Assembly: GCF_002067035.1 (NCBI RefSeq)
Contig: NZ_MVQB01000027.1
Coordinates: 62,001 to 126,000 of the forward strand
Direction: 5' to 3'
From: Methanoregula sp. PtaB.Bin085
Lineage (GTDB): Archaea; Halobacteriota; Methanomicrobia; Methanomicrobiales; Methanospirillaceae
Length of the DNA stretch: 64,000 nucleotides
The notes below the pieces were generated by a model that had not been told where the DNA came from, made no database searches, and saw nothing but the letters and a program-made list of their open reading frames with translations. Of this stretch, positions 1-64,000 are shown piece by piece. Numbering within the stretch: the stretch's first letter is position 1; the number at the start of each line of letters is the position of its first letter. The translations under genes were made by a program, and so were the position numbers.

Positions 1-572
1 GCATTTTCGGCGACAACAGACCGTACCCGCCGGGAACCGATCAGGTCGCGCCGCGATATGATCCCGGCGAGCCGCCGCTTCTTCATCACCGGGAACGCGG
101 AGAAACCGCTCTCCACGATGCGGGCATAGACCTTCGCGATCCCGTCGTCCGGTTCCACGACCACCACGTCCCTGCTCATCCGTGTTTCGACCGTCCCGTG
201 CAGCTCGTGCCGGGAGATGATGACCGGGAAGAGGTCCGCGAGGAGGACGCCTCCCGCAATCCGGGGTTCCGGGTCGACCACGGCAGCGCTGTCGGTGCGG
301 TAGCTCCGCATCGCCCGTGCCGCCGCCTCGATGGGATCCGCCGGGTGTACCATCGGCGCCTCCTTCACGAACCCTTCAATCGTGATATTGGATTTCGTTG
401 CGGTTACCCGCAGTCCGTCCGTGAGGTCGATGTACCCGAGCAGGTTTCTCTTTGCATCGGCAACATAGACCTCGCGGAAACGGTCATCCCTCAGGATCTG
501 CCGTGCCTTGGTTATCGGGTCTCCGGGTTTCAGCACAGGGATCTCAAGGATGAAATCCTGTGCTGTCCTCAT
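1..572 (-). CDS. CBS-domain protein, cut by the left window edge
   Basis: Starts at ATG 572 and runs leftwards out of the window, so only about 190 N-terminal residues are visible and the C-terminus is unknown. The visible part holds consecutive CBS-type repeats: one near residues 12-60 (IPVLKPGDPITKARQIL), one near 70-125 (APMVHPADPIEAAARAM) and one near 130-180 (MSRDVVVVEPDDGIAKVY, then GIISRRDLIG). CBS pairs usually bind adenosyl ligands and act as sensors; no attached catalytic domain is seen. The start overlaps the stop of the upstream CBS gene by four bases (ATGA), so the two are almost certainly co-transcribed and translationally coupled. The ligand and the regulated target cannot be told from sequence. 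Confidence 0.85.
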   Translation of the reverse strand, partial: MRTAQDFILEIPVLKPGDPITKARQILRDDRFREVYVADAKRNLLGYIDLTDGLRVTATKSNITIEGFVKEAPMVHPADPIEAAARAMRSYRTDSAAVVDPEPRIAGGVLLADLFPVIISRHELHGTVETRMSRDVVVVEPDDGIAKVYARIVESGFSAFPVMKKRRLAGIISRRDLIGSRRVRSVVAEN

Positions 573-1135
573 GTGATGTGGTCCTCCTCGCGGCACCGCG
601 GGCAGAGCAGGACACCGTCCACCCGCTTGAGATCATCAGACATCTGGCTGCAGCGGCCGCACATCCCCGGGTCAACCGTCTCCTCGCGGTTGATCTCGAT
701 GAGGTCCATGAGCAGATCGTTCAGCTCATTGGACACGGCAAGGAGATCCCTGACGGTCACGATACCGATGACCTTGCTATGCCCGTCAATAATCGGAAGT
801 CTCCGTACCTTGTGCCTGATCATCATCCTGGCGGCATCGCCTACAGTCTTATCCGCACTCACCGTAATGAGTGGCGTACTCATGATATCGTTTACGTGCA
901 CTGTGCTTGGCTTGAGATCCTTTGCAACGACCTTGCAGGCAATGTCCTCCTCGGTCACGATGCCGATGGGCTTGTTGTGGTCGAGGATGATGACGCTGCC
1001 GACCGCATCGTGGCACATCGACTTGGCGGCCTTTGCAACCGTTGCTTCGATGCCGATCGTGGTCAGCCTGCGTTTCATGACCTCCCGCAGGGGGACACGG
1101 GTCTCAAACCGGATCGCGTCCTGTGTCTTTTTCAT
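569..1135 (-). CDS. Two-CBS-domain protein with C-terminal zinc ribbon
   Basis: 188 residues. Two CBS motifs follow each other: residues about 18-70 (REVMKRRLTTIGIEATVAKA, then GIVTEEDIA) and about 80-140 (VNDIMSTPLITVSADKT, then GIVTVRDLL). The C-terminus carries a zinc-ribbon-like pair, CGRC near 159 and CPRC near 178. CBS plus zinc ribbon is a common archaeal arrangement for proteins that sense adenine nucleotides and may contact nucleic acid; the exact role is unknown. A strong Shine-Dalgarno (AAGGAGGT, 1141-1148 on the minus strand) precedes the ATG. It is the first gene of a two-gene minus-strand operon with the partial CBS gene. Confidence 0.9.
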   Translation of the reverse strand: MKKTQDAIRFETRVPLREVMKRRLTTIGIEATVAKAAKSMCHDAVGSVIILDHNKPIGIVTEEDIACKVVAKDLKPSTVHVNDIMSTPLITVSADKTVGDAARMMIRHKVRRLPIIDGHSKVIGIVTVRDLLAVSNELNDLLMDLIEINREETVDPGMCGRCSQMSDDLKRVDGVLLCPRCREEDHIT

Positions 1136-1192
1136 GAGTCACCTCCTTGAAGTGCTGAACTGATGATTACAATTAGCATACTCCCTTCCCCT

Positions 1193-1202
1193 TGTATAAA
1201 TA
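1193..1202 (-). promoter_or_regulatory. TATA box of the CBS operon
   Basis: On the minus strand this reads TATTTATACA, about 60 bases upstream of the ATG at 1135. That leaves a leader of roughly 30 bases carrying the Shine-Dalgarno. Archaeal TATA assignment by eye. Confidence 0.5.
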
Positions 1203-1423
1203 CAATTTGGCAGGACCAATGAGTGATGCCTGCGGGTAATAGGCAGGGACGGAACATGCGGCTGGCGATCGGTCTTCCGGCGGGGGGATGACGTCCGTTA
1301 TAAGAAACATAATAAACTGCATACTCTATACATAACTAAGCATTACAGTGGCTGCCGTGTATCCCGCTACAGCTGCAGCCGATGAGGTGGAGTTTGAAGA
1401 GGTTGTATCACACCGTGGGCAAC

Positions 1424-2047
1424 ATGAAGAAGAGATTTTCCAGCTTCCTTGCCCGGTTTTTTAAGAAGAAACGGACCCGTATCGGTATTTACGGCCCGCC
1501 GAATGCGGGAAAAACCACCCTCGCAAACCGTATCGCCCGCGACTGGACCGGGGATGCGCTCGGCCCGGTCAGCGAGATCCCGCACGAGACCCGCAGGGCA
1601 CGAAAGAAGGAAGATATCGTCATCACCGGGGCAAACGGCAACACGGTGACCATGGACATCGTGGACACGCCGGGGGTCACGACCAAGATCGATTACCACG
1701 AGTTCCTCGAGTTCGGGATGGAGAAGGACGAGGCGATCATCCGGGCCCGGGAAGCGACCGAGGGCGTTGCTGAGGCAATGCACTGGCTCCGGGAGGACAT
1801 CAACGGTGTCATCTACATGCTGGACTCAAGCCTCGATCCCTTCATGCAGGTCAACATCATGATGATCGGGATCATCGAGGCCCGCAACCTGCCGGTGATC
1901 ATCGTTGCCAACAAGATCGATCTCCCCGACGCCGCGCCGGGCAGGATCCGGAGCGCATTCCCCCAGCACCCGGTGGTCGCGATCTCGGGGCTCGAGGGCC
2001 GAAACGTAGAAGACCTCTACGAGACCATGCTCGAGTACTTCGGGTGA
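1424..2047 (+). CDS. arvA: Era-like small GTPase, ArvA/OapA family
   Basis: 207 residues from ATG 1424. G1 is GPPNAGKT at residues 24-31, G3 is DTPG at 81-84, G4 is NKID at 163-166, and G5 is probably the SGLEG stretch. The N-terminus is very basic (KKR, KKKR) and hydrophobic, suggesting membrane association. The pattern GIYGPPNAGKTTLANRIARD and the length match OapA, the origin-associated GTPase of haloarchaea, renamed ArvA because it is needed for extracellular vesicle formation (established for Haloferax). An in-frame TTG at 1394 has a better Shine-Dalgarno (GAGGTGG, 1384-1390), so the protein could be 10 residues longer; ATG 1382 is also in frame. Four bases separate it from the arvC-like gene. 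Family assignment is from recall, not a search. Confidence 0.8.
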   Translation: MKKRFSSFLARFFKKKRTRIGIYGPPNAGKTTLANRIARDWTGDALGPVSEIPHETRRARKKEDIVITGANGNTVTMDIVDTPGVTTKIDYHEFLEFGMEKDEAIIRAREATEGVAEAMHWLREDINGVIYMLDSSLDPFMQVNIMMIGIIEARNLPVIIVANKIDLPDAAPGRIRSAFPQHPVVAISGLEGRNVEDLYETMLEYFG

Positions 2048-2051
2048 GTCC

Positions 2052-2447
2052 ATGCCCCACAAGTGCACGAAATGCGGGCGCGAGTATAAGGACGGATCGA
2101 CCGAGATCCTGAAAGGCTGCGGGAGTTGCGGCAACAAGAAGTTCCTGTACGTCAAGGAGGAGCAGATCCACGAGGATGTGCTCGACGAGAAGCCCTTGAG
2201 CGAGATCGCGGAGGAGTCAAAGGAAGAGATCCTCGAGGTCGTCGAACCGAAGAAGGGGAAGAAGGAGATCGAGATGTACGACCGGGTGGAGACCATCCGG
2301 ATCGTGGCACCGGGCTCCTACGAGCTGAACCTCGAGAAAATGGCCGAGAGCGACGAGCGGATCGTCAGCGTCGGCAAGGAAGGATCCTACATCATCGACC
2401 TGATGTCGATGACCAAGGACGAGCCGAAGAAGAAAAAGAAGCGGTAA
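2052..2447 (+). CDS. arvC: Zinc-ribbon protein, OapC/ArvC family (DUF2072)
   Basis: 131 residues. The N-terminal zinc ribbon has CTKC near residue 5 and CGSC near 24. A charged Glu/Lys-rich linker follows (about 35-80), then a short beta-rich C-terminal module (YDRVETIRIVAPGSYELNL, then SIVGK-like SVGKEGSYIIDL) and a poly-Lys tail. This layout fits the archaeal OapC/ArvC zinc-ribbon family. It is coupled to the GTPase upstream. In haloarchaea a third partner, OapB/ArvB (DUF2073), accompanies these two genes; no such gene lies between or next to them here. Role in vesicle formation is inference from the family. Confidence 0.78.
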   Translation: MPHKCTKCGREYKDGSTEILKGCGSCGNKKFLYVKEEQIHEDVLDEKPLSEIAEESKEEILEVVEPKKGKKEIEMYDRVETIRIVAPGSYELNLEKMAESDERIVSVGKEGSYIIDLMSMTKDEPKKKKKR

Positions 2448-2473
2448 GTCCTCGTTTTTCAAGCCTCACCTTC

Positions 2474-2493
2474 CCGGTTTTTTTCCGAACCGG
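2474..2493 (+). terminator. Hairpin downstream of arvC
   Basis: CCGGTT (2474-2479) and AACCGG (2488-2493) form a six-pair stem around a T-rich loop, about 26 bases after the arvC stop. Placed like a transcription end, but archaeal termination depends mainly on T tracts, so this is tentative. Confidence 0.35.
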
Positions 2494-2566
2494 AGTATTA
2501 CGGGATTTCTCTTGCAATATCGCGGGAAAGGATTGTCTGGTTTGCCGGTGAATTTCTGCTACAGGT

Positions 2567-3250
2567 ATGCAGAAAGCAGACAACACATCGTCACATAACG
2601 CAGAGCAGTACGACCACCAGATCAGGCTGACGATTCCCCATTACGATGATATCCGGCGTGAAATCCTGAACTTCGTGAAGATCCAGTGCCCGGAACCGGA
2701 AACCTGGCTCGATACCGGGTGCGGTACTGGCTCATTTGTGCGGAGGGCACAGGATATGTTCCCTGGAACAGAGTTCTGGATCGCCGATCCAGCGGAGGCA
2801 ATGCTCGGGGTTGCCGCTGAAACCCTCAGGGGGTGCCGGTATTCCGTTCTTGGCCGGTGCGGAACCGGTGATCTTCCTCCACTCACGGACCTCCGGTTCG
2901 ATGTGATTACTGCAATCCAGTGCCACCACTACCTGACACGGGACGGGCGTAAAGAGGCGGTGCGGGCCTGTTATTCCCTCCTGAACAACGGGGGTTTCTT
3001 CATCACCTCGGAGAATGTGCGGCCGTTCTCGGAGGAGGGGATTGCACGATCGCTGGCATCGTGGGGAGCGTTCCAGCGCAGTGCCGGGCGGAGCGAGACT
3101 GATGTCCGCAATCACCTTGCACGGTTCGATCAGGAATATTTTCCCATTACGGTGACAGAGCACCTGCAGAATTTCCAGGATGCGGGGTTTGCCGTTGCCG
3201 AGATCCTCTGGATTTCGGGGATGCAGGGTGTTTTCTGGTGCAGGAAGTGA
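2567..3250 (+). CDS. Class I SAM-dependent methyltransferase
   Basis: 227 residues. The SAM-binding motif I is LDTGCGTGSF near residues 44-53, followed by an acidic motif II (WIADPAEAML) and a motif-IV-like segment (VITAIQCHHYL). The length and motif order fit small-molecule class I methyltransferases. The substrate is not evident: the C-terminal half has no recognisable specificity domain. It sits alone, 119 bases after arvC and before a repeat-filled gap, so context does not help. Confidence 0.8.
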   Translation: MQKADNTSSHNAEQYDHQIRLTIPHYDDIRREILNFVKIQCPEPETWLDTGCGTGSFVRRAQDMFPGTEFWIADPAEAMLGVAAETLRGCRYSVLGRCGTGDLPPLTDLRFDVITAIQCHHYLTRDGRKEAVRACYSLLNNGGFFITSENVRPFSEEGIARSLASWGAFQRSAGRSETDVRNHLARFDQEYFPITVTEHLQNFQDAGFAVAEILWISGMQGVFWCRK

Positions 3251-3277
3251 ATGAATCGCGGTTATTGATGAACCGCA

Positions 3278-3325
3278 GCCCCCCTTGCGCCAGCCCTGAC
3301 CCCGTTGGGCGCGGGGGCACTTAGG
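3278..3325 (+). repeat. Dispersed repeat B, copy 1
   Basis: Core CCCCCCTTGCGCCAGCCCTG followed by a G/C-rich palindrome centred on CCCCGTTGGG. Near-identical copies occur at 56113-56166 (same orientation) and 22001-22056 (inverted). All three are intergenic. Copies 1 and 3 are each followed by repeat A within about 125 bases. Confidence 0.75.
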
Positions 3326-3434
3326 ATTCCTCCGCATTACCGGATCAAGGACATTGTGTAAGGCAGGATACTGATTCCCCGCCTCAGGGTCCCACTCGGG
3401 ACACAACGGGACAATTCGGTTTCCCGGAAAAGGT

Positions 3435-3514
3435 AGTTGAGGCCGCCGCTGGGCGTCCTTCGGGGCGGCGGCAGGAATCATAAATGGGGGTATGGGGGTC
3501 TCAACCCCGTCATT
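3435..3514 (+). repeat. Dispersed repeat A, copy 1
   Basis: A roughly 80-bp unit: GCCGCCG, then a short arm ending CCTTCGGGGCGGCGGC (hairpin-forming), a spacer, and GGGGGTATGGGGG followed by a C-rich complement. Copies at 46845-46930 and 56288-56374; a degenerate 3' half lies near 15765-15790. It ends just before the stop codon of the convergent minus gene at 3519. Confidence 0.75.
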
Positions 3515-3518
3515 ATCA

Positions 3519-4256
3519 TTACCGCGTCAAAAGCTCGTCCCGGATCCCCTCGTACGGCACCGGCAGCCCGAGGCGGCGGTAGAACTCGTCAACGAAGATA
3601 ACGCAGTTCAGGATGGCCCATTCCGCACACCCGTGGCCGAGGCACTTGTCCGGAAAGAACGGCACGTTTTCTGCCGCAAGCGGGTTGATGGCGAACTTCC
3701 GTGCAAGCATCCGTTCGAAATGATCCGACGTGCTCTCCGGTTCCCGGCCCGGTGACCGCCGGTGGTGGATCACCACCCATTCGCGGGTATAGTGGAGGAG
3801 ATGGTTTCTGATCTCGATGAGCTCGCGGACGTTCACGAACGCCTGGTCGCCCTCCTCGAAACCGGGCTGGCCGGCAATGGCGAGAATGGTCTGGTACTTG
3901 GTGAGCATCGGCGCCCGGTCGAAATTCTTCGGGTTGTGCCACTGCCTCCCGATCGTTCGCAGCAGTGTGCCGTGCTTCTCGTCAGCAGCAGCGAACTCCT
4001 CGTCCGTTGCATCGGCGTGAAGCTCGTTCACGGTGGACTCAAGGAACGAGACCGAGGAAAGGACGGCGTTGAGGACGAACGCCTCGTGCCGGAGCCGGGC
4101 ATCCTCCGTCACCGTTTTGGCCTTCTGGTATTCCTGCTCGACCGCGTACGCAAGCCGGCAGAGCAGGGCCGCGGACTGGATGTAGCGGACGGAGAAGCTG
4201 TCACGGAACCGGATCTCGGACTCCTCGCCTTCCGTTTCAAGAGGGATCTTGTCCAT
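3519..4256 (-). CDS. HEPN-like protein with RX4H motif
   Basis: 245 residues, helix-rich, no signal peptide or membrane segment. The segment ELIEIRNHLLHYTREW (residues near 160-175) holds R-N-H-L-L-H, which fits the RX4-6H signature of HEPN ribonucleases, and it lies where a HEPN C-terminal helix would be expected. The N-terminal part (SFSVRYIQSAALLCRLAYAV) resembles the first HEPN helices. No nucleotidyltransferase or other antitoxin partner is adjacent, so it is either an orphan RNase-like protein or a structural HEPN. The gene lies alone between repeat A and a lipoprotein gene transcribed divergently. The family name is inference. Confidence 0.6.
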   Translation of the reverse strand: MDKIPLETEGEESEIRFRDSFSVRYIQSAALLCRLAYAVEQEYQKAKTVTEDARLRHEAFVLNAVLSSVSFLESTVNELHADATDEEFAAADEKHGTLLRTIGRQWHNPKNFDRAPMLTKYQTILAIAGQPGFEEGDQAFVNVRELIEIRNHLLHYTREWVVIHHRRSPGREPESTSDHFERMLARKFAINPLAAENVPFFPDKCLGHGCAEWAILNCVIFVDEFYRRLGLPVPYEGIRDELLTR

Positions 4257-4393
4257 CAGTAGTAGTCACATTTTCTTTCTAAGGCTAAAAGGGTGCGGGG
4301 CGCGAGCATGGATGAAACGTCATTGAACCGGCAGATGATATAGTATTGCATTATTAAGAGAGTAAAAATCCATCGGAACAAAATAACCAAGCC

Positions 4394-4403
4394 TATATAT
4401 TTT
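4394..4403 (+). promoter_or_regulatory. TATA box for the lipoprotein gene
   Basis: TATATATTTT lies 33-42 bases before ATG 4436, in a locally AT-rich stretch. Expected transcription start is around 4425, giving a short leader. Confidence 0.6.
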
Positions 4404-4435
4404 CAACTTCAGAATTTTGCGCCACAGGTAATATC

Positions 4436-5398
4436 ATGAAACGCGAACTCCTCACTGCCGCGATCGCGGCCATGCTCATTCTTGCAGCATTGACTGCAGG
4501 GTGCACCGAAGCACAAAACCAGAACCAGAAAGCTGTCTATGCCACGCCGACCCCTTCACCGGCAACGATCACCGTACCGTACGGGGAGGAGGTCAAGACC
4601 ATCATTGATTCCCCGGCAACCTCGGAAGTCTACCTCACCATGACTGCCCGGGCGGATGCCAAGAGCCTCAGTGGCGGCCGGTCGTTCATGCGGATAAAAG
4701 TCAACGGGAAGAACATCACCGCGGAACGGCTCGTCAACAAGAACCTGAACTTCACCTATGCCGACGATCCCACACCCCGGTCACGCTCCTACTGGAGCCA
4801 GAACATGTCGGCGTGGTACCTGTTCTTCTCGCCGGACTTTGTCGGGTACGATAACCCGAAACTCGTCGACCACATTGTCGAGGGCAGTGCATACGTGTAC
4901 AGGTTCAATGTATCCGACATCGTCAACAAGGGCGCCCCCAACGATATCGCGGTCGAGAACATCGGGGATGAGGTTGCGGCCCAGTATACCGACCCGAAGG
5001 ACATCGAGTTCTACAAGGCCGCATCCATCGTGATCAACCCGATCCGGCTGGAGGGCAAGGGTGCCGATGTCGTCCAGGTGATCAAGGAAGCCGCCCCGGT
5101 GCGGATCATCGTCGGGAAGAAGTCAACCGTGACCCTGACGATTACCAACAACCTGCCCGGGGGCCTTACCGATGTGGAGATCCGGGATGCGGCACTCCCG
5201 TCAGGCCTGAGCGGCCAGGCGATAACCGGTAAAGTGGACAAACCCATCGAGAGCGGCGGGAAATATACTGTCAGTTACGATATCACTGCCGACAAGACCG
5301 GCTCGTACACGCTCGGTGCAGCCCAGATCACCTTTGCGGATGCAACCGGGAACTACCAGAAACTCAGTTCCGGGACTGTCACGCTGACAGTCATCTGA
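4436..5398 (+). CDS. Secreted lipoprotein with C-terminal Ig-like domain
   Basis: 320 residues. Signal peptide MKRELLTAAIAAMLILAALT ends in the lipobox LTAGC, so Cys23 is the predicted lipidated residue. A Gln/Thr/Pro-rich linker follows (25-45). The middle region (about 45-210) has no family I recognise. Residues about 220-320 form a beta-rich domain beginning VRIIVGKKSTVTLTITNNLP, which looks like the CARDB/NEW-type Ig-fold modules common in archaeal surface proteins. It probably sits on the outside of the cytoplasmic membrane. Single gene with its own TATA box. Confidence 0.75.
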   Translation: MKRELLTAAIAAMLILAALTAGCTEAQNQNQKAVYATPTPSPATITVPYGEEVKTIIDSPATSEVYLTMTARADAKSLSGGRSFMRIKVNGKNITAERLVNKNLNFTYADDPTPRSRSYWSQNMSAWYLFFSPDFVGYDNPKLVDHIVEGSAYVYRFNVSDIVNKGAPNDIAVENIGDEVAAQYTDPKDIEFYKAASIVINPIRLEGKGADVVQVIKEAAPVRIIVGKKSTVTLTITNNLPGGLTDVEIRDAALPSGLSGQAITGKVDKPIESGGKYTVSYDITADKTGSYTLGAAQITFADATGNYQKLSSGTVTLTVI

Positions 5399-5473
5399 GC
5401 CTCCCTTCCCCCTTTTTCCGTTCGTATCTGTCTGACAGGATCCCGGCCACCCGGCCTTTCGCACAGCAGGAGA

Positions 5474-5493
5474 ATTGTTGCATTGACAACATT
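5474..5493. promoter_or_regulatory. Operator-like palindrome before the MarR gene
   Basis: ATTGTTG (5474-5480) and CAACATT (5487-5493) form an inverted repeat with six of seven pairs matching and a six-base spacer. It abuts the TATA-like CATTTATGC (5490-5498) upstream of ATG 5527, so binding there would block transcription initiation. This fits MarR autoregulation. Confidence 0.5.
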
Positions 5494-5526
5494 TATGCAC
5501 ATTCCCCACCCAACATACCGGTTCAC

Positions 5527-6000
5527 ATGGATCCACATCTGCCGGACGATATCCCCTTCGGAGCGGTCGTCTCCCTTGTCAGCCGCAGCAAGTCTGTCTT
5601 CCTCAACAACCGGCTCCGGCCCATGGGACTCTCGGCAGGTCAGTTCCCGGTCCTCATGCTCCTTTCCTATGAAGAGAATATCATGCAGGACAGGCTCGTC
5701 CGTCACTACCGCCTTGACAAAGGGACAATTGCACGGGCGGTGAAGAAGCTTGAGGACGGGGGATATATACGGCGGATCACTGACCCGGCCAACCGGCGGG
5801 CAGTCCGGCTCTTCCTCACAAAGAAAGGGGAGCGTGCAATCCCGCTCCTCCGGGCCATCAACCGCGAGTGGGAGGAGCTGGTCCGCGACGGCCTCAGCCG
5901 TGACGAACGTGCAGCGCTCCACAGCCTGATGTGCCGGGCTGCGGAGAACAGCATGGCGATTATCGCAAAAAACGGAGATTGTGGCAATGAGCTCAGATAA
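5527..6000 (+). CDS. MarR-family transcriptional regulator
   Basis: 157 residues. The central winged helix shows the MarR order: LGLSAGQFPVLMLL-like helix (here MGLSAGQFPVLMLLSYEE), then a recognition region (RHYRLDKGTIARAVKKLE) and the wing GGYIRRITDPANRRAVRLFL. The two flanking helical regions fit dimerisation. The gene overlaps the MATE transporter gene by 14 bases, so regulator and efflux pump are one operon, a common drug-responsive arrangement. The palindrome at 5474-5493 is the likely autoregulatory site. The inducing ligand is unknown. Confidence 0.92.
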   Translation: MDPHLPDDIPFGAVVSLVSRSKSVFLNNRLRPMGLSAGQFPVLMLLSYEENIMQDRLVRHYRLDKGTIARAVKKLEDGGYIRRITDPANRRAVRLFLTKKGERAIPLLRAINREWEELVRDGLSRDERAALHSLMCRAAENSMAIIAKNGDCGNELR

Positions 6001-7393
6001 CCCTCCCGGGTCCGGATCCGCACCCCGGCCCGGCAACAATGCAACCGACGGCGTCTCACTCCTGATGGGCGACCCGAAGACAGCGATCCTCCGGCTCTCG
6101 GGGCCGATGATTGTGGCGATGTTCCTGATGTCGACCTACAACATCGTCAACGCCATCTGGGTTGCCGGCCTGGGCCCCGACGCCCTTGCAGCCGTCGGGT
6201 TCGTCACCCCGCTCTTCATGATCCTCATCGGCATCTCCAACGGCCTCGGGGCTGGCGTGGGATCGGTTATCTCCCGCCGGATCGGCGCGGGGGACAAGGC
6301 GGGTGCCGACAATGCTGCCGTCCACGCGCTCCTCCTCGTTGTTGTCGTATCGGCAGTCTTCACCATCCCCCTGATCCTCCTCACCGGCCCGATCGTCGCC
6401 CTTTTCGGTGCAGGGGCGACCGCCGGCCTCGCCACCGAGTACGGGCAGGTGGTCTTCCTGGGGATGGTCCTCATCCTCTTCACCAACATCGCCTACGCCA
6501 TCCTCCGGGCCGAGGGCGATGCGAAACGGGCGATGTACGTCATGGGCGCCTCGTCGTGCCTGAACATGGTCCTCGACCCGCTCCTCATCTATTCTGCAGG
6601 CCTTGGCATTGCCGGGGCCGCATGGGGCATGATCGTCTCGCTCCTGATGGTCTCTGCCGTGCTCATCTACTGGTTCTTTGGAAAAAAGGACACGTACGTG
6701 ACGATCGCGCCGGCTGCATTCTCGTACGACCGGAAGACCGTCCGGGATATCCTCGGCGTCGGTCTGCCCGCCAGCGTCGAGTTCTTCCTCATGTCGATCC
6801 TCGCTATCTTCATCAACGGCCTGCTGGTTGCAACCGCAGGCACGGATGCCGTTGCCGTCTATACTGCCGGGTGGCGGGTTGTCTTCTTTGCCATCATCCC
6901 CATGATCGCCATCGCCACCGCGGTCATCTCGGTGGCCGGCGCTGCCTACGGTGCACGGAAGTTCGAAAAGATCCTCACCGTCCATACCTTCTCGATTACC
7001 CTCGGCATCGCCATCGCCATCGTGGTCAGCGCCATCACCTACATCTTCGCCCGGCAGATCGCCGTCATCTTTACCTATTCGCCGGAGAGCGCCCATCTCG
7101 GGCCGGAGATAGCAGCATTCCTTGCCGTCATGTGTTTCTTCTACCCGTTCATCCCCCCCGGCGTCATGTCGGGATCGATCTTCCAGGCAACGGGCAGGGG
7201 GATGACCTCGCTGGTCATCACCGTCCTGCGGAACCTGCTCTTCATTGCCGTCTTCGCCTACCTGTTCGGTATCGTGCTGGGATATGGAGAGCACGGGGTC
7301 TGGTGGGGGATCGTTGCCGGCGATATCCTCGGGGGCCTTGTGGCATTCCTCTGGGCCCGGTACTATATCTCGCGGCTGATTGCCAACGGATAA
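5987..7393 (+). CDS. MATE-family multidrug efflux transporter
   Basis: 468 residues from ATG 5987 (a GTG at 5981 is in frame). About twelve hydrophobic segments in two similar halves; the first half begins AILRLSGPMIVAMFLMSTYN and the second after the loop near residue 235 (TVRDILGVGLPASVEFFLMS), the internal repeat typical of MATE proteins. Members export cationic drugs and metabolites using proton or sodium gradients. A GGAG at 5974-5977 precedes the start. The 14-base overlap with the MarR gene shows translational coupling. Confidence 0.92.
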   Translation: MSSDNPPGSGSAPRPGNNATDGVSLLMGDPKTAILRLSGPMIVAMFLMSTYNIVNAIWVAGLGPDALAAVGFVTPLFMILIGISNGLGAGVGSVISRRIGAGDKAGADNAAVHALLLVVVVSAVFTIPLILLTGPIVALFGAGATAGLATEYGQVVFLGMVLILFTNIAYAILRAEGDAKRAMYVMGASSCLNMVLDPLLIYSAGLGIAGAAWGMIVSLLMVSAVLIYWFFGKKDTYVTIAPAAFSYDRKTVRDILGVGLPASVEFFLMSILAIFINGLLVATAGTDAVAVYTAGWRVVFFAIIPMIAIATAVISVAGAAYGARKFEKILTVHTFSITLGIAIAIVVSAITYIFARQIAVIFTYSPESAHLGPEIAAFLAVMCFFYPFIPPGVMSGSIFQATGRGMTSLVITVLRNLLFIAVFAYLFGIVLGYGEHGVWWGIVAGDILGGLVAFLWARYYISRLIANG

Positions 7394-7524
7394 CTCTCCC
7401 GTATTCACGGACCGTTTCCCCGGAGGAGCCGCGGCCGGTTATCCCCGCATACCTTCTCTTTGCATCCGGCAGGTTCTCACCGGGCAGTGCGGGAGGGGGT
7501 TTCGAGCGGTTCCCTGTTCCTTCA

Positions 7525-7950
7525 TCACCGCCCGCTGTTCTGAACGCAATCGATCTCAGGGGAGAATACCTTGATGTCGATGACCGGTGTCCCGTCGAGG
7601 GCGTCCAGCCCCCGCACCGTCAGGACTCCATCCCTCACTTCCAGCAGGTCAACCATGCAGATCGCAACCGGGTTCGGGCGGTCGGGCGAGCGGATGGCAA
7701 ACACCCCCTTTTCCTCCTTTGTCCCGGGCGGGACCGCCCGGAGGATGGTCCGGTCCGCCCGGTCAAACCAGCAGAGGATCCAGAGGTGTTTCCTCCCCTC
7801 GATCTGCCAGAGGGCGGGGGCGTACTGGTCGTCAATTACGATCTCGGAGACCGTATCGGAGAGCCTGCCCTGCCGGGGGGCGTCTTTCCGCGTTTTATAG
7901 GGAGAGCGGACAACTCCTACGGGATGGAGCTCGATGGGTGAGGGGGTCAT
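7525..7950 (-). CDS. trmO: tRNA (m6t6A37) methyltransferase TrmO/TsaA-like
   Basis: 141 residues from ATG 7950. The UPF0066/TsaA signature is clear: an N-terminal PVGVVRSPYKTRKDAPRQG, a central LWILCWFDRA, and KGVFAIRSPDRPNPVAICMV, followed by a C-terminal LDGTPVIDIKVFSPEID. The family methylates N6 of threonylcarbamoyl-A37 in some tRNAs using SAM. The reading frame stays open upstream for a further 128 codons, but that extension is Ser/Arg-rich low-complexity sequence without family similarity, so I start at 7950. A minus-strand TAAATAA at about 7975-7983 would give an almost leaderless message. Confidence 0.88.
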   Translation of the reverse strand: MTPSPIELHPVGVVRSPYKTRKDAPRQGRLSDTVSEIVIDDQYAPALWQIEGRKHLWILCWFDRADRTILRAVPPGTKEEKGVFAIRSPDRPNPVAICMVDLLEVRDGVLTVRGLDALDGTPVIDIKVFSPEIDCVQNSGR

Positions 7951-8053
7951 CAGTGATGAGAGATTGGCGGAGGAGTTATTTAGCGGTGGCGGGAGTGATT
8001 CATGAGTCGGGACCCGGCGGGCAGGCAGCGTGGCGGTGCTGCGACCCGGCCGT

Positions 8054-8063
8054 GATAAATATC
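8054..8063 (+). promoter_or_regulatory. TATA-like box for the 8126 membrane gene
   Basis: GATAAATATC, about 65-70 bases before the start. Position allows a leader of some 35 bases. By-eye call. Confidence 0.4.
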
Positions 8064-8125
8064 TTGACCGGTAAGTTTCCTGTACCGGATAGAGAACACG
8101 GGCAGATCTTCGTGAAAGAGTGTAC

Positions 8126-8554
8126 ATGATGAACACAAAGCGCATTCTGGAAACGGCCGAGACCCTCCTCTTTGTTGTGCTCATCCTCCTCCTTGTCATG
8201 TCCGCGTTCATCTGGTTCTTTGTCTTCTGCATTGACTGGGAGGACTGGTTCTTCGGGGTAAAACTGGACGGCCTGCCGGCCGGGATGTACCTGTCTGCCA
8301 AGACAGCGGGTGCAATCATCATCATATATTCCATGGCGCACTACCCAAAATACCGGCGACAGAGCGTCATTTCCGTCTTTGCGTTCTATGGCTTTCTCTG
8401 TCTCGATTCCATCGGGACGCTCCTGAGAAATCCCCACGACACCGATTACCCGCAGCTGATGACCGGTCTCTTCTGTCTCGCGATGCTCCTCTTCATCGTA
8501 CACGGAACACTCTCACTGATACAGCCACAGGATTCTGACGAGTCGAGAACATGA
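8126..8554 (+). CDS. Small integral membrane protein, unknown function
   Basis: 142 residues from ATG 8126 (a second ATG follows at 8129 and GTG at 8120 is in frame). Four hydrophobic segments are visible: about 12-36 (LLFVVLILLLVMSAFIWFFV), 55-70, 78-95 and 115-135. A conserved-looking loop DWEDWFFGVKLDG lies between segments one and two. No family recognised and no informative partner: it stands alone between TrmO and the rps15 leader. Confidence 0.6.
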   Translation: MMNTKRILETAETLLFVVLILLLVMSAFIWFFVFCIDWEDWFFGVKLDGLPAGMYLSAKTAGAIIIIYSMAHYPKYRRQSVISVFAFYGFLCLDSIGTLLRNPHDTDYPQLMTGLFCLAMLLFIVHGTLSLIQPQDSDESRT

Positions 8555-8634
8555 TATCTGATTCTGTCAGACCGGTGTGCCGCTCCCTGCCGGAGTATCG
8601 ATATCCTTAATATCCCCGCCGTCGATTCAATAGA

Positions 8635-8654
8635 CAGCACTTTTAACGGTGCTG
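8635..8654 (+). other. Short palindrome upstream of the rps15 leader
   Basis: CAGCAC (8635-8640) and GTGCTG (8649-8654) pair perfectly around TTTTAACG. It may be the end signal of the preceding gene, an operator, or the first hairpin of the rps15 leader, depending on where transcription begins. Confidence 0.35.
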
Positions 8655-8761
8655 ACAGATGTAAGTCCGACGTGCGTTACCGCACTGCCTCAAAGACGGC
8701 TTTGGGATTACAGAGAGTCAGAGACACACCTCGGCTTTTCTGGACTTACGTATTTGTCTGT
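8655..8761 (+). ncRNA. Candidate structured 5' leader of rps15
   Basis: A closing helix brings together ACAGA (8655-8659) with TCTGT (8757-8761) and GTAAGTCC (8661-8668) with GGACTTAC (8742-8749). Inside it are GTGCG-TTAC-CGCAC (8672-8685) and CAAAG-ACGG-CTTTG (8691-8704, extendable by a wobble and a C-G pair). The closing helix ends four bases before the Shine-Dalgarno AAGGAGG (8765-8771). It has no open reading frame and no box C/D motif. It could be an autoregulatory ribosomal protein leader or another cis element; no known RNA family was recognised. Confidence 0.5.
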
Positions 8762-8778
8762 AACAAGGAGGCTACACA

Positions 8779-9237
8779 ATGGCACGAATGCATGCCCGCA
8801 GAAGGGGCAAGTCATGCTCAGTCCGCCCCTACCGGAAACAGGCCCCCGCATGGTCCACAACGGACGCGAAGGCGATCGAAAAGATCATCCTGGATCTGAG
8901 GAAGGAAGGCGCATCGAGCGCGAAGATCGGACTGGTACTCCGGGACCGCTACGGCGTCCCTGACGTGAAACTTGCCACCGGCAAACGGATCGGGGACATC
9001 CTGAGAGAGAACAAGGCCGCATCCGAGATCCCCGAGGATCTCCGCGACCTGATGGCAAAGGCACTGACACTCAGGAAACACCTTGCCGACAACAAGAAGG
9101 ACCTGCACAACAAGCGCCAGCTCCAGCTCATCGAGAGCAAGGTGCGGAGGCTCGTCCGGTACTACACGGGAACAAAGAGACTGCCCGCCGGCTGGGTCTA
9201 CAAGCCGGAGAACACCGAGATCCTGCTGTCCAGGTAA
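8779..9237 (+). CDS. rps15: 30S ribosomal protein S15 (uS15)
   Basis: 152 residues, the expected length for archaeal uS15 (longer than bacterial S15 by an N-terminal extension). Hallmarks are the N-terminal MARMHARRRGKSCSVRP, IGLVLRDRYGVP, and the C-terminal rRNA-binding part LQLIESKVRRLVRYYTGT. It binds the central domain of 16S rRNA near h20-h22. AAGGAGG at 8765-8771 is a strong ribosome-binding site. First gene of the conserved archaeal cluster rps15-DHH nuclease-pcc1-rps3ae. Confidence 0.97.
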   Translation: MARMHARRRGKSCSVRPYRKQAPAWSTTDAKAIEKIILDLRKEGASSAKIGLVLRDRYGVPDVKLATGKRIGDILRENKAASEIPEDLRDLMAKALTLRKHLADNKKDLHNKRQLQLIESKVRRLVRYYTGTKRLPAGWVYKPENTEILLSR

Positions 9238-9263
9238 GGGTCCGCTCTATCGTCCACACAACC

Positions 9264-10493
9264 ATGTCGCTTGAGACCGCAGCGGGGATCGTTGCAGACA
9301 AGATCCGGAGGCAGGAGTTCGTCGAGGTGTTCGCACACCACGATGCAGACGGCATAGCCGCGGCCTCGATCCTCTGCCACGCGATGCTCCGTGCGGGCAT
9401 CCGCTTCCGGCTCCGGGTTCGGCAGGAGATTGCCGTATCCGGCCTGCCGGACGATGCGGCATGCCTGCTCTGCGATCTCGGGGCGGGCATGGAAGACCTT
9501 CCCCGGGATGTGATGGTGGTCGACCACCACCTCCCGCTCTTTACCGGGGAGTTCCACGTCAACCCGCGGCTCTGCGGGATCGACGGCGACCGCGAACTGT
9601 CCGCAGCCGGTACCGCGTATTATGTTGCGCTGAAGATGGGAGACAACCGGGACCTTGCCGGTCTCGTCATCCCCGGCATCATCGGCGACGGCCAGCAGAT
9701 GACAGGCAAGAACCTCGAGATCTTCAACGAGGGGATCGCGAACGGGATCATTGAACCGGGCCGGGGGATCACCCTGCCCGGCAGGGACATGACCGAACGC
9801 TGGTACATGGCAACCAACCCGTACCTCGACGGCATCAGCGGCGCTGAAGAGCGCATCGAAGCGATCCTCGGGATGTCCCGCGACCCGGCACAACCGGGGA
9901 ACGGCCACGGGCTGGAGACGCTCCTGTCCCAGGTGGTGCTCGAAGCGGCACCGAAGACCAGTGCCGCAAGCCTGCTTGCGGTCTGGGGCGACACGTACCA
10001 CCTCCAGCGCGAAGTAATCGAGGACGCCCACGCTCTCACTGCTGTAATCGATGCCTGCGGCAAAACCGGTTCAGGCGACATCGCGGCAACGCTCTGCCTG
10101 CGCTCGTCAGCGTACGTTGACCGGGCCTGGGAGATTGCACGCCAGCACCGCAGCAACGTCATCGGTGCAGTCAGGACCGCAAAACCGGTCGGGGATTCCA
10201 CGGGAATCTACGAGATAGAAAGCGCGACGCTCGCAAGCGATGTCGCCGATATCCTTGCCCGCGATATCCCCCACGCACAGCCCGTGCTGGTCTATGCAAA
10301 GAGCGGGGATTCCTGCAGGATCTCGGTTCGCTGCCCGCCGGGCATGACCGCAGACCTCGGGCCGATCGTCCGCGCCCTTGCGGGATCCTGCGGCGGGCGC
10401 GGAGGCGGGCACCTGCTCCGGGCCGGCGCAACCATCCCCTGCGACAAGGTTGGCATGTTTGCAAAAGGCTGGCAGGAGGCGATCGCTGCATGA
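9264..10493 (+). CDS. DHH-family RecJ-like phosphoesterase (GAN/RecJ-like)
   Basis: 409 residues. Motif I is HHDADGIAAAS at residues 25-35 (Asp27, Asp29) and motif III is VVDHH at 86-89; the DHHA1-type C-terminus ends with GGRGGGHLLRAGATIP. Archaeal members are single-strand-specific exonucleases, and some (GAN) associate with GINS and CMG helicase. The position between rps15 and pcc1 is the classic archaeal gene order. The reading frame overlaps pcc1 by four bases. Which RecJ-like subgroup it belongs to cannot be settled by eye. Confidence 0.9.
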   Translation: MSLETAAGIVADKIRRQEFVEVFAHHDADGIAAASILCHAMLRAGIRFRLRVRQEIAVSGLPDDAACLLCDLGAGMEDLPRDVMVVDHHLPLFTGEFHVNPRLCGIDGDRELSAAGTAYYVALKMGDNRDLAGLVIPGIIGDGQQMTGKNLEIFNEGIANGIIEPGRGITLPGRDMTERWYMATNPYLDGISGAEERIEAILGMSRDPAQPGNGHGLETLLSQVVLEAAPKTSAASLLAVWGDTYHLQREVIEDAHALTAVIDACGKTGSGDIAATLCLRSSAYVDRAWEIARQHRSNVIGAVRTAKPVGDSTGIYEIESATLASDVADILARDIPHAQPVLVYAKSGDSCRISVRCPPGMTADLGPIVRALAGSCGGRGGGHLLRAGATIPCDKVGMFAKGWQEAIAA

Positions 10494-10726
10494 TGCAGAT
10501 CAGCGGAACCATCACGACCATGCACGGGAATGCCCCGTGCGTTGCACAGGCGCTTGCGCCGGACAACCTCAGGAGCATGAAGACAATGGCGGATGGCGAC
10601 CGGGTCATAACCACGATCACCGGGACACAGCTCCGGTCGGTGATCGCGTCCGTGGACGATTATCTGATGAACCTTACCATTGCGGAGGACGCATGTTCCG
10701 TCCGCAGGACACAGAAGAAACCCTAA
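10490..10726 (+). CDS. pcc1: KEOPS complex subunit Pcc1
   Basis: 78 residues, the usual size for archaeal Pcc1. The sequence shows the beta-alpha pattern of the family: a short beta strand, ALAPDNL, then DGDRVITTITGTQLRSVIAS and DDYLMNLTIAED. Pcc1 is the dimerisation subunit of KEOPS, which makes threonylcarbamoyl-A37 in tRNA with Kae1, Bud32 and Cgi121. ATG 10490 overlaps the DHH gene stop; a second ATG lies at 10493. Between a nuclease and rps3ae, its usual archaeal position. Confidence 0.92.
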   Translation: MMQISGTITTMHGNAPCVAQALAPDNLRSMKTMADGDRVITTITGTQLRSVIASVDDYLMNLTIAEDACSVRRTQKKP

Positions 10727-10738
10727 GAAGGCGATAGT

Positions 10739-11344
10739 ATGGCAAAGAAGAAACAGGTAGGAAGAAGAGTTGAAGGCTGGAAAGCCAAGAGCTGGTTCAA
10801 GGTCCACACCCCCGACACGCTCGGAAAGGTATACATCGGCGACACCATTGCAAACGATGCCGAGAGCGCCGTCGGCCGGATCATGACCGCGACACTCGGC
10901 GAGATCGTGAACGATTACGCCAAGCAGCACATGAAGATGAGTTTCAGGATCGCAACCGTGACCGGCGATGCGGCATACACCGATTTCGTCGGCCACGAGG
11001 TGACCCGCGACTATCTCCGCTCGCTGGTGAAGCGCCGGAGCTCCCGCATCGACACCGTTGTCCCGGTCACGACCAAGGACGGCAAGAAGGTCCGGCTGAC
11101 CATCTGCACGTATACGTTCGCCCGTGCCAACCTCTCGCAGGAGCACGCGATCCGCAACGCGATCCTGCAGGCCGTTGCCGCACAGGGCCAGGCATGGGAC
11201 CTGACGGCGCTCCTCAACGGGATCGTATCGGGCGAGATCTCCCGCGATCTCTTCAAGGCAGTCAAGACCATCTACCCGACCCGCCGGGTCGAGATCATCA
11301 AGTCCAAGGTCGAGCCGATCGCAGCGCCGGTCGACACGACATAA
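10739..11344 (+). CDS. rps3ae: 30S ribosomal protein S3Ae (eS1)
   Basis: 201 residues. Recognised by KSWFKVHTPDTLGKVYIGDT near the start, the central KMSFRIATVTGDAAYTDFVGHE, and the C-terminal VKTIYPTRRVEIIKSKVEP. It is an archaeal/eukaryal small-subunit protein near the mRNA exit. Twelve bases after pcc1, with a GAAGG-type ribosome site. Last gene of the cluster, followed by a strong hairpin. Confidence 0.97.
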   Translation: MAKKKQVGRRVEGWKAKSWFKVHTPDTLGKVYIGDTIANDAESAVGRIMTATLGEIVNDYAKQHMKMSFRIATVTGDAAYTDFVGHEVTRDYLRSLVKRRSSRIDTVVPVTTKDGKKVRLTICTYTFARANLSQEHAIRNAILQAVAAQGQAWDLTALLNGIVSGEISRDLFKAVKTIYPTRRVEIIKSKVEPIAAPVDTT

Positions 11345-11370
11345 TCCTGAGGGTGATCAGACCCGAACAA

Positions 11371-11399
11371 GGAGAAGATTTGCGCAGCAAATCTTCGAC
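11371..11399 (+). terminator. Terminator hairpin after rps3ae (repeat C, copy 1)
   Basis: GAAGATTTGC (11374-11383) and GCAAATCTTC (11387-11396) pair perfectly over ten bases around GCA, followed within 20 bases by CTCTCTTTTTG. The 29-base unit recurs in inverted orientation at 25208-25236 with 23 of 29 positions identical, where it also follows a ribosomal protein coding remnant. Confidence 0.7.
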
Positions 11400-11480
11400 A
11401 TCCTCTCTTTTTGTAATGTTCTATTATTTTCGAGCCTCATTTCCGGATCGTGGCTGGAAATTTTTTTATCGCGAAAATCC

Positions 11481-11543
11481 GTTGTAAAGTACTCTCCTGA
11501 TTGCCGGGTACATACTTGACTCACTAAGGGCGTACTTTACAAC
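11481..11543. repeat. Perfect 12-bp inverted repeat with 39-base loop
   Basis: GTTGTAAAGTAC (11481-11492) and GTACTTTACAAC (11532-11543) are exact complements, followed at once by a T run (TTTTTT, 11544-11549). Could be the hairpin of a short RNA, a terminator-like structure, or a miniature mobile remnant. Only one copy was noticed in the window. Confidence 0.6.
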
Positions 11544-11745
11544 TTTTTTCATTCTCCGGCGTGAGCGGTCCGGCCGATCGATCGGATCCCGATTGAAAAA
11601 TTCCGGGCGGGGGGTGAGGGGGTGATTGAAATTATTTTCCGGAACACGATAACCGGATGAGACTCCGGCTTCCTGATTGCGCTCAACGCAACCATTATGC
11701 CCACAAACTGCATGACATAATGCAGGACATCTGAGGAGACACCTG

Positions 11746-12021
11746 ATGAAATTCATCACGAGCCGCGAGATCCGCTCCAATCCCGCCCGCCTCTGGGAAG
11801 TGCGGGAGGGGGACGAGGCGGTAATCACGGTCAACGGAAAGCCACGGGCGATCGTTGTCGCCATTGGCGACGATCTCGAAGAGACGCTGGCAACCGTCCG
11901 CAGAGCAAAGGCCGCAACAGCTCTTGAAAAGATCCGGTTACACTCCCGCGAGAAAGGACTGGATACCCTGCCGCAACGGGAAATAGACGCAGAGATCCGG
12001 AAGGTTCGTGCGGGGCGGTAA
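11746..12021 (+). CDS. Phd/YefM-like antitoxin
   Basis: 91 residues. The N-terminus MKFITSREIRSNPARLWEVR and the strand EAVITVNGKPRAIVVAI have the Phd/YefM DNA-binding fold pattern; the charged C-terminal half (KIRLHSREKGLDTLPQREID) would wrap the toxin. It overlaps the PIN-domain gene by 14 bases, with the antitoxin first, as is usual. The antitoxin normally neutralises the PIN RNase and represses the operon. Confidence 0.85.
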   Translation: MKFITSREIRSNPARLWEVREGDEAVITVNGKPRAIVVAIGDDLEETLATVRRAKAATALEKIRLHSREKGLDTLPQREIDAEIRKVRAGR

Positions 12022-12436
12022 TACGGGCACATCGCAAATCGTTCTCGATACCAATGTGCTGGTATCGGGCCTCCTCTCCCCCCATGGCCCTCCTGCGGCC
12101 ATCCTCAACCTCGTTATCAACGGCAGCGTTGTCACGGTCCTGGACATCCGGATCTTCGAAGAATATTCTGATGTGCTCGGGAGAAAGAAATTCGGATTTC
12201 CCGCGGATGCGGTGCAGGATCTTCTCGCGTTCATCCGCAGGGAGGGCTTGTTCGTCATGCCCCGGCCTCTCTCATGTCCGGTGCCGGATCCCGATGATCT
12301 CCCGTTCATCGAGGTTTCGCTTCATACCGGGACGCCAATCATAACGGGTAATGTCCGGCATTTCCAGAAATCCGGTGCCGTTGTCACTACACCGGCTGAA
12401 TACCTGAAACAATACTGGTCTTCCAGCGGCTCGTGA
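12008..12436 (+). CDS. PIN-domain toxin (COG1569-type RNase)
   Basis: 142 residues from GTG 12008, with GGAAGG at 11999-12004. PIN acidic residues are visible: Asp14 in VLDTNVLVS, Glu51/Glu52 in IFEEYSDVL, and Asp96/Asp97 in PDPDDLPF, with TGN near 113-115. Members of this family are metal-dependent endoribonucleases paired with Phd-like antitoxins. All catalytic acids are present, so the protein is probably active. Confidence 0.88.
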   Translation: MRGGNTGTSQIVLDTNVLVSGLLSPHGPPAAILNLVINGSVVTVLDIRIFEEYSDVLGRKKFGFPADAVQDLLAFIRREGLFVMPRPLSCPVPDPDDLPFIEVSLHTGTPIITGNVRHFQKSGAVVTTPAEYLKQYWSSSGS

Positions 12437-12506
12437 AGGAGTACCAGTATCCTTCCCGTAATACCGGGAAACCATATAATCCCGCCCGGCCAACCATTCC
12501 ATACGA

Positions 12507-13742
12507 ATGACCGCGAACAAAATCCTTTTTCTTGTCATTGACGGAGTTTCCGACCGTCCCTGCCCCGAGCTCCGGGGACTCACCCCGCTTGCCGCGGCAA
12601 AGAAACCGGTCCTCGACAAGCTTGCGGCGGAGGGCGTCTGCGGCATCATGGACACCATCTCCCCCGGTATCCGTCCCGGATCCGACACTGCCCACCTCTC
12701 CCTGCTCGGCTACGATCCCCACACATACTATACCGGACGGGGGCCGCTCGAGTGCGAGGGCTCGGGCATCCACATGGAACCGGGGATGATCGGGTTCCGG
12801 TGCAACTTCGCCACCCTTTCCCCGCAGGGACTCATCACGGACCGGCGGGCAGGCCGGATCCACGACACGCAGGCCCTCTCAGAAGCAATCCGGAAGGAGG
12901 TCGATCTCTCGGGCTTCAGGGTCGAGTTCGATTTCCGGTCCGGGGCAGGCCACCGGGCCGCCCTCGCCCTGAAGGGTAAGGGGCTCGGACACTGCGTTAC
13001 CTCCAACGATCCCAAGAAGGAGGGCGTCCCCCCGCTGAAGGTGAAAGAACTGCGCCAGACGCAGGCGGACCAGAAGACCGCCGATATCTGCAACGAGTTC
13101 GTGAAGCAGTCTTCCGAGATACTCTTCAGGCATCCCGTCAATGTCGAGCGGGTGAACAAGGGGCTGAACCCCGCCAACATCGTCCTGATGCGGGGCGCCG
13201 GCGAGATGGGTGACCTGCCACCCTTTGAGAAGAAGTACGGCCTCAAAGGCAGCGTCATCTCGGCAGCAAGCCTCATCACCGGTATCGGCACGGCGGTTGG
13301 CCTCGAACATATCCCGGTCGAAGGAATCACCGGTTCGCAGAACAGCAACATCAAAGGAAAGATCCGGGCAGCTCTTGCGGAACTCAGAAGCAAGGACTTT
13401 GTCCTTGTCAATATCAAGGGAGCCGATGAATCCGGGCACGACGGGCTTCCCCTGCAGAAGAAGGCCTTCATCGAGAAGATCGACGAAGAATTCGAACCGC
13501 TCCTGGCGCTGAAGGGCACGATCATTGTTATCTGCGCCGACCACTCCACCCCCTGCTGTATCAAGGACCATTCCGCCGATCCCGTGCCGGTCATCATCCG
13601 GGGCGAGGGCGTGCGGACGGATGACGTGGTCCGGTTCGACGAGTACTCCTGCGCAAAAGGCGGCCTCTGCCGGATTCACGGCTGCGACCTGATGCCGATT
13701 GCGCTCGACCTGATCAACAGGGCACATAAGTTCGGTGCCTGA
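12507..13742 (+). CDS. apgM: 2,3-bisphosphoglycerate-independent phosphoglycerate mutase, archaeal type
   Basis: 411 residues, typical for ApgM. Alkaline-phosphatase-fold metal ligands: VIDGVSDRP near residue 10 and SDTAHLSLLGYDP near 60, which includes the catalytic Ser; KGADESGHDG near 305 and ICADHSTP near 340. Interconverts 3- and 2-phosphoglycerate in glycolysis/gluconeogenesis in the cytoplasm. Its end overlaps the region just before the bactofilin-like gene (13 bases to its ATG), so they are probably co-transcribed. Confidence 0.96.
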   Translation: MTANKILFLVIDGVSDRPCPELRGLTPLAAAKKPVLDKLAAEGVCGIMDTISPGIRPGSDTAHLSLLGYDPHTYYTGRGPLECEGSGIHMEPGMIGFRCNFATLSPQGLITDRRAGRIHDTQALSEAIRKEVDLSGFRVEFDFRSGAGHRAALALKGKGLGHCVTSNDPKKEGVPPLKVKELRQTQADQKTADICNEFVKQSSEILFRHPVNVERVNKGLNPANIVLMRGAGEMGDLPPFEKKYGLKGSVISAASLITGIGTAVGLEHIPVEGITGSQNSNIKGKIRAALAELRSKDFVLVNIKGADESGHDGLPLQKKAFIEKIDEEFEPLLALKGTIIVICADHSTPCCIKDHSADPVPVIIRGEGVRTDDVVRFDEYSCAKGGLCRIHGCDLMPIALDLINRAHKFGA

Positions 13743-13755
13743 TGCGGGGGGATGC

Positions 13756-14601
13756 ATGAAGGAACGGGCTGCAAAGAACTGGCATAACCACTGCCTCCTC
13801 CCGGACGGGACGGAACTGCAGGAGCACAGTATCAAGACCGACCGGGACATCGTTGTCGGCGAGTTCTGCCAGATCGATTACGGCCTCCGCGGGGCCGACG
13901 TGTACGTGGGCGAATCCTCGAAGATCCGCGAGTATGTCTGGGCAAACGGCGACGCCCGGATCGGGAACTGGTGCGTGATCGGCAACGACGTCATTGCAAA
14001 GGAGGATGCGTATATCGGCGAAGGTGTTACGATCAATGGAAAACTCGAAGTGAGCGGGGAACTCGACATTGGCGAGAAGGTCGAGATAAAGGAAGGATTC
14101 ACGGCCAAGGGCAACATCGCGATCCGGAACCCGATGCCGGTCTTCATGTTCATCATCATCTACCTCATGACCCTCCTCCACATCCAGAACGAGAAGGAAC
14201 TCGACCGGATTCTCGACGGGCTTGTGGAGGGCGGCGAGGACTCATCGAAGATCCCGCTTATGATCCCGGCAAAGTCGAAACTGAACATGAAACTCTTCGC
14301 AGTACCTTCGACCATGAAGATCGGGAGGAAGTGCCGGCTCCACGGGAATATCCGGGCCGGTTCCATCGACGTCCAGCAGGACACGGTCATCTTCGGAAGC
14401 CTCCGGGCAAAGAACCGGATCAGCGTCACCGACGGCGTCACCATCCACGGGAACGTGGAGAGCGCGAGCACGGTCTATGTGAAGAAGGGTGCCCATATCC
14501 TCGGCGACGTTGTTGCACGGTCGATCGTCCTTCACGAAGACGCAAAGGTGGACGGCACCATCACCGCACCGCACGGCATGCGGATCGAGCGTGGGGCATG
14601 A
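13756..14601 (+). CDS. Membrane-anchored bactofilin/hexapeptide-repeat protein
   Basis: 281 residues from ATG 13756, preceded by GGGGGG (13745-13751). Two beta-helix-like blocks of short repeats: residues about 30-125 (VGEFCQIDYGL, VYVGESSKIRE, ARIGNWCVIGNDV, AYIGEGVTINGKLEVSGELD) and about 195-275 (HGNIRAGSIDVQQDTVIFGS, then VTIHGNVESASTVYVKKGAH). Between them is one hydrophobic segment, residues 127-142 (MPVFMFIIIYLMTLLH). This resembles bactofilins or DUF342-like polymerising proteins anchored in the membrane; a gamma-carbonic-anhydrase/acyltransferase fold is the alternative but no catalytic residues were recognised. Overlaps the next gene by four bases. Confidence 0.65.
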   Translation: MKERAAKNWHNHCLLPDGTELQEHSIKTDRDIVVGEFCQIDYGLRGADVYVGESSKIREYVWANGDARIGNWCVIGNDVIAKEDAYIGEGVTINGKLEVSGELDIGEKVEIKEGFTAKGNIAIRNPMPVFMFIIIYLMTLLHIQNEKELDRILDGLVEGGEDSSKIPLMIPAKSKLNMKLFAVPSTMKIGRKCRLHGNIRAGSIDVQQDTVIFGSLRAKNRISVTDGVTIHGNVESASTVYVKKGAHILGDVVARSIVLHEDAKVDGTITAPHGMRIERGA

Positions 14602-15437
14602 ACGTACAGGAAATCCTTGGTATTGAGGGAGATATCCGGTTCGTGGAACCGGAGTTTGCAGCGCAGACGGATACAATCTTCAACAGCGTCCTTGCCACTG
14701 CCGGCGGCGACGAGGGGCGGCTCCTCGTGGACGGGGATGGCGAACCGATCGCTCTCGCGTTCCACGGCACCGGCGGATGGGTGGCCGGATCGTTTTTGTT
14801 CCGGAACCCGACCGTGGAGCTGATCGAGCAGTTCGAGAACATGAATGGCGAGATCCTGCAGGAGGATCGTCCGGTCTTTACGGCCGCGATCAGGGAGTAT
14901 TACAGCACCCTTCTCATGAGAGATGTCCCGCCTGCTCTTGAGGATCTCAACCCGGTCCGGTACGGGATCCTGAAAAACCTCATCGAAACGCACTGGGGCA
15001 GGGGATACCACGGGATGTGCATTGACGCCTGCTGCGGTTCGGGCGTGGGCTCGCAGGTGCTCCGGGAGCTCGGGTACGTCCCGATATCCTTTGACAACGA
15101 TGCTTCTCTCCTCTCCCGCGGGCTTGCAGCCGGCCGCCTGCTCCCATCGGAGACCATGCTCCTTGACGCCCTGGTTGCTGCCCGGTATGTCGAGCCCGTC
15201 CCGCGGGGCATCGGGATCATGATGGGGGAGATCAACGACTTCTCAAAGGAGATGTGGGAGCAGATCACAAGCCAGCTCTTCGCGATAACAGAGACCACCC
15301 TCATCACGGTTGGCACCGAACCGGAAGCCCGGCTCATCGCGCAGTGGGGAGAGGAGATGGAGCGGACCGTGGAGATCACCGAGAACCCGGCCGATCCCAT
15401 CTACGACCGGTGGGTGTGCAGCGCGAAGAAGAGATAA
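14598..15437 (+). CDS. SAM-methyltransferase-like protein
   Basis: 279 residues from ATG 14598, overlapping the stop of the bactofilin-like gene. The C-terminal part has a motif I: MCIDACCGSGVGSQVL, followed by PISFDNDASLLSRGLAAGR. The N-terminal 120 residues are not recognised. The glycine-rich loop fits SAM binding, but no catalytic motif (such as NPPY) is clear, so it may be a specialised archaeal methyltransferase. The tight coupling with the bactofilin-like gene suggests a shared process of unknown nature. Confidence 0.65.
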   Translation: MNVQEILGIEGDIRFVEPEFAAQTDTIFNSVLATAGGDEGRLLVDGDGEPIALAFHGTGGWVAGSFLFRNPTVELIEQFENMNGEILQEDRPVFTAAIREYYSTLLMRDVPPALEDLNPVRYGILKNLIETHWGRGYHGMCIDACCGSGVGSQVLRELGYVPISFDNDASLLSRGLAAGRLLPSETMLLDALVAARYVEPVPRGIGIMMGEINDFSKEMWEQITSQLFAITETTLITVGTEPEARLIAQWGEEMERTVEITENPADPIYDRWVCSAKKR

Positions 15438-15822
15438 ATACGGAGATTCCGGTTCTGAAAAAAACGGGTATGAAACCCTGTCGATTCCAGACCGGAACGA
15501 TGAAAATCGCGTGACTTTTGATAATCACGATGGCTCCCCGCCACGGGGCGCCTCACGGGGTACGGCGGGGCGATTCCCTGTTCGCGAAGTACGCTCCCTG
15601 AAGCCGACGCGGGGCGAGTTAAAATCCTTTGGGTTTCTCTTCACACCGCCCTGTCCGTCAGGTCACCACTCTCCCTCTTCCGGGCGCTGGATCCCTCGGG
15701 GAAAAGACGGGAGATGAACGCCTCGTGTTCTTCGAATCCGGCGACCGTTCGTCATGATCCGGGAGTATGGGGCATCAGTCCCATCAGTAAAATGAGAAAA
15801 AAACCTGAACACGGGAATACGA
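15438..15822. other. Gene-free stretch with degenerate repeat
   Basis: Between convergent genes. An imperfect hairpin near 15449-15500 (TTCCGGTTCTG against CAGACCGGAA) may end transcription from the left. G/C-rich palindromes lie near 15535-15575. A degenerate 3' half of repeat A (GGGAGTATGGGGC) lies at about 15762-15790. No coding sequence supported. Confidence 0.6.
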
Positions 15823-16026
15823 TTATTCCGCCGGCATCTGCACCCGCTTCAGCCGCTCGGAGACCGAACCGTTCTCGGCTGCGGTCGTGATGGCCGGGGT
15901 GCACGACCGGATACCCCGTGCCTTGGTGAACATGATCGCGGGGTTGAGGTTATCGGGTGTCAGGGTACGGGCAAGGTTGGCAAGATCCTTTTTTACCTGG
16001 AGCTCCCGGACCTCATCTGATTCCAT
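15823..16026 (-). CDS. Small hypothetical protein
   Basis: 67 residues from ATG 16026 (GTG 16032 also in frame). Helical, charged N-terminus (MESDEVRELQVKKDLANLAR) followed by LTPDNLNPAIMFTKARGIRS and TPAITTAAENG. It has no membrane segment and no Cys pair. I do not recognise a family, but the reading frame is clean, an AT-rich promoter with TTTATATTA lies at about 16043-16053 on the minus strand, and codon usage looks like its neighbours. Confidence 0.55.
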   Translation of the reverse strand: MESDEVRELQVKKDLANLARTLTPDNLNPAIMFTKARGIRSCTPAITTAAENGSVSERLKRVQMPAE

Positions 16027-16139
16027 GACCACTTATTGATTTTTTCGTAATATAAACATTCTGCTTGCGGAAAAACGAATAATTTTACTCGGATTTCAAA
16101 ATTACAATATAATCAAGCTGCAATACCGATTTTCCCCGC

Positions 16140-18236
16140 TCACCGCCGCTTCCGCCCGTACCGGCGCGGGCCGGTCGTGTTTTTCTTCCGGTCCTCACGA
16201 ACGGAGGGTTCCGGTTTTTTCTCCCTGTGCACGTCCTCGCTTTCCAGTTCGGCAATGATCTCGAGCGGATCGTTCATCACCTTTGTCAGCCGGACCACCT
16301 CCAGCAGCCGCTCCATGCCGATGAAGTGCTCGGCCATCACCCGGGCGAGCGGGGTCATGATGAGCCGGGTTCCCTTCTTCTCCACAAGACGGTGGGCAAC
16401 GAGCTCGGGAAGCACCGGTTCCATGCTGCCGACCATCAGCTCATTAATCCGGTTGAGATCCGCCTCCTCGCCATTGCAGCAGACCGCGTTCGCCACGTAC
16501 TCCTCCGAGCTCTTCTCGAAATCATGCTCGGGGGCAACTTCCTCCATATCGCCTTTGAGGAGCCGGATCGCGATCTCCTCCTCGGTCCCCGGGTTCTCGC
16601 GGGAGTAGCTCCCGCCGGGCTCGGCCAGGATCACGACCCGGCCGAGGTCGTGGAAGTCCGGCCGGCCGGCACGCCCGCCCATCTGGTTGAACTCCTGCAC
16701 GGTGAGCCAGTCCCGGCCCATAGCAAGCGCATCGAAGATGACCTGCGATGCCGGGAAATCTACGCCAGCCCCGAGGGCCGCGGTCGTGACAACGGCCATC
16801 AGCTTCCCCTGAGCAAACCGGGTTTCTACGTCCCGGCGCTCGACAGAGGTGAGCCCCGCGTGGTACGCGGCTGCACGCTGGCCCAGCGCCTCGGCAATCG
16901 TGTGCGTACGGGAGCGGGCGTTGGTGAAGATGATGGTCTGGCCGCGGTACCCCTTCGATGAGGTCCGCTTGTACTCTTCGGTCGTGAACTGTTTAATCGC
17001 CGGGATCTTCTGCTTGCGCTCGACAAAGAGGAGATAGCGCTCGAGCCCGACCGGCCGGTCTGCGTACTGGACGAGCGTGCAGTTCAGCTTCTTTGCAAGC
17101 ACCTTCGGCGACCCGATGGTTGCCGAGAGATACAGGAACTGGGCCTGCGGGCAGAGATACTTGAGCCGGGCGATCATACCATCGAGGCGGTGGCCGCGGT
17201 CGCGATCCTCCAGCATCTGGACCTCGTCGATAACGACCGTGGCAACGCCGGTCATCTTCTGCCCGCACCGGATCATGTTGTCCACGCCCTCGTAGGTCCC
17301 CACGATGATCGGGGCATTCGGGTTCCGGTCGCCGACCTTCCGGGTCTCGGGCAGGTTCAGCCGGCTGACTCCCGTAAGCAGGCCGGTCTTCGCAAACTTC
17401 CCGTACCGTTCCGTGAACCGCTCGTATTTCTGGTTCGCAAGGGCCACGAGCGGGACTAAAAAGAGCGTCCGTCCCCGGCCCTCGAGGTAGTTCTTCATCC
17501 CTGCCATCTCGCCGATGAACGTCTTGCCGCTCGCGGTTGCAGCAACCACCAGCAGGTCTTTCCCGTGCAGGAGCCCGGCATCAACCGCAAGCTGCTGGGC
17601 CGGCATCAGCTGTTTCACACCCGCTGCATCCACGAACTGCCGGGGCAGGGGGAGCTCGTCCACCAACGCCGTCTTCATCACCGGGTGGGCCTCGAGCTTG
17701 TCGAAGAGGGCCGAGGCCATCGTCACCTTCTCCGGCTGGAGGGTGGCGAGAACCCGGTCCAGGTTCCGGAACTTCAGGAGCAGGTCCTCGAGGTGCCGGA
17801 TCCCGTCCTGCCCGAGCCGGCCGATGTGGGAGACCTCGCGGCGCAGCTCCCGCCGCCCGCAGTCGAGGCAGATCCGCTCGCCCTTCCCGAACGTTACCGT
17901 ATTGGTGTCATTGAGCGGAGTGTACCGCTCGTCCAGCAGGCACATCCGGCAGGCATCCACGGGCCTGGTGCGGACCTGGAAGGCAGACAGGAATGATTCG
18001 AACTCATCATCCGGCTTCACCATCCGCACATCGGCCTCGCGGAGCTGGGCGATAAGGTCCCTGGAAGGCGTATGGTGGTAATCCTTCTTCTGACCCCACT
18101 TCACGCGGTAGCGGGTCGGCCGGGGACCCCGGGGGGTTTCGGTCAGCTCCACGTACGCAGCCCCCCGCGTATGCCGGCCATCGAAAAAAAGCAGCCTGTA
18201 GGTACCGCCTTTCTGGGGCTGGACAAGGATCATCAT
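16140..18236 (-). CDS. Archaeal superfamily 2 helicase with zinc finger (COG1202)
   Basis: 698 residues. An N-terminal 90-residue domain is followed by a zinc finger (Cys96, Cys99, Cys123, Cys126). Helicase motifs: ATASGKT at 233-239 (Walker A), DEVQ at 337-340, SAT at 371-373, TIIFTNARSRT near 430 and QMGGRAGRPDF near 525. The C-terminus is a winged-helix-like part and a basic Lys/Arg tail. It resembles Ski2/Hel308-type helicases but lacks the Hel308 ratchet pattern; this is the archaea-specific COG1202 group. Substrate unknown, probably structured DNA or RNA. Overlaps the upstream regulator by four bases. Confidence 0.88.
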   Translation of the reverse strand: MMILVQPQKGGTYRLLFFDGRHTRGAAYVELTETPRGPRPTRYRVKWGQKKDYHHTPSRDLIAQLREADVRMVKPDDEFESFLSAFQVRTRPVDACRMCLLDERYTPLNDTNTVTFGKGERICLDCGRRELRREVSHIGRLGQDGIRHLEDLLLKFRNLDRVLATLQPEKVTMASALFDKLEAHPVMKTALVDELPLPRQFVDAAGVKQLMPAQQLAVDAGLLHGKDLLVVAATASGKTFIGEMAGMKNYLEGRGRTLFLVPLVALANQKYERFTERYGKFAKTGLLTGVSRLNLPETRKVGDRNPNAPIIVGTYEGVDNMIRCGQKMTGVATVVIDEVQMLEDRDRGHRLDGMIARLKYLCPQAQFLYLSATIGSPKVLAKKLNCTLVQYADRPVGLERYLLFVERKQKIPAIKQFTTEEYKRTSSKGYRGQTIIFTNARSRTHTIAEALGQRAAAYHAGLTSVERRDVETRFAQGKLMAVVTTAALGAGVDFPASQVIFDALAMGRDWLTVQEFNQMGGRAGRPDFHDLGRVVILAEPGGSYSRENPGTEEEIAIRLLKGDMEEVAPEHDFEKSSEEYVANAVCCNGEEADLNRINELMVGSMEPVLPELVAHRLVEKKGTRLIMTPLARVMAEHFIGMERLLEVVRLTKVMNDPLEIIAELESEDVHREKKPEPSVREDRKKNTTGPRRYGRKRR

Positions 18237-19042
18237 GGCGCGATCAGGTCATGGATCACGTACGCGAGGTTCACGCTCTCAAGACGCTTGAGGAAATCCG
18301 TGAACTCTTCGTCCACGATCACGATAACGCAGTCGATCCCGTGGAAGGCCGCCTCGATCACGCCCTCCCGGGCGCCAAAGAACATGTCCGGGTCCCGTCC
18401 CGCGGCCTTCAGGGCGATCCATGCTTCGAGTCCCACGGCGGCAACCAACCCGGCACTGCCGGCGATCTTCTTCAGTTCCTCCTTCCTCACCCTGCGGGAC
18501 CCGCCGTGCTGGATCCGGGGCACCTTGCAGACATGAACCTTCCCTTCGTGATGCTCGATGATCCCGTTCAGGTGGGAGACACCCACGTCCTGGTCCTTTT
18601 TCGCATCCGCCACGACCGAACCGGTTGCCTGCTGCGGTGATTTGCCCGCGTACAAAAAGCCGGCTTTCATAAAGACACCGACCTCGTCACCCGCCCTCAG
18701 GTCCTCGGCAGCGATTGCAGTCCAGACCGAGACCTGCTGGATGATGTCGCGCCTGATGTGCCGTGCGTAGGATTCTAGCGACTCGGCGTTCGCCAGCACC
18801 CACTCGATCCCGGCCTTCGTCACCTCATAGTTGCCCCGGCCGGACGCAGAGACCATCCCTTCTTCCACGAGTTCGCGGATATACTCGGAGATCGCCTGGG
18901 GAGTGACGCCCAGTTTCTCGGCAATCTCCTGCTGCCGGACTGCCGGCTGGTGCTCTGCGATCTCGACAAGGATCTGCAGTCTCGAGACCTCGCGCTTGCT
19001 GCGTAAAATCGAATACAGGGGATCCTTAGCGCCCGGTGTCAA
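18233..19042 (-). CDS. Winged-helix regulator with C-terminal ligand-like domain
   Basis: 269 residues. N-terminal winged helix at about 18-80: LQILVEIAEHQPAVRQQEIA, LGVTPQAISEYIRELVEEGM, then a wing ending GRGNYEVTKAG. The rest (about 85-269) is an archaeal domain with VWTAIAAEDLRAGDEVGVFM and a Rossmann-like end (GIDCVIVIVDEEFTDFLKR) that I cannot name. Translationally coupled to the helicase gene (ATGA overlap) and overlapping the preceding ArsR-like gene by 17 bases. Probably controls its own operon or acts with the helicase; the ligand is unknown. Confidence 0.7.
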   Translation of the reverse strand: MTPGAKDPLYSILRSKREVSRLQILVEIAEHQPAVRQQEIAEKLGVTPQAISEYIRELVEEGMVSASGRGNYEVTKAGIEWVLANAESLESYARHIRRDIIQQVSVWTAIAAEDLRAGDEVGVFMKAGFLYAGKSPQQATGSVVADAKKDQDVGVSHLNGIIEHHEGKVHVCKVPRIQHGGSRRVRKEELKKIAGSAGLVAAVGLEAWIALKAAGRDPDMFFGAREGVIEAAFHGIDCVIVIVDEEFTDFLKRLESVNLAYVIHDLIAP

Positions 19043-19538
19043 GCAGCACCAGTCCCTGCCCCTTCACGTCCATGTGGGTGATCCTTTTTGCGAGCCCCTT
19101 GACAAAGATCGGGCTGACACTGAACTTCCGGGAGAGGTCGTTGATGGAGCTGTTGCCTTTTGAGAGTTCCCGCTCGATCTGCTCCACCACATCGCGGAGG
19201 TTCTCATCGTTGGAGAGCGCGATGTAGAGGATGTCGGAGAGGTCGGAGAGGTTGCACTGGAAGTTGGCCCGGAACTTGTTGTAGGTTGCCCGGAACTCCT
19301 TCTCGGGCTTCTTCCCGGGCTTGGGCATCCGCCACTGCTCCTCCACGAGGTTGCCCTTCTTTAAAATCTGGAGGCAGAGCGGAACGCTGTCATCGCCGAT
19401 CTGCGAGCGGATCTCCTCTTCGGTCATCCATGACTTGTTCAGCAGTTCGTAGACCTTTTTGAAAACGGGGTCGTTGAACGTCATCAGAAGAGGAACAAGC
19501 TCCACGGGATCGTTTACGATTCGAATATGGCCCGGCAC
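19026..19538 (-). CDS. ArsR-like winged-helix regulator
   Basis: 170 residues from GTG 19538. The first half (LLMTFNDPVFKKVYELLNK, then WMTEEEIRSQIGDDSV) is a winged-helix; the second half repeats helix-turn-helix-like features (SINDLSRKFSVSPIFVKGLA). Methanomicrobial genomes carry many regulators of this type. It is the first gene of a three-gene overlapping operon with the winged-helix regulator and the COG1202 helicase. Its promoter region is shared with divergent hypF. Confidence 0.7.
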   Translation of the reverse strand: MPGHIRIVNDPVELVPLLMTFNDPVFKKVYELLNKSWMTEEEIRSQIGDDSVPLCLQILKKGNLVEEQWRMPKPGKKPEKEFRATYNKFRANFQCNLSDLSDILYIALSNDENLRDVVEQIERELSKGNSSINDLSRKFSVSPIFVKGLAKRITHMDVKGQGLVLLDTGR

Positions 19539-19548
19539 GGTAAAAACC

Positions 19549-19562
19549 CTATACTTATATCG
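19549..19562. promoter_or_regulatory. Shared TATA region between the ArsR-like gene and hypF
   Basis: CTATACTTATATCG reads as a TATA element on both strands. It lies about 40 bases before hypF ATG 19597 and 11-24 bases before GTG 19538, so the minus-strand transcript would be leaderless or use a later start. Confidence 0.45.
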
Positions 19563-19596
19563 TCCCCCGCATCAATAAAATTTTGCGACACAAATC

Positions 19597-21834
19597 ATGC
19601 AGAAAACGGGCAGAATCACGGTTCGCGGCATTGTACAGGGAGTCGGGTTCCGCCCGTTCGTCTATGCGCAGGCATGCGATCTCGGCATCTCCGGTTCGGT
19701 GAAGAACCTCGGGAGCGAGGTGGAGATCTATGCCCGCGGGGAGCGGTTCGAGGAGTTCGTCGGGGCAGTCTCGCGGGGTCCCGCGCTCGCCCGGATCGAC
19801 TCGGTTGAGGTGACCGGGACGATCCAGGAGATCCCGGACGGTTTTTTCATCCTCCGGAGCGGGACCGGCTCGTTCACCGGCATGATCCCGCCCGATATCG
19901 CGATCTGCAGCGATTGCATTGCCGACATCTTCCGGAAAGGGGGGAGGTATCACGACTACTGGGCTACCTCGTGCGTGAACTGCGGGCCCCGGTACAGCAT
20001 CATCAGCGAAATCCCCTACGACCGGGAGCGGACGTCCATGGCGGATTTCCCGATGTGCAATGCCTGTGCCGTGGAGTACAGTGACCCCCACTCCCGGCGC
20101 CACCATGCCCAGACCATCGCGTGCGATGCCTGCGGGCCGGACCTGAGCCTGTCCGACCGGGCCGGGAACAGGGTCACCTGCCACGACCCGGTGAAGGAAG
20201 CCGCCTCGCTGCTCGACAACGGATCCATCCTCGCCATCCGGGGGATCGGCGGGTTCCACCTGGCCTGTATTGAAAAGTCTGCAGCAACCCTCAAGCAGCG
20301 CCTCGGCCGGATCGAGCAGCCGTTCGCGATCATGGTCCGGCCGGACTTCATCGAGAACCTCGCGATCGTTACACCGGAGGAGAAGAGACTGCTTGAGAGC
20401 CCGATCCATCCTATCGTTGTGCTGGAGAAGCGGGACCATTCGGCCCACGCTGAGATCAGCAACATCCATACCATCGGCTGCATGTTCCCGTACACCGGCC
20501 TCCACCACCTCATCTTCTCGCACCTGAAGCACCCGCTCCTGATCATGACCAGCGCCAACATGCCCGGGTACCCGATGATCACGGACACCGACGTGGCTAT
20601 GGCGAAGCTGAACCACGACGCGGATTTCTTCCTTGTCCACAACCGGCGGATCGTGAACCGGTGCGACGATTCTGTGATGCGGGACGGCTTCATCATCCGG
20701 CTCTCGCGGGGCATTGCCCCGAAGCGGACAGCAATCGACCTCGGGAACCGCTGCATCCTCGGGGTCGGCCCGGAGCTGAACGCGAACGCCACGATTTACC
20801 GGGGCGGGTTTGCCGTCACCTCCCCGCATGTCGGCAACGTGCGGAACCCCCCAACGCTCGCGTACCTGGAGGAGACCGTGAAAAACCTGCAGCGGATCCT
20901 CGGCGCGAAGTTCGATGTAATTGCACATGACCTCCATCCCAGCTTCCTTTCTACGCGCTTCGCCCGCGAGCTTGCGGCGGAGCACAGTCTCGAGCTTGTC
21001 CCTGTCCAGCACCACCGTGCCCACATCGCGGCAGCGACGACCGGGCCGTGCGTCGGAATCGCAATCGATGGCGTAGGGTATGGCGACGACGGCACGATCT
21101 GGGGCGGCGAGATCTTCTGCGGGCAGGTGCCCGGCCTGCAACGCGTTGCCCATCTCGAGCCGGTACCGATGCCGGGCGGGGACCTTGCCACCCGTTTCCC
21201 GGAGCGGATGCTCTACGGCATCCTGCCGGAGGAAGAGATCCTGGCACTCCTCGCCTCGCGGGGCTGGCCGGATGTGGATCTCGGCGTTCTGAGAAAGCAG
21301 GTAGCCACGGGATTCAACGTACCGACAACCACCAGCACCGGTCGCGTACTGGATGCGGCAAGCGCCCTTCTCGGGATCTGCAAAGAGCGGACCTATGACG
21401 GCGAGCCGGCCATGAAACTGGAGTCTGCGGCCGCCGGCGCTGCGCCGGAGCCATGGGAGCTCACGTTCTCATCGCTTGATGGCTGCGAGGTGCTCTCAAC
21501 CCGTGCCCTGATGAGAACGGCGCTTGTGAAACTGAAAGACGCAAACCCTAAGGATCGCCGCCATGTCAAATCCATTGCCTCCTCCTTCCAGTATAACCTT
21601 GCCCGTGGTATTGCCGCAATGGCTGTCAGGGTTGCGGGACAGCAGGGCATGAAAAACGTGGCTCTCAGCGGGGGGGTTGCCTACAACCACCAGATCCGGG
21701 AAACGATCCGGCAGGAGATAGCAAAGAGCGGCCTGAACTGCATCATCAACGCCGACTACCCGCTCGGCGACGGCTGCGTCTCGTACGGGCAATGCGTGTA
21801 CGCCGGTGCGGTGCTGAAGGGACGGAGGGAGTGA
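19597..21834 (+). CDS. hypF: Hydrogenase maturation carbamoyltransferase HypF
   Basis: 745 residues, full length. Acylphosphatase domain at about 1-90 (VRGIVQGVGFRPFVY); two zinc-finger blocks at about 107-190 (CSDCIADIF, CVNCGPRYSI, CNACAVEYSD, CDACGPDLS); YrdC-like domain at about 200-385 (GGFHLACI, LLIMTSANMPG); Kae1-like carbamoyltransferase at about 390-745 (VQHHRAHIAAA, SGGVAYN). HypF makes thiocarboxamide on HypE from carbamoyl phosphate, the source of the cyanide ligands of [NiFe]-hydrogenases, which hydrogenotrophic methanogens need. No other hyp gene is nearby. Confidence 0.97.
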   Translation: MQKTGRITVRGIVQGVGFRPFVYAQACDLGISGSVKNLGSEVEIYARGERFEEFVGAVSRGPALARIDSVEVTGTIQEIPDGFFILRSGTGSFTGMIPPDIAICSDCIADIFRKGGRYHDYWATSCVNCGPRYSIISEIPYDRERTSMADFPMCNACAVEYSDPHSRRHHAQTIACDACGPDLSLSDRAGNRVTCHDPVKEAASLLDNGSILAIRGIGGFHLACIEKSAATLKQRLGRIEQPFAIMVRPDFIENLAIVTPEEKRLLESPIHPIVVLEKRDHSAHAEISNIHTIGCMFPYTGLHHLIFSHLKHPLLIMTSANMPGYPMITDTDVAMAKLNHDADFFLVHNRRIVNRCDDSVMRDGFIIRLSRGIAPKRTAIDLGNRCILGVGPELNANATIYRGGFAVTSPHVGNVRNPPTLAYLEETVKNLQRILGAKFDVIAHDLHPSFLSTRFARELAAEHSLELVPVQHHRAHIAAATTGPCVGIAIDGVGYGDDGTIWGGEIFCGQVPGLQRVAHLEPVPMPGGDLATRFPERMLYGILPEEEILALLASRGWPDVDLGVLRKQVATGFNVPTTTSTGRVLDAASALLGICKERTYDGEPAMKLESAAAGAAPEPWELTFSSLDGCEVLSTRALMRTALVKLKDANPKDRRHVKSIASSFQYNLARGIAAMAVRVAGQQGMKNVALSGGVAYNHQIRETIRQEIAKSGLNCIINADYPLGDGCVSYGQCVYAGAVLKGRRE

Positions 21835-21866
21835 GCCCCCGGTTCCAAAAAATCTCTGACGCTCTT

Positions 21867-21894
21867 GGGGGCTTCGCCTGGCGACGAAGCCCCC
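21867..21894 (+). terminator. Strong hairpin after hypF
   Basis: GGGGGCTTCG (21867-21876) and CGAAGCCCCC (21885-21894) pair perfectly over ten bases with an eight-base loop, 33 bases after the hypF stop. No long T tract follows, so it may equally be part of the repeat-rich intergenic segment. Confidence 0.5.
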
Positions 21895-22000
21895 GCCGCT
21901 GGGCATCCCCCGTTGCGATAGTCACTCATAAGGGAGACGCGAAAACATCAGGAAATGGAAAAGTATCCTCCTTTGCATTCCTGAAAACGGTAATCCGTCC

Positions 22001-22056
22001 CATCGCAAACGCCCCCGCCGCCAACGGGGGCAGGGCTGGCGTAAAGGGGGCGATCC
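22001..22056 (-). repeat. Dispersed repeat B, inverted copy
   Basis: Reverse complement of the repeat B core seen at 3278-3325 and 56113-56166 (here CCCCCGCC, AACGGGGGCAGGGCTGGCG). Lies between hypF and the 22126 gene. No repeat A follows it. Confidence 0.7.
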
Positions 22057-22125
22057 GGTTACTTACCGGTTTGTTGCACCCGTACATTTTATCTCACCTG
22101 AAAAGAAACGGTGAACTAACGAACA

Positions 22126-22548
22126 ATGGCAGACGATGATCGAATCCAGGAGCAGGAAAAGAAGATCAAAAACCTCGAGATGGAACTCAACGATCTCCGG
22201 CAGGGGCTGACGGTTGTTGCCGACTATTACCGCGACCTCCGGCAGGTATCCCGTCAGCAGGTGGCGACCGAGATCGTTGATCAGGACCTTGCCCGTCCGC
22301 TTGTCGATGAGGACCGGGAGTTCGAGGGCATCTGGCGGTTCCACGAGGATGTGCTCATCCCGGACCCGTTATCGCACATTCCCTGCAATGCCATGTACGA
22401 GGCATTTGTACGGTACTGCGCCCGGACCGGGCGGAATCCCGTTGGGCAGGAAGCATTCGAGTTCGTCTTCGCCCGGATGGAGAATCCCGTGCCCTCCCTC
22501 GGGAACGGGGTATGGACCGGCTACCGCCTCCGCATGGACCGGCTCTGA
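22126..22548 (+). CDS. Coiled-coil protein with winged-helix-like C-terminus
   Basis: 140 residues. Residues 5-30 form a heptad coiled coil (DRIQEQEKKIKNLEMELNDL). The C-terminal half (IPCNAMYEAFVRYCARTG, then GQEAFEFVFARM and GVWTGYRLRMD) resembles the D5/primase-associated winged helix seen at the end of P4-like phage primases, but no primase is attached. The central part (DEDREFEGIWRFHEDVLI) is unrecognised. It could be a small DNA-binding dimer. Twenty-four bases before the radical SAM gene. Confidence 0.55.
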   Translation: MADDDRIQEQEKKIKNLEMELNDLRQGLTVVADYYRDLRQVSRQQVATEIVDQDLARPLVDEDREFEGIWRFHEDVLIPDPLSHIPCNAMYEAFVRYCARTGRNPVGQEAFEFVFARMENPVPSLGNGVWTGYRLRMDRL

Positions 22549-22572
22549 CCGGCACGGCAGGTCCCATTTTTT

Positions 22573-23571
22573 ATGACCCATGTTCATATCACCGAAAAAT
22601 CGGGGATCCCGCTCATGGGCTCGCTCTATTTCGGCGTCATCGACCGTGGCACGAGCCTCCTGCAGGTGCGCCCGAGCTGCGGGTGCAACCTGAACTGCCC
22701 GTTCTGTTCGGTGGATGCCGGCCCGGCATCGAGGACACGGGCCACGAGTTATGAAGTCGATATGGAATACCTCCTCGGTGCCGTGCAGGAGATTGCCCGG
22801 TTCAAAGGTCCGGGCGTGGAGTGCCACATCGACTCGCCCGGTGAACCGCTCATGTACCGCCGGCTCCCTGATCTCGTGGCGGCACTCCGGAAAATTCCGG
22901 AAGTCACCGCCATCTCGCTCCAGACCAACGGCACGCTCCTCAATGCTGATACTATCGCAGCCCTCGAATCGGCCGGGCTCGACCGGGTCAATCTCTCGCT
23001 CCACGCCCTTGATCCCGGCATCGCGAAGATGCTTGCCGGCGTGGACTGGTTCGAGATCGATACGCTCACCGAATCCGCACGGGCGGTTGCCCGGAGCCGG
23101 ATCGACCTTTTGATCGCCCCGGTCTACGTCCCGGGGATCAACGATGATGAGATCCCGAAGCTGATCCGGTTCGCACGGGAGATCGGCGCCGGAAAACGGT
23201 TCCCGCCGCTCGGGATCCAGAAGTTCGAGCACTACCGGTACGGCAGGACCCCGAAGGGTGTGAAGTCCCAGAGCTGGTGGCAGTTCTACAACCGGAGCCT
23301 TGCCGGGTGGGAGAAGGAGTCCGGCCTCCGGCTCCGTCTCGACCCGTCCCGGGATTTCCAGACCATCCGGCGCCCGTTCGTCCCGCTCGTGTTCGACAAA
23401 GGCGAGAAGGTCACCGTGGAGATCCGGGCGCCGGGCTGGATCCGGGGCGAGATGCTCGGGGTGGCACGCGACAGGGTGGTCTCGGTCTACAACTGCGGGA
23501 AGCAGGCCGGGAACGTGCGGGTGAAGATCGTCTCGACAAAACACAATATTTACACGGCACAGCCCGTCTGA
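22573..23571 (+). CDS. Radical SAM protein with C-terminal TRAM domain (COG2100)
   Basis: 332 residues. The iron-sulfur motif CX3CX2C is CNLNCPFC (Cys38, Cys42, Cys45). The barrel continues with ECHIDSPGEPLMY and ISLQTNGTLLN. The C-terminal 60 residues (VFDKGEKVTVEIRAPGW, then RVVSVYNCGKQAGNVRVKIV) form a TRAM-like RNA-binding domain. The archaeal COG2100 family is uncharacterised; TRAM suggests an RNA or tRNA substrate. Probably co-transcribed with the small coiled-coil gene. Confidence 0.85.
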   Translation: MTHVHITEKSGIPLMGSLYFGVIDRGTSLLQVRPSCGCNLNCPFCSVDAGPASRTRATSYEVDMEYLLGAVQEIARFKGPGVECHIDSPGEPLMYRRLPDLVAALRKIPEVTAISLQTNGTLLNADTIAALESAGLDRVNLSLHALDPGIAKMLAGVDWFEIDTLTESARAVARSRIDLLIAPVYVPGINDDEIPKLIRFAREIGAGKRFPPLGIQKFEHYRYGRTPKGVKSQSWWQFYNRSLAGWEKESGLRLRLDPSRDFQTIRRPFVPLVFDKGEKVTVEIRAPGWIRGEMLGVARDRVVSVYNCGKQAGNVRVKIVSTKHNIYTAQPV

Positions 23572-23643
23572 TCCCCGGCCCCGGAAGCCACTCTCCGGCG
23601 AATGGATCGGCATGTTTATCCAAACCCGGATAAAACCTTCCCT

Positions 23644-24498
23644 ATGAATAATTCCACAATTTTCATGGTCATCGGGATTATCATCATCGGTGTCGGTCTT
23701 GCATGGGTCATCACCGGCGGACCCGGCAATACTGCGGCAGGCACGATGCCGCAGACAACCGTCACCACGATCATGACAACGCCCGTTCCCGTAACCACAC
23801 CTTCTGCCGTCCTGACCGTTCCTCCGGTCACCACAATCGCCACCATCGCACCACCTGCGACAGCCGCAACCCCAGCGGTAACCGTAGCAACGGCGAATGA
23901 TTACGCGAACCATTTTCTCGATGTCGCCTACGCGGGCACCAACCGGCTCGAACGCCTGGATTATTCCTCGTCCAGACCCCGGGTCGTCATCGTTGCCTTG
24001 TCCGCAGGATCTGACGATATCGCCCTGCTCGAAAAGACCGCCGCTGATTTCAACGGGGTCTCGTCGACCATGAAGATCTCCGAGAATATCAAGGAGAGCG
24101 GGACCGGCGACCTGTTCATCAAGTTCCTCCCGGAAGACGGCCTCTCGGCCATCAGCCTCATGGAAGCGCCCGAGAGCGGACCGTTCACCGAGTCACTGAC
24201 CCGCAGGGAACTGCGCCAGGACAATGCTGTGGGGGCAAAGATCATCCGCGGCACGGTTTACATCAACGCGAACCTCAAGGATGATGCACGGAAACACGTC
24301 CTGGTCCGGAGCCTGATGTACGAGATGGGCCTGACCGGCGAGAGCGCAATCTTTCCGGACAGTGTTTTTTATGCCGGCGACAATACCAATTACCAGCTGA
24401 CGACAGCCGACAAGAAGGTCATCGGCACATTGTACCAGGACGGCCTCTATAACGGGATGACCCTAGATGAAGTCCGGAAGGTCGTCTATATCCCGTAG
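23644..24498 (+). CDS. Membrane-anchored DUF2927-like protein, apparently inactive
   Basis: 284 residues from ATG 23644. One N-terminal membrane segment (5-24, FMVIGIIIIGVGLAWVITGG), a long Thr/Pro-rich linker (28-85) and an extracellular domain (90-284). The domain resembles DUF2927 zincin-like proteins: the stretch LVRSLMYEMGLTGESAIFPD sits where the family has HEXXH followed by a late Ser-rich motif, but both His are missing (Arg and Tyr instead). It is probably a binding domain rather than a protease. An upstream in-frame ATG at 23602 would add 14 residues that look non-native. Confidence 0.6.
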   Translation: MNNSTIFMVIGIIIIGVGLAWVITGGPGNTAAGTMPQTTVTTIMTTPVPVTTPSAVLTVPPVTTIATIAPPATAATPAVTVATANDYANHFLDVAYAGTNRLERLDYSSSRPRVVIVALSAGSDDIALLEKTAADFNGVSSTMKISENIKESGTGDLFIKFLPEDGLSAISLMEAPESGPFTESLTRRELRQDNAVGAKIIRGTVYINANLKDDARKHVLVRSLMYEMGLTGESAIFPDSVFYAGDNTNYQLTTADKKVIGTLYQDGLYNGMTLDEVRKVVYIP

Positions 24499-24578
24499 GT
24501 ACCCGGGGTTCGTCCCGGTATCGTTTCTTTTTTTATTCGGGAGAAACGCTTTATCGTTATCCCGTTGATAGTTGTTGG

Positions 24579-25115
24579 ATGGGCAGCAGGGAGCAGGTCG
24601 GGCGGAACTGCCCGTATTGTGGAGCAATCATCGCGTACGACGAGTACTTCTGCCGCGCCTGCCATAAGCGGATCTACGACCAGCAGGATTTCAGCGCCCC
24701 GTCGCCGCTGAAGGCCGAAACGTTCGTGGTCGCTGCACGGAACCCCTGGATCGCAGGCATCCTGTCCTTTGTCAGCCCGGGGCTCGGCCAGTTCTACAAC
24801 GCGGAGACCATGAAGGGTTTTTTGTTCTTCCTTGCACTGATTGTCATCTCGTTCGACATGGTCGCCACGGACATCCTCACGCGGTTCCACGCAATCTTCT
24901 TCTTCGGAGTCTGGATCCTCAGTATTTTCGATGCCTTTTACTCGGCCTGGCAGATCAGCCACTTCGTCAAGCCGTGCACCACCGGCGCGAGTTACGCGTT
25001 GTATATCCTCCTTGTGTTGTATGCGTTCATCGTCGGGCTCCACCTGTACACCGGGCAGCCGGATACTGCGTATCTCGCAAAGCTGTTCCCGCCGGTTGCG
25101 CTGATGGCGGGATGA
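24579..25115 (+). CDS. Zinc-ribbon membrane protein
   Basis: 178 residues. An N-terminal zinc ribbon (CPYC near residue 11, CRAC near 29) is followed by hydrophobic segments near 55-75 (WIAGILSFVSPGLGQFYNAE, a TM2/DUF5683-like entry), 78-95, 105-120 and 135-155. The layout, zinc ribbon then TM2-like bundle, is common in archaeal proteins of unknown function. Standalone gene ending 93 bases before repeat C. Confidence 0.65.
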   Translation: MGSREQVGRNCPYCGAIIAYDEYFCRACHKRIYDQQDFSAPSPLKAETFVVAARNPWIAGILSFVSPGLGQFYNAETMKGFLFFLALIVISFDMVATDILTRFHAIFFFGVWILSIFDAFYSAWQISHFVKPCTTGASYALYILLVLYAFIVGLHLYTGQPDTAYLAKLFPPVALMAG

Positions 25116-25207
25116 TGCATGCAGAGGTCTGGGAGAGGCGTTTTTTTAATGCCCGTATGCACCGGCACTGAAAACAGAAATTCAATACATTTTTATTGAA
25201 AATGAGA

Positions 25208-25236
25208 GTCGAAGATACACTTCGCAAATCTTCTCC
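25208..25236 (-). repeat. Repeat C, copy 2 (terminator-like)
   Basis: On the minus strand this equals the rps3ae terminator unit at 23 of 29 positions: GGAGAAGATTTGCG, six variable bases, ATCTTCGAC. A T-rich stretch (ATTTTCAAT on the minus strand) follows. It stands where a terminator would stand for a minus-strand gene ending at 25265. Confidence 0.65.
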
Positions 25237-25240
25237 TCCT

Positions 25241-25258
25241 CGAGGTTCTGATGAACCT
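25241..25258. other. Hairpin between repeat C and the rpl12 remnant
   Basis: GAGGTTC and GAACCTC pair perfectly around TGAT. Adds to the impression of a transcription end region for leftward transcription. Confidence 0.45.
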
Positions 25259-25264
25259 CTCGGA

Positions 25265-25324
25265 TTAGCCGGACAGGGCGCCGGGCCCTGCCATGCCGCT
25301 CTCTTCGTCTTCCTTCTTGTACTC
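25265..25324 (-). pseudogene. Duplicated 3' end of rpl12
   Basis: About 60 bases nearly identical (57 of 60) to the last 60 bases of rpl12 at 26197-26256, in the same orientation, including stop codon. It reads [17 protein letters not shown] against [17 protein letters not shown] in the intact gene. The two substitutions L to P and F to S destroy the hydrophobic stalk tip, as expected for a fragment free of selection. Homology stops abruptly near 25325. The two copies bracket the HEPN/MNT gene pair as direct repeats. Confidence 0.8.
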
Positions 25325-25454
25325 CTGCACGTTTGCCGTCAAGAGAACGCAGCAACGGGTCCGGGAGCCCGCAGGTCCCACCATGATTATATTATCCTCT
25401 ATCCATGATATGTGATAAGAGACATCCGGGCAGCATCCCGGGTGAGCGGAACAT

Positions 25455-25847
25455 ATGGCCGAACGCAGCGCTGACTGGATGAAACAGGCAAAACGCGATC
25501 TGGATATGGCGAAAAATGCCCGTGACGCCGGCTTCCATGAATGGGCGTGTTTCATTGCACAACAGGCAGCGGAGAAAGCAGTCAAGGCAGTGTACCAGGC
25601 AAAAGGCGGATCGGCAATCGGCCACGGTATTGGCTCGCTGCTTCGAGGGCTTTCCGAGAGGAAGATAGAGGTTCCCGAAGGGATTCGCAGGGCAGCAAAA
25701 AAACTTGACGGCTTCTACATCCCCTCACGATACCCGGATGGTATGGCAGAAGGAACACCGGCAGATCATTTCGATTCGGAGGATGCAGACGATGCAATCC
25801 GCAGTGCGGGAGAAGTCGTACGGTTCTGTGAAGACCTTCTGGCTTGA
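25455..25847 (+). CDS. HEPN-domain protein (COG2250), partner of MNT
   Basis: 130 residues. Family hallmarks: SADWMKQAKRDLDMAKNARD, HEWACFIAQQAAEKAVKAVY, and the late YIPSRYPDG. Such proteins pair with minimal nucleotidyltransferases; in studied HepT/MntA pairs HEPN is a toxic RNase that MNT silences by adenylylation. An RX4-6H motif is not obvious here, so activity is uncertain. The gene overlaps the nucleotidyltransferase gene and the pair lies between the two copies of the rpl12 3' end. Confidence 0.88.
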   Translation: MAERSADWMKQAKRDLDMAKNARDAGFHEWACFIAQQAAEKAVKAVYQAKGGSAIGHGIGSLLRGLSERKIEVPEGIRRAAKKLDGFYIPSRYPDGMAEGTPADHFDSEDADDAIRSAGEVVRFCEDLLA

Positions 25848-26151
25848 CCGGGATTATATAGACCGGCAGCTTGAAGGGGCTGTTGGTATCCTCAGAACTG
25901 ATCCGAACGTACAAAGGATAGTTCTTTTCGGATCATTTGCAGAGGGGCGGGCAGTCCCCGGGAGCGATGTGGATATTCTTATTGTCCTGAAGGCTGATCC
26001 ACGCAGGTTTGTTGACAGGATCCGGCATTTTCTCGATGCATTCTCGGAAATCGGTATTGCCGCTGATGTGTTTCCCTATACGACTGATGAGCTTGATAAT
26101 CCACTGGTGAAGACTGCGCTGCAGACAGGAAAGGTTCTGTTTGAGCGGTGA
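25792..26151 (+). CDS. Minimal nucleotidyltransferase (MNT), partner of HEPN
   Basis: 119 residues from ATG 25792, nine bases after GGAGG (25778-25782); ATG 25783 is in frame but touches the GGAGG. The polymerase-beta-like active site is GSFAEGRAVPGSDVDILIV (GSX10DXD). The C-terminal half (FVDRIRHFLDAFSEIGIAAD) completes the small fold. It probably modifies the HEPN partner, as MntA does. Overlaps the HEPN gene by 56 bases in another frame, so the two are one transcription unit, convergent with rpl12. Confidence 0.88.
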   Translation: MQSAVREKSYGSVKTFWLDRDYIDRQLEGAVGILRTDPNVQRIVLFGSFAEGRAVPGSDVDILIVLKADPRRFVDRIRHFLDAFSEIGIAADVFPYTTDELDNPLVKTALQTGKVLFER

Positions 26152-26196
26152 CGTTGAAAACAGTTTTTCTTACAGAATAGTAAAAGAGAGAAAAGT

Positions 26197-26511
26197 TTAG
26201 CCGAACAGGGCGCCGAGCCCTGCCATGCCGCTCTCTTCGTCTTCCTTCTTGTGCTCTTCCTTCTTCTCTTCCTTCTTGGCGGCGGGTGCTGCTGCGCCTG
26301 CTGCTGCGGGTGCTGCTGCAACGGCAACCGGGGCTGCTGCTGCTGCCTTGATGGCTTCCTCAATGTTGACGCCGTCGAGGGCTGCAATGAGTGCCTTGAT
26401 CCGTGCTTCGTCTGCTGCTACACCAGCGGCGGTCAGGACTGCCTTGACGCCGTTCTCATCGATCTTCTTGCCTGCCTTGTGCAGGAGAAGTGCTGCATAG
26501 ATATACTCCAT
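26197..26511 (-). CDS. rpl12: 50S ribosomal protein L12 (P1)
   Basis: 104 residues. N-terminal dimerisation part ([20 protein letters not shown]), Ala-rich hinge, charged stretch, and the universal C-terminal tip [10 protein letters not shown] preceded by KKEDEES. Recruits translation factors to the ribosomal stalk. Last gene of the L11-L1-P0-L12 operon. Its last 60 bases are duplicated at 25265-25324. The message may end at the T-rich stretch just left of the stop (minus strand TTTTCTCTCTTTT). Confidence 0.97.
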
Positions 26512-26538
26512 TTCAAATCACCTGTTGAATCTCAATAA

Positions 26539-27387
26539 TTATTTTACCAGGTTCCTGAGTGCCTGGCTTTCTCTCTGCGCTTTACCGATAATCGCATCGA
26601 CAACGTCCTTCTCGTAGACCGCTGCATCGATCGCAACTGCCCGTGCATCACGGACCGCCTTGGTCAGGATTGCTGCCATGGTGTCCTTTGTCGGGTATGC
26701 TGCCTCGACCGACAGTGCCTGTGCCTGCCGGGCTGCGAGCGCGATCTGCCCGAGGATGACCGTCTCGTCGACTGCGAGCACGGACGGCTCGTAGATGCTG
26801 CCGTCATGGAATGCTGCCTGCAGGGCAACACCGACGTCCATGGGCTTGACATCAAGCTTGACGAGGATTGCCGCGAGTTTCGCGTTGATGACGCCGCCCT
26901 TCTTGACGACCGTCTTGGTCTCGCGGATCTTGACCTTGCCGCCCTCGATGGCTGCCGGGATGCCGGCCTGCTGGAGCTCGCCGACGATCGGGCCGGGCTT
27001 GAAGCTCGTGGGGCCGCCGGGGATAACGATGTCCTCGGGCGCCTTCTCGCCGGGCTTTGCCGCCATCTTGGTCTTGGTCTTCTCGAGCTGCTTGAAGAGC
27101 TTGAACGGGTTGTCGTTCGTGAAGATGATCGCCGAGTGACCGGAGATGTACTTCGAGAGGTTCTTCAGATCCCCGCCGATCTCCTCGAACGCGTGCTTGA
27201 TTAATGTGTTCCTCGTCACCTTGATGACAGCTTTCCCGCGGAGGTTCCGGCGGATCTGCTGCACCTGCTGTGCGGGGATTCCGTACATGTCGACAAGCCC
27301 GACGAGCTTATACAGCTTCGCGTTCTTCTTGATGTCTTCGACCTCATCCTTCTTCCACGCGGGGAGGTGGTGGGTGTACAGTGCCAT
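26539..27387 (-). CDS. rpl10: 50S ribosomal protein L10 (P0), short C-terminus
   Basis: 282 residues. rRNA-binding part (KLYKLVGLVDMYGIPAQQVQ, IKVTRNTLIKHAFEE), then the P0 insertion (IVIPGGPTSFKPGPIVGELQ) and Ala-rich helices that bind L12 dimers. It ends AQRESQALRNLVK and lacks the acidic tail with GLGALFG that most archaeal P0 proteins share with L12, so it is about 50 residues shorter than usual. The stop is clean and the next gene follows in order, so it is not an obvious frameshift. Its ATG overlaps the last base of the L1 frame. Confidence 0.95.
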   Translation of the reverse strand: MALYTHHLPAWKKDEVEDIKKNAKLYKLVGLVDMYGIPAQQVQQIRRNLRGKAVIKVTRNTLIKHAFEEIGGDLKNLSKYISGHSAIIFTNDNPFKLFKQLEKTKTKMAAKPGEKAPEDIVIPGGPTSFKPGPIVGELQQAGIPAAIEGGKVKIRETKTVVKKGGVINAKLAAILVKLDVKPMDVGVALQAAFHDGSIYEPSVLAVDETVILGQIALAARQAQALSVEAAYPTKDTMAAILTKAVRDARAVAIDAAVYEKDVVDAIIGKAQRESQALRNLVK

Positions 27388-28031
27388 TATTCCAGCCTCA
27401 CTGCGGGACCCATCGTGGTCTTGACATAGACGGAACGAACGTTCAGCGGGCCCTGTTCCAGGACGGACTCGACCCTCTTGACGACCGTTTCGATGTTCTC
27501 AGCGACCTGCTCCGGCGTCATCGCCGTTGTACCGACCTTCATGGAGAAGACCGTCTTGTCTTTTGTACGGATCTTCACCGAGTTGCGCAGGCGCTCGACG
27601 ATCGGGCGGATGTCCTGCTGTGCCGGGATCGGCATGGGCATCCTGCCGCGGGGCCCGAGCCGGGGACCTAAGTACCGTCCGACACCGGGCATGACAGCCG
27701 TCTCCGCGAGGAAGTAACGGTACTTAGACGCTACCTTCCGTGCTTCGCGGGGCTGGCCGCCGAGCCGCTCAACTTCTTCAGGGCCGATGATCAGGTCGAC
27801 TTTGGCATCCTTTGCCTGCGTGACGATGTCTCCTTTCCCGATGACACAGATGCCGACGTTCTCGCCGGACCCGTGGGGAAGAAGAACCGTCTCGTCGATA
27901 CGATTCTTCGGCTGCGCCATATCGATGTTCTTGAGATTGATGGTAATATCAATGCTCTCGGAGAACTTGCGTTTTGGCGCTTTCTCAATCGCCGTTTTCA
28001 CAGCGTTTAAAATCTTGGCCCTATCAACCAT
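27387..28031 (-). CDS. rpl1: 50S ribosomal protein L1
   Basis: 214 residues, archaeal length. Shows SIDITINLKNIDMAQPKNRI near the start and the signature YFLAETAVMPGVGRYLGPRL followed by RGRMPMP. L1 forms the mobile stalk near the E site and in several archaea represses translation of its own operon. It follows L11 after 57 bases and touches P0 by one base. Confidence 0.97.
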   Translation of the reverse strand: MVDRAKILNAVKTAIEKAPKRKFSESIDITINLKNIDMAQPKNRIDETVLLPHGSGENVGICVIGKGDIVTQAKDAKVDLIIGPEEVERLGGQPREARKVASKYRYFLAETAVMPGVGRYLGPRLGPRGRMPMPIPAQQDIRPIVERLRNSVKIRTKDKTVFSMKVGTTAMTPEQVAENIETVVKRVESVLEQGPLNVRSVYVKTTMGPAVRLE

Positions 28032-28088
28032 CAGATTCCTCCATAGTTCTGCGACCGGACTTTTGGCCGATCTCCTATGGTTTTCGGA

Positions 28089-28568
28089 TTATTTCACTGC
28101 GAGTTTGCTGTCGTACTTGCCCTCGGCGATGAGCTTGAGAACCTCTTTAGGCTTCTTGCCATCAACCGTGACTCCCATGCTCACGCATGTGCCGATGACT
28201 TCGCGGACTGCGGTCTTCAGCTCGTAGGAGAGCATGCCTTCGAGTTTCATGTTGGCGATTCTGACAGCGGCCTCGAATGGCAGGTTTCCTGCCACCTTGG
28301 CGTTGGGCTCTCCGGATCCCTTCTCGATACCGGCCTCTTTCTTGATGAGTGCCGTGGTCGGCGGGATACCGACCGTCAGCGTGAAGTTCTTCTTCGCGTC
28401 GACTTCGATCTTCACGGGGACCTGCATGCCGTTGAAGGATGCGGTCTTCTTGTTGATCTCGTCGACTACGGCCTTCACGTTGATACCGAGGGGCCCGAGC
28501 GACGGTCCAAGGGGTGGACCAGCCGTTGCCTTTCCGCCGGGTACTAATACCTCGACCACTTCTGCCAT
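28089..28568 (-). CDS. rpl11: 50S ribosomal protein L11
   Basis: 159 residues. Recognised by [20 protein letters not shown] and the C-terminal rRNA-binding domain ([20 protein letters not shown]). Part of the GTPase-associated centre of the large subunit. First gene of the L11-L1-P0-L12 operon; in many archaea Spt5 and SecE precede it, but here they are 15 kb away with ftsZ. Confidence 0.97.
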
Positions 28569-28588
28569 AGTCTTTGCACCACGCTTTT

Positions 28589-28631
28589 CCCTTTATGAAA
28601 AAGGGCTCCAAGCTTGGGTCTGTAAATATTG
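28589..28631 (-). promoter_or_regulatory. Promoter and leader hairpin of the L11 operon
   Basis: A minus-strand TATA-like CAATATTTACA lies at 28621-28631. Closer to the start, CCCTTT (28589-28594) and AAAGGG (28600-28605) form a six-pair hairpin about 21-37 bases before ATG 28568, next to the palindrome CCAAGCTTGG (28609-28618). The hairpin could take part in autoregulation; this is speculative. Confidence 0.4.
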
Positions 28632-28681
28632 ATGGGAGGGGAGATAAAGGTGATCGTTAGTGGGGGGAGAAGGAGAAGAGA

Positions 28682-29359
28682 TTAACACTTTTTTATCTTA
28701 TGGATTACCTTGAATTGAATATCATACCAAAGTAGGAATGTTGTTGTGAATCCGTTCATAAAATAATGATTATTCTCATCAGGGTTTTTTATTAACAATT
28801 CAACAAGTGATTGTTCATTTCCACTGTTACAATGAAATTGCCCGATAAATTTTTTTGAAATTGTTGGATTGACTGTACAATAATCAAATTCTGAAATGGA
28901 TTCCTCATTATAAAAGGTTAAACCGCCTTTAAATCCATGCCCGAACAAGTAAATGCAAACGGCATTGGGATTTTCGATTTCGTTTTTAACTTCAGTAGGA
29001 GTTTTACATAACGTTATTTTATACTTACATTTTTGAGATTGAATCCTATTAACAAGCAAATCAATTCCAACAAAGATACCAACACGTTTACTCCGTTTAG
29101 TTGAGTTCGCGATAATTATTGAATGGTATGGACTCGAGTATGATTCATTACTAATTTTCTGATATGGAAAATTTAGAGCAATTTTCTCAGATTTTTTTAT
29201 TGAGTTAACGACTGGAAATAAAAGGCTGAACGCAATTAAGCTTCCAAAAAAAATTAACAAAAGTGAAGTAACAAATAATCCCCAAATTATTACAGCGAGA
29301 CCCGAAATAAAAAGAAAGACCCAAAGAATAATTCTGAAGATATTGAGATAAATTTTCAT
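28682..29359 (-). CDS. Membrane protein with caspase-like His/Cys pattern
   Basis: 225 residues from ATG 29359. Two membrane segments at about 8-30 and 31-50. The soluble part reads like a caspase/CHAT core: strand KRVGIFVGIDLLV (91-103), KITLCKTPTEVKNEIEN (114-130), strand AVCIYLFGHG (133-142) with candidate catalytic His141, and KKFIGQFHCNSGNEQSL (169-184) with candidate catalytic Cys177. The gene is strongly AT-rich in a GC-rich genome, which suggests recent acquisition. The frame is open upstream to 29566, but that GC-rich extension has no start context. It lies directly upstream of the L11 operon on the same strand. A membrane-tethered protease-like effector is plausible; no partner is recognised. 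Family assignment is inference. Confidence 0.6.
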   Translation of the reverse strand: MKIYLNIFRIILWVFLFISGLAVIIWGLFVTSLLLIFFGSLIAFSLLFPVVNSIKKSEKIALNFPYQKISNESYSSPYHSIIIANSTKRSKRVGIFVGIDLLVNRIQSQKCKYKITLCKTPTEVKNEIENPNAVCIYLFGHGFKGGLTFYNEESISEFDYCTVNPTISKKFIGQFHCNSGNEQSLVELLIKNPDENNHYFMNGFTTTFLLWYDIQFKVIHKIKKC

Positions 29360-30096
29360 CAAACAATAAGATTGTTTTTTCAATACTTGATATTCCCTAT
29401 TAACAAAGGAAAAATTTTGTCTTTTAAAGGATCTACTTGAGAGGGATGACCAATCAAATAGGTCTTCGACCGAATCTTTTTCGATTGCGTCGCACCGACT
29501 TCCAAAGTGGGGGGTAGAATCCCCTCCCTGGCTCCCCCAAACCGACTGTCTCCCATCCGGCGCCATTTTCGCCTCCGTTTACCCTTCCCGGTACCCGATT
29601 TGACACTGTTTCGTGAAAAAAAGACACTATTGTTTTCGGATACGCCTGAAATGGCCTCCGATTGCCGTAAAACCAGGAAAATCGTGCCCGGAAATGTCGG
29701 GCTGCCGCACTCTTACAGCGGCCGATCCCCGCCTCGGGCCTGCTGGGCTATTGTGGGGCTGTCCCGCCTAAAATCACCCTGCGAAAAGACGCCCGTATCC
29801 GCGTTCTGTGGAGGGGCACCCATCAGCACGTATTCGCGGACGTGGCGAAGGGAAGGGCGGGTTTTTGAATTCACGTCGGAGAGATCAGATTTAAAGGGGT
29901 GTCGGACATGGGGCCGGCTGAGTTCTCCGACGGAGAGAAAACCCTGGCCATCCACGCAGGCCAGAAAACGGAATCCCTGTTGCATTCATTGCAGGATACA
30001 TGGCGGGCGGGTTGCATTCCGGAGCCAAAAGCTGGAATCTGCCGGCAGCGGTACCGATAAATACTGGTTCCCGGTGATATTTACTATAACACACAT
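29360..30096. other. Gene-free stretch with a 9-bp inverted repeat
   Basis: AT-rich up to about 29470, then abruptly GC-rich, marking the edge of the acquired segment. An inverted repeat CGTCGGAGA (29874-29882) and TCTCCGACG (29924-29932) has a 41-base loop. Open frames here lack codon bias or family features. The TATA-like GATAAATAC (30055-30063) and GATATTTACTATAAC (30076-30090) serve the next gene. Confidence 0.55.
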
Positions 30097-30492
30097 ATGC
30101 CCGAGGATTCATGGGAGAAAAACCTGTATCCGGGTCCCGGTTACACGATTGACGAAGATAGTCTGCGCCTTCACCAGATCCCCGGCGATTCTATTCGCGT
30201 GAGGGGACATACCCTCGGGGAGAATTATAACCACATCCGCGAATCGGAAATGGACACGCGGTTTGAGGAAGTGCTCCGGAGCGTGGGGCGGGTGTACTTC
30301 TCCCGGTATGGTATCGGGATCCTGGTAATTTCGGTGATTCTGTCCGCGGCAACCTCGGTCATGTCCCCCGAGGGGATCTTTTTCTGGAATGTCATCCTCT
30401 TCGTCATCGTGTGGATAAAATCCGAATTGTCTGCACGGTCACCGGTACGGGCTGAGTGGCAGGATGTCGAGGAGGAGATCGATACCCTGTAA
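30097..30492 (+). CDS. Small membrane protein, unknown function
   Basis: 131 residues. Soluble polar N-terminus (1-65, with DSLRLHQIPGDSIRVRGHTL), two hydrophobic segments at about 72-88 (GIGILVISVILSAATSVM) and 92-108 (IFFWNVILFVIVWI), and an acidic C-terminus. A TATA-like element lies 10-40 bases upstream. No family recognised. Confidence 0.55.
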   Translation: MPEDSWEKNLYPGPGYTIDEDSLRLHQIPGDSIRVRGHTLGENYNHIRESEMDTRFEEVLRSVGRVYFSRYGIGILVISVILSAATSVMSPEGIFFWNVILFVIVWIKSELSARSPVRAEWQDVEEEIDTL

Positions 30493-30847
30493 GGGTGTGC
30501 GCTCCCGGTTCCGAAAGGATTACCTGGCCGCGACGCAACCGCGGTCAATTCACCCGGCAGGATTGTTTTTTTTGTTCGGTATCCGTCCCTTCGTATGGTA
30601 ACGGTGATCGTGAACTGCTTCTTCATCGCAGAGATCCCGGCGCGATCCGGCATTCATACTTCCCGGCGCTGCTGACATCCATTCTCTCACGCCTTTGACG
30701 GAACGGAATACATATTACACTGCATGACGATTTTTTGTCAGAGGCGATATCATCACCGGAACTCACGGGCATGGGACGCCGTACCTGCATACAAACACAA
30801 GGAATGCAACACCCTGCCGCGACAGGAAGTGCGGGTCCCTTGTCCTT
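30493..30847. other. Gap before the channel gene, with promoter
   Basis: A TATA-like ATACATATTA lies at 30706-30716. The true start of the channel protein is probably inside this stretch: an ATG at 30771 is in another frame. Nothing else recognised. Confidence 0.5.
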
Positions 30848-31807
30848 TTGGTTCTTGTCATTGCCTGCTTTACCTGCCCGTCTGCTGCTGACACGTTCGG
30901 CCAGCCGGATGCCGTTTCCGATACCGGCGTATTTACAGTGCCTGCCGGTTCGTCTCCCGCATCCAATACCTCAGAGGGTCCGCAGATCGTCCGCATCGGG
31001 ACCTATGTGGTGGATTTCTCCAATTACAATCCCCGGGAAGGAACGTACCAGACAAATTTCTACGTCACGCTGGACTCCGACCGGCCGGTGAATACCACGG
31101 ACTTCGAGATGATGAACGGGCATGCGGACACGGTCGGGCTCCTTACCGATACCCCGACACGGAAATACTTCCGGGTCTTTGCCTCTCTTGATACCGATCC
31201 CGACTTCCACCGCTTCCCGTTCGACCGGCACACGCTCCAGATCGTTGTCGAGCCGCGGGTAAAGAACATGGAGGAGATGATCCTCGTCATCGACAGGAAT
31301 TCCACCGGACTCGACCCGCTTGCCAGTCTCCCCGGCTGGAAATTCGGTGCAAAACGTGCGTATGTCATGAACCACACCTACGAAGGGGAGGAGATAGCCT
31401 ACTCCCGCGTTGTCTATTCGTACGACATAACGCGGGACTCGCTCTCGACATTTTTAAAGTTCTTCCTCCCGGTGATGCTGATCGTCATCGTCTCCCTCTC
31501 GTCACTCCTGATGAAAGTGACGTCACGGCTCGGCCTCAACGCCTCGATGTTCCTCGCGGCCGTGCTCATCCACTGGCGGATCGCCGACGCCATGCCGATG
31601 GTCGAGTACGCGACCTTCCTTGACTATTTTATGATCGTGACGTATGCTACGCTCGTAATGGTGCTGATATCGGGTATCCTGATCAACCGGTTCAATGAGG
31701 TGAAGGATAGTGCGATGGTCGATATGGTAAGCCGCTGGTCGATCCGGATCATTCCGTCGGTTTCGGTTATTTTGTATTCCGTCCTCTTCCTGACCCTGCT
31801 GGCCTGA
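30848..31807 (+). CDS. Pentameric ligand-gated ion channel homologue
   Basis: 319 residues from TTG 30848. Remnant of a signal peptide (VLVIACFTCPSAADT), a beta-rich extracellular domain (about 45-195) with the Cys-loop-equivalent HRFPFDRHTLQIVVE (Pro124, Asp126; no Cys pair), then four membrane segments: 204-223, 229-247, 256-280 and 300-318. This is the prokaryotic Cys-loop receptor plan. The frame is open upstream to 30728 and encodes a better signal peptide (RKCGSLVLLVLVI), but has no ATG or GTG; ATG 30771 is out of frame, so a frameshift or sequence error near 30775-30840 is possible. The gating ligand is unknown. Confidence 0.75.
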   Translation: MVLVIACFTCPSAADTFGQPDAVSDTGVFTVPAGSSPASNTSEGPQIVRIGTYVVDFSNYNPREGTYQTNFYVTLDSDRPVNTTDFEMMNGHADTVGLLTDTPTRKYFRVFASLDTDPDFHRFPFDRHTLQIVVEPRVKNMEEMILVIDRNSTGLDPLASLPGWKFGAKRAYVMNHTYEGEEIAYSRVVYSYDITRDSLSTFLKFFLPVMLIVIVSLSSLLMKVTSRLGLNASMFLAAVLIHWRIADAMPMVEYATFLDYFMIVTYATLVMVLISGILINRFNEVKDSAMVDMVSRWSIRIIPSVSVILYSVLFLTLLA

Positions 31808-31896
31808 TGCCGGGTTCGGGAAGTCTCTTTTTTTTGGAACCCACGATATCGGATCACGGTGCAAATTCCCTGTCATACGTATCGGTGCGATAATCC

Positions 31897-32391
31897 ATGG
31901 CAGCAGAAGAACCACGACGCATGACAACGGTCTCCATCCTGACACGGAGGCTGAAAGAAGGCAGGACGTATGACGATTTCCGCAGGGCATGGTTCCACAC
32001 AACGGGATTCGGAGTACAGGGAAAGGAACCGGGCGGCAGCAGTGCCCGGCTGCTCACCTTCATCAACATCTTTGACCCGCGGGAAGTGATCGTCCTCGGG
32101 TTTGCAACGGCAACCCTGGAGCAGATGAAAAATGCTCTCGACATCGACGTGAAAATACGGGGCGAGAATCCGCTCGACGACGTTATCGAGCCTTCTGTCG
32201 GCAGATCCTTTGCACTCCAGATCGCGGAGGACGATTTCTCGGAGGCCGGTGATATCCCCTACACTCCGGCGACTATCGGCGGGAGGAAAACCGACATGGC
32301 GGAGTTTGAACGTGATCTCGGGGCGGTTGCGGGGCTCTATTCCGCTGCAGCAAAGAAGCGGGACGCCTTGAATGCGGGAAAAAGAACATAA
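31897..32391 (+). CDS. Hypothetical protein, possible alpha-beta barrel fold
   Basis: 164 residues (ATG 31921 is an alternative, giving MTTVSILTRRLKEGRTYDDF). The opening TVSILTRRLKEGRTYDDFRRAW and FINIFDPREVIVLGFATATL resemble dimeric alpha-beta barrel (EthD-like) proteins in strand-helix order. The C-terminal third is polar. No membrane segment or Cys pair. Stands alone between the channel gene and a sensor kinase. Confidence 0.55.
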   Translation: MAAEEPRRMTTVSILTRRLKEGRTYDDFRRAWFHTTGFGVQGKEPGGSSARLLTFINIFDPREVIVLGFATATLEQMKNALDIDVKIRGENPLDDVIEPSVGRSFALQIAEDDFSEAGDIPYTPATIGGRKTDMAEFERDLGAVAGLYSAAAKKRDALNAGKRT

Positions 32392-32631
32392 AACATTACG
32401 GATATTTCCTGCACCACCTTTTCATGTTTTATAAAAAAATCAGGCGTCAAATCGGGCTGGAAAAGCCGAATGCTCATCGGTTGATGACCTGATGAACATC
32501 TCCTGCCACCCCTTCCTCTATGGCAGGCATCCCAAAAGAATAAAAAGGCCGGCACGCTATCAAACAGCATTCAGAAACCGGAATACTGCCAGATTTCCGG
32601 ATCTGCCAGGAACGGATTGCCAGGTTCGAAC

Positions 32632-34833
32632 ATGGTCCCGCTGCCTCTTCACACCTGCGAAAAGAACAACACCCTGCAGTGGGCAAGCCTGCTGGCAGCT
32701 GCACTCCTTCTTATTACTGTGCTCTGTTCTCCGGCAGCCGCTGCCCGCGACGTGAAAGTCGCCCTCCCCGATCTCAAGCCTACGCTTTTTACCGATGATC
32801 AGGGAAAGCCGGCAGGTTTTTTCGTCGACATCATCAACGACATGGCCGCGCAGGAGGGCTGGAATGTCATCTGGGTCCGTGGGTCACTCTCTGAGAGCAT
32901 GGAACGACTGAAGACCGGCGATATCGACCTCATGACGGGAATCGCTGCCAATCCCGACCGCGAGAAGGTATATGACTTCAGTCACGAGTCGCCCTTCTCA
33001 GTATGGTCGCAGGTCTATGCACGTCCCGGGTCCGGCATCAACACGATCCTTGACCTTGACGGGAAACGGGTAGCCGTAGTCAAGGGGGATATCAGCGGGA
33101 TCGCATTCCGCGACTACGCAAAGAAGTTCGATGTCAATGCCACGTATGTTGAGCGGGATATTCCGACTGATTCTTTTGCGGCAGTTGCAGCCGGAGAAGC
33201 AGATGCCCTTGTGGTGTTCAACACGGCAGGCCAGGAGGACGCGAAAACCTACGGTCTTTCCGAGACTCCCGTGATGTTCAATCCCACTCCGATGAGTTTT
33301 GCCGTACCGAAAGGTAAGAACGCGGATATTCTTCTGGCCCTCGACCGGTATGTTGCGGAAGGAAAGGGCAACCCCTCGTCGGTCTACGGCCAGGCAATGC
33401 AGAAATGGTTTGGTATAAAGGCCGACGGCGGGATAATCCCCCCCTGGCTGTGGGGCGGTCTCGTTATCGCAGCCCTGATTGCCGTCCTCTTCGTTGCCAT
33501 GAGCGTTCTCCTCCGGCGGCAGGTGAGAATAAAGACCGCTGAACTTGCACGGCAGAACAAGGATCTGCAGGCAGAGATCGCGAGTCGCAGGAAGACCGAG
33601 CAGGAGCTTGCCGATGAGATCTCACGGCGCAGGATTCTCATCGACCAGTCACGGGACGGCATCGTCATCCTTGACCAGGAGGGTAAAGTCTATGAAGCGA
33701 ACCGGAGATTCGCGGAGATGCTCGGATATTCGCGTGAGGAGATCCAGCAGCTGCACGTCTGGGAATGGGATGTCCAGATCAAACAGGACCAGATACAGGA
33801 AATGATCCGGACAATCGATGCGCAAGGGGACAATTTCGAGTCCCGCCACCGCAGGAAGAACGGGAGCGTAATCGATGTCGAGATCAGCACGAATGCCGCG
33901 GAATTCTCCGGCCGGAAGCTGATATTCTGTATCGTGCGGGACACCAGCGAACGGAAACGGGCAGAAGAGCAGCTGAAAACGATCAACGAATACCTGCAGT
34001 CTGAGGTGGCGAACCGCAGGAAAGCGGAGACCGAACTGGCACAGAAGAACGCGGAACTCCAGGCGGCGTACGAGCAGCTGGCAGCAACGGAAGAATACCT
34101 CAGGCAAAACTATGAGGAACTCAGGATGAGCGAGAATGCCCTCCTGCAGGCGCGGAAAAAACTGGCCCTCCTGAACACCATGACCCTGCAGGATGTCCAG
34201 ACCGGGATCTTCTCGCTGGCCGGGTATATCCAGCTGGCAAAGACCGGCGGATGCAGCGCGGAGGCTCAGGAGCGTCTCACCAAGGGCGAGGATATCCTGC
34301 GGACCGTGAGAAACTCGATCGACTTCATCAGGAAATACCAGGACCTCGGGATCGGCCAGCCGCGGTGGCAGGAGGTGAATTATGTGCTGCTCAATGCGAT
34401 CTCCCACCTTGACTTCTCCCGGATCTCGCGTGCCGTGGACCTGGCGGATCTCGAGATCTATGCAGATCCCATGCTTGAGCACGTTTTCTTTACCCTGATG
34501 GAGAATGTCCTTGTGCATGGGAAAGGGGCAACCGGTATAACGATCCGGTACCGGCAGGAAGCTGACCACCTCACGATCGTTGTCGAAGACAACGGCCCCG
34601 GCATACCGGCAGAAAAAAAAGAGAGGATCTTTACCCGGGAATTCAAAGGACTGAGCGGGACAAACCTCTTCCTTGCCCGGGAGATCCTGTCGATCACGGG
34701 GATCACCATCCGGGAGACAGGAGTTCCGGGTTCAGGTGCCCGGTTCGAGATTACCGTGCCGGCAGGTGAATACCGCTTCGGCAGGAACGGGGACGATCGC
34801 TCCGGGTCTCCTGCCCGTGCTGAGCCTACATAA
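32632..34833 (+). CDS. Periplasmic-binding-domain PAS sensor kinase lacking the phospho-His
   Basis: 733 residues from ATG 32632. Signal/anchor at 15-35, solute-binding domain (SBP type 3) at about 40-255 (DVKVALPDLKPTLFTDDQGK, MTGIAANPDREKVYDFS), membrane segment at about 275-295 (LWGGLVIAALIAVLFVAM), coiled coil, PAS at about 335-450, second coiled coil, dimerisation region at about 510-580, and HATPase at about 600-720 (N box ENVLVHGKG, G1 VEDNGPGIP). Methanogen kinases of this type carry HD at the H box; here the stretch is MTLQDVQTG with Gln520. It may be a pseudokinase or signal by partner phosphorylation. Confidence 0.88.
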   Translation: MVPLPLHTCEKNNTLQWASLLAAALLLITVLCSPAAAARDVKVALPDLKPTLFTDDQGKPAGFFVDIINDMAAQEGWNVIWVRGSLSESMERLKTGDIDLMTGIAANPDREKVYDFSHESPFSVWSQVYARPGSGINTILDLDGKRVAVVKGDISGIAFRDYAKKFDVNATYVERDIPTDSFAAVAAGEADALVVFNTAGQEDAKTYGLSETPVMFNPTPMSFAVPKGKNADILLALDRYVAEGKGNPSSVYGQAMQKWFGIKADGGIIPPWLWGGLVIAALIAVLFVAMSVLLRRQVRIKTAELARQNKDLQAEIASRRKTEQELADEISRRRILIDQSRDGIVILDQEGKVYEANRRFAEMLGYSREEIQQLHVWEWDVQIKQDQIQEMIRTIDAQGDNFESRHRRKNGSVIDVEISTNAAEFSGRKLIFCIVRDTSERKRAEEQLKTINEYLQSEVANRRKAETELAQKNAELQAAYEQLAATEEYLRQNYEELRMSENALLQARKKLALLNTMTLQDVQTGIFSLAGYIQLAKTGGCSAEAQERLTKGEDILRTVRNSIDFIRKYQDLGIGQPRWQEVNYVLLNAISHLDFSRISRAVDLADLEIYADPMLEHVFFTLMENVLVHGKGATGITIRYRQEADHLTIVVEDNGPGIPAEKKERIFTREFKGLSGTNLFLAREILSITGITIRETGVPGSGARFEITVPAGEYRFGRNGDDRSGSPARAEPT

Positions 34834-34896
34834 CCGGGACAATTTCACGATGCCGGAGGACGGGGAACCGATCGCGGATCGCGGGACCGGCCCGGT

Positions 34897-35511
34897 TCAC
34901 CGCCTGCCTTTCTGCTCCCAGCGGTCGAGGAGCAGAATACGTTCCGCGGAGGTCAGCCAGGTCTGCCTGAGTTCGTTCCTGTCTTTCTGGAGAACATGGG
35001 CAGCAAGGCCAAGACCTATGGTCATGCAGTAAATTGCCCGGGTTGCTTCCCTCAGGTCCACTTCCGCCGGAACCTGGCCGTTCTCCCGGGCGCGGGCAAG
35101 CTCGTTCATGATCAGGGCACTGTTCTCATCGAACAGGTCCGAGATCCGCTGCAGGAATGCCGGATCCTTCGGTGCGCTGGATATGGCTTGTATGAAGATG
35201 AGGATGAACGGCTTCGGCTGGAGGAAGATGAAGTCGGCAATCCGTTCAAGAGCGGTATGGATATCATCTGCACCGGAAACACATGCAAGGACATGATCGC
35301 GGATCCTGCGAATCATCGCGATGATGACGTCCTGCATCAGCGCCATGCTGCTGGGAAAATACGAATAGAATGCTCCCTTGGTGACCCCGACCTTCTGGGC
35401 GATCGCTTCCAGCGTCACGCTGCCCCAGCCGCCATCGAGAGCGACATCAACCGCTGCCTCGATGATCTTCTTCTTTGCATCCTCGCGGTACTCCGGGTTG
35501 ATCCGTGGCAT
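34897..35511 (-). CDS. TetR-family regulator
   Basis: 204 residues from ATG 35511, about 30 bases after a minus-strand TATATTC box (35537-35547); ATG 35526 is an alternative. The DNA-binding domain is clear: EDAKKKIIEAAVDVALDGGW, SVTLEAIAQKVGVTKGAFYSYF. The C-terminal ligand-binding region is helical (PKPFILIFIQAISSAPKD). The gene diverges from a surface protein-ABC exporter operon, and the intergenic operator repeats at 35586-35614 probably serve both directions. The inducer is unknown. Confidence 0.93.
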   Translation of the reverse strand: MPRINPEYREDAKKKIIEAAVDVALDGGWGSVTLEAIAQKVGVTKGAFYSYFPSSMALMQDVIIAMIRRIRDHVLACVSGADDIHTALERIADFIFLQPKPFILIFIQAISSAPKDPAFLQRISDLFDENSALIMNELARARENGQVPAEVDLREATRAIYCMTIGLGLAAHVLQKDRNELRQTWLTSAERILLLDRWEQKGRR

Positions 35512-35585
35512 GATCTGTATCTGCATTGGCGGGTTGTGTATATTCACCTTGCGTTTTCTCAATTAAAACATTTTTCAGTAAACTA

Positions 35586-35614
35586 AACAAATGTTTAATT
35601 AATTGAACAAATGT
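35586..35614. promoter_or_regulatory. Operator region between TetR and the exporter operon
   Basis: Two direct AACAAATGT copies at 35586-35594 and 35606-35614 are exactly 20 bp (two helical turns) apart. Between them the 18-bp TGTTTAATTAATTGAACA (35592-35609) is palindromic but for one pair. It overlaps the AT-rich core likely used as TATA for the exporter operon. Confidence 0.6.
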
Positions 35615-35662
35615 ACACTCATCAGGGAACCAGTATTCCCGTTCATGCTATGACAGGAGGAG

Positions 35663-36970
35663 ATGGCGATTCGTGCACTTGGAAACAACAGATCCGGATC
35701 CCGGGTCCGCGAACAGAATGTGAGAACATCCGCAGGGGTACGGCTGCTCATGCCCGGTATCCTGATAATCCTGCTCCCGCTGGTTGCCGCACCGGTTTTT
35801 GCTGCCGATCCCACGGTCATCGTGGACGGCTACACCGTGACCCCCGCGGTGCTCATGCCCGGCGATACCGGGACGATAACGCTGATAATTAAAAATACCG
35901 CACAGGCCGCGACCGAGAAGGAGAACAGCGGTATTGTCATGGGCAGCACGTTTGCCTCGACCAGGAGTACGGACATCAACGTCTTCATCGAGAACGTGCA
36001 CCTTGACGAGAACGGGGTAGAGGTTCTCAACGATGACTTCGACCGGGTCGGCGAACTCGGGCCGGGCCAGTCCGTGCAGGTCACGTTTATCATACGGGCA
36101 CCGGCAAAGAGCGGCATATATTTCCCCGAGGCATGGATCGATGTCAAGGACGGCCGGAGCACCCGTTACCCGATCCTGGTCAATGTCAATACCGACATCG
36201 CGACCCAGAAAAAGCCATCTCTTGCAATAACCAAGAACCTGCCAAAAAGCGTTGTTCCGGGCGATGACATCGCTGCCGGCATCGTGATAGAGAACACCGG
36301 CCTGACACGGGCAAGCGATATATCCGTTATCGTGGATCCGTCCGTGAAATCCATCGCGCTCGCAAGTACTGGCCGGTTCTATATTGCCTCCCTTGACCCG
36401 GGCGAGACCTTCCCTATCAGCCTCCGGTTCGCATCTGACCGGGATACGCCGGTCGGGATCTACCCGGTCAGTCTTGTCATCACCTACAACAATATCGACG
36501 GGACAACCGTGCGGCAGACCGAAACGCTCGGCATCCCGTTCAGGGGAAAGGCCGAAATCGCCGTTTCTTCGGTGACAACGGATCCCTCAAGGCCGGTTCC
36601 GGGCAGCCCGTTCACGCTGGTCGTCCGGATCGAGAATACCGGCACCGATCGCGCCACGTCCGTCCGGGCATCGCTTGACTCCGGTTTTGATGGTACGAAG
36701 GAGGCCTTCATCGGCTCCATTGACAGGGACAGCGACGCCCCCGCGATCTTCTACCTGCAGGCAACAAAGGATGGCATCGTACCCACGAAAATCTCCATCT
36801 CCTACCTTGACGAGTACGGATCGCACACGGTCAGCGAGACGACAACGGTCATGATCGCTCCCGGCTCCGTTCTCCCGCTTGTCATCGTCCTCATCGCCAT
36901 CCTCTGCGCCGGTGCCGGGGCAGCGTACTGGTACTACCGGATCCGCCCGGGGAAGGGCAATGGGAACTGA
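35663..36970 (+). CDS. Surface protein with Ig-like (COG1361) repeats, exporter partner
   Basis: 435 residues. Signal peptide ends near residue 48 (LLPLVAAPVFAAD). Repeated Ig-like modules follow: about 50-155 (VTPAVLMPGDTGTITLIIKN), 170-280 (SVVPGDDIAAGIVIENTGLT), 290-400 (PVPGSPFTLVVRIENTG). The C-terminal segment at about 405-425 (VLPLVIVLIAILCAGAGAAY) anchors it. Overlaps the permease gene by 11 bases; such COG1361 proteins often accompany MacB-like transporters in methanogens. Probably the extracytoplasmic part of the exporter. Confidence 0.82.
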   Translation: MAIRALGNNRSGSRVREQNVRTSAGVRLLMPGILIILLPLVAAPVFAADPTVIVDGYTVTPAVLMPGDTGTITLIIKNTAQAATEKENSGIVMGSTFASTRSTDINVFIENVHLDENGVEVLNDDFDRVGELGPGQSVQVTFIIRAPAKSGIYFPEAWIDVKDGRSTRYPILVNVNTDIATQKKPSLAITKNLPKSVVPGDDIAAGIVIENTGLTRASDISVIVDPSVKSIALASTGRFYIASLDPGETFPISLRFASDRDTPVGIYPVSLVITYNNIDGTTVRQTETLGIPFRGKAEIAVSSVTTDPSRPVPGSPFTLVVRIENTGTDRATSVRASLDSGFDGTKEAFIGSIDRDSDAPAIFYLQATKDGIVPTKISISYLDEYGSHTVSETTTVMIAPGSVLPLVIVLIAILCAGAGAAYWYYRIRPGKGNGN

Positions 36971-38174
36971 CGGCGGCTGGCGGGTCTCGCTCTACCTCGC
37001 GGTCCGGGCCATCCGGCGGGGGAACCGGAACACGCTCGCCCTTACCGTGCTCATTATCGCGCTCGTGATTGTCCTGATGAACTTCCTCTCCATGATCATC
37101 GGCGGGGTGGTGAGCCTGTACAACCAGCAGATGATCGATTTCCAGTACGGCCACGTGGCGATCGAGCCCAGGGACCGGGAGACAACAATTACCGGTGCCG
37201 ATGCAGTTATCCGGCAGGTCCAGCGGATCCCGGGAGTCACCGGTGCATCAGCCCGGGTCAGCACGGGAGTCACCATCACGAACCCGAAGAACGGGAAGTT
37301 CCAGTCAAAAGCGCTCACCGCGTTCGACCCCGTCGACGAACAACGGGTCACGCAGTACCAGCTGAGGATGAAGGACGGAGACTATCTCTCCAAAGGCGAT
37401 TCCGGCCAGATCCTGATCGGTGCCCTGCTGGCCGGGACCGAAGACGAGGCAAAGGACAAACTGCCGTCCCTCGGGGGGGTGAAGGTCGGCGACCGGATCA
37501 ATGTCATGTACAGTAACGGTATCGTGAAGAGTTACCGGGTAAAAGGGATCTTCGAGACCGAGGGCGCGCTGATCGATTCCGGGGCTTTCATCACCCGGAC
37601 AGAGATGGACTCCGTGATGCATACGGAAGGGATCGCTACCGAGATTCTCGTCCGGGGTCCATCGGCTGACAGCGCCACATCCCTCAAGTACGCCATCATG
37701 AATTACGGTGTCGGAGAGAAGGTGAAGACCTGGAAGGAGAAGGGCCAGGGTATCCTCGGAGATGCGATTGCCAGTTTCTCCCTCCTTAACACCATCATGA
37801 CCGTGGTCTGCCTCGTGGTCGCGAGCGTGGTCGTCTTTATCGTGACCTTCATCAATATCATCAACCGGAAGAAACAGATCGCGATCCTCAAGGCCATCGG
37901 CATCCGCCGGCAGGTGATCGTGGGAAGCTATCTCCTGCAGGTGCTCTTCCTCTGCTCCTGCGGCATTGTTCTCGGGACCCTGATGCTGAACGGTATCTCC
38001 GCGTTCCTGAGCGTGTACCAGCTGAAGTTCCCGATGGGGTATCTCACGCCCATCATCGATTACAGCGGGCTTGCGACCAGCATCGCGCTGCTTCTTGTCG
38101 TGTCGGTCATCTCGGCATACCTCCCGGCGCGGCAGGTTACAGACGAGGAAATCCTCGATGCGATGAGGGGCTAG
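36960..38174 (+). CDS. ABC transporter permease, MacB/FtsX type
   Basis: 404 residues from ATG 36960, within the end of the surface protein gene. First membrane segment at about 22-47 (LALTVLIIALVIVLMNFLSM), a large extracytoplasmic domain (about 48-270, MacB periplasmic core), and three more segments at about 280-305, 325-345 and 370-390, ending with the conserved ARQVTDEEILDAMRG. This fits the FtsX/MacB family, which moves lipoproteins, peptides or drugs. One base before the ATPase gene. Confidence 0.9.
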   Translation: MGTDGGWRVSLYLAVRAIRRGNRNTLALTVLIIALVIVLMNFLSMIIGGVVSLYNQQMIDFQYGHVAIEPRDRETTITGADAVIRQVQRIPGVTGASARVSTGVTITNPKNGKFQSKALTAFDPVDEQRVTQYQLRMKDGDYLSKGDSGQILIGALLAGTEDEAKDKLPSLGGVKVGDRINVMYSNGIVKSYRVKGIFETEGALIDSGAFITRTEMDSVMHTEGIATEILVRGPSADSATSLKYAIMNYGVGEKVKTWKEKGQGILGDAIASFSLLNTIMTVVCLVVASVVVFIVTFINIINRKKQIAILKAIGIRRQVIVGSYLLQVLFLCSCGIVLGTLMLNGISAFLSVYQLKFPMGYLTPIIDYSGLATSIALLLVVSVISAYLPARQVTDEEILDAMRG

Positions 38175-38175
38175 T

Positions 38176-38889
38176 ATGATCGAGGTTGCGGATCTGAAAA
38201 GAATATACCGGCTCGGCCAGGTGGAAGTGGCGGCGCTCCGGGGCGTGTCTCTGTCGATCGACAAGGGCGAGTTCGTCGGGATCATGGGGCCCTCCGGCAG
38301 CGGGAAGTCCACGCTCCTGCACCAGCTCGGTCTCCTTGACACACCGACATCCGGCACGATCTCGATCAACGGGACCGATGTCTCGCGGCTCGACAACGGC
38401 GAACGAACGCTGTTCCGGCTCATGCATCTCGGGTACGTCTTCCAGGACTACGCGCTCGTCTCAGAGCTCAACGTGATGGAGAACGTGGCGATACCGGCGA
38501 TCATGCAGGGCCGCCCTCTCGATGATTGTTACGATGATGCCGCCCGGGTGCTCGAAAAGGTAGGCCTTGGTAAACGGCTCCATCATCTTGTGTACGAACT
38601 TTCCGGGGGTGAGCAGCAACGGGTCAGCATTGCCCGGGCGCTCGTGAACACTCCTTCGATCCTGTTCGCGGACGAACCCTGCGCAAACCTCGACACGGAG
38701 AACTCCCGAACGGTCCTCGAGCTCTTCCGGTCCGTGAACCGGGAGCTCGGCCAGACCATCGTCATGGTCTCCCACGAACCATGGCACATGGAGTACTTCG
38801 ACCGTATCATCTTCATCCGCGACGGCCTGCTTGATCAGGAGCGGATGGGAAGAGTGGGAAGGAATGGAAGGCCGGGGAACCCTGCATGA
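38176..38889 (+). CDS. ABC transporter ATP-binding protein, MacB/LolD type
   Basis: 237 residues. Walker A GPSGSGKST near residues 37-45, Q-loop in YVFQDYALV, signature LSGGEQQRVSIARAL near 140, Walker B ILFADEP near 162, switch His in MVSHEP near 195. Pairs with the permease one base upstream. Probably a TetR-controlled exporter together with the COG1361 surface protein. Confidence 0.95.
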   Translation: MIEVADLKRIYRLGQVEVAALRGVSLSIDKGEFVGIMGPSGSGKSTLLHQLGLLDTPTSGTISINGTDVSRLDNGERTLFRLMHLGYVFQDYALVSELNVMENVAIPAIMQGRPLDDCYDDAARVLEKVGLGKRLHHLVYELSGGEQQRVSIARALVNTPSILFADEPCANLDTENSRTVLELFRSVNRELGQTIVMVSHEPWHMEYFDRIIFIRDGLLDQERMGRVGRNGRPGNPA

Positions 38890-39042
38890 AAAAAGGGGGT
38901 TGCCATCTCGGAAGAATCCTTTGTTTCCGGCCTGAACCGGAAACGCAAGATATATCCGTAATCAGGCAGGATACCCTCTCAACCTGCGGATATCCGGACG
39001 GGACGGAATCGGATACCCCGGCCATCTGTTCCGGGGCATGGT

Positions 39043-41220
39043 TTGTCAGGCCCGATTGGATACTCCCGGAACCTGGTGATATCATTGCGCTCCATCCGGC
39101 AGGTAGTTGTGTTCCTTATCCTGCTTGTTGTGTGCGGGTTCCTGCTGTATTCCGTTTACACCGGCATTGAAGAGAAAACCATTGCGCAGGTGAACCACGA
39201 GCAGATGGTGCATGCCGGCCAGGCTGCCGAGGGGATCGGGAATTTTTTCGATACCTATAACAATTCCCTGTCGTTCCTTGCAGGCAACGAGCACATCATT
39301 TTCCTTGATCCTGATGGCAGGGAGCTGATGCGGGATTTCTATGACAGCCATGCCGGGGAGATCTCATCCATCACCCGGGTGGACGAGCACGGGATTATCG
39401 CTTACACGTACCCGGTTGAATCCGCAACCGGGACGGACATCTCCTCCCAGTCCCACGTCCGCGAGGTGATAGAGAGCCGTGCCGTGGTGATCAGCGATGT
39501 CTTCACCTCCGTCCAGGGTTTCAGGACCGTTGCATTCCACATGCCGGTCTTCGGGAACGGGACCTTCCGGGGCAGCATTGCGATCCTGATCCCCTTCGAT
39601 GCCCTTGCGAAGGATAACCTCGGCCCGATCCGGGTGATCGATTCAGGATATGCCTGGGCAGTCAGCCGGAACGGCGTCGTGCTCTTCTATCCGGATCCAG
39701 GGCAGATCGGGAAGAACGTTCTTGATATGTATCATGACTCCCCGACGTTCTCCGCCATGGCACGCGGGGCGATGAGCGGATCCCGGGGGATGTCTTCCTA
39801 TACGGTCAGCGCAGATCCTGCACGGCAGCTCCCGGCCCGGAAATTCCAGGCGGTCTACATGCCGGTAACCCTGGGGAACACGTCGTGGTCCGTTATCGTC
39901 TCCACACCCGAGGATGAGATCCTCGGCACCATCGTGGGATTCAGGAACGACCTCACCCTCATCTCGGCGCTGCTGATCCTCTCGCTGCTCTTCTTCACGT
40001 ATTACATCGCCCGCGCCCGGGGGATTATCAGGGAGGAGGAGAAACGCAGAAAGGCAGAAGAGGCCCTGCGGGAGAGCGAGGAGTTCAACCGCGGTCTCGT
40101 GGAGAACCTTCCGGATATCATCGCGATCTATGACAGGGACGGGATCGTCCGTTTCGCCAACAAGGCCGGCCTGCAGATCCTGGGATCTGATGCAGCGGAA
40201 GTGATCGGAAAGCCGATCCTGTCGTTTGTAACGGACCGCCAGAGAGACGAACTCAGGAAAAAGATGGCGGAACGGTTGTCGGGTGCTCCACTGCAACCCT
40301 ACGAGGTGGAGATCAGCACCGGCGGCGAACCACGCACGGCCCTCCTCCAGGCAGTCCCGATAACATATAAGAACGAACCCGCTGTGCTCGTCCTGATGAC
40401 GGACATCACCGAACGGAAAAAAACCGAGCAGATTCTTCTCGAAGCCCACCGGGACCTCGAGAGGAAGGTCGCGGAGCGTACCCGCGAACTTTCGGAGGCC
40501 AACCTTCACCTGCAGGAGCTCGACCGGCTCAAGTCCCTCTTCATCGCGTCCATGAGCCACGAGCTGAGGACGCCGCTCAACTCCATTATCGGGTTCACCG
40601 GCATCATGGCAAAAGGGCTCGCCGGCGAGATCAACGCGGAGCAGAAGAAGCAGCTTGGGATGGTCCAGGACAGCGCACGGCACCTCCTCGCGCTCATCAA
40701 CGACGTAATCGACATCTCCAAGATCGAGGCGGACAAGATCGAGGCCGGTATCTCGACCTTCGATCTTGCCGATGTGATCCTTGACGTGAAGACCACCTAC
40801 GCCCCGGCAGCACAGGAACGGGGCCTCGTCCTTGCCATGGAATATTCCGGATCCGTCACCGTAACGAGCGACCAGCGGCGCATAAAGCAGATCGTTATGA
40901 ACCTGGTCAGCAACGCGATCAAGTTCACTGACGAGGGGAGGATTGATGTGACCGTGGAGCAGAGAGGATCCATGGTGGAGATCGCGGTCAGGGACACGGG
41001 CATCGGTATCGGGACCGAGGAGCTCGAGCAGCTCTTCCGCCCCTTCGGCCGCATCACGATGCCGGGGCGCCTCGCCGAGGGGACCGGGCTGGGCCTGTAC
41101 CTGTCAAGAAAACTTGCACGGTTTCTTGGAGGGGACATCAAGGTCGAGAGCGAGCCGGGGAGGGGCAGCGTGTTTGTCTTTGCGTTCCCGGCCATATACC
41201 ACGAACAGGAGAAACCATGA
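39043..41220 (+). CDS. Cache-PAS sensor histidine kinase
   Basis: 725 residues from TTG 39043 (GTG 39076 also possible). Membrane segments at about 20-40 and 305-325 flank a double-Cache sensor (FFDTYNNSLSFLAGNEHIIF, SGYAWAVSRNGVVLFYPDPG). A PAS domain lies at about 345-460, a coiled coil, then HisKA with SMSHELRTPLNS (His506) and HATPase (DTGIGI, TGLGLYLSRKLA). It is an orthodox membrane kinase. It is coupled to the single-domain receiver gene by a four-base overlap. Confidence 0.92.
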   Translation: MSGPIGYSRNLVISLRSIRQVVVFLILLVVCGFLLYSVYTGIEEKTIAQVNHEQMVHAGQAAEGIGNFFDTYNNSLSFLAGNEHIIFLDPDGRELMRDFYDSHAGEISSITRVDEHGIIAYTYPVESATGTDISSQSHVREVIESRAVVISDVFTSVQGFRTVAFHMPVFGNGTFRGSIAILIPFDALAKDNLGPIRVIDSGYAWAVSRNGVVLFYPDPGQIGKNVLDMYHDSPTFSAMARGAMSGSRGMSSYTVSADPARQLPARKFQAVYMPVTLGNTSWSVIVSTPEDEILGTIVGFRNDLTLISALLILSLLFFTYYIARARGIIREEEKRRKAEEALRESEEFNRGLVENLPDIIAIYDRDGIVRFANKAGLQILGSDAAEVIGKPILSFVTDRQRDELRKKMAERLSGAPLQPYEVEISTGGEPRTALLQAVPITYKNEPAVLVLMTDITERKKTEQILLEAHRDLERKVAERTRELSEANLHLQELDRLKSLFIASMSHELRTPLNSIIGFTGIMAKGLAGEINAEQKKQLGMVQDSARHLLALINDVIDISKIEADKIEAGISTFDLADVILDVKTTYAPAAQERGLVLAMEYSGSVTVTSDQRRIKQIVMNLVSNAIKFTDEGRIDVTVEQRGSMVEIAVRDTGIGIGTEELEQLFRPFGRITMPGRLAEGTGLGLYLSRKLARFLGGDIKVESEPGRGSVFVFAFPAIYHEQEKP

Positions 41221-41579
41221 CGACAGTACTGGTCATCGAGGACAATGAGAAGAACAGGTACCTCATGTCCTTCATTCTCAGGGGGGCCGGCTATACCGTG
41301 ATCGAGGCAGTTACCGGAGAAGAAGGTGTCAGGACGGCTCTCCGTGACCATCCGGACCTGATCCTGATGGACATCCAGCTGCCCGGCATTGACGGGTACG
41401 AGACCACCCGGCAGATCCGTGCTTCCCCTGGCGGGGCAACAATCCCGGTGATAGCGCTGACCTCATATGCGATGACCGGGGACCGTGAGCGGGCGCTCGC
41501 CGCGGGCTGCACGGGATATATCGAGAAACCGATCAACCCGGATACCATCCTCGACGAGATCAGGAAATTTGTCAGATAA
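41217..41579 (+). CDS. Single-domain response regulator
   Basis: 120 residues, receiver only. Acidic pocket EDN near residue 8, phospho-accepting Asp52 in LILMDIQLPG, Thr/Ser and Lys in ALTSYAM and YIEKPIN. Coupled to the Cache-PAS kinase (ATGA overlap) and probably its direct target. No output domain, so it passes the signal on by protein contact or phosphorelay, maybe to the next gene product. Confidence 0.93.
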   Translation: MTTVLVIEDNEKNRYLMSFILRGAGYTVIEAVTGEEGVRTALRDHPDLILMDIQLPGIDGYETTRQIRASPGGATIPVIALTSYAMTGDRERALAAGCTGYIEKPINPDTILDEIRKFVR

Positions 41580-41587
41580 CTATATAC
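41577..41587 (+). promoter_or_regulatory. TATA box before the receiver-PAS-kinase gene
   Basis: TAACTATATAC lies about 30-40 bases before GTG 41618 and overlaps the stop region of the preceding gene, so the following gene has its own promoter with a very short leader. Confidence 0.5.
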
Positions 41588-41617
41588 GACAGGTTTAAGA
41601 TAGGTCATTGGAAGGAG

Positions 41618-43162
41618 GTGCAGGTCATCCCGGGGACGGAACCGGCAGAAGGTGAGGGCAAAAACATCCTGATTGCCGACGATAACAGCCGGAATGTCTA
41701 CCTGCTTGAAGTGTTGCTCAGGGGCGCCGGATATTCGGTCGTGACCGCAAAGAACGGAGCGGAGGCGCTCGAAAAACTCCGGGCCGGGCGATTCGACGGG
41801 ATCGTCTCCGATGTCCTGATGCCGGTCATGGACGGGTTCCAGCTCATCCGGGAATGCAAGAAGGATCCGGAGCTTCGCTCAATCCCGTTCCTTTTCTATA
41901 CGGCAACCTATACGGAAAAGAAAGACGAGGAGTTCGGCCTCTCCCTCGGGGCACTCCGGTATATCATCAAACCGGCAGAGCCCGAAGACCTCCTCCTGCA
42001 GATCCGGGAGGCATTCAGAGAACACGGAGCGTGCCCGAGGGATTATGCCGCACACCCGGTCATCGATGATTTGACCTTCAGCCGGGAGTACGCGCAGCGG
42101 GTAGGTGCGAAGCTTGACAAGAAGACCCGGCAGCTTGCCGAGAGCGAGGAGAAGTTCCGCCTGCTCTACGAGAATTCCCTTGATGCAATTTTCATGACCG
42201 GCATGGATGGCACGATCCTTGCGGCAAATCCCGCAGCGTGCCGCATGTTCCAGCACACGGAGGAGGAGATGAAAACCCTTGGCAGGGCAGGGCTTGTCGA
42301 TATGACCGATCCGCGCCTTCCCGCTGCACTGGATGAGCGTGAGCGGACAGGATTTTTCAAAGGCGAACTGACCCTGGTGAGAAAAGACGGCACACGGTTC
42401 TCCGGGGAGATATCGTCCGCCGTCTTTTTCGATCGGAACGGGCAGAAGCGGACGAGCATGATCGTCAGGGATATCACCGACCGCAAGCTGATGGAGGAGA
42501 GAATCAGTCTTGCAAACCGCAAGCTTGCGCTGATGAGGGATGTGGCTTACCAGGATATCAAGAACAAGGTCACGGCACTGCGGGGATATCTCGAGCTTGA
42601 AAAGAGATCGAACACCGAGCAGGAGCGGATCTCGTTCATCGCAAAGGAGGAGGAGATCCTCGGATCAATCCACACCCTGATCGAGAGCACGAAGGATTAC
42701 CAGCAGATGGGGGAAGACCAGTCACGCTGGATTCCGGTGGAACATTCGGTGCGGATACAGTTCGCCCACCTGAGCCGCAAAGAAAGCCTGGCCCTTGACT
42801 GCAGCCTGAACGGGCTTGAAATCTATGCCGATCCCCTGATTGACCGGGTCATCTTCAACATTCTGCAGAATGCGTCACGGCACGGAGAAACAGCGAGCCG
42901 TGTTTCCGTTACATGCAGGGAAACCCTGCAGGGGCTGCTGCTGATCTTTGAAGATGACGGTGTCGGGATTCCCCCGGATCACAAGACCCGGATCTTTGAG
43001 CGCACGGTTGGTGGTGCGGGGAAGATCGGGCTGTTCTTTGTCCGGGAATTCCTGGAGATCTCCGGCATGAGCATAGCCGAGACGGGGATGTATGGAAATG
43101 GCGCCCGGTTTGAGATCACGATACCAAAGGGCCTGTACCGGTTCAGGCCGGCAGATACATAA
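41618..43162 (+). CDS. Receiver-PAS-HATPase protein lacking the phospho-His
   Basis: 514 residues from GTG 41618. Receiver domain at about 15-135 with Asp65 (GIVSDVLMPVMDG), PAS at about 175-295 (FRLLYENSLDAIFMTGMDGT), helical dimerisation region at about 300-360, HATPase at about 400-505 (LQNASRHGE, FEDDGVGIP). The H box stretch is VAYQDIKNKVTALRGYLEL with Gln312 where relatives have His. The end (GNGARFEITIPKGLYRF) resembles the end of the 32632 kinase, so the two share an ancestor. The GGAGG (41614-41618) runs into the GTG, an unusual start arrangement. Confidence 0.85.
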   Translation: MQVIPGTEPAEGEGKNILIADDNSRNVYLLEVLLRGAGYSVVTAKNGAEALEKLRAGRFDGIVSDVLMPVMDGFQLIRECKKDPELRSIPFLFYTATYTEKKDEEFGLSLGALRYIIKPAEPEDLLLQIREAFREHGACPRDYAAHPVIDDLTFSREYAQRVGAKLDKKTRQLAESEEKFRLLYENSLDAIFMTGMDGTILAANPAACRMFQHTEEEMKTLGRAGLVDMTDPRLPAALDERERTGFFKGELTLVRKDGTRFSGEISSAVFFDRNGQKRTSMIVRDITDRKLMEERISLANRKLALMRDVAYQDIKNKVTALRGYLELEKRSNTEQERISFIAKEEEILGSIHTLIESTKDYQQMGEDQSRWIPVEHSVRIQFAHLSRKESLALDCSLNGLEIYADPLIDRVIFNILQNASRHGETASRVSVTCRETLQGLLLIFEDDGVGIPPDHKTRIFERTVGGAGKIGLFFVREFLEISGMSIAETGMYGNGARFEITIPKGLYRFRPADT

Positions 43163-43459
43163 AGGATTTATCCCCCGTTGGGAACCCGGCCGTTTTCACA
43201 TATCATCCCCGGCTCACTGCATCTTTGTTCTCTCCCTTCTTTCCCTGATGGTCCGATCCGGCACCATGTGTCGTTCCTTGGATTCCGGCCGGGCCTGTCG
43301 CGCGATCCGGCTGTCTTTACCCGGAATATAAGCGGGAATGCAGGGCATGGTATCATGCAGGAGATTGGCCGTGCAGGGTCCCCTGATACCGACATCCGGA
43401 TCCAAGGGTCTGAACTAGCCGGAATATTCCAGGAAAAACGGCCGGAGAAAAGATAAGAA
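43163..43459. other. Gap between convergent genes
   Basis: About 300 bases with short GC-rich palindromes and no supported coding sequence. A T-rich stretch suits termination of either flanking gene. No copy of repeat A, B or C recognised. Confidence 0.5.
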
Positions 43460-43999
43460 TTACTGGTCGCTGACCTTCTCGACCACGCGGACATTGTCGC
43501 CGCGGACGGTGATCGGGATTGGGACAACGGCTTCGTAGAGCTCGACCGTGATCTCTTCCTTGCCGGAGTCCACGCGCTTGACCACGGCCTTCTCGCCCTT
43601 GAACGGGCCCGCGATCAGCTCCACGATGGTTCCTTCGTCGATGCCGGCAACGACCGGCTTCGGGACGAGGAAGTGGCCGACCTCGGCAAGGCTCGTCTCG
43701 CCCTTGGTGACCACGCGGGCGTGGGCGATCAGCTCCACGAGCTGCTCGATGCGGTTCCGCTCCTCGGGCGTCTCGACGAGGACATAGCCCTGCAGCTCGT
43801 TCGGGACGATGATCGACGAGACCCGGATATCGGTTGCCTTTGTCTCGATCGCCTTGAGGATATTGTCGGCTACTGTCCGCTCCTGCTTTGATGTGGTCTT
43901 GATCGCAAAGATGCGGTTTTTGAACACTTCGGGTGCAGCGGGAGCCGCAGGGGGCTGGGATGCAGGTGTGGCAGATGCCGGGGGGGTTGGCTGTGTCAT
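43460..43999 (-). CDS. spt5: Transcription elongation factor Spt5 (NusG family)
   Basis: 179 residues. A Pro/Ala-rich N-terminal tail of about 25 residues, an NGN domain at about 28-110 (IFAIKTTSKQERTVADNI, LQGYVLVETP), and a KOW domain at about 120-175 (GTIVELIAGPFKGEKAVVKR). Binds the RNA polymerase clamp with Spt4 and promotes processivity. Last gene of dtdA-ftsZ-secE-spt5. The N-terminal extension is longer than usual for archaeal Spt5. Confidence 0.95.
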   Translation of the reverse strand: MTQPTPPASATPASQPPAAPAAPEVFKNRIFAIKTTSKQERTVADNILKAIETKATDIRVSSIIVPNELQGYVLVETPEERNRIEQLVELIAHARVVTKGETSLAEVGHFLVPKPVVAGIDEGTIVELIAGPFKGEKAVVKRVDSGKEEITVELYEAVVPIPITVRGDNVRVVEKVSDQ

Positions 44000-44010
44000 A
44001 ACCCTCGCGA

Positions 44011-44220
44011 TCAGAACCCGAACATGGCTTTGTGTTCGAATCCGACCATGATGATGAAGCCGATCAGCCCCACGAGAAGGACACCGGCTGCCGCAACGGC
44101 CGCGATCTTGGTGAACTCTTCCCGGGTGGGGGTGCGCGCGAGTTTGAGGACCCGGAGGTACTTGCGGAATAACTCCTCGTGAATAACGTCCGTTTTGAAT
44201 TCAGGCTTTGAAATTTCCAT
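44011..44220 (-). CDS. secE: Preprotein translocase subunit SecE (Sss1)
   Basis: 69 residues from ATG 44220 (GTG 44226 would add two). One C-terminal membrane segment at about 40-62 ([18 protein letters not shown]), preceded by the amphipathic stretch [18 protein letters not shown] typical of SecE/Sss1. Part of the SecYE-beta channel. Between ftsZ and spt5, which is the usual euryarchaeal order. Confidence 0.94.
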
Positions 44221-44226
44221 ATTCAC

Positions 44227-45321
44227 TCACTTGAGAAAATCGATCTCAAACTGTTTCTGTACTTTGGGGGTAAGCTTCTCATTACGACCATATATTTGTG
44301 GCGACCGTACGCCCGTGACCACCAGGAGGGTCCGCATCTTGTCTTCCATGGCCGGGTCGATCTGGGCACCCCAGATGATACGCGCATTCGGGTCCACGCG
44401 GTTGTACACTTCCTGCACGACCCCTTCCGCCTCCTCCATGGTCATGTCCGGGCCGCCGACAACGTTCACGAGGGCAGCAGTTGCGCCGCTGATATCCACA
44501 TCAAGGAGCGGCGAGCGGATCGCTTTCTTGACCGAATCGGCCGCCTTGTCCTCGGAATCGCTCTCCCCCATCCCGATCATGGCCACGCCGCCGCGTTCCA
44601 TGACGGTGCGGACATCGGCGAAGTCGAGGTTGACGAGCCCGGGCATGGTGATGAGTTCGGTAATTCCCTTCACGGCACGCATGAGGACCTCGTCGGCGAC
44701 CTTGAAGGCCGCGTAGAGCGGGAGCTTGGGGACGACCTCGAGCAGTTTGTCATTGGGCACGACAATGACGGTATCGGCAACATCCCGGAGGCGTTCGAGG
44801 CCGGCCTCTGCGTTCTCCATGCGGATGGCACCTTCCGCGGCGAACGGCAGCGTGACGATAGCAATCGTGAGGGCTCCTTCTTCGCGGGCAGCCTTGGCAA
44901 CGACCGGCGCGACGCCCGTACCTGTTCCGCCCCCGAGGCCGACGGTGATGAAGACCATGTCGGCACCGGAGACGATGGCGCGGATCTCCTGCTCGCTCTC
45001 AAGGGCTGCTTCCTCCCCGATCTGGGGAATAGAGCCGGCGCCGAGGCCGCGGGTCCGCTGCCGGCCGACGAGGACGCGCTGGTCAGCGTGGGTGCGGATC
45101 AGGTGCTGGGCATCGGTATTCATGGCGATGAGCTTGGCGCCGTGGATGCCTTCCTCCATCATGCGGGAGATGGTGTTCGACCCGCCGCCCCCGCACCCGA
45201 TCACCGCGATCTCGGTCTTGAGCTCAGCGAGGATCTGGTCAAGGTCTTCGTTATTCTGCGAGGGCTTTGTGGTGGTATCGTCCCTCGCCCTGGTTAGTGC
45301 CTCTTCTACAATCGACCTCAT
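44227..45321 (-). CDS. ftsZ: Cell division protein FtsZ
   Basis: 364 residues. GTPase part with [10 protein letters not shown] (41-50), the tubulin signature GGGTGTG at 130-136, and a C-terminal FtsZ domain including [16 protein letters not shown] 35-residue N-terminal tail precedes the core. Forms the division ring. Its frame overlaps the end of secE spacing tightly (stop at 44227 next to secE) and its start overlaps dtdA by four bases. Confidence 0.97.
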
Positions 45322-46631
45322 GAAAACTTCTCCAATCCCGGGATGTGGATGGTAATGTCGCTGCCCGAAGATACCATTGCTGGTGTGATCGTCCTGCCGT
45401 CGATCTCAACAGGCTGGCCCCCCGCCAGCTGCTTAAAGAAAGGCCCGGCCGGGACACCGAATTCGCGCGCTTTATCCGGGTCAAACCGAACCTTTGTTAT
45501 GATCAACAGATCCTTCTCCGTTGCAGTGATCTCTTTACTACGTATGATTTTTACGCACAATGTATTTAAAGCATTTATTATTTGCGACGAATGACTGACG
45601 TCCGTAATGAATGAATTCAGCATGCGGTTGTCCTGCGTTGCAAGGTGCATGACCGGAAGACCGGAGAGTTCCCGGACCAGGCCCGGTTCGTCGGATTTCA
45701 GTGCTTCACCCAGGAGGACGGGATCGATCTGCACGAACGCCAGGGGTTCGTTGCCGTGCATGTCGTGGACGTACACCCGTGCACCCGGGGATACTGTACC
45801 GGCCATCTGCCGTGCAGCCTGGTACCGCTCCCATGACAGGTGCCCCATCGACAGGATCTCGCTCTCGGAGAGCCGCGGGATACCCGTTTGTGCAAGCATG
45901 CCTGATAACCGGTTAAGATCTTCGCGGTTAAGCGCTTTCCGGTCGATATAAGCCGCCACCGCCCCGCTTTTTGCCATCATGGCCGATAGCATGGCCGCAT
46001 CCAGTGTCGCGATCTCGCGGGTATGGGCGATGTGGCCGAACGCCCCCCGTGACGTGAGGGCGATCTCCGTCTGGCGTGCGGCATAGTGGGTACCACCGAA
46101 ACCAATGAGCGGGACCGGGTCCTGCGGGACGGCGGTGAGGAGCGCCTGCGCAACGGCAAGGCCGGCGGCAGGGTCGGTCCATTCCTTCTCGGTGCTCCCG
46201 ATCTCGGCAAAGAACGAGGGCAGATGAAGGCCGGTCGGCCCGTGGTGGGTGACTTCGTACGAAACCCGGTAGCCCTCCGGGCAGTGCCGGGCAAGCGAAC
46301 GGAGGGCAGCCTGCATCATGCCGGTCGCAGCGGGGGCAAGCGTCCGGGGCGTGCCACCCAGATCCGCCTCCCGGAAATTGCCGGTGATATGCACGGTCAG
46401 GACCGGGACCGGGTTGACACTGGAATGCCGTGAGATGAAGATGACAAGATCGGCGTCCGTTTTTTTATCGATTCCCTCCGCGTGGATAAGCCTGCCCTCA
46501 GTCTCGATGAACTCGTACGAACGGCCCGGCTGCTGCCAGCCGGGATCGCCCGAGTCCAGCAGCTGCAGGAGATGGTGCCGGATATTCTGCCCGGCCCTGT
46601 CCAGCAGCGAGCTGACGAACGCGATCTTCAT
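45318..46631 (-). CDS. dtdA: D-aminoacyl-tRNA deacylase (DtdA/Dtd2)
   Basis: 437 residues. The core (about 1-265) shows [40 protein letters not shown], and [14 protein letters not shown], the family's metal and substrate sites. The C-terminal part (about 280-437) with [20 protein letters not shown] is the extra domain found in haloarchaeal and methanomicrobial members. It removes D-amino acids from mischarged tRNAs. First gene of the dtdA-ftsZ-secE-spt5 unit, coupled to ftsZ by ATGA. Confidence 0.93.
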
Positions 46632-47046
46632 TGGGGAGATATTGGGCGTCGTCGTTCAATAAGCCTCCCGTGGCTCATGAAATAAAAAAAAGCATAATCA
46701 CAATCCGGATGGTCGATTTCAATTCCGAAAATGAGGGCCTCAGGGCCTCTCCGAGGCACGGCGGGGCAATTACCGGAATTGCAGACTGAGGGAAAAGGGT
46801 TATCGTGCAGCTTGAAAAAACGTTTTCACTATTCCCGAACAGGATATTGAAGCCGCCGCGGGGCGCCCTTCGGGGCGGCGGCACCTGTCATATTTGGGGG
46901 TATGAGGGCATCAGCCCCCGTTATTGTCTGTGAAAAATTGCCTGTGATAAAAAGAGTGAATTGAATTTCGAAAACCCCGCGATTTTTTTTAAAAACCGCA
47001 GTCATTTGCAGCAAACCCTATCTCCGATCACACCCGATGATGTACC
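46632..47046. other. Divergent gap with repeat A
   Basis: Between dtdA (leftward) and the 58-residue gene (rightward). Contains a direct repeat of GGGCCTC near 46735-46752, repeat A copy 2 and the AT-rich TTTTTTTTAAAAACC (about 46983-46997), a likely TATA region about 50 bases before ATG 47047. Confidence 0.55.
46845..46930 (+). repeat. Dispersed repeat A, copy 2
   Basis: GCCGCCGCGGGGCGCCCTTC then GGGGCGGCGGC, a spacer, and GGGGGTATGAGGGC followed by CAGCCCCC. Matches copies at 3435-3514 and 56288-56374 closely through the hairpin arms. No repeat B lies next to this copy. Confidence 0.75.
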
Positions 47047-47223
47047 ATGGACGCTGAGAGGATCGAACAGGCATTCAAAGCCGAAGGAATCGGCAAGAGA
47101 ATCTCGTGCCCGGAGGCATTCGCCATTGCCGGGAAATACCAGATCCACAAGAAGGATATCGCCGAGTACTGCAACGCACACGGCATCAAGATCCATGGAT
47201 GCCAGCTCGGCTGCTTCAGGTAA
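47047..47223 (+). CDS. 58-residue Cys-containing small protein
   Basis: Encodes 58 residues beginning MDAERIEQAFKAEG. Features: ISCPEAFAIAGKYQIHKKDI (a small helix-turn-helix-like unit), CNAHGIKIHGCQLGCF at the end with Cys42, Cys52 and Cys56 and another Cys at 20. I recall similar small modules (SCxEAFxIA ... CNxxGIKIxxCQLGCF) in other archaea and bacteria, alone or fused to larger proteins; function unknown. The Cys may bind a metal or iron-sulfur cluster. A TATA-like region lies about 50 bases upstream. Ends two bases before the convergent TIGR00725 gene. Confidence 0.75.
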   Translation: MDAERIEQAFKAEGIGKRISCPEAFAIAGKYQIHKKDIAEYCNAHGIKIHGCQLGCFR

Positions 47224-47225
47224 CC

Positions 47226-47690
47226 TCAGGTCCTTTTTTTCTGATGCTGCTCTTTTGCCGCAGCATGTACAGCCCGCTCCACCGCATCTTCCGGCGAGGA
47301 ACAGGGCACGACACCGTCGATATCCCAGGTCCCGATCCCGAATACCGGCCGGCCGCTCCTGAGCGCCATCGCGATTTCCGACAGGGTGCCGTATTTCCCG
47401 CCGATCGCTATGACCGCATCGGCTGACAGTACGACGAGGGCGTTCCGGGCAATGCCAAGGCCGGTACGGATGGTGATGGAGAGGTACGGGTTGCCCCCGT
47501 CCGTTCCCGGCAGGATCCCGACCGTTCTCCCGCCGGCCTCACGGGCGCCCCGGCACGCCTCTTCCATGACGCCGCCAAGTCCCCCGCACACAAGCACGGC
47601 CCCCTGTCCGGCAACAAGGCGCCCTGTTACATACGCAGCTTCCCTTTCAGCCTGCACTGCGTCCCCATGGCCGATCACTGCAATCTGCAT
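47226..47690 (-). CDS. TIGR00725/LOG-like Rossmann protein
   Basis: 154 residues from ATG 47690 (GTG/ATG 47717 would add nine). Motifs: QIAVIGHG at the N-terminus, VCGGLGGVMEEACRGA, and IAIGGKYGTLSEIAMAL with the PGGXGT-like loop. The SLOG/lysine-decarboxylase-like superfamily includes phosphoribohydrolases and nucleotide binders; TIGR00725 members lack a firm function. Convergent with the 58-residue gene. Confidence 0.8.
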   Translation of the reverse strand: MQIAVIGHGDAVQAEREAAYVTGRLVAGQGAVLVCGGLGGVMEEACRGAREAGGRTVGILPGTDGGNPYLSITIRTGLGIARNALVVLSADAVIAIGGKYGTLSEIAMALRSGRPVFGIGTWDIDGVVPCSSPEDAVERAVHAAAKEQHQKKRT

Positions 47691-47829
47691 ACAGGACCGG
47701 TAGTGCGGTTCCGGCATATTCCTTTTTATTTCTGCTTTTCATTCCTGTACTCCAACCGGAAAGGTATTAAGTAATGTATTTAACTATGCGAGTGGAGACT
47801 TTGCTACCCACAGTACTGAGGGATATCCT

Positions 47830-49617
47830 TTGCCGCAGGCCCAGACCGTGTCCATCCTTGCAATCGACGATGATCCGGCTGTTCTCGAATCCTTCAAGGC
47901 AGTCCTCGAGAAAGAGCCGGGATTTGTTGTCGATACCGTTTCCACGAGCTCGGAAGCGCTCGAGATTCTGGAGAGCCAGTATTACGATGTGATCGTATCG
48001 GATTATTCCATGCCGGATATTGACGGGATCACGCTGCTGCGCGAGGCACGGGCACGGGGCTGCAAATCCCTCTTTGTCATCGTCACGGGAAAGCGGCTTG
48101 CCCATATCGCGATGGACGCACTGAACAGCGGTGCTGACTTCTTCATCCAGAAAGGGCCCAACACGGCAAAGGACCTCGAGAACCTGATCGGGTTTATCCG
48201 GAGCAAGCTGCCCGAGAAGCAGGCCGAGGCCGGCAGCGATGTGGCCGAATGGGGGCGGTTCTACCACTCCGTTGTCGAGAGCACGCCGGATCTCCTCTGC
48301 CGCATGCAGCCCGACGGGACGTTCATCTACACGAACGAGACCTGCCAGCAGTTCTTCAAAAAGTCCTATAACGAGATGCTCGGTATAAACTTCTTCTCCC
48401 TGATCCCGGCAGAAGAGAAGGGCCCGGTCCTCGCCCAGCTCCGGAACCTCTCACCCAAGAAACCGGATATTGCAATGGAGCACCGCGTCAATGCCGGAGG
48501 GAAGACTCCGGTACTCCAGTGGTTCTACCATGCATTTTTCGATGCCGGTGGTGCGGTCTCGGAATACCAGCTCTCGGGCCGGAATCTCGAGGGCGTTGTC
48601 AGGATCGGCGAACAGGCGGGGGCAAAAGCACATGCATCTCCCTCCACGGTCTTCCCGGCAGCTCCCGCAGCACCGGCTCCTGCAGCATCATCGTCGCCTG
48701 CCACCGCAAAACCGGCATCACAGCAGGTGCCGGAAGCCTATGACTGGAAAGGCCTTGTCGATACCATCAACACGCTCGAGAACCCGGTCTTTGCCATCGA
48801 TAAAAGCGGCACTATTATCGCGTGGAATAAAGCCATCGAGCAGTTGACCGGCGTAACGGCATCCCAGATGCTTGGCAAAGGCCGCCAGGAATACGCCGTC
48901 CCGTTCTACGGCAAACCGGGGCCGATGCTCATCGACCACATCTTCCTGCCGCCCGGCAGCCCCGTCATTGCAAGCCTGCCGCCGATAAAGAAGGTCGGCG
49001 ATACGTTCATCGGCGAGATGGAACGCGTGAAGATCAAGGGGAAACCAATGCTGCTCTGGGGCAAGGGATCGCCGGTCTATGACGGGAAGGGCACCCTGAT
49101 CGCCGCGATCGAGGTCATCACGGTCGGCGAGCCGCAGGCCGAGGAGACCACAACGTCGGAGAAGTACCTTGGCGGGATCTCGAGCATCACCCTCAAGGTA
49201 TCCGGGGAAGGCGTCGGTGGCGCGATCGCCGGGGCCATCGGGTCATCGACCGGCGGGTACGGCGTCTATGCAACCGACCAGCGGGTCTTTGTCATCCGCA
49301 ACCCGGACCTCGATGCCGAGAAGTCCGGGGCAGGCGGCGTCCAGTTCAGCACCTTCATCATGGACGAGCTCTTCGGCATGTCAGTCGATACCCGGCAGAA
49401 ATCGATCAGGGAGCTGGAGAAGCTCAAGGTCTTCGAGGCGTACAAGAAGGATATCATCAAGATCGGGCTCAAGAAACCCGTGCTGCTCTCCGGCTACCTC
49501 ACCTTTACGGTCGACAAGGCCGGATCGTTCCGGATCTACATCGACCACAAGAAGTCCTTCACCCACATCGAGCAGCTGATGCAGTCCTTCTGCCCGGAGA
49601 AGATCCTGGTGGAGTGA
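47830..49617 (+). CDS. Response regulator with PAS domains and PH-like output
   Basis: 595 residues from TTG 47830, with GAGGGAT upstream. Receiver domain at about 5-125 (Asp58 in VIVSDYSMPDIDG), PAS at about 145-255 (FYHSVVESTPDLLCRMQPDG), a Pro/Ala/Ser linker at about 270-300, second PAS at about 310-430 (TLENPVFAIDKSGTIIAWNK), and a C-terminal region at about 440-595 with KYLGGISSITLKVSGEGVGG, GGYGVYATDQRVFVIRNPD and a PH-like beta pattern (LSGYLTFTVDKAGSFRIYID). No kinase, DNA-binding or GGDEF domain. The C-terminal output is unfamiliar. Own promoter. Confidence 0.82.
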   Translation: MPQAQTVSILAIDDDPAVLESFKAVLEKEPGFVVDTVSTSSEALEILESQYYDVIVSDYSMPDIDGITLLREARARGCKSLFVIVTGKRLAHIAMDALNSGADFFIQKGPNTAKDLENLIGFIRSKLPEKQAEAGSDVAEWGRFYHSVVESTPDLLCRMQPDGTFIYTNETCQQFFKKSYNEMLGINFFSLIPAEEKGPVLAQLRNLSPKKPDIAMEHRVNAGGKTPVLQWFYHAFFDAGGAVSEYQLSGRNLEGVVRIGEQAGAKAHASPSTVFPAAPAAPAPAASSSPATAKPASQQVPEAYDWKGLVDTINTLENPVFAIDKSGTIIAWNKAIEQLTGVTASQMLGKGRQEYAVPFYGKPGPMLIDHIFLPPGSPVIASLPPIKKVGDTFIGEMERVKIKGKPMLLWGKGSPVYDGKGTLIAAIEVITVGEPQAEETTTSEKYLGGISSITLKVSGEGVGGAIAGAIGSSTGGYGVYATDQRVFVIRNPDLDAEKSGAGGVQFSTFIMDELFGMSVDTRQKSIRELEKLKVFEAYKKDIIKIGLKKPVLLSGYLTFTVDKAGSFRIYIDHKKSFTHIEQLMQSFCPEKILVE

Positions 49618-49851
49618 ACTCCCCGGACAATTCTGTTTTTTCCATCATCCCTTGTATCCCATTTATCCATTCTTTTTCCGTTGAAATCGGGGGCATGTGA
49701 CGGTCATCCGGATGGAGATCAGACCGCTGCAAAGCATCGCTGCATTGCATCTCTTTATTACGAAATAAAAAGATGATTTATTATTTTATTCATATTCCTT
49801 AAAACCAGAAATTCTCCTAAATATCCCGGAGATGTATGGTGTGATGTTCTC

Positions 49852-50397
49852 ATGGAAATAAGGGGAAATCTGAATCGCAGGTATCTGGTATTGATATTCC
49901 TGGGCCTGCTCTTTCTTCCGGCTGTCCCGGTCACTGCTGATGATGGAATTCATATTCCTTATATCGGGTTCTGGATGGATCCGAATTCCTGTGAAATCGG
50001 ACATTTAACTGACTGTAAGATAACTTTCGGAGTATACTATGGTTATTTGGGGATAGAGGGAAGGGATTGGGATATTATCATGACCTGGAATCCCCTGCAG
50101 ATGAAGATGATTCAGCCCATGCACAACTGCCTGTATAAGGATTCCGGAGACGGTTACGACCTGTGCGGAGGGGCAGATTACGACGGGAGCCGAACAATGA
50201 CACTTCAGGTAAACAATCCAACCCTTCCGAGAGGAACATTACTCACAACGCATATCTCTGCACAGGGTTCCGAACGTTTTGAAAAAGATGTAAGTGCCGT
50301 AGTTGTTCCTGAATTTCCCACTACGCTCATACCGGTAACGCTCATCATCGGATTCCTCGTAACGGTGATGCATGTCAGGAAAACCGGAAAACCATAA
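49852..50397 (+). CDS. Secreted protein with PEF-CTERM sorting signal
   Basis: 181 residues. Signal peptide (RRYLVLIFLGLLFLPAVPVT), a beta-rich ectodomain with four Cys (in NSCEIGHLTDCK, HNCLYKD, YDLCGG), and the C-terminal tripartite signal VPEFPTTLIPVTLIIGFLV followed by the basic VRKTGK. PEF-CTERM proteins are processed by an archaeosortase and anchored at the cell surface. The gene is less GC-rich than its neighbours. The ectodomain function is unknown. Confidence 0.75.
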   Translation: MEIRGNLNRRYLVLIFLGLLFLPAVPVTADDGIHIPYIGFWMDPNSCEIGHLTDCKITFGVYYGYLGIEGRDWDIIMTWNPLQMKMIQPMHNCLYKDSGDGYDLCGGADYDGSRTMTLQVNNPTLPRGTLLTTHISAQGSERFEKDVSAVVVPEFPTTLIPVTLIIGFLVTVMHVRKTGKP

Positions 50398-50477
50398 CTC
50401 ATTTTTATCCTGGTCCGCCACACCATCCAGATTCCCTACGGGAAAGATCGACCCCTGTCCCGGTTTGTTCGATCTTC

Positions 50478-51914
50478 TTACTCCATCTCCCCCGCCTTGT
50501 TGATGACCATCAGCCGCATCTCGCTCATCTCCCGGATGGCGTACCGCGGACCCTCCCGGCCGAGCCCCGAGCCTTTTGCCCCGCCGTAGGGCATCGCATC
50601 GGAGCGGAAGGTCGGGATGTCGTTGACCTGCACGCCGCCGACCTCCATGCCGGCAAACGCCTGCATGGCGCGGTTGATGTTCTGCGTGAAGATGCCGGCC
50701 TGCAGGCCGTACTCGCCGGTATCCGCAATGCGGAGCGCTTCGTCGAACGTATCGTACGGTGTAAGGGAGATGACCGGCGCGAAGACCTCCTCGCTGTTCA
50801 CCCGCATCCCGGGAGTAGTATCGGTGAGAATCGTGGGGGCGAACAGCGTATCCTCGAGAATCCCGCCGAGCAGAACCCTGGCTCCCTGCTGTTTTGCCTC
50901 CTGTACCTTGCGGTAAGCCTCCTCTGCCTTCTGCCGGTCGATCATCGGACCGACATCCGTTGCCGGATCGCGGGGATCGCCGACCCGGAGTGCCTGTACC
51001 GCGTGAACGATCTTCGCAAGCGCCTCGTCGTATACCGGCCGGTGAATGAGAACGCGCTGGACTGAGATGCAGACCTGCCCGGCATTGATGAACCCGCCGG
51101 TCGCTATCCGCTGCGCCGCGTAGTCAAGGTTTGCATCGCTGTGAACGATAACGGCAGCGTTCCCGCCAAGCTCGAGACCCACCCGCTTCCGTCCCGCGAT
51201 CTCCCGCAGGTGCCAGCCCACAGAGCAGCTGCCGGTGAACGAAAGGTAGGCGATACGGGGATCGCGGGCAAGCTGCTCAGCCCGGGCGCCCGTGCAGGGC
51301 ACCACGCTGATCGCATCCGGGGGGAGTCCGGCTTCGAGCACTATGTCCCCGAGGACGAGTGCAGAGACAGGTGTCGCGGACGCGGGCTTGAGGATGACGG
51401 AGTTCCCCGCGGCGATCGCCGGAGCCAGCTTGTGGCAGGCAAGGTTGAGCGGGAAGTTGAACGGGACGATGCCGGCAACCGGTCCGAGCGGGAAATATCG
51501 GATGAAACCTGTCCTCCCTTCCGTGTCCGGGGACAGGTCGAGTGGTATGATCTCCCCGTTGATGCGTTTTGCCTCTTCGGCCGAAAGGCGCACGGTCGTC
51601 TCTGCACGGGCGACCTCGCTTATCGCAAACTTCCGGGTCTTGCCGCCCTCCATGACGAGGATGTTGGCAAGTTCCTCCGCCCGTGCATGGATCCCGTCCG
51701 CGATCTTCTGCAGGATTGCTGCCCGTGCATGCGACGGCAGCTGCCGTGTTTCTTCAAAACCCCTGTACGCGGCACCGGCCGCCTTTCTGAGCTCCCCGGG
51801 TCCCGCAAGGCAGACCTCTGTATACACCTCGCCCGTGTACGGGAACCGTACTTTCTGAGTCTCCTTTGTCTGTTTCTTCACACCACCGATCAGCAGGGGA
51901 CAGGGTTCAGTCAT
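50478..51914 (-). CDS. Aldehyde dehydrogenase family protein
   Basis: 478 residues from ATG 51914. NAD(P)-binding and catalytic motifs: PFNFPLNLACHKLAPAIAAG, FTGSCSVGWHLRE, LELGGNAAVIV (general base Glu) and INAGQVCISVQR (catalytic Cys). The upstream open frame is Cys/Pro-rich and not part of the family. Methanogen homologues include lactaldehyde dehydrogenase CofA of coenzyme F420 synthesis, one candidate role; glyceraldehyde-3-phosphate or other aldehydes are alternatives. Standalone gene. Confidence 0.9.
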   Translation of the reverse strand: MTEPCPLLIGGVKKQTKETQKVRFPYTGEVYTEVCLAGPGELRKAAGAAYRGFEETRQLPSHARAAILQKIADGIHARAEELANILVMEGGKTRKFAISEVARAETTVRLSAEEAKRINGEIIPLDLSPDTEGRTGFIRYFPLGPVAGIVPFNFPLNLACHKLAPAIAAGNSVILKPASATPVSALVLGDIVLEAGLPPDAISVVPCTGARAEQLARDPRIAYLSFTGSCSVGWHLREIAGRKRVGLELGGNAAVIVHSDANLDYAAQRIATGGFINAGQVCISVQRVLIHRPVYDEALAKIVHAVQALRVGDPRDPATDVGPMIDRQKAEEAYRKVQEAKQQGARVLLGGILEDTLFAPTILTDTTPGMRVNSEEVFAPVISLTPYDTFDEALRIADTGEYGLQAGIFTQNINRAMQAFAGMEVGGVQVNDIPTFRSDAMPYGGAKGSGLGREGPRYAIREMSEMRLMVINKAGEME

Positions 51915-52060
51915 GGATCTCACGCTAGCACCGGGTCTTGACGCACCTCGGCACCCTGTGCCGGGTGCCGGATGCTTTTTCCCAGTACATCTCCCGGCGG
52001 GATCCATAATAACATACTGCCCGGAGCATGGCACGAAAAAAGAGGATTGGGAGGAGTCAA

Positions 52061-52633
52061 TCAGAGTTTTATGAGTTTGACCGGCACCTGGTACACGGTG
52101 TCCGTGGAACCGGTCTCTCCGCGGTCATCAGCGCAGAGATAGTACTTGCCCTGGTCCTTGATCTTAAACTCTTTTTGGGTCTGTTTCGTGATATCGGAGA
52201 GCCTCAGGACCGTCACGACCCCGTCGTACACCCAGGTTTTCTGGACCATGTCCCAGTGCCGCTCGACTTCGCGGATCCGGAACTCGTTGTTCTTGTCGAC
52301 AAGGACCACGGTCGGATTGATGGTGCCCGAACCGGCGCTTGACACCTCGAGCCTGAACTGCTGGTCGGGATAGAGGTAGTCCACGCCCATCCGTTCCTGG
52401 ATATCGATGCAGACCAGCTCGTTGCGGTGGACGTTGATGGTCGTGTCGAGCGCTGCTGAGGATGAGCGGACAGCAGCGGCTGTCGGTGCCGCCTGCTGGA
52501 CGGTCGCCTGCTGGGCCTGAGTCTGCGGGGCCTGCGTTGCTGCAGCCGGCTGCTGCGGTGTCGTGCACCCGGCCGCAACAGCCAGGAGGAATACAAGCAC
52601 TGCCATGAGCACAAAATACCCGTGAATCTTCAT
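52061..52633 (-). CDS. Secreted lipoprotein, unknown function
   Basis: 190 residues from ATG 52633. Signal peptide MKIHGYFVLMAVLVFLLAVA with lipobox AGC (Cys23), a Gln/Ala/Thr-rich linker at about 25-60, then a beta-rich domain (TINVHRNELVCIDIQERMGV, TVVLVDKNNEF) to the end. A TATA-like CCAATATATGG lies about 25 bases upstream on the minus strand. The domain has two Cys that could form a disulfide. Family not recognised. Confidence 0.65.
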   Translation of the reverse strand: MKIHGYFVLMAVLVFLLAVAAGCTTPQQPAAATQAPQTQAQQATVQQAAPTAAAVRSSSAALDTTINVHRNELVCIDIQERMGVDYLYPDQQFRLEVSSAGSGTINPTVVLVDKNNEFRIREVERHWDMVQKTWVYDGVVTVLRLSDITKQTQKEFKIKDQGKYYLCADDRGETGSTDTVYQVPVKLIKL

Positions 52634-52878
52634 GATGTTCAATCTATAAGATTCCCATATATTGGTTACGATCGCGATCGCTGCGCCTGCCCCCTCTCCG
52701 CCCTCTTCCTGCCCGGTTCCTGCCCGGATTCCAGCAATCCAGGTCCGGCAGCATGCGACACCTGCCCGCTGACCGGCAGTGCCGGGTGGACCAGGGCCAG
52801 AGAGAGAAAAACTACTTTGTGTCATGAGGCCAACATTGCTTCACGCACACCAGCTGCGTTCAGAGAGAGAGGGGTTTT

Positions 52879-55800
52879 GTGAAGGAAGTTGACGCGAACT
52901 TCGATCTGAAGGCGATCGAGCGCGAGGTTCAGGCCTGGTGGCACGCCCGCGACACGTACAAAACAGTGAAACAGCATCGCAGCAGGGGAAAGCCGTTCTT
53001 TTTCGTTGACGGCCCCCCGTACACCACCGGGCATATCCACCTCGGGACCGCGTGGAACAAGATTCTCAAGGACAGCATCCTGCGGTACCACCGGATGAAC
53101 GGCCGGCACGTGATCGACCGGGCGGGCTACGATATGCACGGGCTCCCGATCGAGGTGAAGGTCGAGCAGGAACTCGGGTTTGCCTCGAAAAAGGACATCG
53201 AGAAGTACGGGATGCAGGAGTTCATCGAGAAGTGCCGCACGTTCGCGACCACCAACAAGAAACTGATGGACGACCAGTTCGGGAAACTCGGCGTCTGGCT
53301 GGACTTCCCCGATGCGTACCAGACCGTGAAGCCGGAGTATATCGAGGCCGCGTGGTGGACGCTTGCGAAGGCCGAGGAGAAGGGTATGCTCGAGCGCGGG
53401 CATCGCGTGGTGAACTGGTGCCCCCGGTGCGAGACCGCGATCGCGGATGCAGAAGTTGAATACTGGGACGAGAGCGACCCCTCGATCTTCGTCAAGTTCC
53501 CCCTCACGAACCACCCCGGCGAGTTCCTCGTCATCTGGACGACCACCCCGTGGACCCTGCCGGCAAACGTTGCCGTTGCCGTTGCAAAGGATTTCGAGTA
53601 CGCAAAGGTCCGGGCAAAGAAGGACGGGGCCGAGGATATCCTCTGGATCGCCGAGCCGCTCGTCAAGACCGTGCTCAAGAAGGCCCGGTACAAGGACTTC
53701 TCGGTCCTTGAGACGAAGAAAGGCGCCGACCTTGTCGGCTGGACCTATGACTCCCCGCTGAAGAAGCAGGTGCCGCTCCAGCGCGACATCGCCCACCGTG
53801 TCGTGACCGCCGATTTCGTTGCGCTCGAGAACACCGGTATGGTCCACATCGCGCCCGGCCACGGCTGGGATGATTACGTGCTCGGGACAAAGGAAGGGCT
53901 CGCAATCGTCTGCCCGGTCGATGGGGCCGGGAAATTCCGGGACGAGGCCGGGGAATTCGCCGGCCAGTACGTCCGGGACGCGAACGACAACGTCCTCGCT
54001 GCGCTCGGTTCCCACCTGCTCGCGCAGGAGAAGGTCACCCACCGCTATGGCCACTGCTGGCGCTGCAAGACCCCGATCATCTTCCGCGCCACCTCGCAGT
54101 GGTTCCTCAAGGCCTCGGAGATGCGGGACCTGATGCTCTCGGAAGTTGCCAAGGTCACGTGGTACCCCGAGTGGGCCGGCAGCGCCCGGTTCTACGACTG
54201 GATCAAGGAAGCCCGCGACTGGTGCATCTCACGCCAGCGCTACTGGGGCATCCCGATCCCGGTCTGGGTCTGCCAGAAGTGCGACACGTACAGGGTCGTC
54301 GGCACGATCCAGCAGCTCGAGGAGCTGAGCAAAAAGCCGCTCGCCGATCCCCACCGCCCGTACGTGGATGAGGTCACGATCCCGTGCGCATGCGGCGGCA
54401 CCATGAAGCGGGTCGAGGATATCTTCGATGTCTGGTTCGACTCGGCCGTTGCCTCGTGGGCAACGCTCGGGTACCCGGGGAGAACCGCAGAGTTCGACGC
54501 CCTCTGGCCGGCCGACTTCATCACCGAGGGGCAGGACCAGACCCGGGGCTGGTTCTACTCGCAGCTCGGCGCAAGCACCATCGCGTTCGGGAAGGCCCCC
54601 TACAGGAGCGTATGTATGCACGGCTTCGCGCTCGATGCCGAGGGCAAGAAGATGTCCAAGAGTCTCGGGAACGTTGTCAATCCCTCGGACGTGATCGAGA
54701 AAGTCGGGGTCGACGTCCTCCGGCTGTACGTTCTCTCGTCCTCCGCACCGTGGGACGACCTGAAGTTCAACTGGGAAGGCGTCGGGACGATCAACCGTGC
54801 CGTGAACATCCTCTGGAACGTGTACCGTTTCCCGCTCCCGTACATGATCCTCGACAAGTTCGAGCCGCAGTCGAAGGACGGGGTCTGGGACGACAGTTAC
54901 GTCCGGGCGAACCTTGCCCGGATGCCGGACGAGGACCGGTTCATCATCTCCCGAATCAACTCGGTCGCGATGGTCGTGGACGATGCGATGAAGGGATGCC
55001 AGCTCCACCGGGCAACCCGTGAACTGGTGAACTTCATCCTCGAGGACCTCTCGCGCTGGTACGTCCAGCTCGTCCGCCCGCGGATGTGGCTCGAGGGCGA
55101 GAGCGAGCAGAAGATCTTCGCGTACGAGACGATCTATTACGTGATGCGCCGGCTCACCGGCCTGCTCGCACCGTACTGCCCGCACCTGACCGAGGAGATC
55201 TACCGCAACCTCCGGTGCGGGAAGGACCCGGCCAGCATCCATATGCTGGACTGGAACGCCGGCGACTCAGCGCTCGTGAACGCGGAACTCGAGGGCGCAG
55301 TCGCCCTGGTCCGCTCGTTCGACGAGGCCGTGCAGAACGCCCGCCAGACCGGCAGGCGCAAGCTCCGCTGGCCGGTTGCGGAGGTCACCGTTGTCACCAA
55401 TTCCGATGCCGTGAACAACGCAATAGGCCGGCTCAATGCGGTCTGCATGGACCGTGCCAATGCCCGGAAGGTCTCGGTTGTCATGGGCCGGTGGGACCGG
55501 GTTGGCTGGCATGCCGAGCCGGTAATGAAGGCGCTCGGCAAGGGCTTCCAGAAGAACTCGTTCAAGGTCAAGGGCCTGATTGAGGCTGCGGACGGGAACG
55601 CGATCAAGGCGGCAGTCGATGCCGGCAAAACATACACGCTCGGCAGTGGCAAGGAGACGTTTGAGATCACAGCCGAGCACGTCACCTTCACCGAGAAACT
55701 CCCAGCCGATATCTTCTCGGCGCCGATGACCGACGCAACAGTCTACGTGGACGTGGCACTCACGCCCGAACTCGAAGCCGAGGGCTATGCCCGCGAAGTA

Positions 55801-56061
55801 ATCCGGCGGATCCAGGATATGAGGAAGCAACTCGATCTCGCGGTCGAGGACAACATCAATGTCGAGGCGTCCATTGGTGATAAGAAAGTGCTTGCCCTTC
55901 TCATGGACAATGCTGTGATCGCGATGATTTCCGATGAAGTCCGGGCGAAATTCTTCGGGTTCTCGAAGGATGGCTCGGCCCCCGATGCTTCGAAGTTCGC
56001 GTCCGTCAAGGAGTGGGATGTCGAGGGCGTTGCGATGACGATCGGGATTGGGAAGGCGTGA
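52879..56061 (+). CDS. ileS: Isoleucyl-tRNA synthetase, archaeal/eukaryal type
   Basis: 1060 residues from GTG 52879. Catalytic motifs HIHLG (His52 region, HIGH equivalent) and KMSKS at 591-595. The editing domain lies between about 190 and 380 (LVIWTTTPWTLPANVAVAVA). The anticodon-binding part and a long C-terminal domain follow, typical of the mupirocin-insensitive archaeal/eukaryal class. Charges tRNA-Ile and clears Val by editing. It stands alone, followed by the repeat-rich gap. Confidence 0.97.
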   Translation: MKEVDANFDLKAIEREVQAWWHARDTYKTVKQHRSRGKPFFFVDGPPYTTGHIHLGTAWNKILKDSILRYHRMNGRHVIDRAGYDMHGLPIEVKVEQELGFASKKDIEKYGMQEFIEKCRTFATTNKKLMDDQFGKLGVWLDFPDAYQTVKPEYIEAAWWTLAKAEEKGMLERGHRVVNWCPRCETAIADAEVEYWDESDPSIFVKFPLTNHPGEFLVIWTTTPWTLPANVAVAVAKDFEYAKVRAKKDGAEDILWIAEPLVKTVLKKARYKDFSVLETKKGADLVGWTYDSPLKKQVPLQRDIAHRVVTADFVALENTGMVHIAPGHGWDDYVLGTKEGLAIVCPVDGAGKFRDEAGEFAGQYVRDANDNVLAALGSHLLAQEKVTHRYGHCWRCKTPIIFRATSQWFLKASEMRDLMLSEVAKVTWYPEWAGSARFYDWIKEARDWCISRQRYWGIPIPVWVCQKCDTYRVVGTIQQLEELSKKPLADPHRPYVDEVTIPCACGGTMKRVEDIFDVWFDSAVASWATLGYPGRTAEFDALWPADFITEGQDQTRGWFYSQLGASTIAFGKAPYRSVCMHGFALDAEGKKMSKSLGNVVNPSDVIEKVGVDVLRLYVLSSSAPWDDLKFNWEGVGTINRAVNILWNVYRFPLPYMILDKFEPQSKDGVWDDSYVRANLARMPDEDRFIISRINSVAMVVDDAMKGCQLHRATRELVNFILEDLSRWYVQLVRPRMWLEGESEQKIFAYETIYYVMRRLTGLLAPYCPHLTEEIYRNLRCGKDPASIHMLDWNAGDSALVNAELEGAVALVRSFDEAVQNARQTGRRKLRWPVAEVTVVTNSDAVNNAIGRLNAVCMDRANARKVSVVMGRWDRVGWHAEPVMKALGKGFQKNSFKVKGLIEAADGNAIKAAVDAGKTYTLGSGKETFEITAEHVTFTEKLPADIFSAPMTDATVYVDVALTPELEAEGYAREVIRRIQDMRKQLDLAVEDNINVEASIGDKKVLALLMDNAVIAMISDEVRAKFFGFSKDGSAPDASKFASVKEWDVEGVAMTIGIGKA

Positions 56062-56112
56062 GAATTTTTTTAAAAGATCCTCACAAGACAATTCTCTTTT
56101 TTTAAAAAAATA

Positions 56113-56166
56113 TCGCCCCCCTTGCGCCAGCCCTGCCCCCGTTGGGGGCGGGGGCGCTTGCGATAG
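56113..56166 (+). repeat. Dispersed repeat B, copy 3
   Basis: Same core as the copy at 3278-3325, here CCCCCCTTGCGCCAGCCCTG followed by the palindrome around CCCCCGTTGGGGGCGGGGG. It follows the ileS stop by about 50 bases, and repeat A comes 120 bases later, as at 3.3-3.5 kb. Confidence 0.75.
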
Positions 56167-56287
56167 TGTTGTATTACCTGTCCGGTTGATGAATCCAAAT
56201 TATTTTCCCGGTGAGTGAAAACGTCATCGCCCCGGGGCAACCCGGCGAGGGTTCGCACCCGGGCACGTTCGGGTTCTGGTAAAAAAC

Positions 56288-56374
56288 CGGTAATTGAGAC
56301 CGCCGCGGGGCGCCCTTCGGGGCGGCGGCAGGCATCGTAAAGGGGGTATGGGGGCATCAGCCCCCATCATCGAC
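56288..56374 (+). repeat. Dispersed repeat A, copy 3
   Basis: Matches the other copies through GCCGCGGGGCGCCCTTCGGG and GGGGGTATGGGGGCATCAGC. The terminal inverted part (GGGGGC...GCCCCC) is perfect here. Intergenic. Confidence 0.75.
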
Positions 56375-56715
56375 TATGCGAACCCCCATTTTTTTCTTTC
56401 CCCACGTCCAAATACACCACCCCTCCCGTTTCCGGCCCTTGTAACGTTGCTAAATATGACCTCCCCCATTCCTGCCGGAGATCACCTCATTATTCCGGCC
56501 CGGGTTCCGCATTTTTGGGAATTATTACCTCCCGGATCCGGGGGTTGAGGGAAAATCGGTACAACCGGGCCCGTAACGGGCTCCGATGTACCAGAATTCT
56601 CATGGGGATTTTTCAGATAGTGATATTGACCCCCTCCGACGGTAGTAATGCCAGGTTCCCGGGAGGGGTGCCAGCTCCTGAGGAAGTGACAATCCCCATA
56701 TCAATTGCGAACCGG

Positions 56716-56990
56716 GATCCGATTTCAAAATCTCGATCGCGATCGTATTCGTGATGAAAAATTTTCCGGAAAAATCAGCGATCGATTTTCATTTCAGATT
56801 CGATCAGCGATTTCCGGATCAAAATCGGATCCTGATTTTCATTTCAAAACCGGATCCTGAATTTTTTTTTCAAATCGCGATCCGATTATTATTTGTAAAT
56901 TGCGATCATGATCGCGATCAAAAACGTTTCCGGAAAAATCGATCAGCGATTTTTTATAACAAATCCTGGTCTTCCGATTAAAAAAATGGA
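56716..56990. repeat. GATC-dense degenerate repeat array
   Basis: About 14 GATC sites in 275 bases (roughly one expected by chance). Recurrent words: CAGCGAT three times, TTTCCGGAAAAAT twice, GATTTTCATTTCA twice, CGGATCCTGA twice, GATCGCGATC twice. Strongly AT-rich between them. Contains no supported gene. Function open: origin, segregation or protein-binding array. Confidence 0.6.
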
Positions 56991-57019
56991 TCATCCGTTT
57001 TGTGGAGGGTTGTTTGGTT

Positions 57020-57508
57020 CTATTTCGGGATGTTGTTTGGGAGGCAGGAACCTCCCTTATTTATGATTGATACGATGCATTTGTCATAGCCTGCCACATA
57101 AATATTTTCAATATCACGCCCTTCGTGAACAATTCTCGTAGTGGGTATATATCTTTGAATACACGCTGCAGTCTGTAATCCGGCAGGAGTCGGGTGGACA
57201 GACTCGGTGTCATTTACAAAGAGAATCTGCCTGCCCGTGGAATCAAAAATCCTGGTAAATCCCGAAGAACGGTACACCACTCCACCAAGAGGAACAATGC
57301 CGGGCTTTTCCTCTTGAGACTCAAAGGGAGTAGTATAGTCAATCTCATAGATTTCAGTAATTTCCTGCGAATCGTTAAAGAGTAATGTTGGTCGTGTGCA
57401 GTTTGGATCCGGGAGTTGTTCCGCCGTTCCTGTACATCCGGTGAAAAATAAAAAAACCAGAACAAAAACGCAGCCACCAAAATAAAAATCGAAAACGGAT
57501 TTCATCAA
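57020..57508 (-). CDS. Secreted lipoprotein, AT-rich gene
   Basis: 162 residues. Signal peptide FYFGGCVFVLVFLFFTGC with lipobox FTGC (Cys25). The ectodomain has four further Cys (including NCTRP, AACIQRY, DKCIVS, GSCLPN) and beta-rich stretches such as PLGGVVYRSSGFTRIFDSTG. A TATA-like run (TTTATATATATT) lies 25-40 bases upstream on the minus strand. The gene is clearly AT-richer than its neighbours, hinting at transfer. Family not recognised. Confidence 0.6.
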   Translation of the reverse strand: MMKSVFDFYFGGCVFVLVFLFFTGCTGTAEQLPDPNCTRPTLLFNDSQEITEIYEIDYTTPFESQEEKPGIVPLGGVVYRSSGFTRIFDSTGRQILFVNDTESVHPTPAGLQTAACIQRYIPTTRIVHEGRDIENIYVAGYDKCIVSIINKGGSCLPNNIPK

Positions 57509-57623
57509 TTCTCTCGATTCCGGTGTTTTTTTTTAATATATATAAATACACAACAATTATCTTTGGGTACAGAGCTTCCCGAGCGTTTCCCTCGCGGTAC
57601 ATATCGTAATTAATAATGGGAGT

Positions 57624-58355
57624 TCACGCCCCGCCCAGCACCTTCGCGAGAAACGCCTTCCCTTCCGGAGAAGTAAACAGCGGCAAATCCGACTCCGCGA
57701 CAACAGCGCTCCGCTCCGCGATCACGGTCTCCTTCGTGATCGGGTTGAACCCTTCCTTCTCCGTGAGTTTCTTGTAAACCAAAGTTCCCCGGCGCTGCCA
57801 CGAGGGGGTCTCCGCGAGGTTGAACCCCCGCACGTGCATCATCTCGTGCAGGTCCTTTGACTGCAGGCCTTTCAGCTTCTCCGCGGCTTTCCGGGGGTCC
57901 ATTCCCTCCTCGATGAGGGCCTGCTGGCAGTAGGCGTTGATGTGGTTGCGCCACGCCTCCGACTGCCGGTTCGCGAGGTACTCGACAGCCCAGGCCGGGG
58001 TTGCGGGGATCACCCGTGCATCGAACGAGATGAGAGTCGTGCCGCCAAGGGCGAGCGTGAAGGAGCTTGCGGCGTACGACGCGGCAACCGAATCGATCTT
58101 CTCCACCCGGCCGCTGAACGGGAGCTTCGTGAAGTACAGGCTGATCTCGTCTGAGAACGTGTAGGCAAGGTCGGGGTTGAGGCCGCTCTCGGCAACGAGC
58201 GCTGTGCAGGTGGTCACCATGCCCTTGTGGAAGAACTCGTCGAACGGCTTCTCGAGGCCGAGACAGTCGGCGAGGCGGTGGAATGCACGTCCGTCAAGCC
58301 GTACAAAAACAGGGGGAATGGTTGTGATATTTGCGAAGATCTCACGGTTTTCCAT
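57624..58355 (-). CDS. Thg1-like 3'-5' polymerase (tRNA-His guanylyltransferase family)
   Basis: 243 residues from ATG 58355. Palm motifs: VRLDGRAFHRL (Asp21, Gly22) and TFSDEISLYF (Asp69, Glu70). The C-terminal half (KGLQSKDLHEMMHVRGFNLA) fits Thg1 family. Archaeal Thg1-like proteins repair 5' ends of tRNAs by 3'-5' addition using a template, and some add G-1 to tRNA-His. Which applies here is unclear. Standalone gene with a stop 115 bases left of the lipoprotein start region. Confidence 0.9.
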   Translation of the reverse strand: MENREIFANITTIPPVFVRLDGRAFHRLADCLGLEKPFDEFFHKGMVTTCTALVAESGLNPDLAYTFSDEISLYFTKLPFSGRVEKIDSVAASYAASSFTLALGGTTLISFDARVIPATPAWAVEYLANRQSEAWRNHINAYCQQALIEEGMDPRKAAEKLKGLQSKDLHEMMHVRGFNLAETPSWQRRGTLVYKKLTEKEGFNPITKETVIAERSAVVAESDLPLFTSPEGKAFLAKVLGGA

Positions 58356-58421
58356 ACGAATACCATGCGGGAGCACAGGAAAAAAACCGGGTGGCTCCCG
58401 CCAGTCCTTTCAGCCCGTACC

Positions 58422-58691
58422 TCACTCTTCCGGTATGCTGCTGCCGCCGGTAAAGGCGCCCGGGAGGTGGCGGATCAGGACGATATCGTCAATCGCGCTG
58501 ATGATACGGTAGGGGATCTTGAGGCCCTTGTAGTTCTTGAGCTCGAAGAGCTGATCATTGCATTTCCCGACAATGATCGACTCGATCTTCTTCGCGTCCA
58601 CGTCAATGAGAACATCCTCGACCTCGCCAATGAACATTCCCTTTTCCGTATAGATCTGAAGCCCGAACAAATCCGTAATCTGGGTTTCCAT
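58422..58691 (-). CDS. PRC-barrel domain protein
   Basis: 89 residues. The PRC-barrel pattern is visible: DLFGLQIYTEKGMFIGEVED, VLIDVDAKKIESIIVGK, then LKIPYRIISAIDDIVLIR. Small archaeal PRC-barrel proteins bind RNA polymerase-like or division partners (CdpB proteins in haloarchaea bind SepF); which applies is unknown. Divergent from the site-2 protease gene through a palindromic TATA box. Confidence 0.85.
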   Translation of the reverse strand: METQITDLFGLQIYTEKGMFIGEVEDVLIDVDAKKIESIIVGKCNDQLFELKNYKGLKIPYRIISAIDDIVLIRHLPGAFTGGSSIPEE

Positions 58692-58703
58692 TGTTATCAG
58701 AGG

Positions 58704-58717
58704 AAAGTATATACTTT
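58704..58717. promoter_or_regulatory. Palindromic TATA box shared by divergent genes
   Basis: AAAGTATATACTTT is a perfect 14-bp palindrome centred between the PRC-barrel start (58691) and the protease start (58738/58744). The distances (about 20 and 27-33 bases from centre) predict very short or no leaders on both sides. Confidence 0.55.
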
Positions 58718-58743
58718 AGAGTTAAAAAGATAATCCCTTGTTT

Positions 58744-59877
58744 ATGGACGGGTCTTTTCGGATAGGGAGCATTTTTGGCATCCCGATTTACATCCACTAC
58801 ACCTTCATCCTCGTCATCCCGCTCTTTGCGTGGATCATCGGCAGCCAGATTGCGATGACGATAGAGATGCTCCAGGAGATCTACCTCGTTACGATCGATC
58901 CTTCGCTGATCACGACCGGCTACATGCCCTACCTCATCGGCGCTGTAGCCTCGTTCGGGCTCTTCTTCGGTGTGCTCGTCCACGAGCTCGCCCACTCGGT
59001 GGTTGCCCGGAGGAAAGGGATCGCCATCAACAGTATCACCCTGATGATCTTCGGCGGGGTTGCGAGCATGGAGGAGGGCGTCCCGGACCCGAAGGTCGAG
59101 CTCCCGATGGCGCTCGTCGGCCCGGTAACGAGTTTCGTCTTCGGGCTCGTATGCGGCGGACTGGTCTACGTTGTTGCGTCCTCCGTCGCAGACCCGGGCC
59201 GGGCCGGTGTCCTGATGTTCCTCTTCGGGTACCTTGGGGTCCTCAACATCATCCTCTGCTTCTTCAACCTGATCCCGGCGTTCCCCATGGATGGCGGACG
59301 GGTGCTCCGGGCATGGCTCGCGACCCGGATGCCGCTCCACCAGGCTACCCGGATCGCTGCGGACATCGGCAAGGGATTCGCTATTATCTTCGGGATCGTT
59401 GGTCTCTTTGCCTTCTCCCCGTTCCTGATCCTGATTGCTCTCTTCATCTATATCGGGGCGAACATGGAGTCAACGGCCGTCAAGTACACCCACCTGCTCC
59501 AGGACGTTACGGTCGGCCAGATGATGTCGAGCCCGGTCACTGCGGTAGCGCCGTCGATGCCGGTCCCGCAGATGATCGACCTCATGTACACCAGCAAGCA
59601 CCTCGGCTTTCCCGTGGTCGAGCGGGACCGGCTGGTTGGCATGATCACGCTCATCGACGTCAACCGGACCTCCCCCATCGACCGTGACGCCATGCAGGTG
59701 CGGGACATCATGACCCGCGATCCCATTGTCCTGCCGCCCACAGCACCGGTCATCGAGGCCCTGAAGATCATGTCGGCTCACGATATCGAGCGGATCCCGA
59801 TCGTACAGGACGACCGGATTGTCGGGATCGTGACACGGATGGATATCCTGAAGGTGACCGAGCTCCGGCAGATCTGA
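58744..59877 (+). CDS. Site-2 protease (M50) with CBS pair
   Basis: 377 residues from ATG 58744; an in-frame TTG at 58738 lies at the expected transcription start. Membrane core with the zinc site HELAHS (His80, Glu81, His84) and a distal Asp in NLIPAFPMDGGRVL, then a CBS pair at about 255-370 (VTVGQMMSSPVTAVAPS, VRDIMTRDPIVLPP). Intramembrane metalloproteases cleave membrane-tethered substrates; the CBS part probably senses adenylate levels. Divergent from a PRC-barrel gene. Confidence 0.93.
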   Translation: MDGSFRIGSIFGIPIYIHYTFILVIPLFAWIIGSQIAMTIEMLQEIYLVTIDPSLITTGYMPYLIGAVASFGLFFGVLVHELAHSVVARRKGIAINSITLMIFGGVASMEEGVPDPKVELPMALVGPVTSFVFGLVCGGLVYVVASSVADPGRAGVLMFLFGYLGVLNIILCFFNLIPAFPMDGGRVLRAWLATRMPLHQATRIAADIGKGFAIIFGIVGLFAFSPFLILIALFIYIGANMESTAVKYTHLLQDVTVGQMMSSPVTAVAPSMPVPQMIDLMYTSKHLGFPVVERDRLVGMITLIDVNRTSPIDRDAMQVRDIMTRDPIVLPPTAPVIEALKIMSAHDIERIPIVQDDRIVGIVTRMDILKVTELRQI

Positions 59878-59937
59878 ATGCAAAAACAGCGATGTCCGAT
59901 TTTCTGTTCCGGAAAAATGGTATTTCAGGCCGGATAA

Positions 59938-61020
59938 TCAGCTGATCTTTGCCCCGCACTGGCTGCAGAACTTCAGGCCCGGCTTGAGGGACGCCCCGCA
60001 CTGGGGGCAGAAGTGCCGTTCCTTCTTTCCGGCGGCTGCCCCGGCCGCCCCGGAAAATGTGTCCATGCCGGCGTGGAGCGAGGGATCGGTCAGGAACGCC
60101 TTCACGTACTCGTGGATCTCGGCGGAAGCAACGGACCGGAGCTCGACCTCGTCCGCATTGTACTCGATGGAAAGGAGGTCGTGGATACCGCTGATGATGC
60201 AGGAGAATCCGGCGGCATTGGTCTTTCCGGACGGCTGGGCTTTCCCGGCAGTCAGGGTCAGGTACATCGACGGCAGCAGGTGGCCGCGGGCAAGGAGGAG
60301 ACTTTCATCGGAGAGCGAAGCCGTTTTTCCCGACAGCGTGACGAGATTCTTTGCGGCAAGCGACCCGAAGAGCGGGGCGACGCCTGTCTCATCGGCAATC
60401 CTGACACCGGTGAAGAGATCGGCGAATGCGCTGGAGAGCCACTGGAAGTTGCCCGGGGGAGTCTTCAGCATCCCCGCGATATCCTTTGCCGATATCGCAA
60501 GCCGGTCTGCGGCCTTTCCGTCGGCGAATTTCCGGAGCATTTCCTTGCGCTGGAGGTCGACTGCCGCTGCGAAGACCAGTGTCTCGGCCCGGGTCAGCTG
60601 TGCCGTAAAGGGACTGGTCCGGTAGACTGAGAAACCTATGGTCTGGCGCACGAGTTCCATCATGGCGTCATTCGGAGCGGGGAACGTGATAATCTGCATA
60701 CCGCTGTCATTGGTAAGACCGGTAATCTTCCCGCCCGGCCCGAAATACGCGATATACTCGATGACCTTCGAGGAGGTTGTCAGGTAGATGCGGGTGAACG
60801 CTTCTGCCTGCGCGAGCATTGTAACTGCCTCCTTCTTGTCGGCAGCAAGGGTGCCCTTTTCATCGCAGATCCCGAGGGCTGCAAGCTGGGCCGTGGCCGC
60901 CGCAGTATCCATCTCCTTCCCGTACCTGAACGGGGAGACCGGGCTCAGTGTCGTTCCTGATACCTTTCCCAGTGCTGCCAGAAGTTCCGGTTTTATCGTA
61001 AACTGTACCTTGTCTGTCAT
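59938..61020 (-). CDS. Duplicated-domain protein with C-terminal zinc ribbon
   Basis: 360 residues from ATG 61020 (GTG 61032 adds four). Two similar alpha/beta units: about 30-145 (LAALGICDEKGTLAADKKEA, then FTRIYLTTSSKVIEYIAYFG and GGKITGLTNDSGMQ) and about 205-325 (SDESLLLARGHLLPSMYLTL, then EYNADEVELRSVASAEIHEY). A double zinc ribbon CPQC near 342 and CSQC near 356 ends the protein. The duplicated plan recalls EspG-like chaperones of type VII secretion, but similarity is weak. Twelve bases after the large membrane protein gene, so they are an operon. Confidence 0.6.
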   Translation of the reverse strand: MTDKVQFTIKPELLAALGKVSGTTLSPVSPFRYGKEMDTAAATAQLAALGICDEKGTLAADKKEAVTMLAQAEAFTRIYLTTSSKVIEYIAYFGPGGKITGLTNDSGMQIITFPAPNDAMMELVRQTIGFSVYRTSPFTAQLTRAETLVFAAAVDLQRKEMLRKFADGKAADRLAISAKDIAGMLKTPPGNFQWLSSAFADLFTGVRIADETGVAPLFGSLAAKNLVTLSGKTASLSDESLLLARGHLLPSMYLTLTAGKAQPSGKTNAAGFSCIISGIHDLLSIEYNADEVELRSVASAEIHEYVKAFLTDPSLHAGMDTFSGAAGAAAGKKERHFCPQCGASLKPGLKFCSQCGAKIS

Positions 61021-61032
61021 TCCTGTCTCCAC

Positions 61033-63051
61033 CTACTTCGATATCCCGAAGAATTTCTTGAACGGGTCCCAGAGGCTCGCGCTCTGGACCTGCCCCTGCA
61101 CCGCGTTCTTCGCCGCGTTCTTCACTGCCTGACCGGTCTGGTTGTGCGTAATGGCATTCCGGAGGTCCTGGACGATATCGCCCGTATCGACCGGTTTCTT
61201 CAGCCGGTCCCTGATCGCCGAAAGGCTCATGTCCCCGAGGTCTTCGGCCGGGGACTCAAACTTCCCGAACCCGGGGATCTTCCCGCCAAACTTATCGGTG
61301 ACCTTGCCGGCGAACACGTCAAGGGCCTTGTCGGTTGCCGCCTCGACAACTCCCTGCTTGAGCCCTGCGGTCAGCCCTTTGCCATCGGCATAACTCTGGC
61401 TCATGTTCTTGGTGATCGTCTTGGTTGCTGCGTAGATGTTCTTGATCCTGCCGCCGGCCCCGGGAGAGAGGGTTGATCCGACATCGATGGCGATGTCCGC
61501 AGTCTTCTCCACCGTCTCGAGGACGGTCACTGCAGTATCGAGCTTGTTTGCATAGCTGGACCACTCCTCGGCCTCGGCCTGAGAAGCCGCCATTTCCTTA
61601 AGGATCTGTTCCTTCCGCGCCTGCTGCTCCGGCGTCAGGATGCGTTTGCCGGTGTTGGGATCAATGCCGGGAGGCACCGGGGGTTTTACAGCCGTGGTGG
61701 CGGCAGCGGCCCCGGCGCCGGCGGCTGCTGTCGCACCAGCGGCAGCGGCTGCAATGGTCCTCTCGTTTCGTATGTCATCGACGGCTTCCTTGACATTCTG
61801 GATATCGTCCGGGTTGACCGGGAGGCTGTCGGGACCCTGTGCCAGCGTTCCTGCCGGTTCGTCACTACCGGGCGGGAGGCCGTCAGCACCTCCCGGGGTT
61901 GTCGTTTGCGCGGGCGGGGTCCCCGTGGTGGACGGAGTTGTCTGCCCGGCCGGCTGCCCTCCCGTCCCGGCCTGGTCCGCTCCTGACGGTGTCTGCGTTG
62001 AAGGCGTCTGCCCGGTCTGCCCGGCCGGCTGCCCCCCGGTACCGGCCTGGTCGGCCGGGTTCCCGGGAGTGGACGGGGTGGTTGGCTGCGCGGGCTGGGC
62101 TGGTGGCGCGGGTGTCTGGGTCCCGCCGCCGGAGAGGGTCTGGACCACGGTCGGGCCGTTGACGGATGTGGACAGGATCGTGGAGAAGCCGCCGGAGATT
62201 ACTTCAGCATATCCGCCGGTCCGCAGGCAGTCCTGGGCGTTGAGGACATCCCGGGTGCAGTCATCGGCACGGACAGGCAGGCAGAGGAAATAACAGATGG
62301 CGGCTGCGATGATGATGAGAATCCCGTGGGTGGCAGGCACCGGGCGCTGGCCGGAGCCCGGCTGCCCGCCCGTTCCCGCCACGCTGATGACCGGGTTCCG
62401 GGTGATGATGTAGGCGCCGAACGTCCCGACGATCATGTTCGTCTGGATCAGGGAATACTGGGTGATATGGAAGATATTGTACAGGATGAAGGCGGTCAGG
62501 AACGGGAACGCCATGCCGATCCCGACAAGCAGGAGCTTGTTGACGTCTTTGCGGTACGGCTGGAACCCGAGAAGCGCCACATCGAGGTCTTCCCGGAACC
62601 AGATCATGAAGACCGGGATGGCAATCATGAGCACTGGTGTTAAGAAATCAAACCCTTCACGGATCCCCGAGTAGAGCAGCCAGAGGATCGCCGAGGCGAT
62701 GCCGCCAAGGATAGAGAGCAGGTCCCACCACTTCTGCGGGCGTTTTGCCAGCGGAACCTCCTTTGACATCTTCTTGAACTCTTCGACCGTCATCAGCCGG
62801 GACTGGAACTCGACGAAGCTCTTTGGCGTTCCCGTCTGGAAGCCCGGCGCTGGCGGGGATGCGGGCACCCATGCCGAGCCGTTCCACGCAAGCCAGCCCT
62901 GGCCCGCGGGATCCGGCTGCCACCACCGGCCCTGGCTATCCGTGACCCTGAGAGCGTTCACGGCGGCAGCATATGCCTCGCCCGTGATCTGGCCGGCTGC
63001 GTACTGCGACCTGAGCCGTTCCCGTTCTTTCTCAGCCGTTGTGAAGTCCAT
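61033..63051 (-). CDS. Large modular membrane protein, first gene of a two-gene locus
   Basis: 672 residues. N-terminal SHOCT-like hairpin at about 5-37 (EKERERLRSQYAAGQITGEA) and a Trp-rich DUF2510-like stretch at about 43-62 (WWQPDPAGQGWLAWNGSAWV). Several membrane segments at about 108-240. A Pro/Thr/Gly linker at about 315-415 with two copies of ADQAGTGGQPAGQT. A helical C-terminal module at about 470-672 (VYAATKTITKN-like stretches, GLTAGLKQGVVEAATDKALD) reminiscent of the repeats in secreted toxins. It is not a known transporter. Paired with the zinc-ribbon protein. Confidence 0.6.
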   Translation of the reverse strand: MDFTTAEKERERLRSQYAAGQITGEAYAAAVNALRVTDSQGRWWQPDPAGQGWLAWNGSAWVPASPPAPGFQTGTPKSFVEFQSRLMTVEEFKKMSKEVPLAKRPQKWWDLLSILGGIASAILWLLYSGIREGFDFLTPVLMIAIPVFMIWFREDLDVALLGFQPYRKDVNKLLLVGIGMAFPFLTAFILYNIFHITQYSLIQTNMIVGTFGAYIITRNPVISVAGTGGQPGSGQRPVPATHGILIIIAAAICYFLCLPVRADDCTRDVLNAQDCLRTGGYAEVISGGFSTILSTSVNGPTVVQTLSGGGTQTPAPPAQPAQPTTPSTPGNPADQAGTGGQPAGQTGQTPSTQTPSGADQAGTGGQPAGQTTPSTTGTPPAQTTTPGGADGLPPGSDEPAGTLAQGPDSLPVNPDDIQNVKEAVDDIRNERTIAAAAAGATAAAGAGAAAATTAVKPPVPPGIDPNTGKRILTPEQQARKEQILKEMAASQAEAEEWSSYANKLDTAVTVLETVEKTADIAIDVGSTLSPGAGGRIKNIYAATKTITKNMSQSYADGKGLTAGLKQGVVEAATDKALDVFAGKVTDKFGGKIPGFGKFESPAEDLGDMSLSAIRDRLKKPVDTGDIVQDLRNAITHNQTGQAVKNAAKNAVQGQVQSASLWDPFKKFFGISK

Positions 63052-63487
63052 GCGTTCTGCTATCCCCCGTTATCCAACGACCTGACCGGCCCGTACCGTG
63101 CAGGATTATGAACTATTCACGTAATGATTGTATTTGAGCCTGATCCTCATGAGCCGAAACCGGTATTCTCCTGCCGCATGCCGGCCGGGATCCCGGGCCA
63201 GTATGAAAAATAAATTCGACCCCCCCTTTGTCCCGGAACCGGAACTGAACTATCCTTCTGTCGTAAAAATGGCTGTTTTCACAGAAAAATCCGGAGGCCC
63301 TGGTGGGGGGGTCGGATTTATTTAATTTGATTCCCGGAGCAGCTGGCCTTCCGGAATAACTGAAACTGAACGATGTGAATCTTTGCGATACCCCGGATCC
63401 GGCCGGTCCGGGAAAAATACATCCAACCCCCTCCCACTGTTGTGCGATCAAGGAAAAATCCGGGAACTTCGGTAACCTGCACCGGAA
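63052..63487. other. Gap with 116-bp inverted-repeat element
   Basis: Between the two-gene locus (promoter near 63100, GGGGGAT ribosome site at about 63062-63070 on the minus strand) and the radical SAM gene. Holds the inverted-repeat element at 63208-63323. No coding sequence supported. Confidence 0.6.
63208..63323. mobile_element. MITE-like element with 19-bp terminal inverted repeats
   Basis: AAATAAATTCGACCCCCCC (63208-63226) and GGGGGGGTCGGATTTATTT (63305-63323) are complementary at 18 of 19 positions; the internal 78 bases hold no gene. Clear target duplications are not visible. It could be a small non-autonomous element or a stable bidirectional terminator. Confidence 0.45.
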
Positions 63488-64000
63488 TTAAAATGCAAGG
63501 AGTGGATCGATTGTGGACGACCCCGCCACCTTCCGGTACGCCTCCATATCCCCAAACGGCCTCTTTGCAACAACCGCCGCCACCTTCTTCTTCCCCACGC
63601 CCGGCAGCCAGCGGAGTGCGGTTGCCGGCAGCTCGTTGATCCGGACCGGCACCGGAAGTGCGGTTACCGACCGCATCCCCCAGTCAACAACCACCGCATC
63701 GGTCACGGTTCGCACGGGAAGCCGGAGCGGGATGCCGGCAAGGATCGGGTACGACCCCATCTGCCGGCCGAACGAGAGGTCGCCGGACTCCTCGATGATT
63801 ACATCCTTCAGCACGGTCCCGACAGGGAAGACACGCTGCAGCATCGGGAGGTCGATCCTGCTGCGGACGTACTCCTTGAACTGCTTAAAGCGCCGGTCGT
63901 GCTTTCCGAGCGTGTTGTCCGTGTAGGCCTGCGTTCCCGGAAACGGCATCACCTGCCGGATGTTCACGCGGCGGACGGAAAGCCCCGATTTCAGGACCCG
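63488..64000 (-). CDS. Radical SAM protein (COG1031-type), C-terminal part, cut by right edge
   Basis: About 170 residues are visible; the start lies beyond the window. The frame stays open to 64000 (VLKSGLSVRRVNIRQVMPFP). It contains FPGTQAYTDNT, a TRAM-like RNA-binding region, and a final helix-hairpin-helix (LRWLPGVGKKKVAAVVAKRP) that binds nucleic acid. This layout fits the archaeal COG1031 radical SAM family, whose SAM-cluster part would lie upstream. The target is probably a nucleic acid. Confidence 0.8.
   Translation of the reverse strand, partial: RVLKSGLSVRRVNIRQVMPFPGTQAYTDNTLGKHDRRFKQFKEYVRSRIDLPMLQRVFPVGTVLKDVIIEESGDLSFGRQMGSYPILAGIPLRLPVRTVTDAVVVDWGMRSVTALPVPVRINELPATALRWLPGVGKKKVAAVVAKRPFGDMEAYRKVAGSSTIDPLLAF

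What the first reader, a model, noticed from the sequence alone, without database searches (positions are those of the whole stretch)
30706..31807. Archaeal pentameric ligand-gated channel with an odd start
The FPFDRHTL loop and four membrane helices mark a Cys-loop receptor homologue, uncommon in archaea. The best signal peptide lies in frame upstream but lacks an ATG or GTG, while the obvious ATG 30771 is in another frame. This suggests a TTG start, a sequencing error, or a frame change near the N-terminus.
Basis: partly seen in the sequence, partly recalled or inferred. Interest (0 to 1): 0.6.

Follow-up and report, generated by a model that had tools for sequence, protein, structure and literature searches.

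The report
Archaeal channel gene starting at AUC
A neurotransmitter-receptor-like ion channel gene in a methane-producing archaeon appears to begin with the rare start codon AUC, and its relatives across the family keep AUC or AUU at the same place, which suggests that the channel is deliberately made in small amounts.

Summary
Window 30728-31807 (+) is one open frame for a pentameric ligand-gated ion channel (pLGIC) subunit: GLIC-type sequence and fold matches, a PFD Pro-loop, four helices and a signal peptide. No ATG or GTG lies in frame before the hydrophobic core, and ATG 30771 is out of frame. Homologues in 20 genomes (five genera of one family) share a TATA box, a Shine-Dalgarno site and, 7-8 nt downstream, the same column: ATT in 11, ATC in 6 (window 30752-30754), ATG in 1, other in 2. 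Two automatic alignments recover it. The frame after it is open in 19/20, the other two frames in 9 and 10. Two homologues lack any ATG, GTG or TTG downstream of the site; two have no ATG in any frame nearby. The gene most likely starts at AUC/AUU, decoded by initiator Met-tRNA with SD help, presumably keeping channel output low. The start is inferred, not measured. I found no comparable conserved AUU/AUC start reported for archaea in the literature held. The channel itself is an ordinary archaeal pLGIC with a shortened ligand-binding domain. New variant of a known kind.

The parts
30566..30573 (+). T-run, probable terminator of the upstream gene (30097-30492), so the channel gene is a separate transcription unit
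   Evidence: sequence; inferred
30709..30716 (+). TATA box (TACATATT), -43 to -36 from the start codon; most homologues have TTAATATA or similar starting at -41 to -47
30740..30744 (+). Shine-Dalgarno AGAGG; the 17 nt from -20 to -4 give a duplex of -8.5 kcal/mol with GAUCACCUCCU
   Evidence: anti-SD read from 16S of two same-genus genomes
30752..30754 (+). Proposed start codon ATC (ATC 30749 directly before it is a less likely alternative)
   Evidence: column conserved ATT 11 / ATC 6 / ATG 1 / other 2 in 20 genomes
30752..30838 (+). n-region of the signal peptide (I/M-TGTHGHGTPYLHTNTRNATPCRDRKCGS), net positive charge
   Evidence: frame open in 19/20 homologues, mean net charge +2.9 in frame 0 vs 1.35 and 1.05 in the others
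30839..30889 (+). hydrophobic core and c-region of the signal peptide (LVLLVLVIACFTCPSAA); contains the TTG at 30848
   Evidence: cleavage site inferred by eye
30752..31807 (+). pLGIC subunit gene, 351 codons plus stop from the ATC
31214..31237 (+). Pro-loop FPFDRHTL; P of PFD invariant in the alignment
31439..31510 (+). M1 helix
   Evidence: AlphaFold model
31517..31591 (+). M2 pore helix; by gap-free match to the GABA-A chimera R0', G2', S6', L9', D20', P23'
31601..31699 (+). M3 helix
31709..31801 (+). M4 helix
31828..31835 (+). T-run after the stop codon, probable terminator
   Evidence: sequence; inferred

Best explanation
The gene encodes a pLGIC subunit with a secreted N-terminal domain whose translation starts at AUC 30752. 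A short leader (about 10-15 nt, inferred from TATA spacing) carries a Shine-Dalgarno site that places initiator Met-tRNA over AUC; a mismatch at the third base lowers initiation. Relatives keep AUU or AUC at this position, so the weak start is probably the inherited state and serves to keep few channels in the membrane. Shown by sequence: the conserved TATA/SD/AUY arrangement, the open frame, and the lack of a usable standard start in several genomes. Inferred: that initiation occurs there, that Met is inserted, that yield is low, and that this is selected. The channel would assemble as a pentamer and open on an unknown external stimulus.
For: (1) Column conservation: ATT 11, ATC 6, ATG 1, AAT 1, GTT 1 in 20 genomes, found by hand and by two MAFFT modes. 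Columns 0 and +1 are the most conserved (19/20 each) from -60 to +11. (2) SD at about -13 to -8: window -8.5 kcal/mol, L001 -9.5, L005 -9.3, L043 -9.1, against a median of -6.4 for the best standard start in 304 ORFs of the same contig. (3) L034 and L045 have no ATG/GTG/TTG in frame to +130; L001 and L004 have no ATG in any frame from -25 to +130. (4) In the 72 nt after the column, frame 0 has 1 stop in 480 codons, the other frames 31 in 960 (Fisher p 7e-5, phylogeny ignored). (5) L009 has ATG where its close sister L008 has ATT. (6) The three cases where codon or frame is lost (L037 AAT, L050 GTT, L039 in-frame TAA) each have an ATG or GTG nearby. (7) The ATT/ATC ratio does not follow Ile usage in these genes (11 ATT of 17, p 5e-5), and ATG/ATA are rarer than composition predicts. 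(8) Control: in an amidohydrolase family from the same archaeal family, about half of the homologues inspected show ATG at one column, mostly with an SD.
Against: No transcript, ribosome-profiling or peptide data. The n-region evolves nearly neutrally (pN/pS about 0.8), so protein-level support for translation there is weak. 28% of all ATY triplets on the contig have a duplex energy of -5.6 or lower, so SD alone means little. SD is weak in L008, L009, L033, L037 and L050. SD strength is not significantly greater where no other start exists (p 0.10). Several relatives have a later in-frame ATG or GTG that could be used instead. The p-values ignore shared ancestry.
Confidence: 0.84

Rival explanations
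1. Translation starts at TTG 30848 with a very short signal peptide.
For: It is the only standard start codon in frame.
Against: Inside the hydrophobic core, no positively charged n-region, SD -3.8 vs -8.5 for the ATC; no ATG/GTG/TTG in frame downstream of the SD in L034 or L045.
Confidence: 0.04
2. Translation starts at another non-standard codon, such as CTG 30785 in the n-region or ATC 30749.
For: CTG 30785 and ATC 30749 are in frame; MHTNTRNATPCRDRKC would make a good n-region.
Against: CTG 30785 lies in a poorly conserved region without a consistently aligned start-like codon in relatives. ATC 30749 is only 4 nt from the SD and aligns to ACC, ACT, AGC or similar in most relatives.
Confidence: 0.07
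3. A sequencing or assembly error, or a frame change, separates an upstream ATG (30771) from the channel frame.
For: ATG 30771 (MGRRT...) is close, in another frame.
Against: The same lack of an ATG recurs in independent genomes; ATG 30771 is not conserved; L001 and L004 have no nearby ATG in any frame.
Confidence: 0.02
4. The gene is a pseudogene that has lost its start.
For: No standard start.
Against: Gene body under strong purifying selection (window vs L001 pN 0.14, pS 0.54), confident fold prediction, and the same start arrangement across the family.
Confidence: 0.02

Closest known systems
infC (IF3) with AUU/AUC start, bacteria
   Same: Conserved AUU (E. coli) or AUC (Streptomyces) start that lowers initiation (PMC5472188)
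   Different: Bacterial, encodes the fidelity factor itself and is autoregulated by IF3; archaeal start selection uses aIF1, aIF1A and aIF2 instead (PMC7531240). No feedback is shown here
sigR with GTC start, Streptomyces
   Same: A non-canonical start that limits output of a gene that is not itself an initiation factor (PMC5472188)
   Different: Bacterial, GUC, experimentally shown
GLIC / sTeLIC / DeCLIC prokaryotic pLGICs
   Same: Fold, Pro-loop, four helices
   Different: Only about 18% identity to GLIC; ligand-binding domain shortened by roughly 20 residues between the strand FYVTL and MNGH (by eye and the GLIC sequence from memory); no acidic residue at M2 -1'/-2'
Archaeal pLGICs of Methanosarcina, Methanobacterium and Thaumarchaeota
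   Same: Archaeal members of the superfamily (PMC4795631)
   Different: The passages read do not discuss start codons

Membership tests
pentameric ligand-gated ion channel superfamily | Sequence homology to solved pLGICs | tested here: met
   phmmer E 9.5e-16 (GLIC-GABA-A chimera), about 3e-10 (GLIC); profile search E 1e-27 to 1e-48
pentameric ligand-gated ion channel superfamily | Extracellular beta-sandwich plus four-helix membrane domain | tested here: met
   AlphaFold pLDDT 82.5, pTM 0.69; Foldseek TM 0.73 to GLIC; VIA Z about 20
pentameric ligand-gated ion channel superfamily | Pro-loop with conserved PFD | tested here: met
   P110 invariant, F111 and D112 at least 90% conserved
Pfam PF02931 Neur_chan_LBD | Score above the curated cut-off | tested here: not met
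   12.6 bits vs 26; shows divergence of the ligand-binding domain, not a defining property of the superfamily
pentameric ligand-gated ion channel superfamily | Pentamer that conducts ions on ligand binding | not testable with these tools
   needs expression and electrophysiology
eukaryotic Cys-loop receptors | Disulfide-forming cysteines flanking the Pro-loop | tested here: not met
   no cysteines around FPFDRHTL in the window or homologues
genes with a conserved non-canonical (AUU/AUC) start codon | Codon other than AUG/GUG/UUG conserved at the start column with an SD | tested here: met
genes with a conserved non-canonical (AUU/AUC) start codon | Initiation experimentally shown at that codon | not testable with these tools
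   no N-terminal, ribosome-profiling or reporter data

The most novel reading that the evidence does not exclude
A family-wide AUU/AUC start codon maintained by selection on an archaeal ion-channel gene, read through start-codon discrimination by aIF1, so that channel synthesis is coupled to initiation fidelity: an archaeal counterpart of the bacterial infC/sigR strategy.
Probability: 0.3. Interest if true: 0.8.

Novelty: new variant of a known kind. Interest (0 to 1): 0.6.

Why it matters
Conserved AUU/AUC starts are documented for very few genes. In a survey of 36 groups of related prokaryotes, only 1 of 61,358 ancestral AUG starts switched to AUU (PMC5622118), and a review of archaeal initiation names AUG, GUG and UUG as start codons (PMC7531240). 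A family-wide AUU/AUC start in an archaeal gene would be a natural test of how archaea discriminate start codons in vivo. It also means that standard gene finders are likely to truncate this channel and lose its signal peptide, which matters for anyone cloning it for structure or electrophysiology.

Tried and rejected
TTG 30848 start, sequencing error, frameshift from ATG 30771, pseudogene: rejected as above. Conserved gene neighbourhood: none; the downstream gene recurs in only three loci, at varying positions. Protein-level selection in the n-region: near neutral, so not usable as proof. SD strength versus absence of other starts: not significant. A control scan of contig C27 raised an amidohydrolase with an apparent ATT start; homologues place the start about 10 codons further upstream, so that ATT was rejected, which shows that SD plus ATY alone is not evidence. 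The own genome's 16S was not found, so the anti-SD was read from two same-genus genomes. Public annotation of these genes could not be checked. Literature searches found no archaeal AUU/AUC case, but most subscription papers are not held.

Full report
What is there. The window lies in a Methanoregula-like archaeon (contig C27 of a 2.9-Mb, 63-contig assembly; the closest public relative found is a Methanoregula MAG). The + strand frame 30728-31807 is open and encodes a protein with a signal peptide, a beta-rich extracellular domain, the Pro-loop FPFDRHTL and four helices. It is a pLGIC: phmmer matches GLIC and its chimeras (E 1e-10 to 1e-15), the family profile matches DeCLIC, sTeLIC and GLIC (the profile included DeCLIC-like sequences, which favours DeCLIC), and the model matches GLIC and GABA-A/glycine receptors (TM 0.73, Z about 20). 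Twenty-nine of 108 genomes of the family hold a match.

The start problem. In frame, no ATG or GTG precedes the mature protein, and the only TTG (30848) is in the hydrophobic core. ATG 30771 is in another frame. Aligning homologues shows the same layout repeatedly: TATA box at about -45, a T-rich stretch, an AGGAG-type SD at about -13 to -8, then ATC or ATT, then a positively charged stretch leading into the signal peptide. The column was first picked by eye, which could be circular, so it was tested again: two automatic alignments, given the sequences without any anchor at this site, place window ATC 30752 in a column with ATT 11, ATC 6, ATG 1, AAT 1, GTT 1. The 20 sequences come from 20 genomes in five genera and are spread over the family tree (several deep branches are poorly supported). 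Six further, more divergent family members were not counted among the 20; they do not share the full arrangement, and several have an ordinary ATG.

Why a start codon and not an internal Ile codon. In some genomes a stop lies a few codons upstream with no start in between (L033, L034: 5-6 codons). L034 and L045 have no ATG/GTG/TTG in frame downstream to +130, yet their channel domain is intact (L045 is cut by its contig end). Columns 0 and +1 are the most conserved of the region although the following n-region drifts almost neutrally. The ATT/ATC ratio does not follow Ile usage in the same genes. One relative has ATG exactly there (L009). Where the codon or frame is lost, another standard start lies close by (L037, L039, L050).

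Why not other mechanisms. Frame 0 after the column is open in 19/20 against 9 and 10 for the other frames. L001 and L004 have no ATG in any frame nearby, which excludes a conserved frameshift from an AUG. The predicted transcript start, about 26 nt after the TATA centre, falls at about 30737-30742, leaving a leader of roughly 10-15 nt that begins near the SD; this is inferred from general archaeal promoter spacing (own knowledge).

Function. A weak start with a good SD should yield little protein. That low yield is the point, to limit channel number, is inference; in its favour, ATG is one mutation away but is seen once in 18. The gene stands alone between T-runs and has no conserved neighbours, so I cannot name a ligand or pathway. 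By gap-free match to the GABA-A chimera the pore helix has R0', G2', S6', L9', D20'. It lacks the acidic -1'/-2' residue typical of cation channels, but ion selectivity should not be read from that alone.

Known precedents. infC (AUU or AUC) and sigR (GTC) in bacteria (PMC5472188). In archaea aIF1 favours discrimination against non-canonical starts (PMC6237735), and a review names AUG, GUG and UUG as start codons (PMC7531240); the archaeal recoding review does not mention AUU (PMC8211752). Archaeal pLGICs are known (PMC4795631).

Limits. All evidence is comparative. The p-values treat related sequences as independent. The control for chance covers one contig, and a second apparent ATT start found there turned out not to be the conserved start.

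Noticed in passing
contig C27 298092-299460, minus strand (outside the window; L071): A divergent copy of a DadD-like amidohydrolase (another copy, about 52% identical, is on C46) has no ATG/GTG/TTG in at least its first 44 codons. Many homologues start at ATG about 10 codons before LLQDVIVDG; here an ATC lies one codon further up. It may be another non-AUG start or a decayed 5' end.
   Followed up: partly
L048, L049 (and G017:C1:399977, G195:C17:163656): A distinct second pLGIC subfamily in the same genus (25-29% identical), with an ATG before the signal peptide and a retained WTD motif in the ligand-binding domain (L048, L049 read; the other two seen only as matches).
   Followed up: no
L012-L031: DeCLIC-like pLGICs in open frames mostly of about 630-690 residues (large N-terminal extension) occur in several families of the order.
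   Followed up: no
L033 vs L035, first 105 nt after the start column: Near-identical n-region DNA in two genomes of different genera whose gene bodies differ much more; suggests recombination of the 5' end.
   Followed up: no
L039: ATT column kept with an SD, but an in-frame TAA after 8 codons followed at once by GTG; looks like a switch to a standard start or a reinitiation arrangement.
   Followed up: partly
window 32617-34833 +: Fusion of an SBP_bac_3 solute-binding domain, a PAS domain and a histidine-kinase ATPase domain, two genes downstream of the channel.
   Followed up: no
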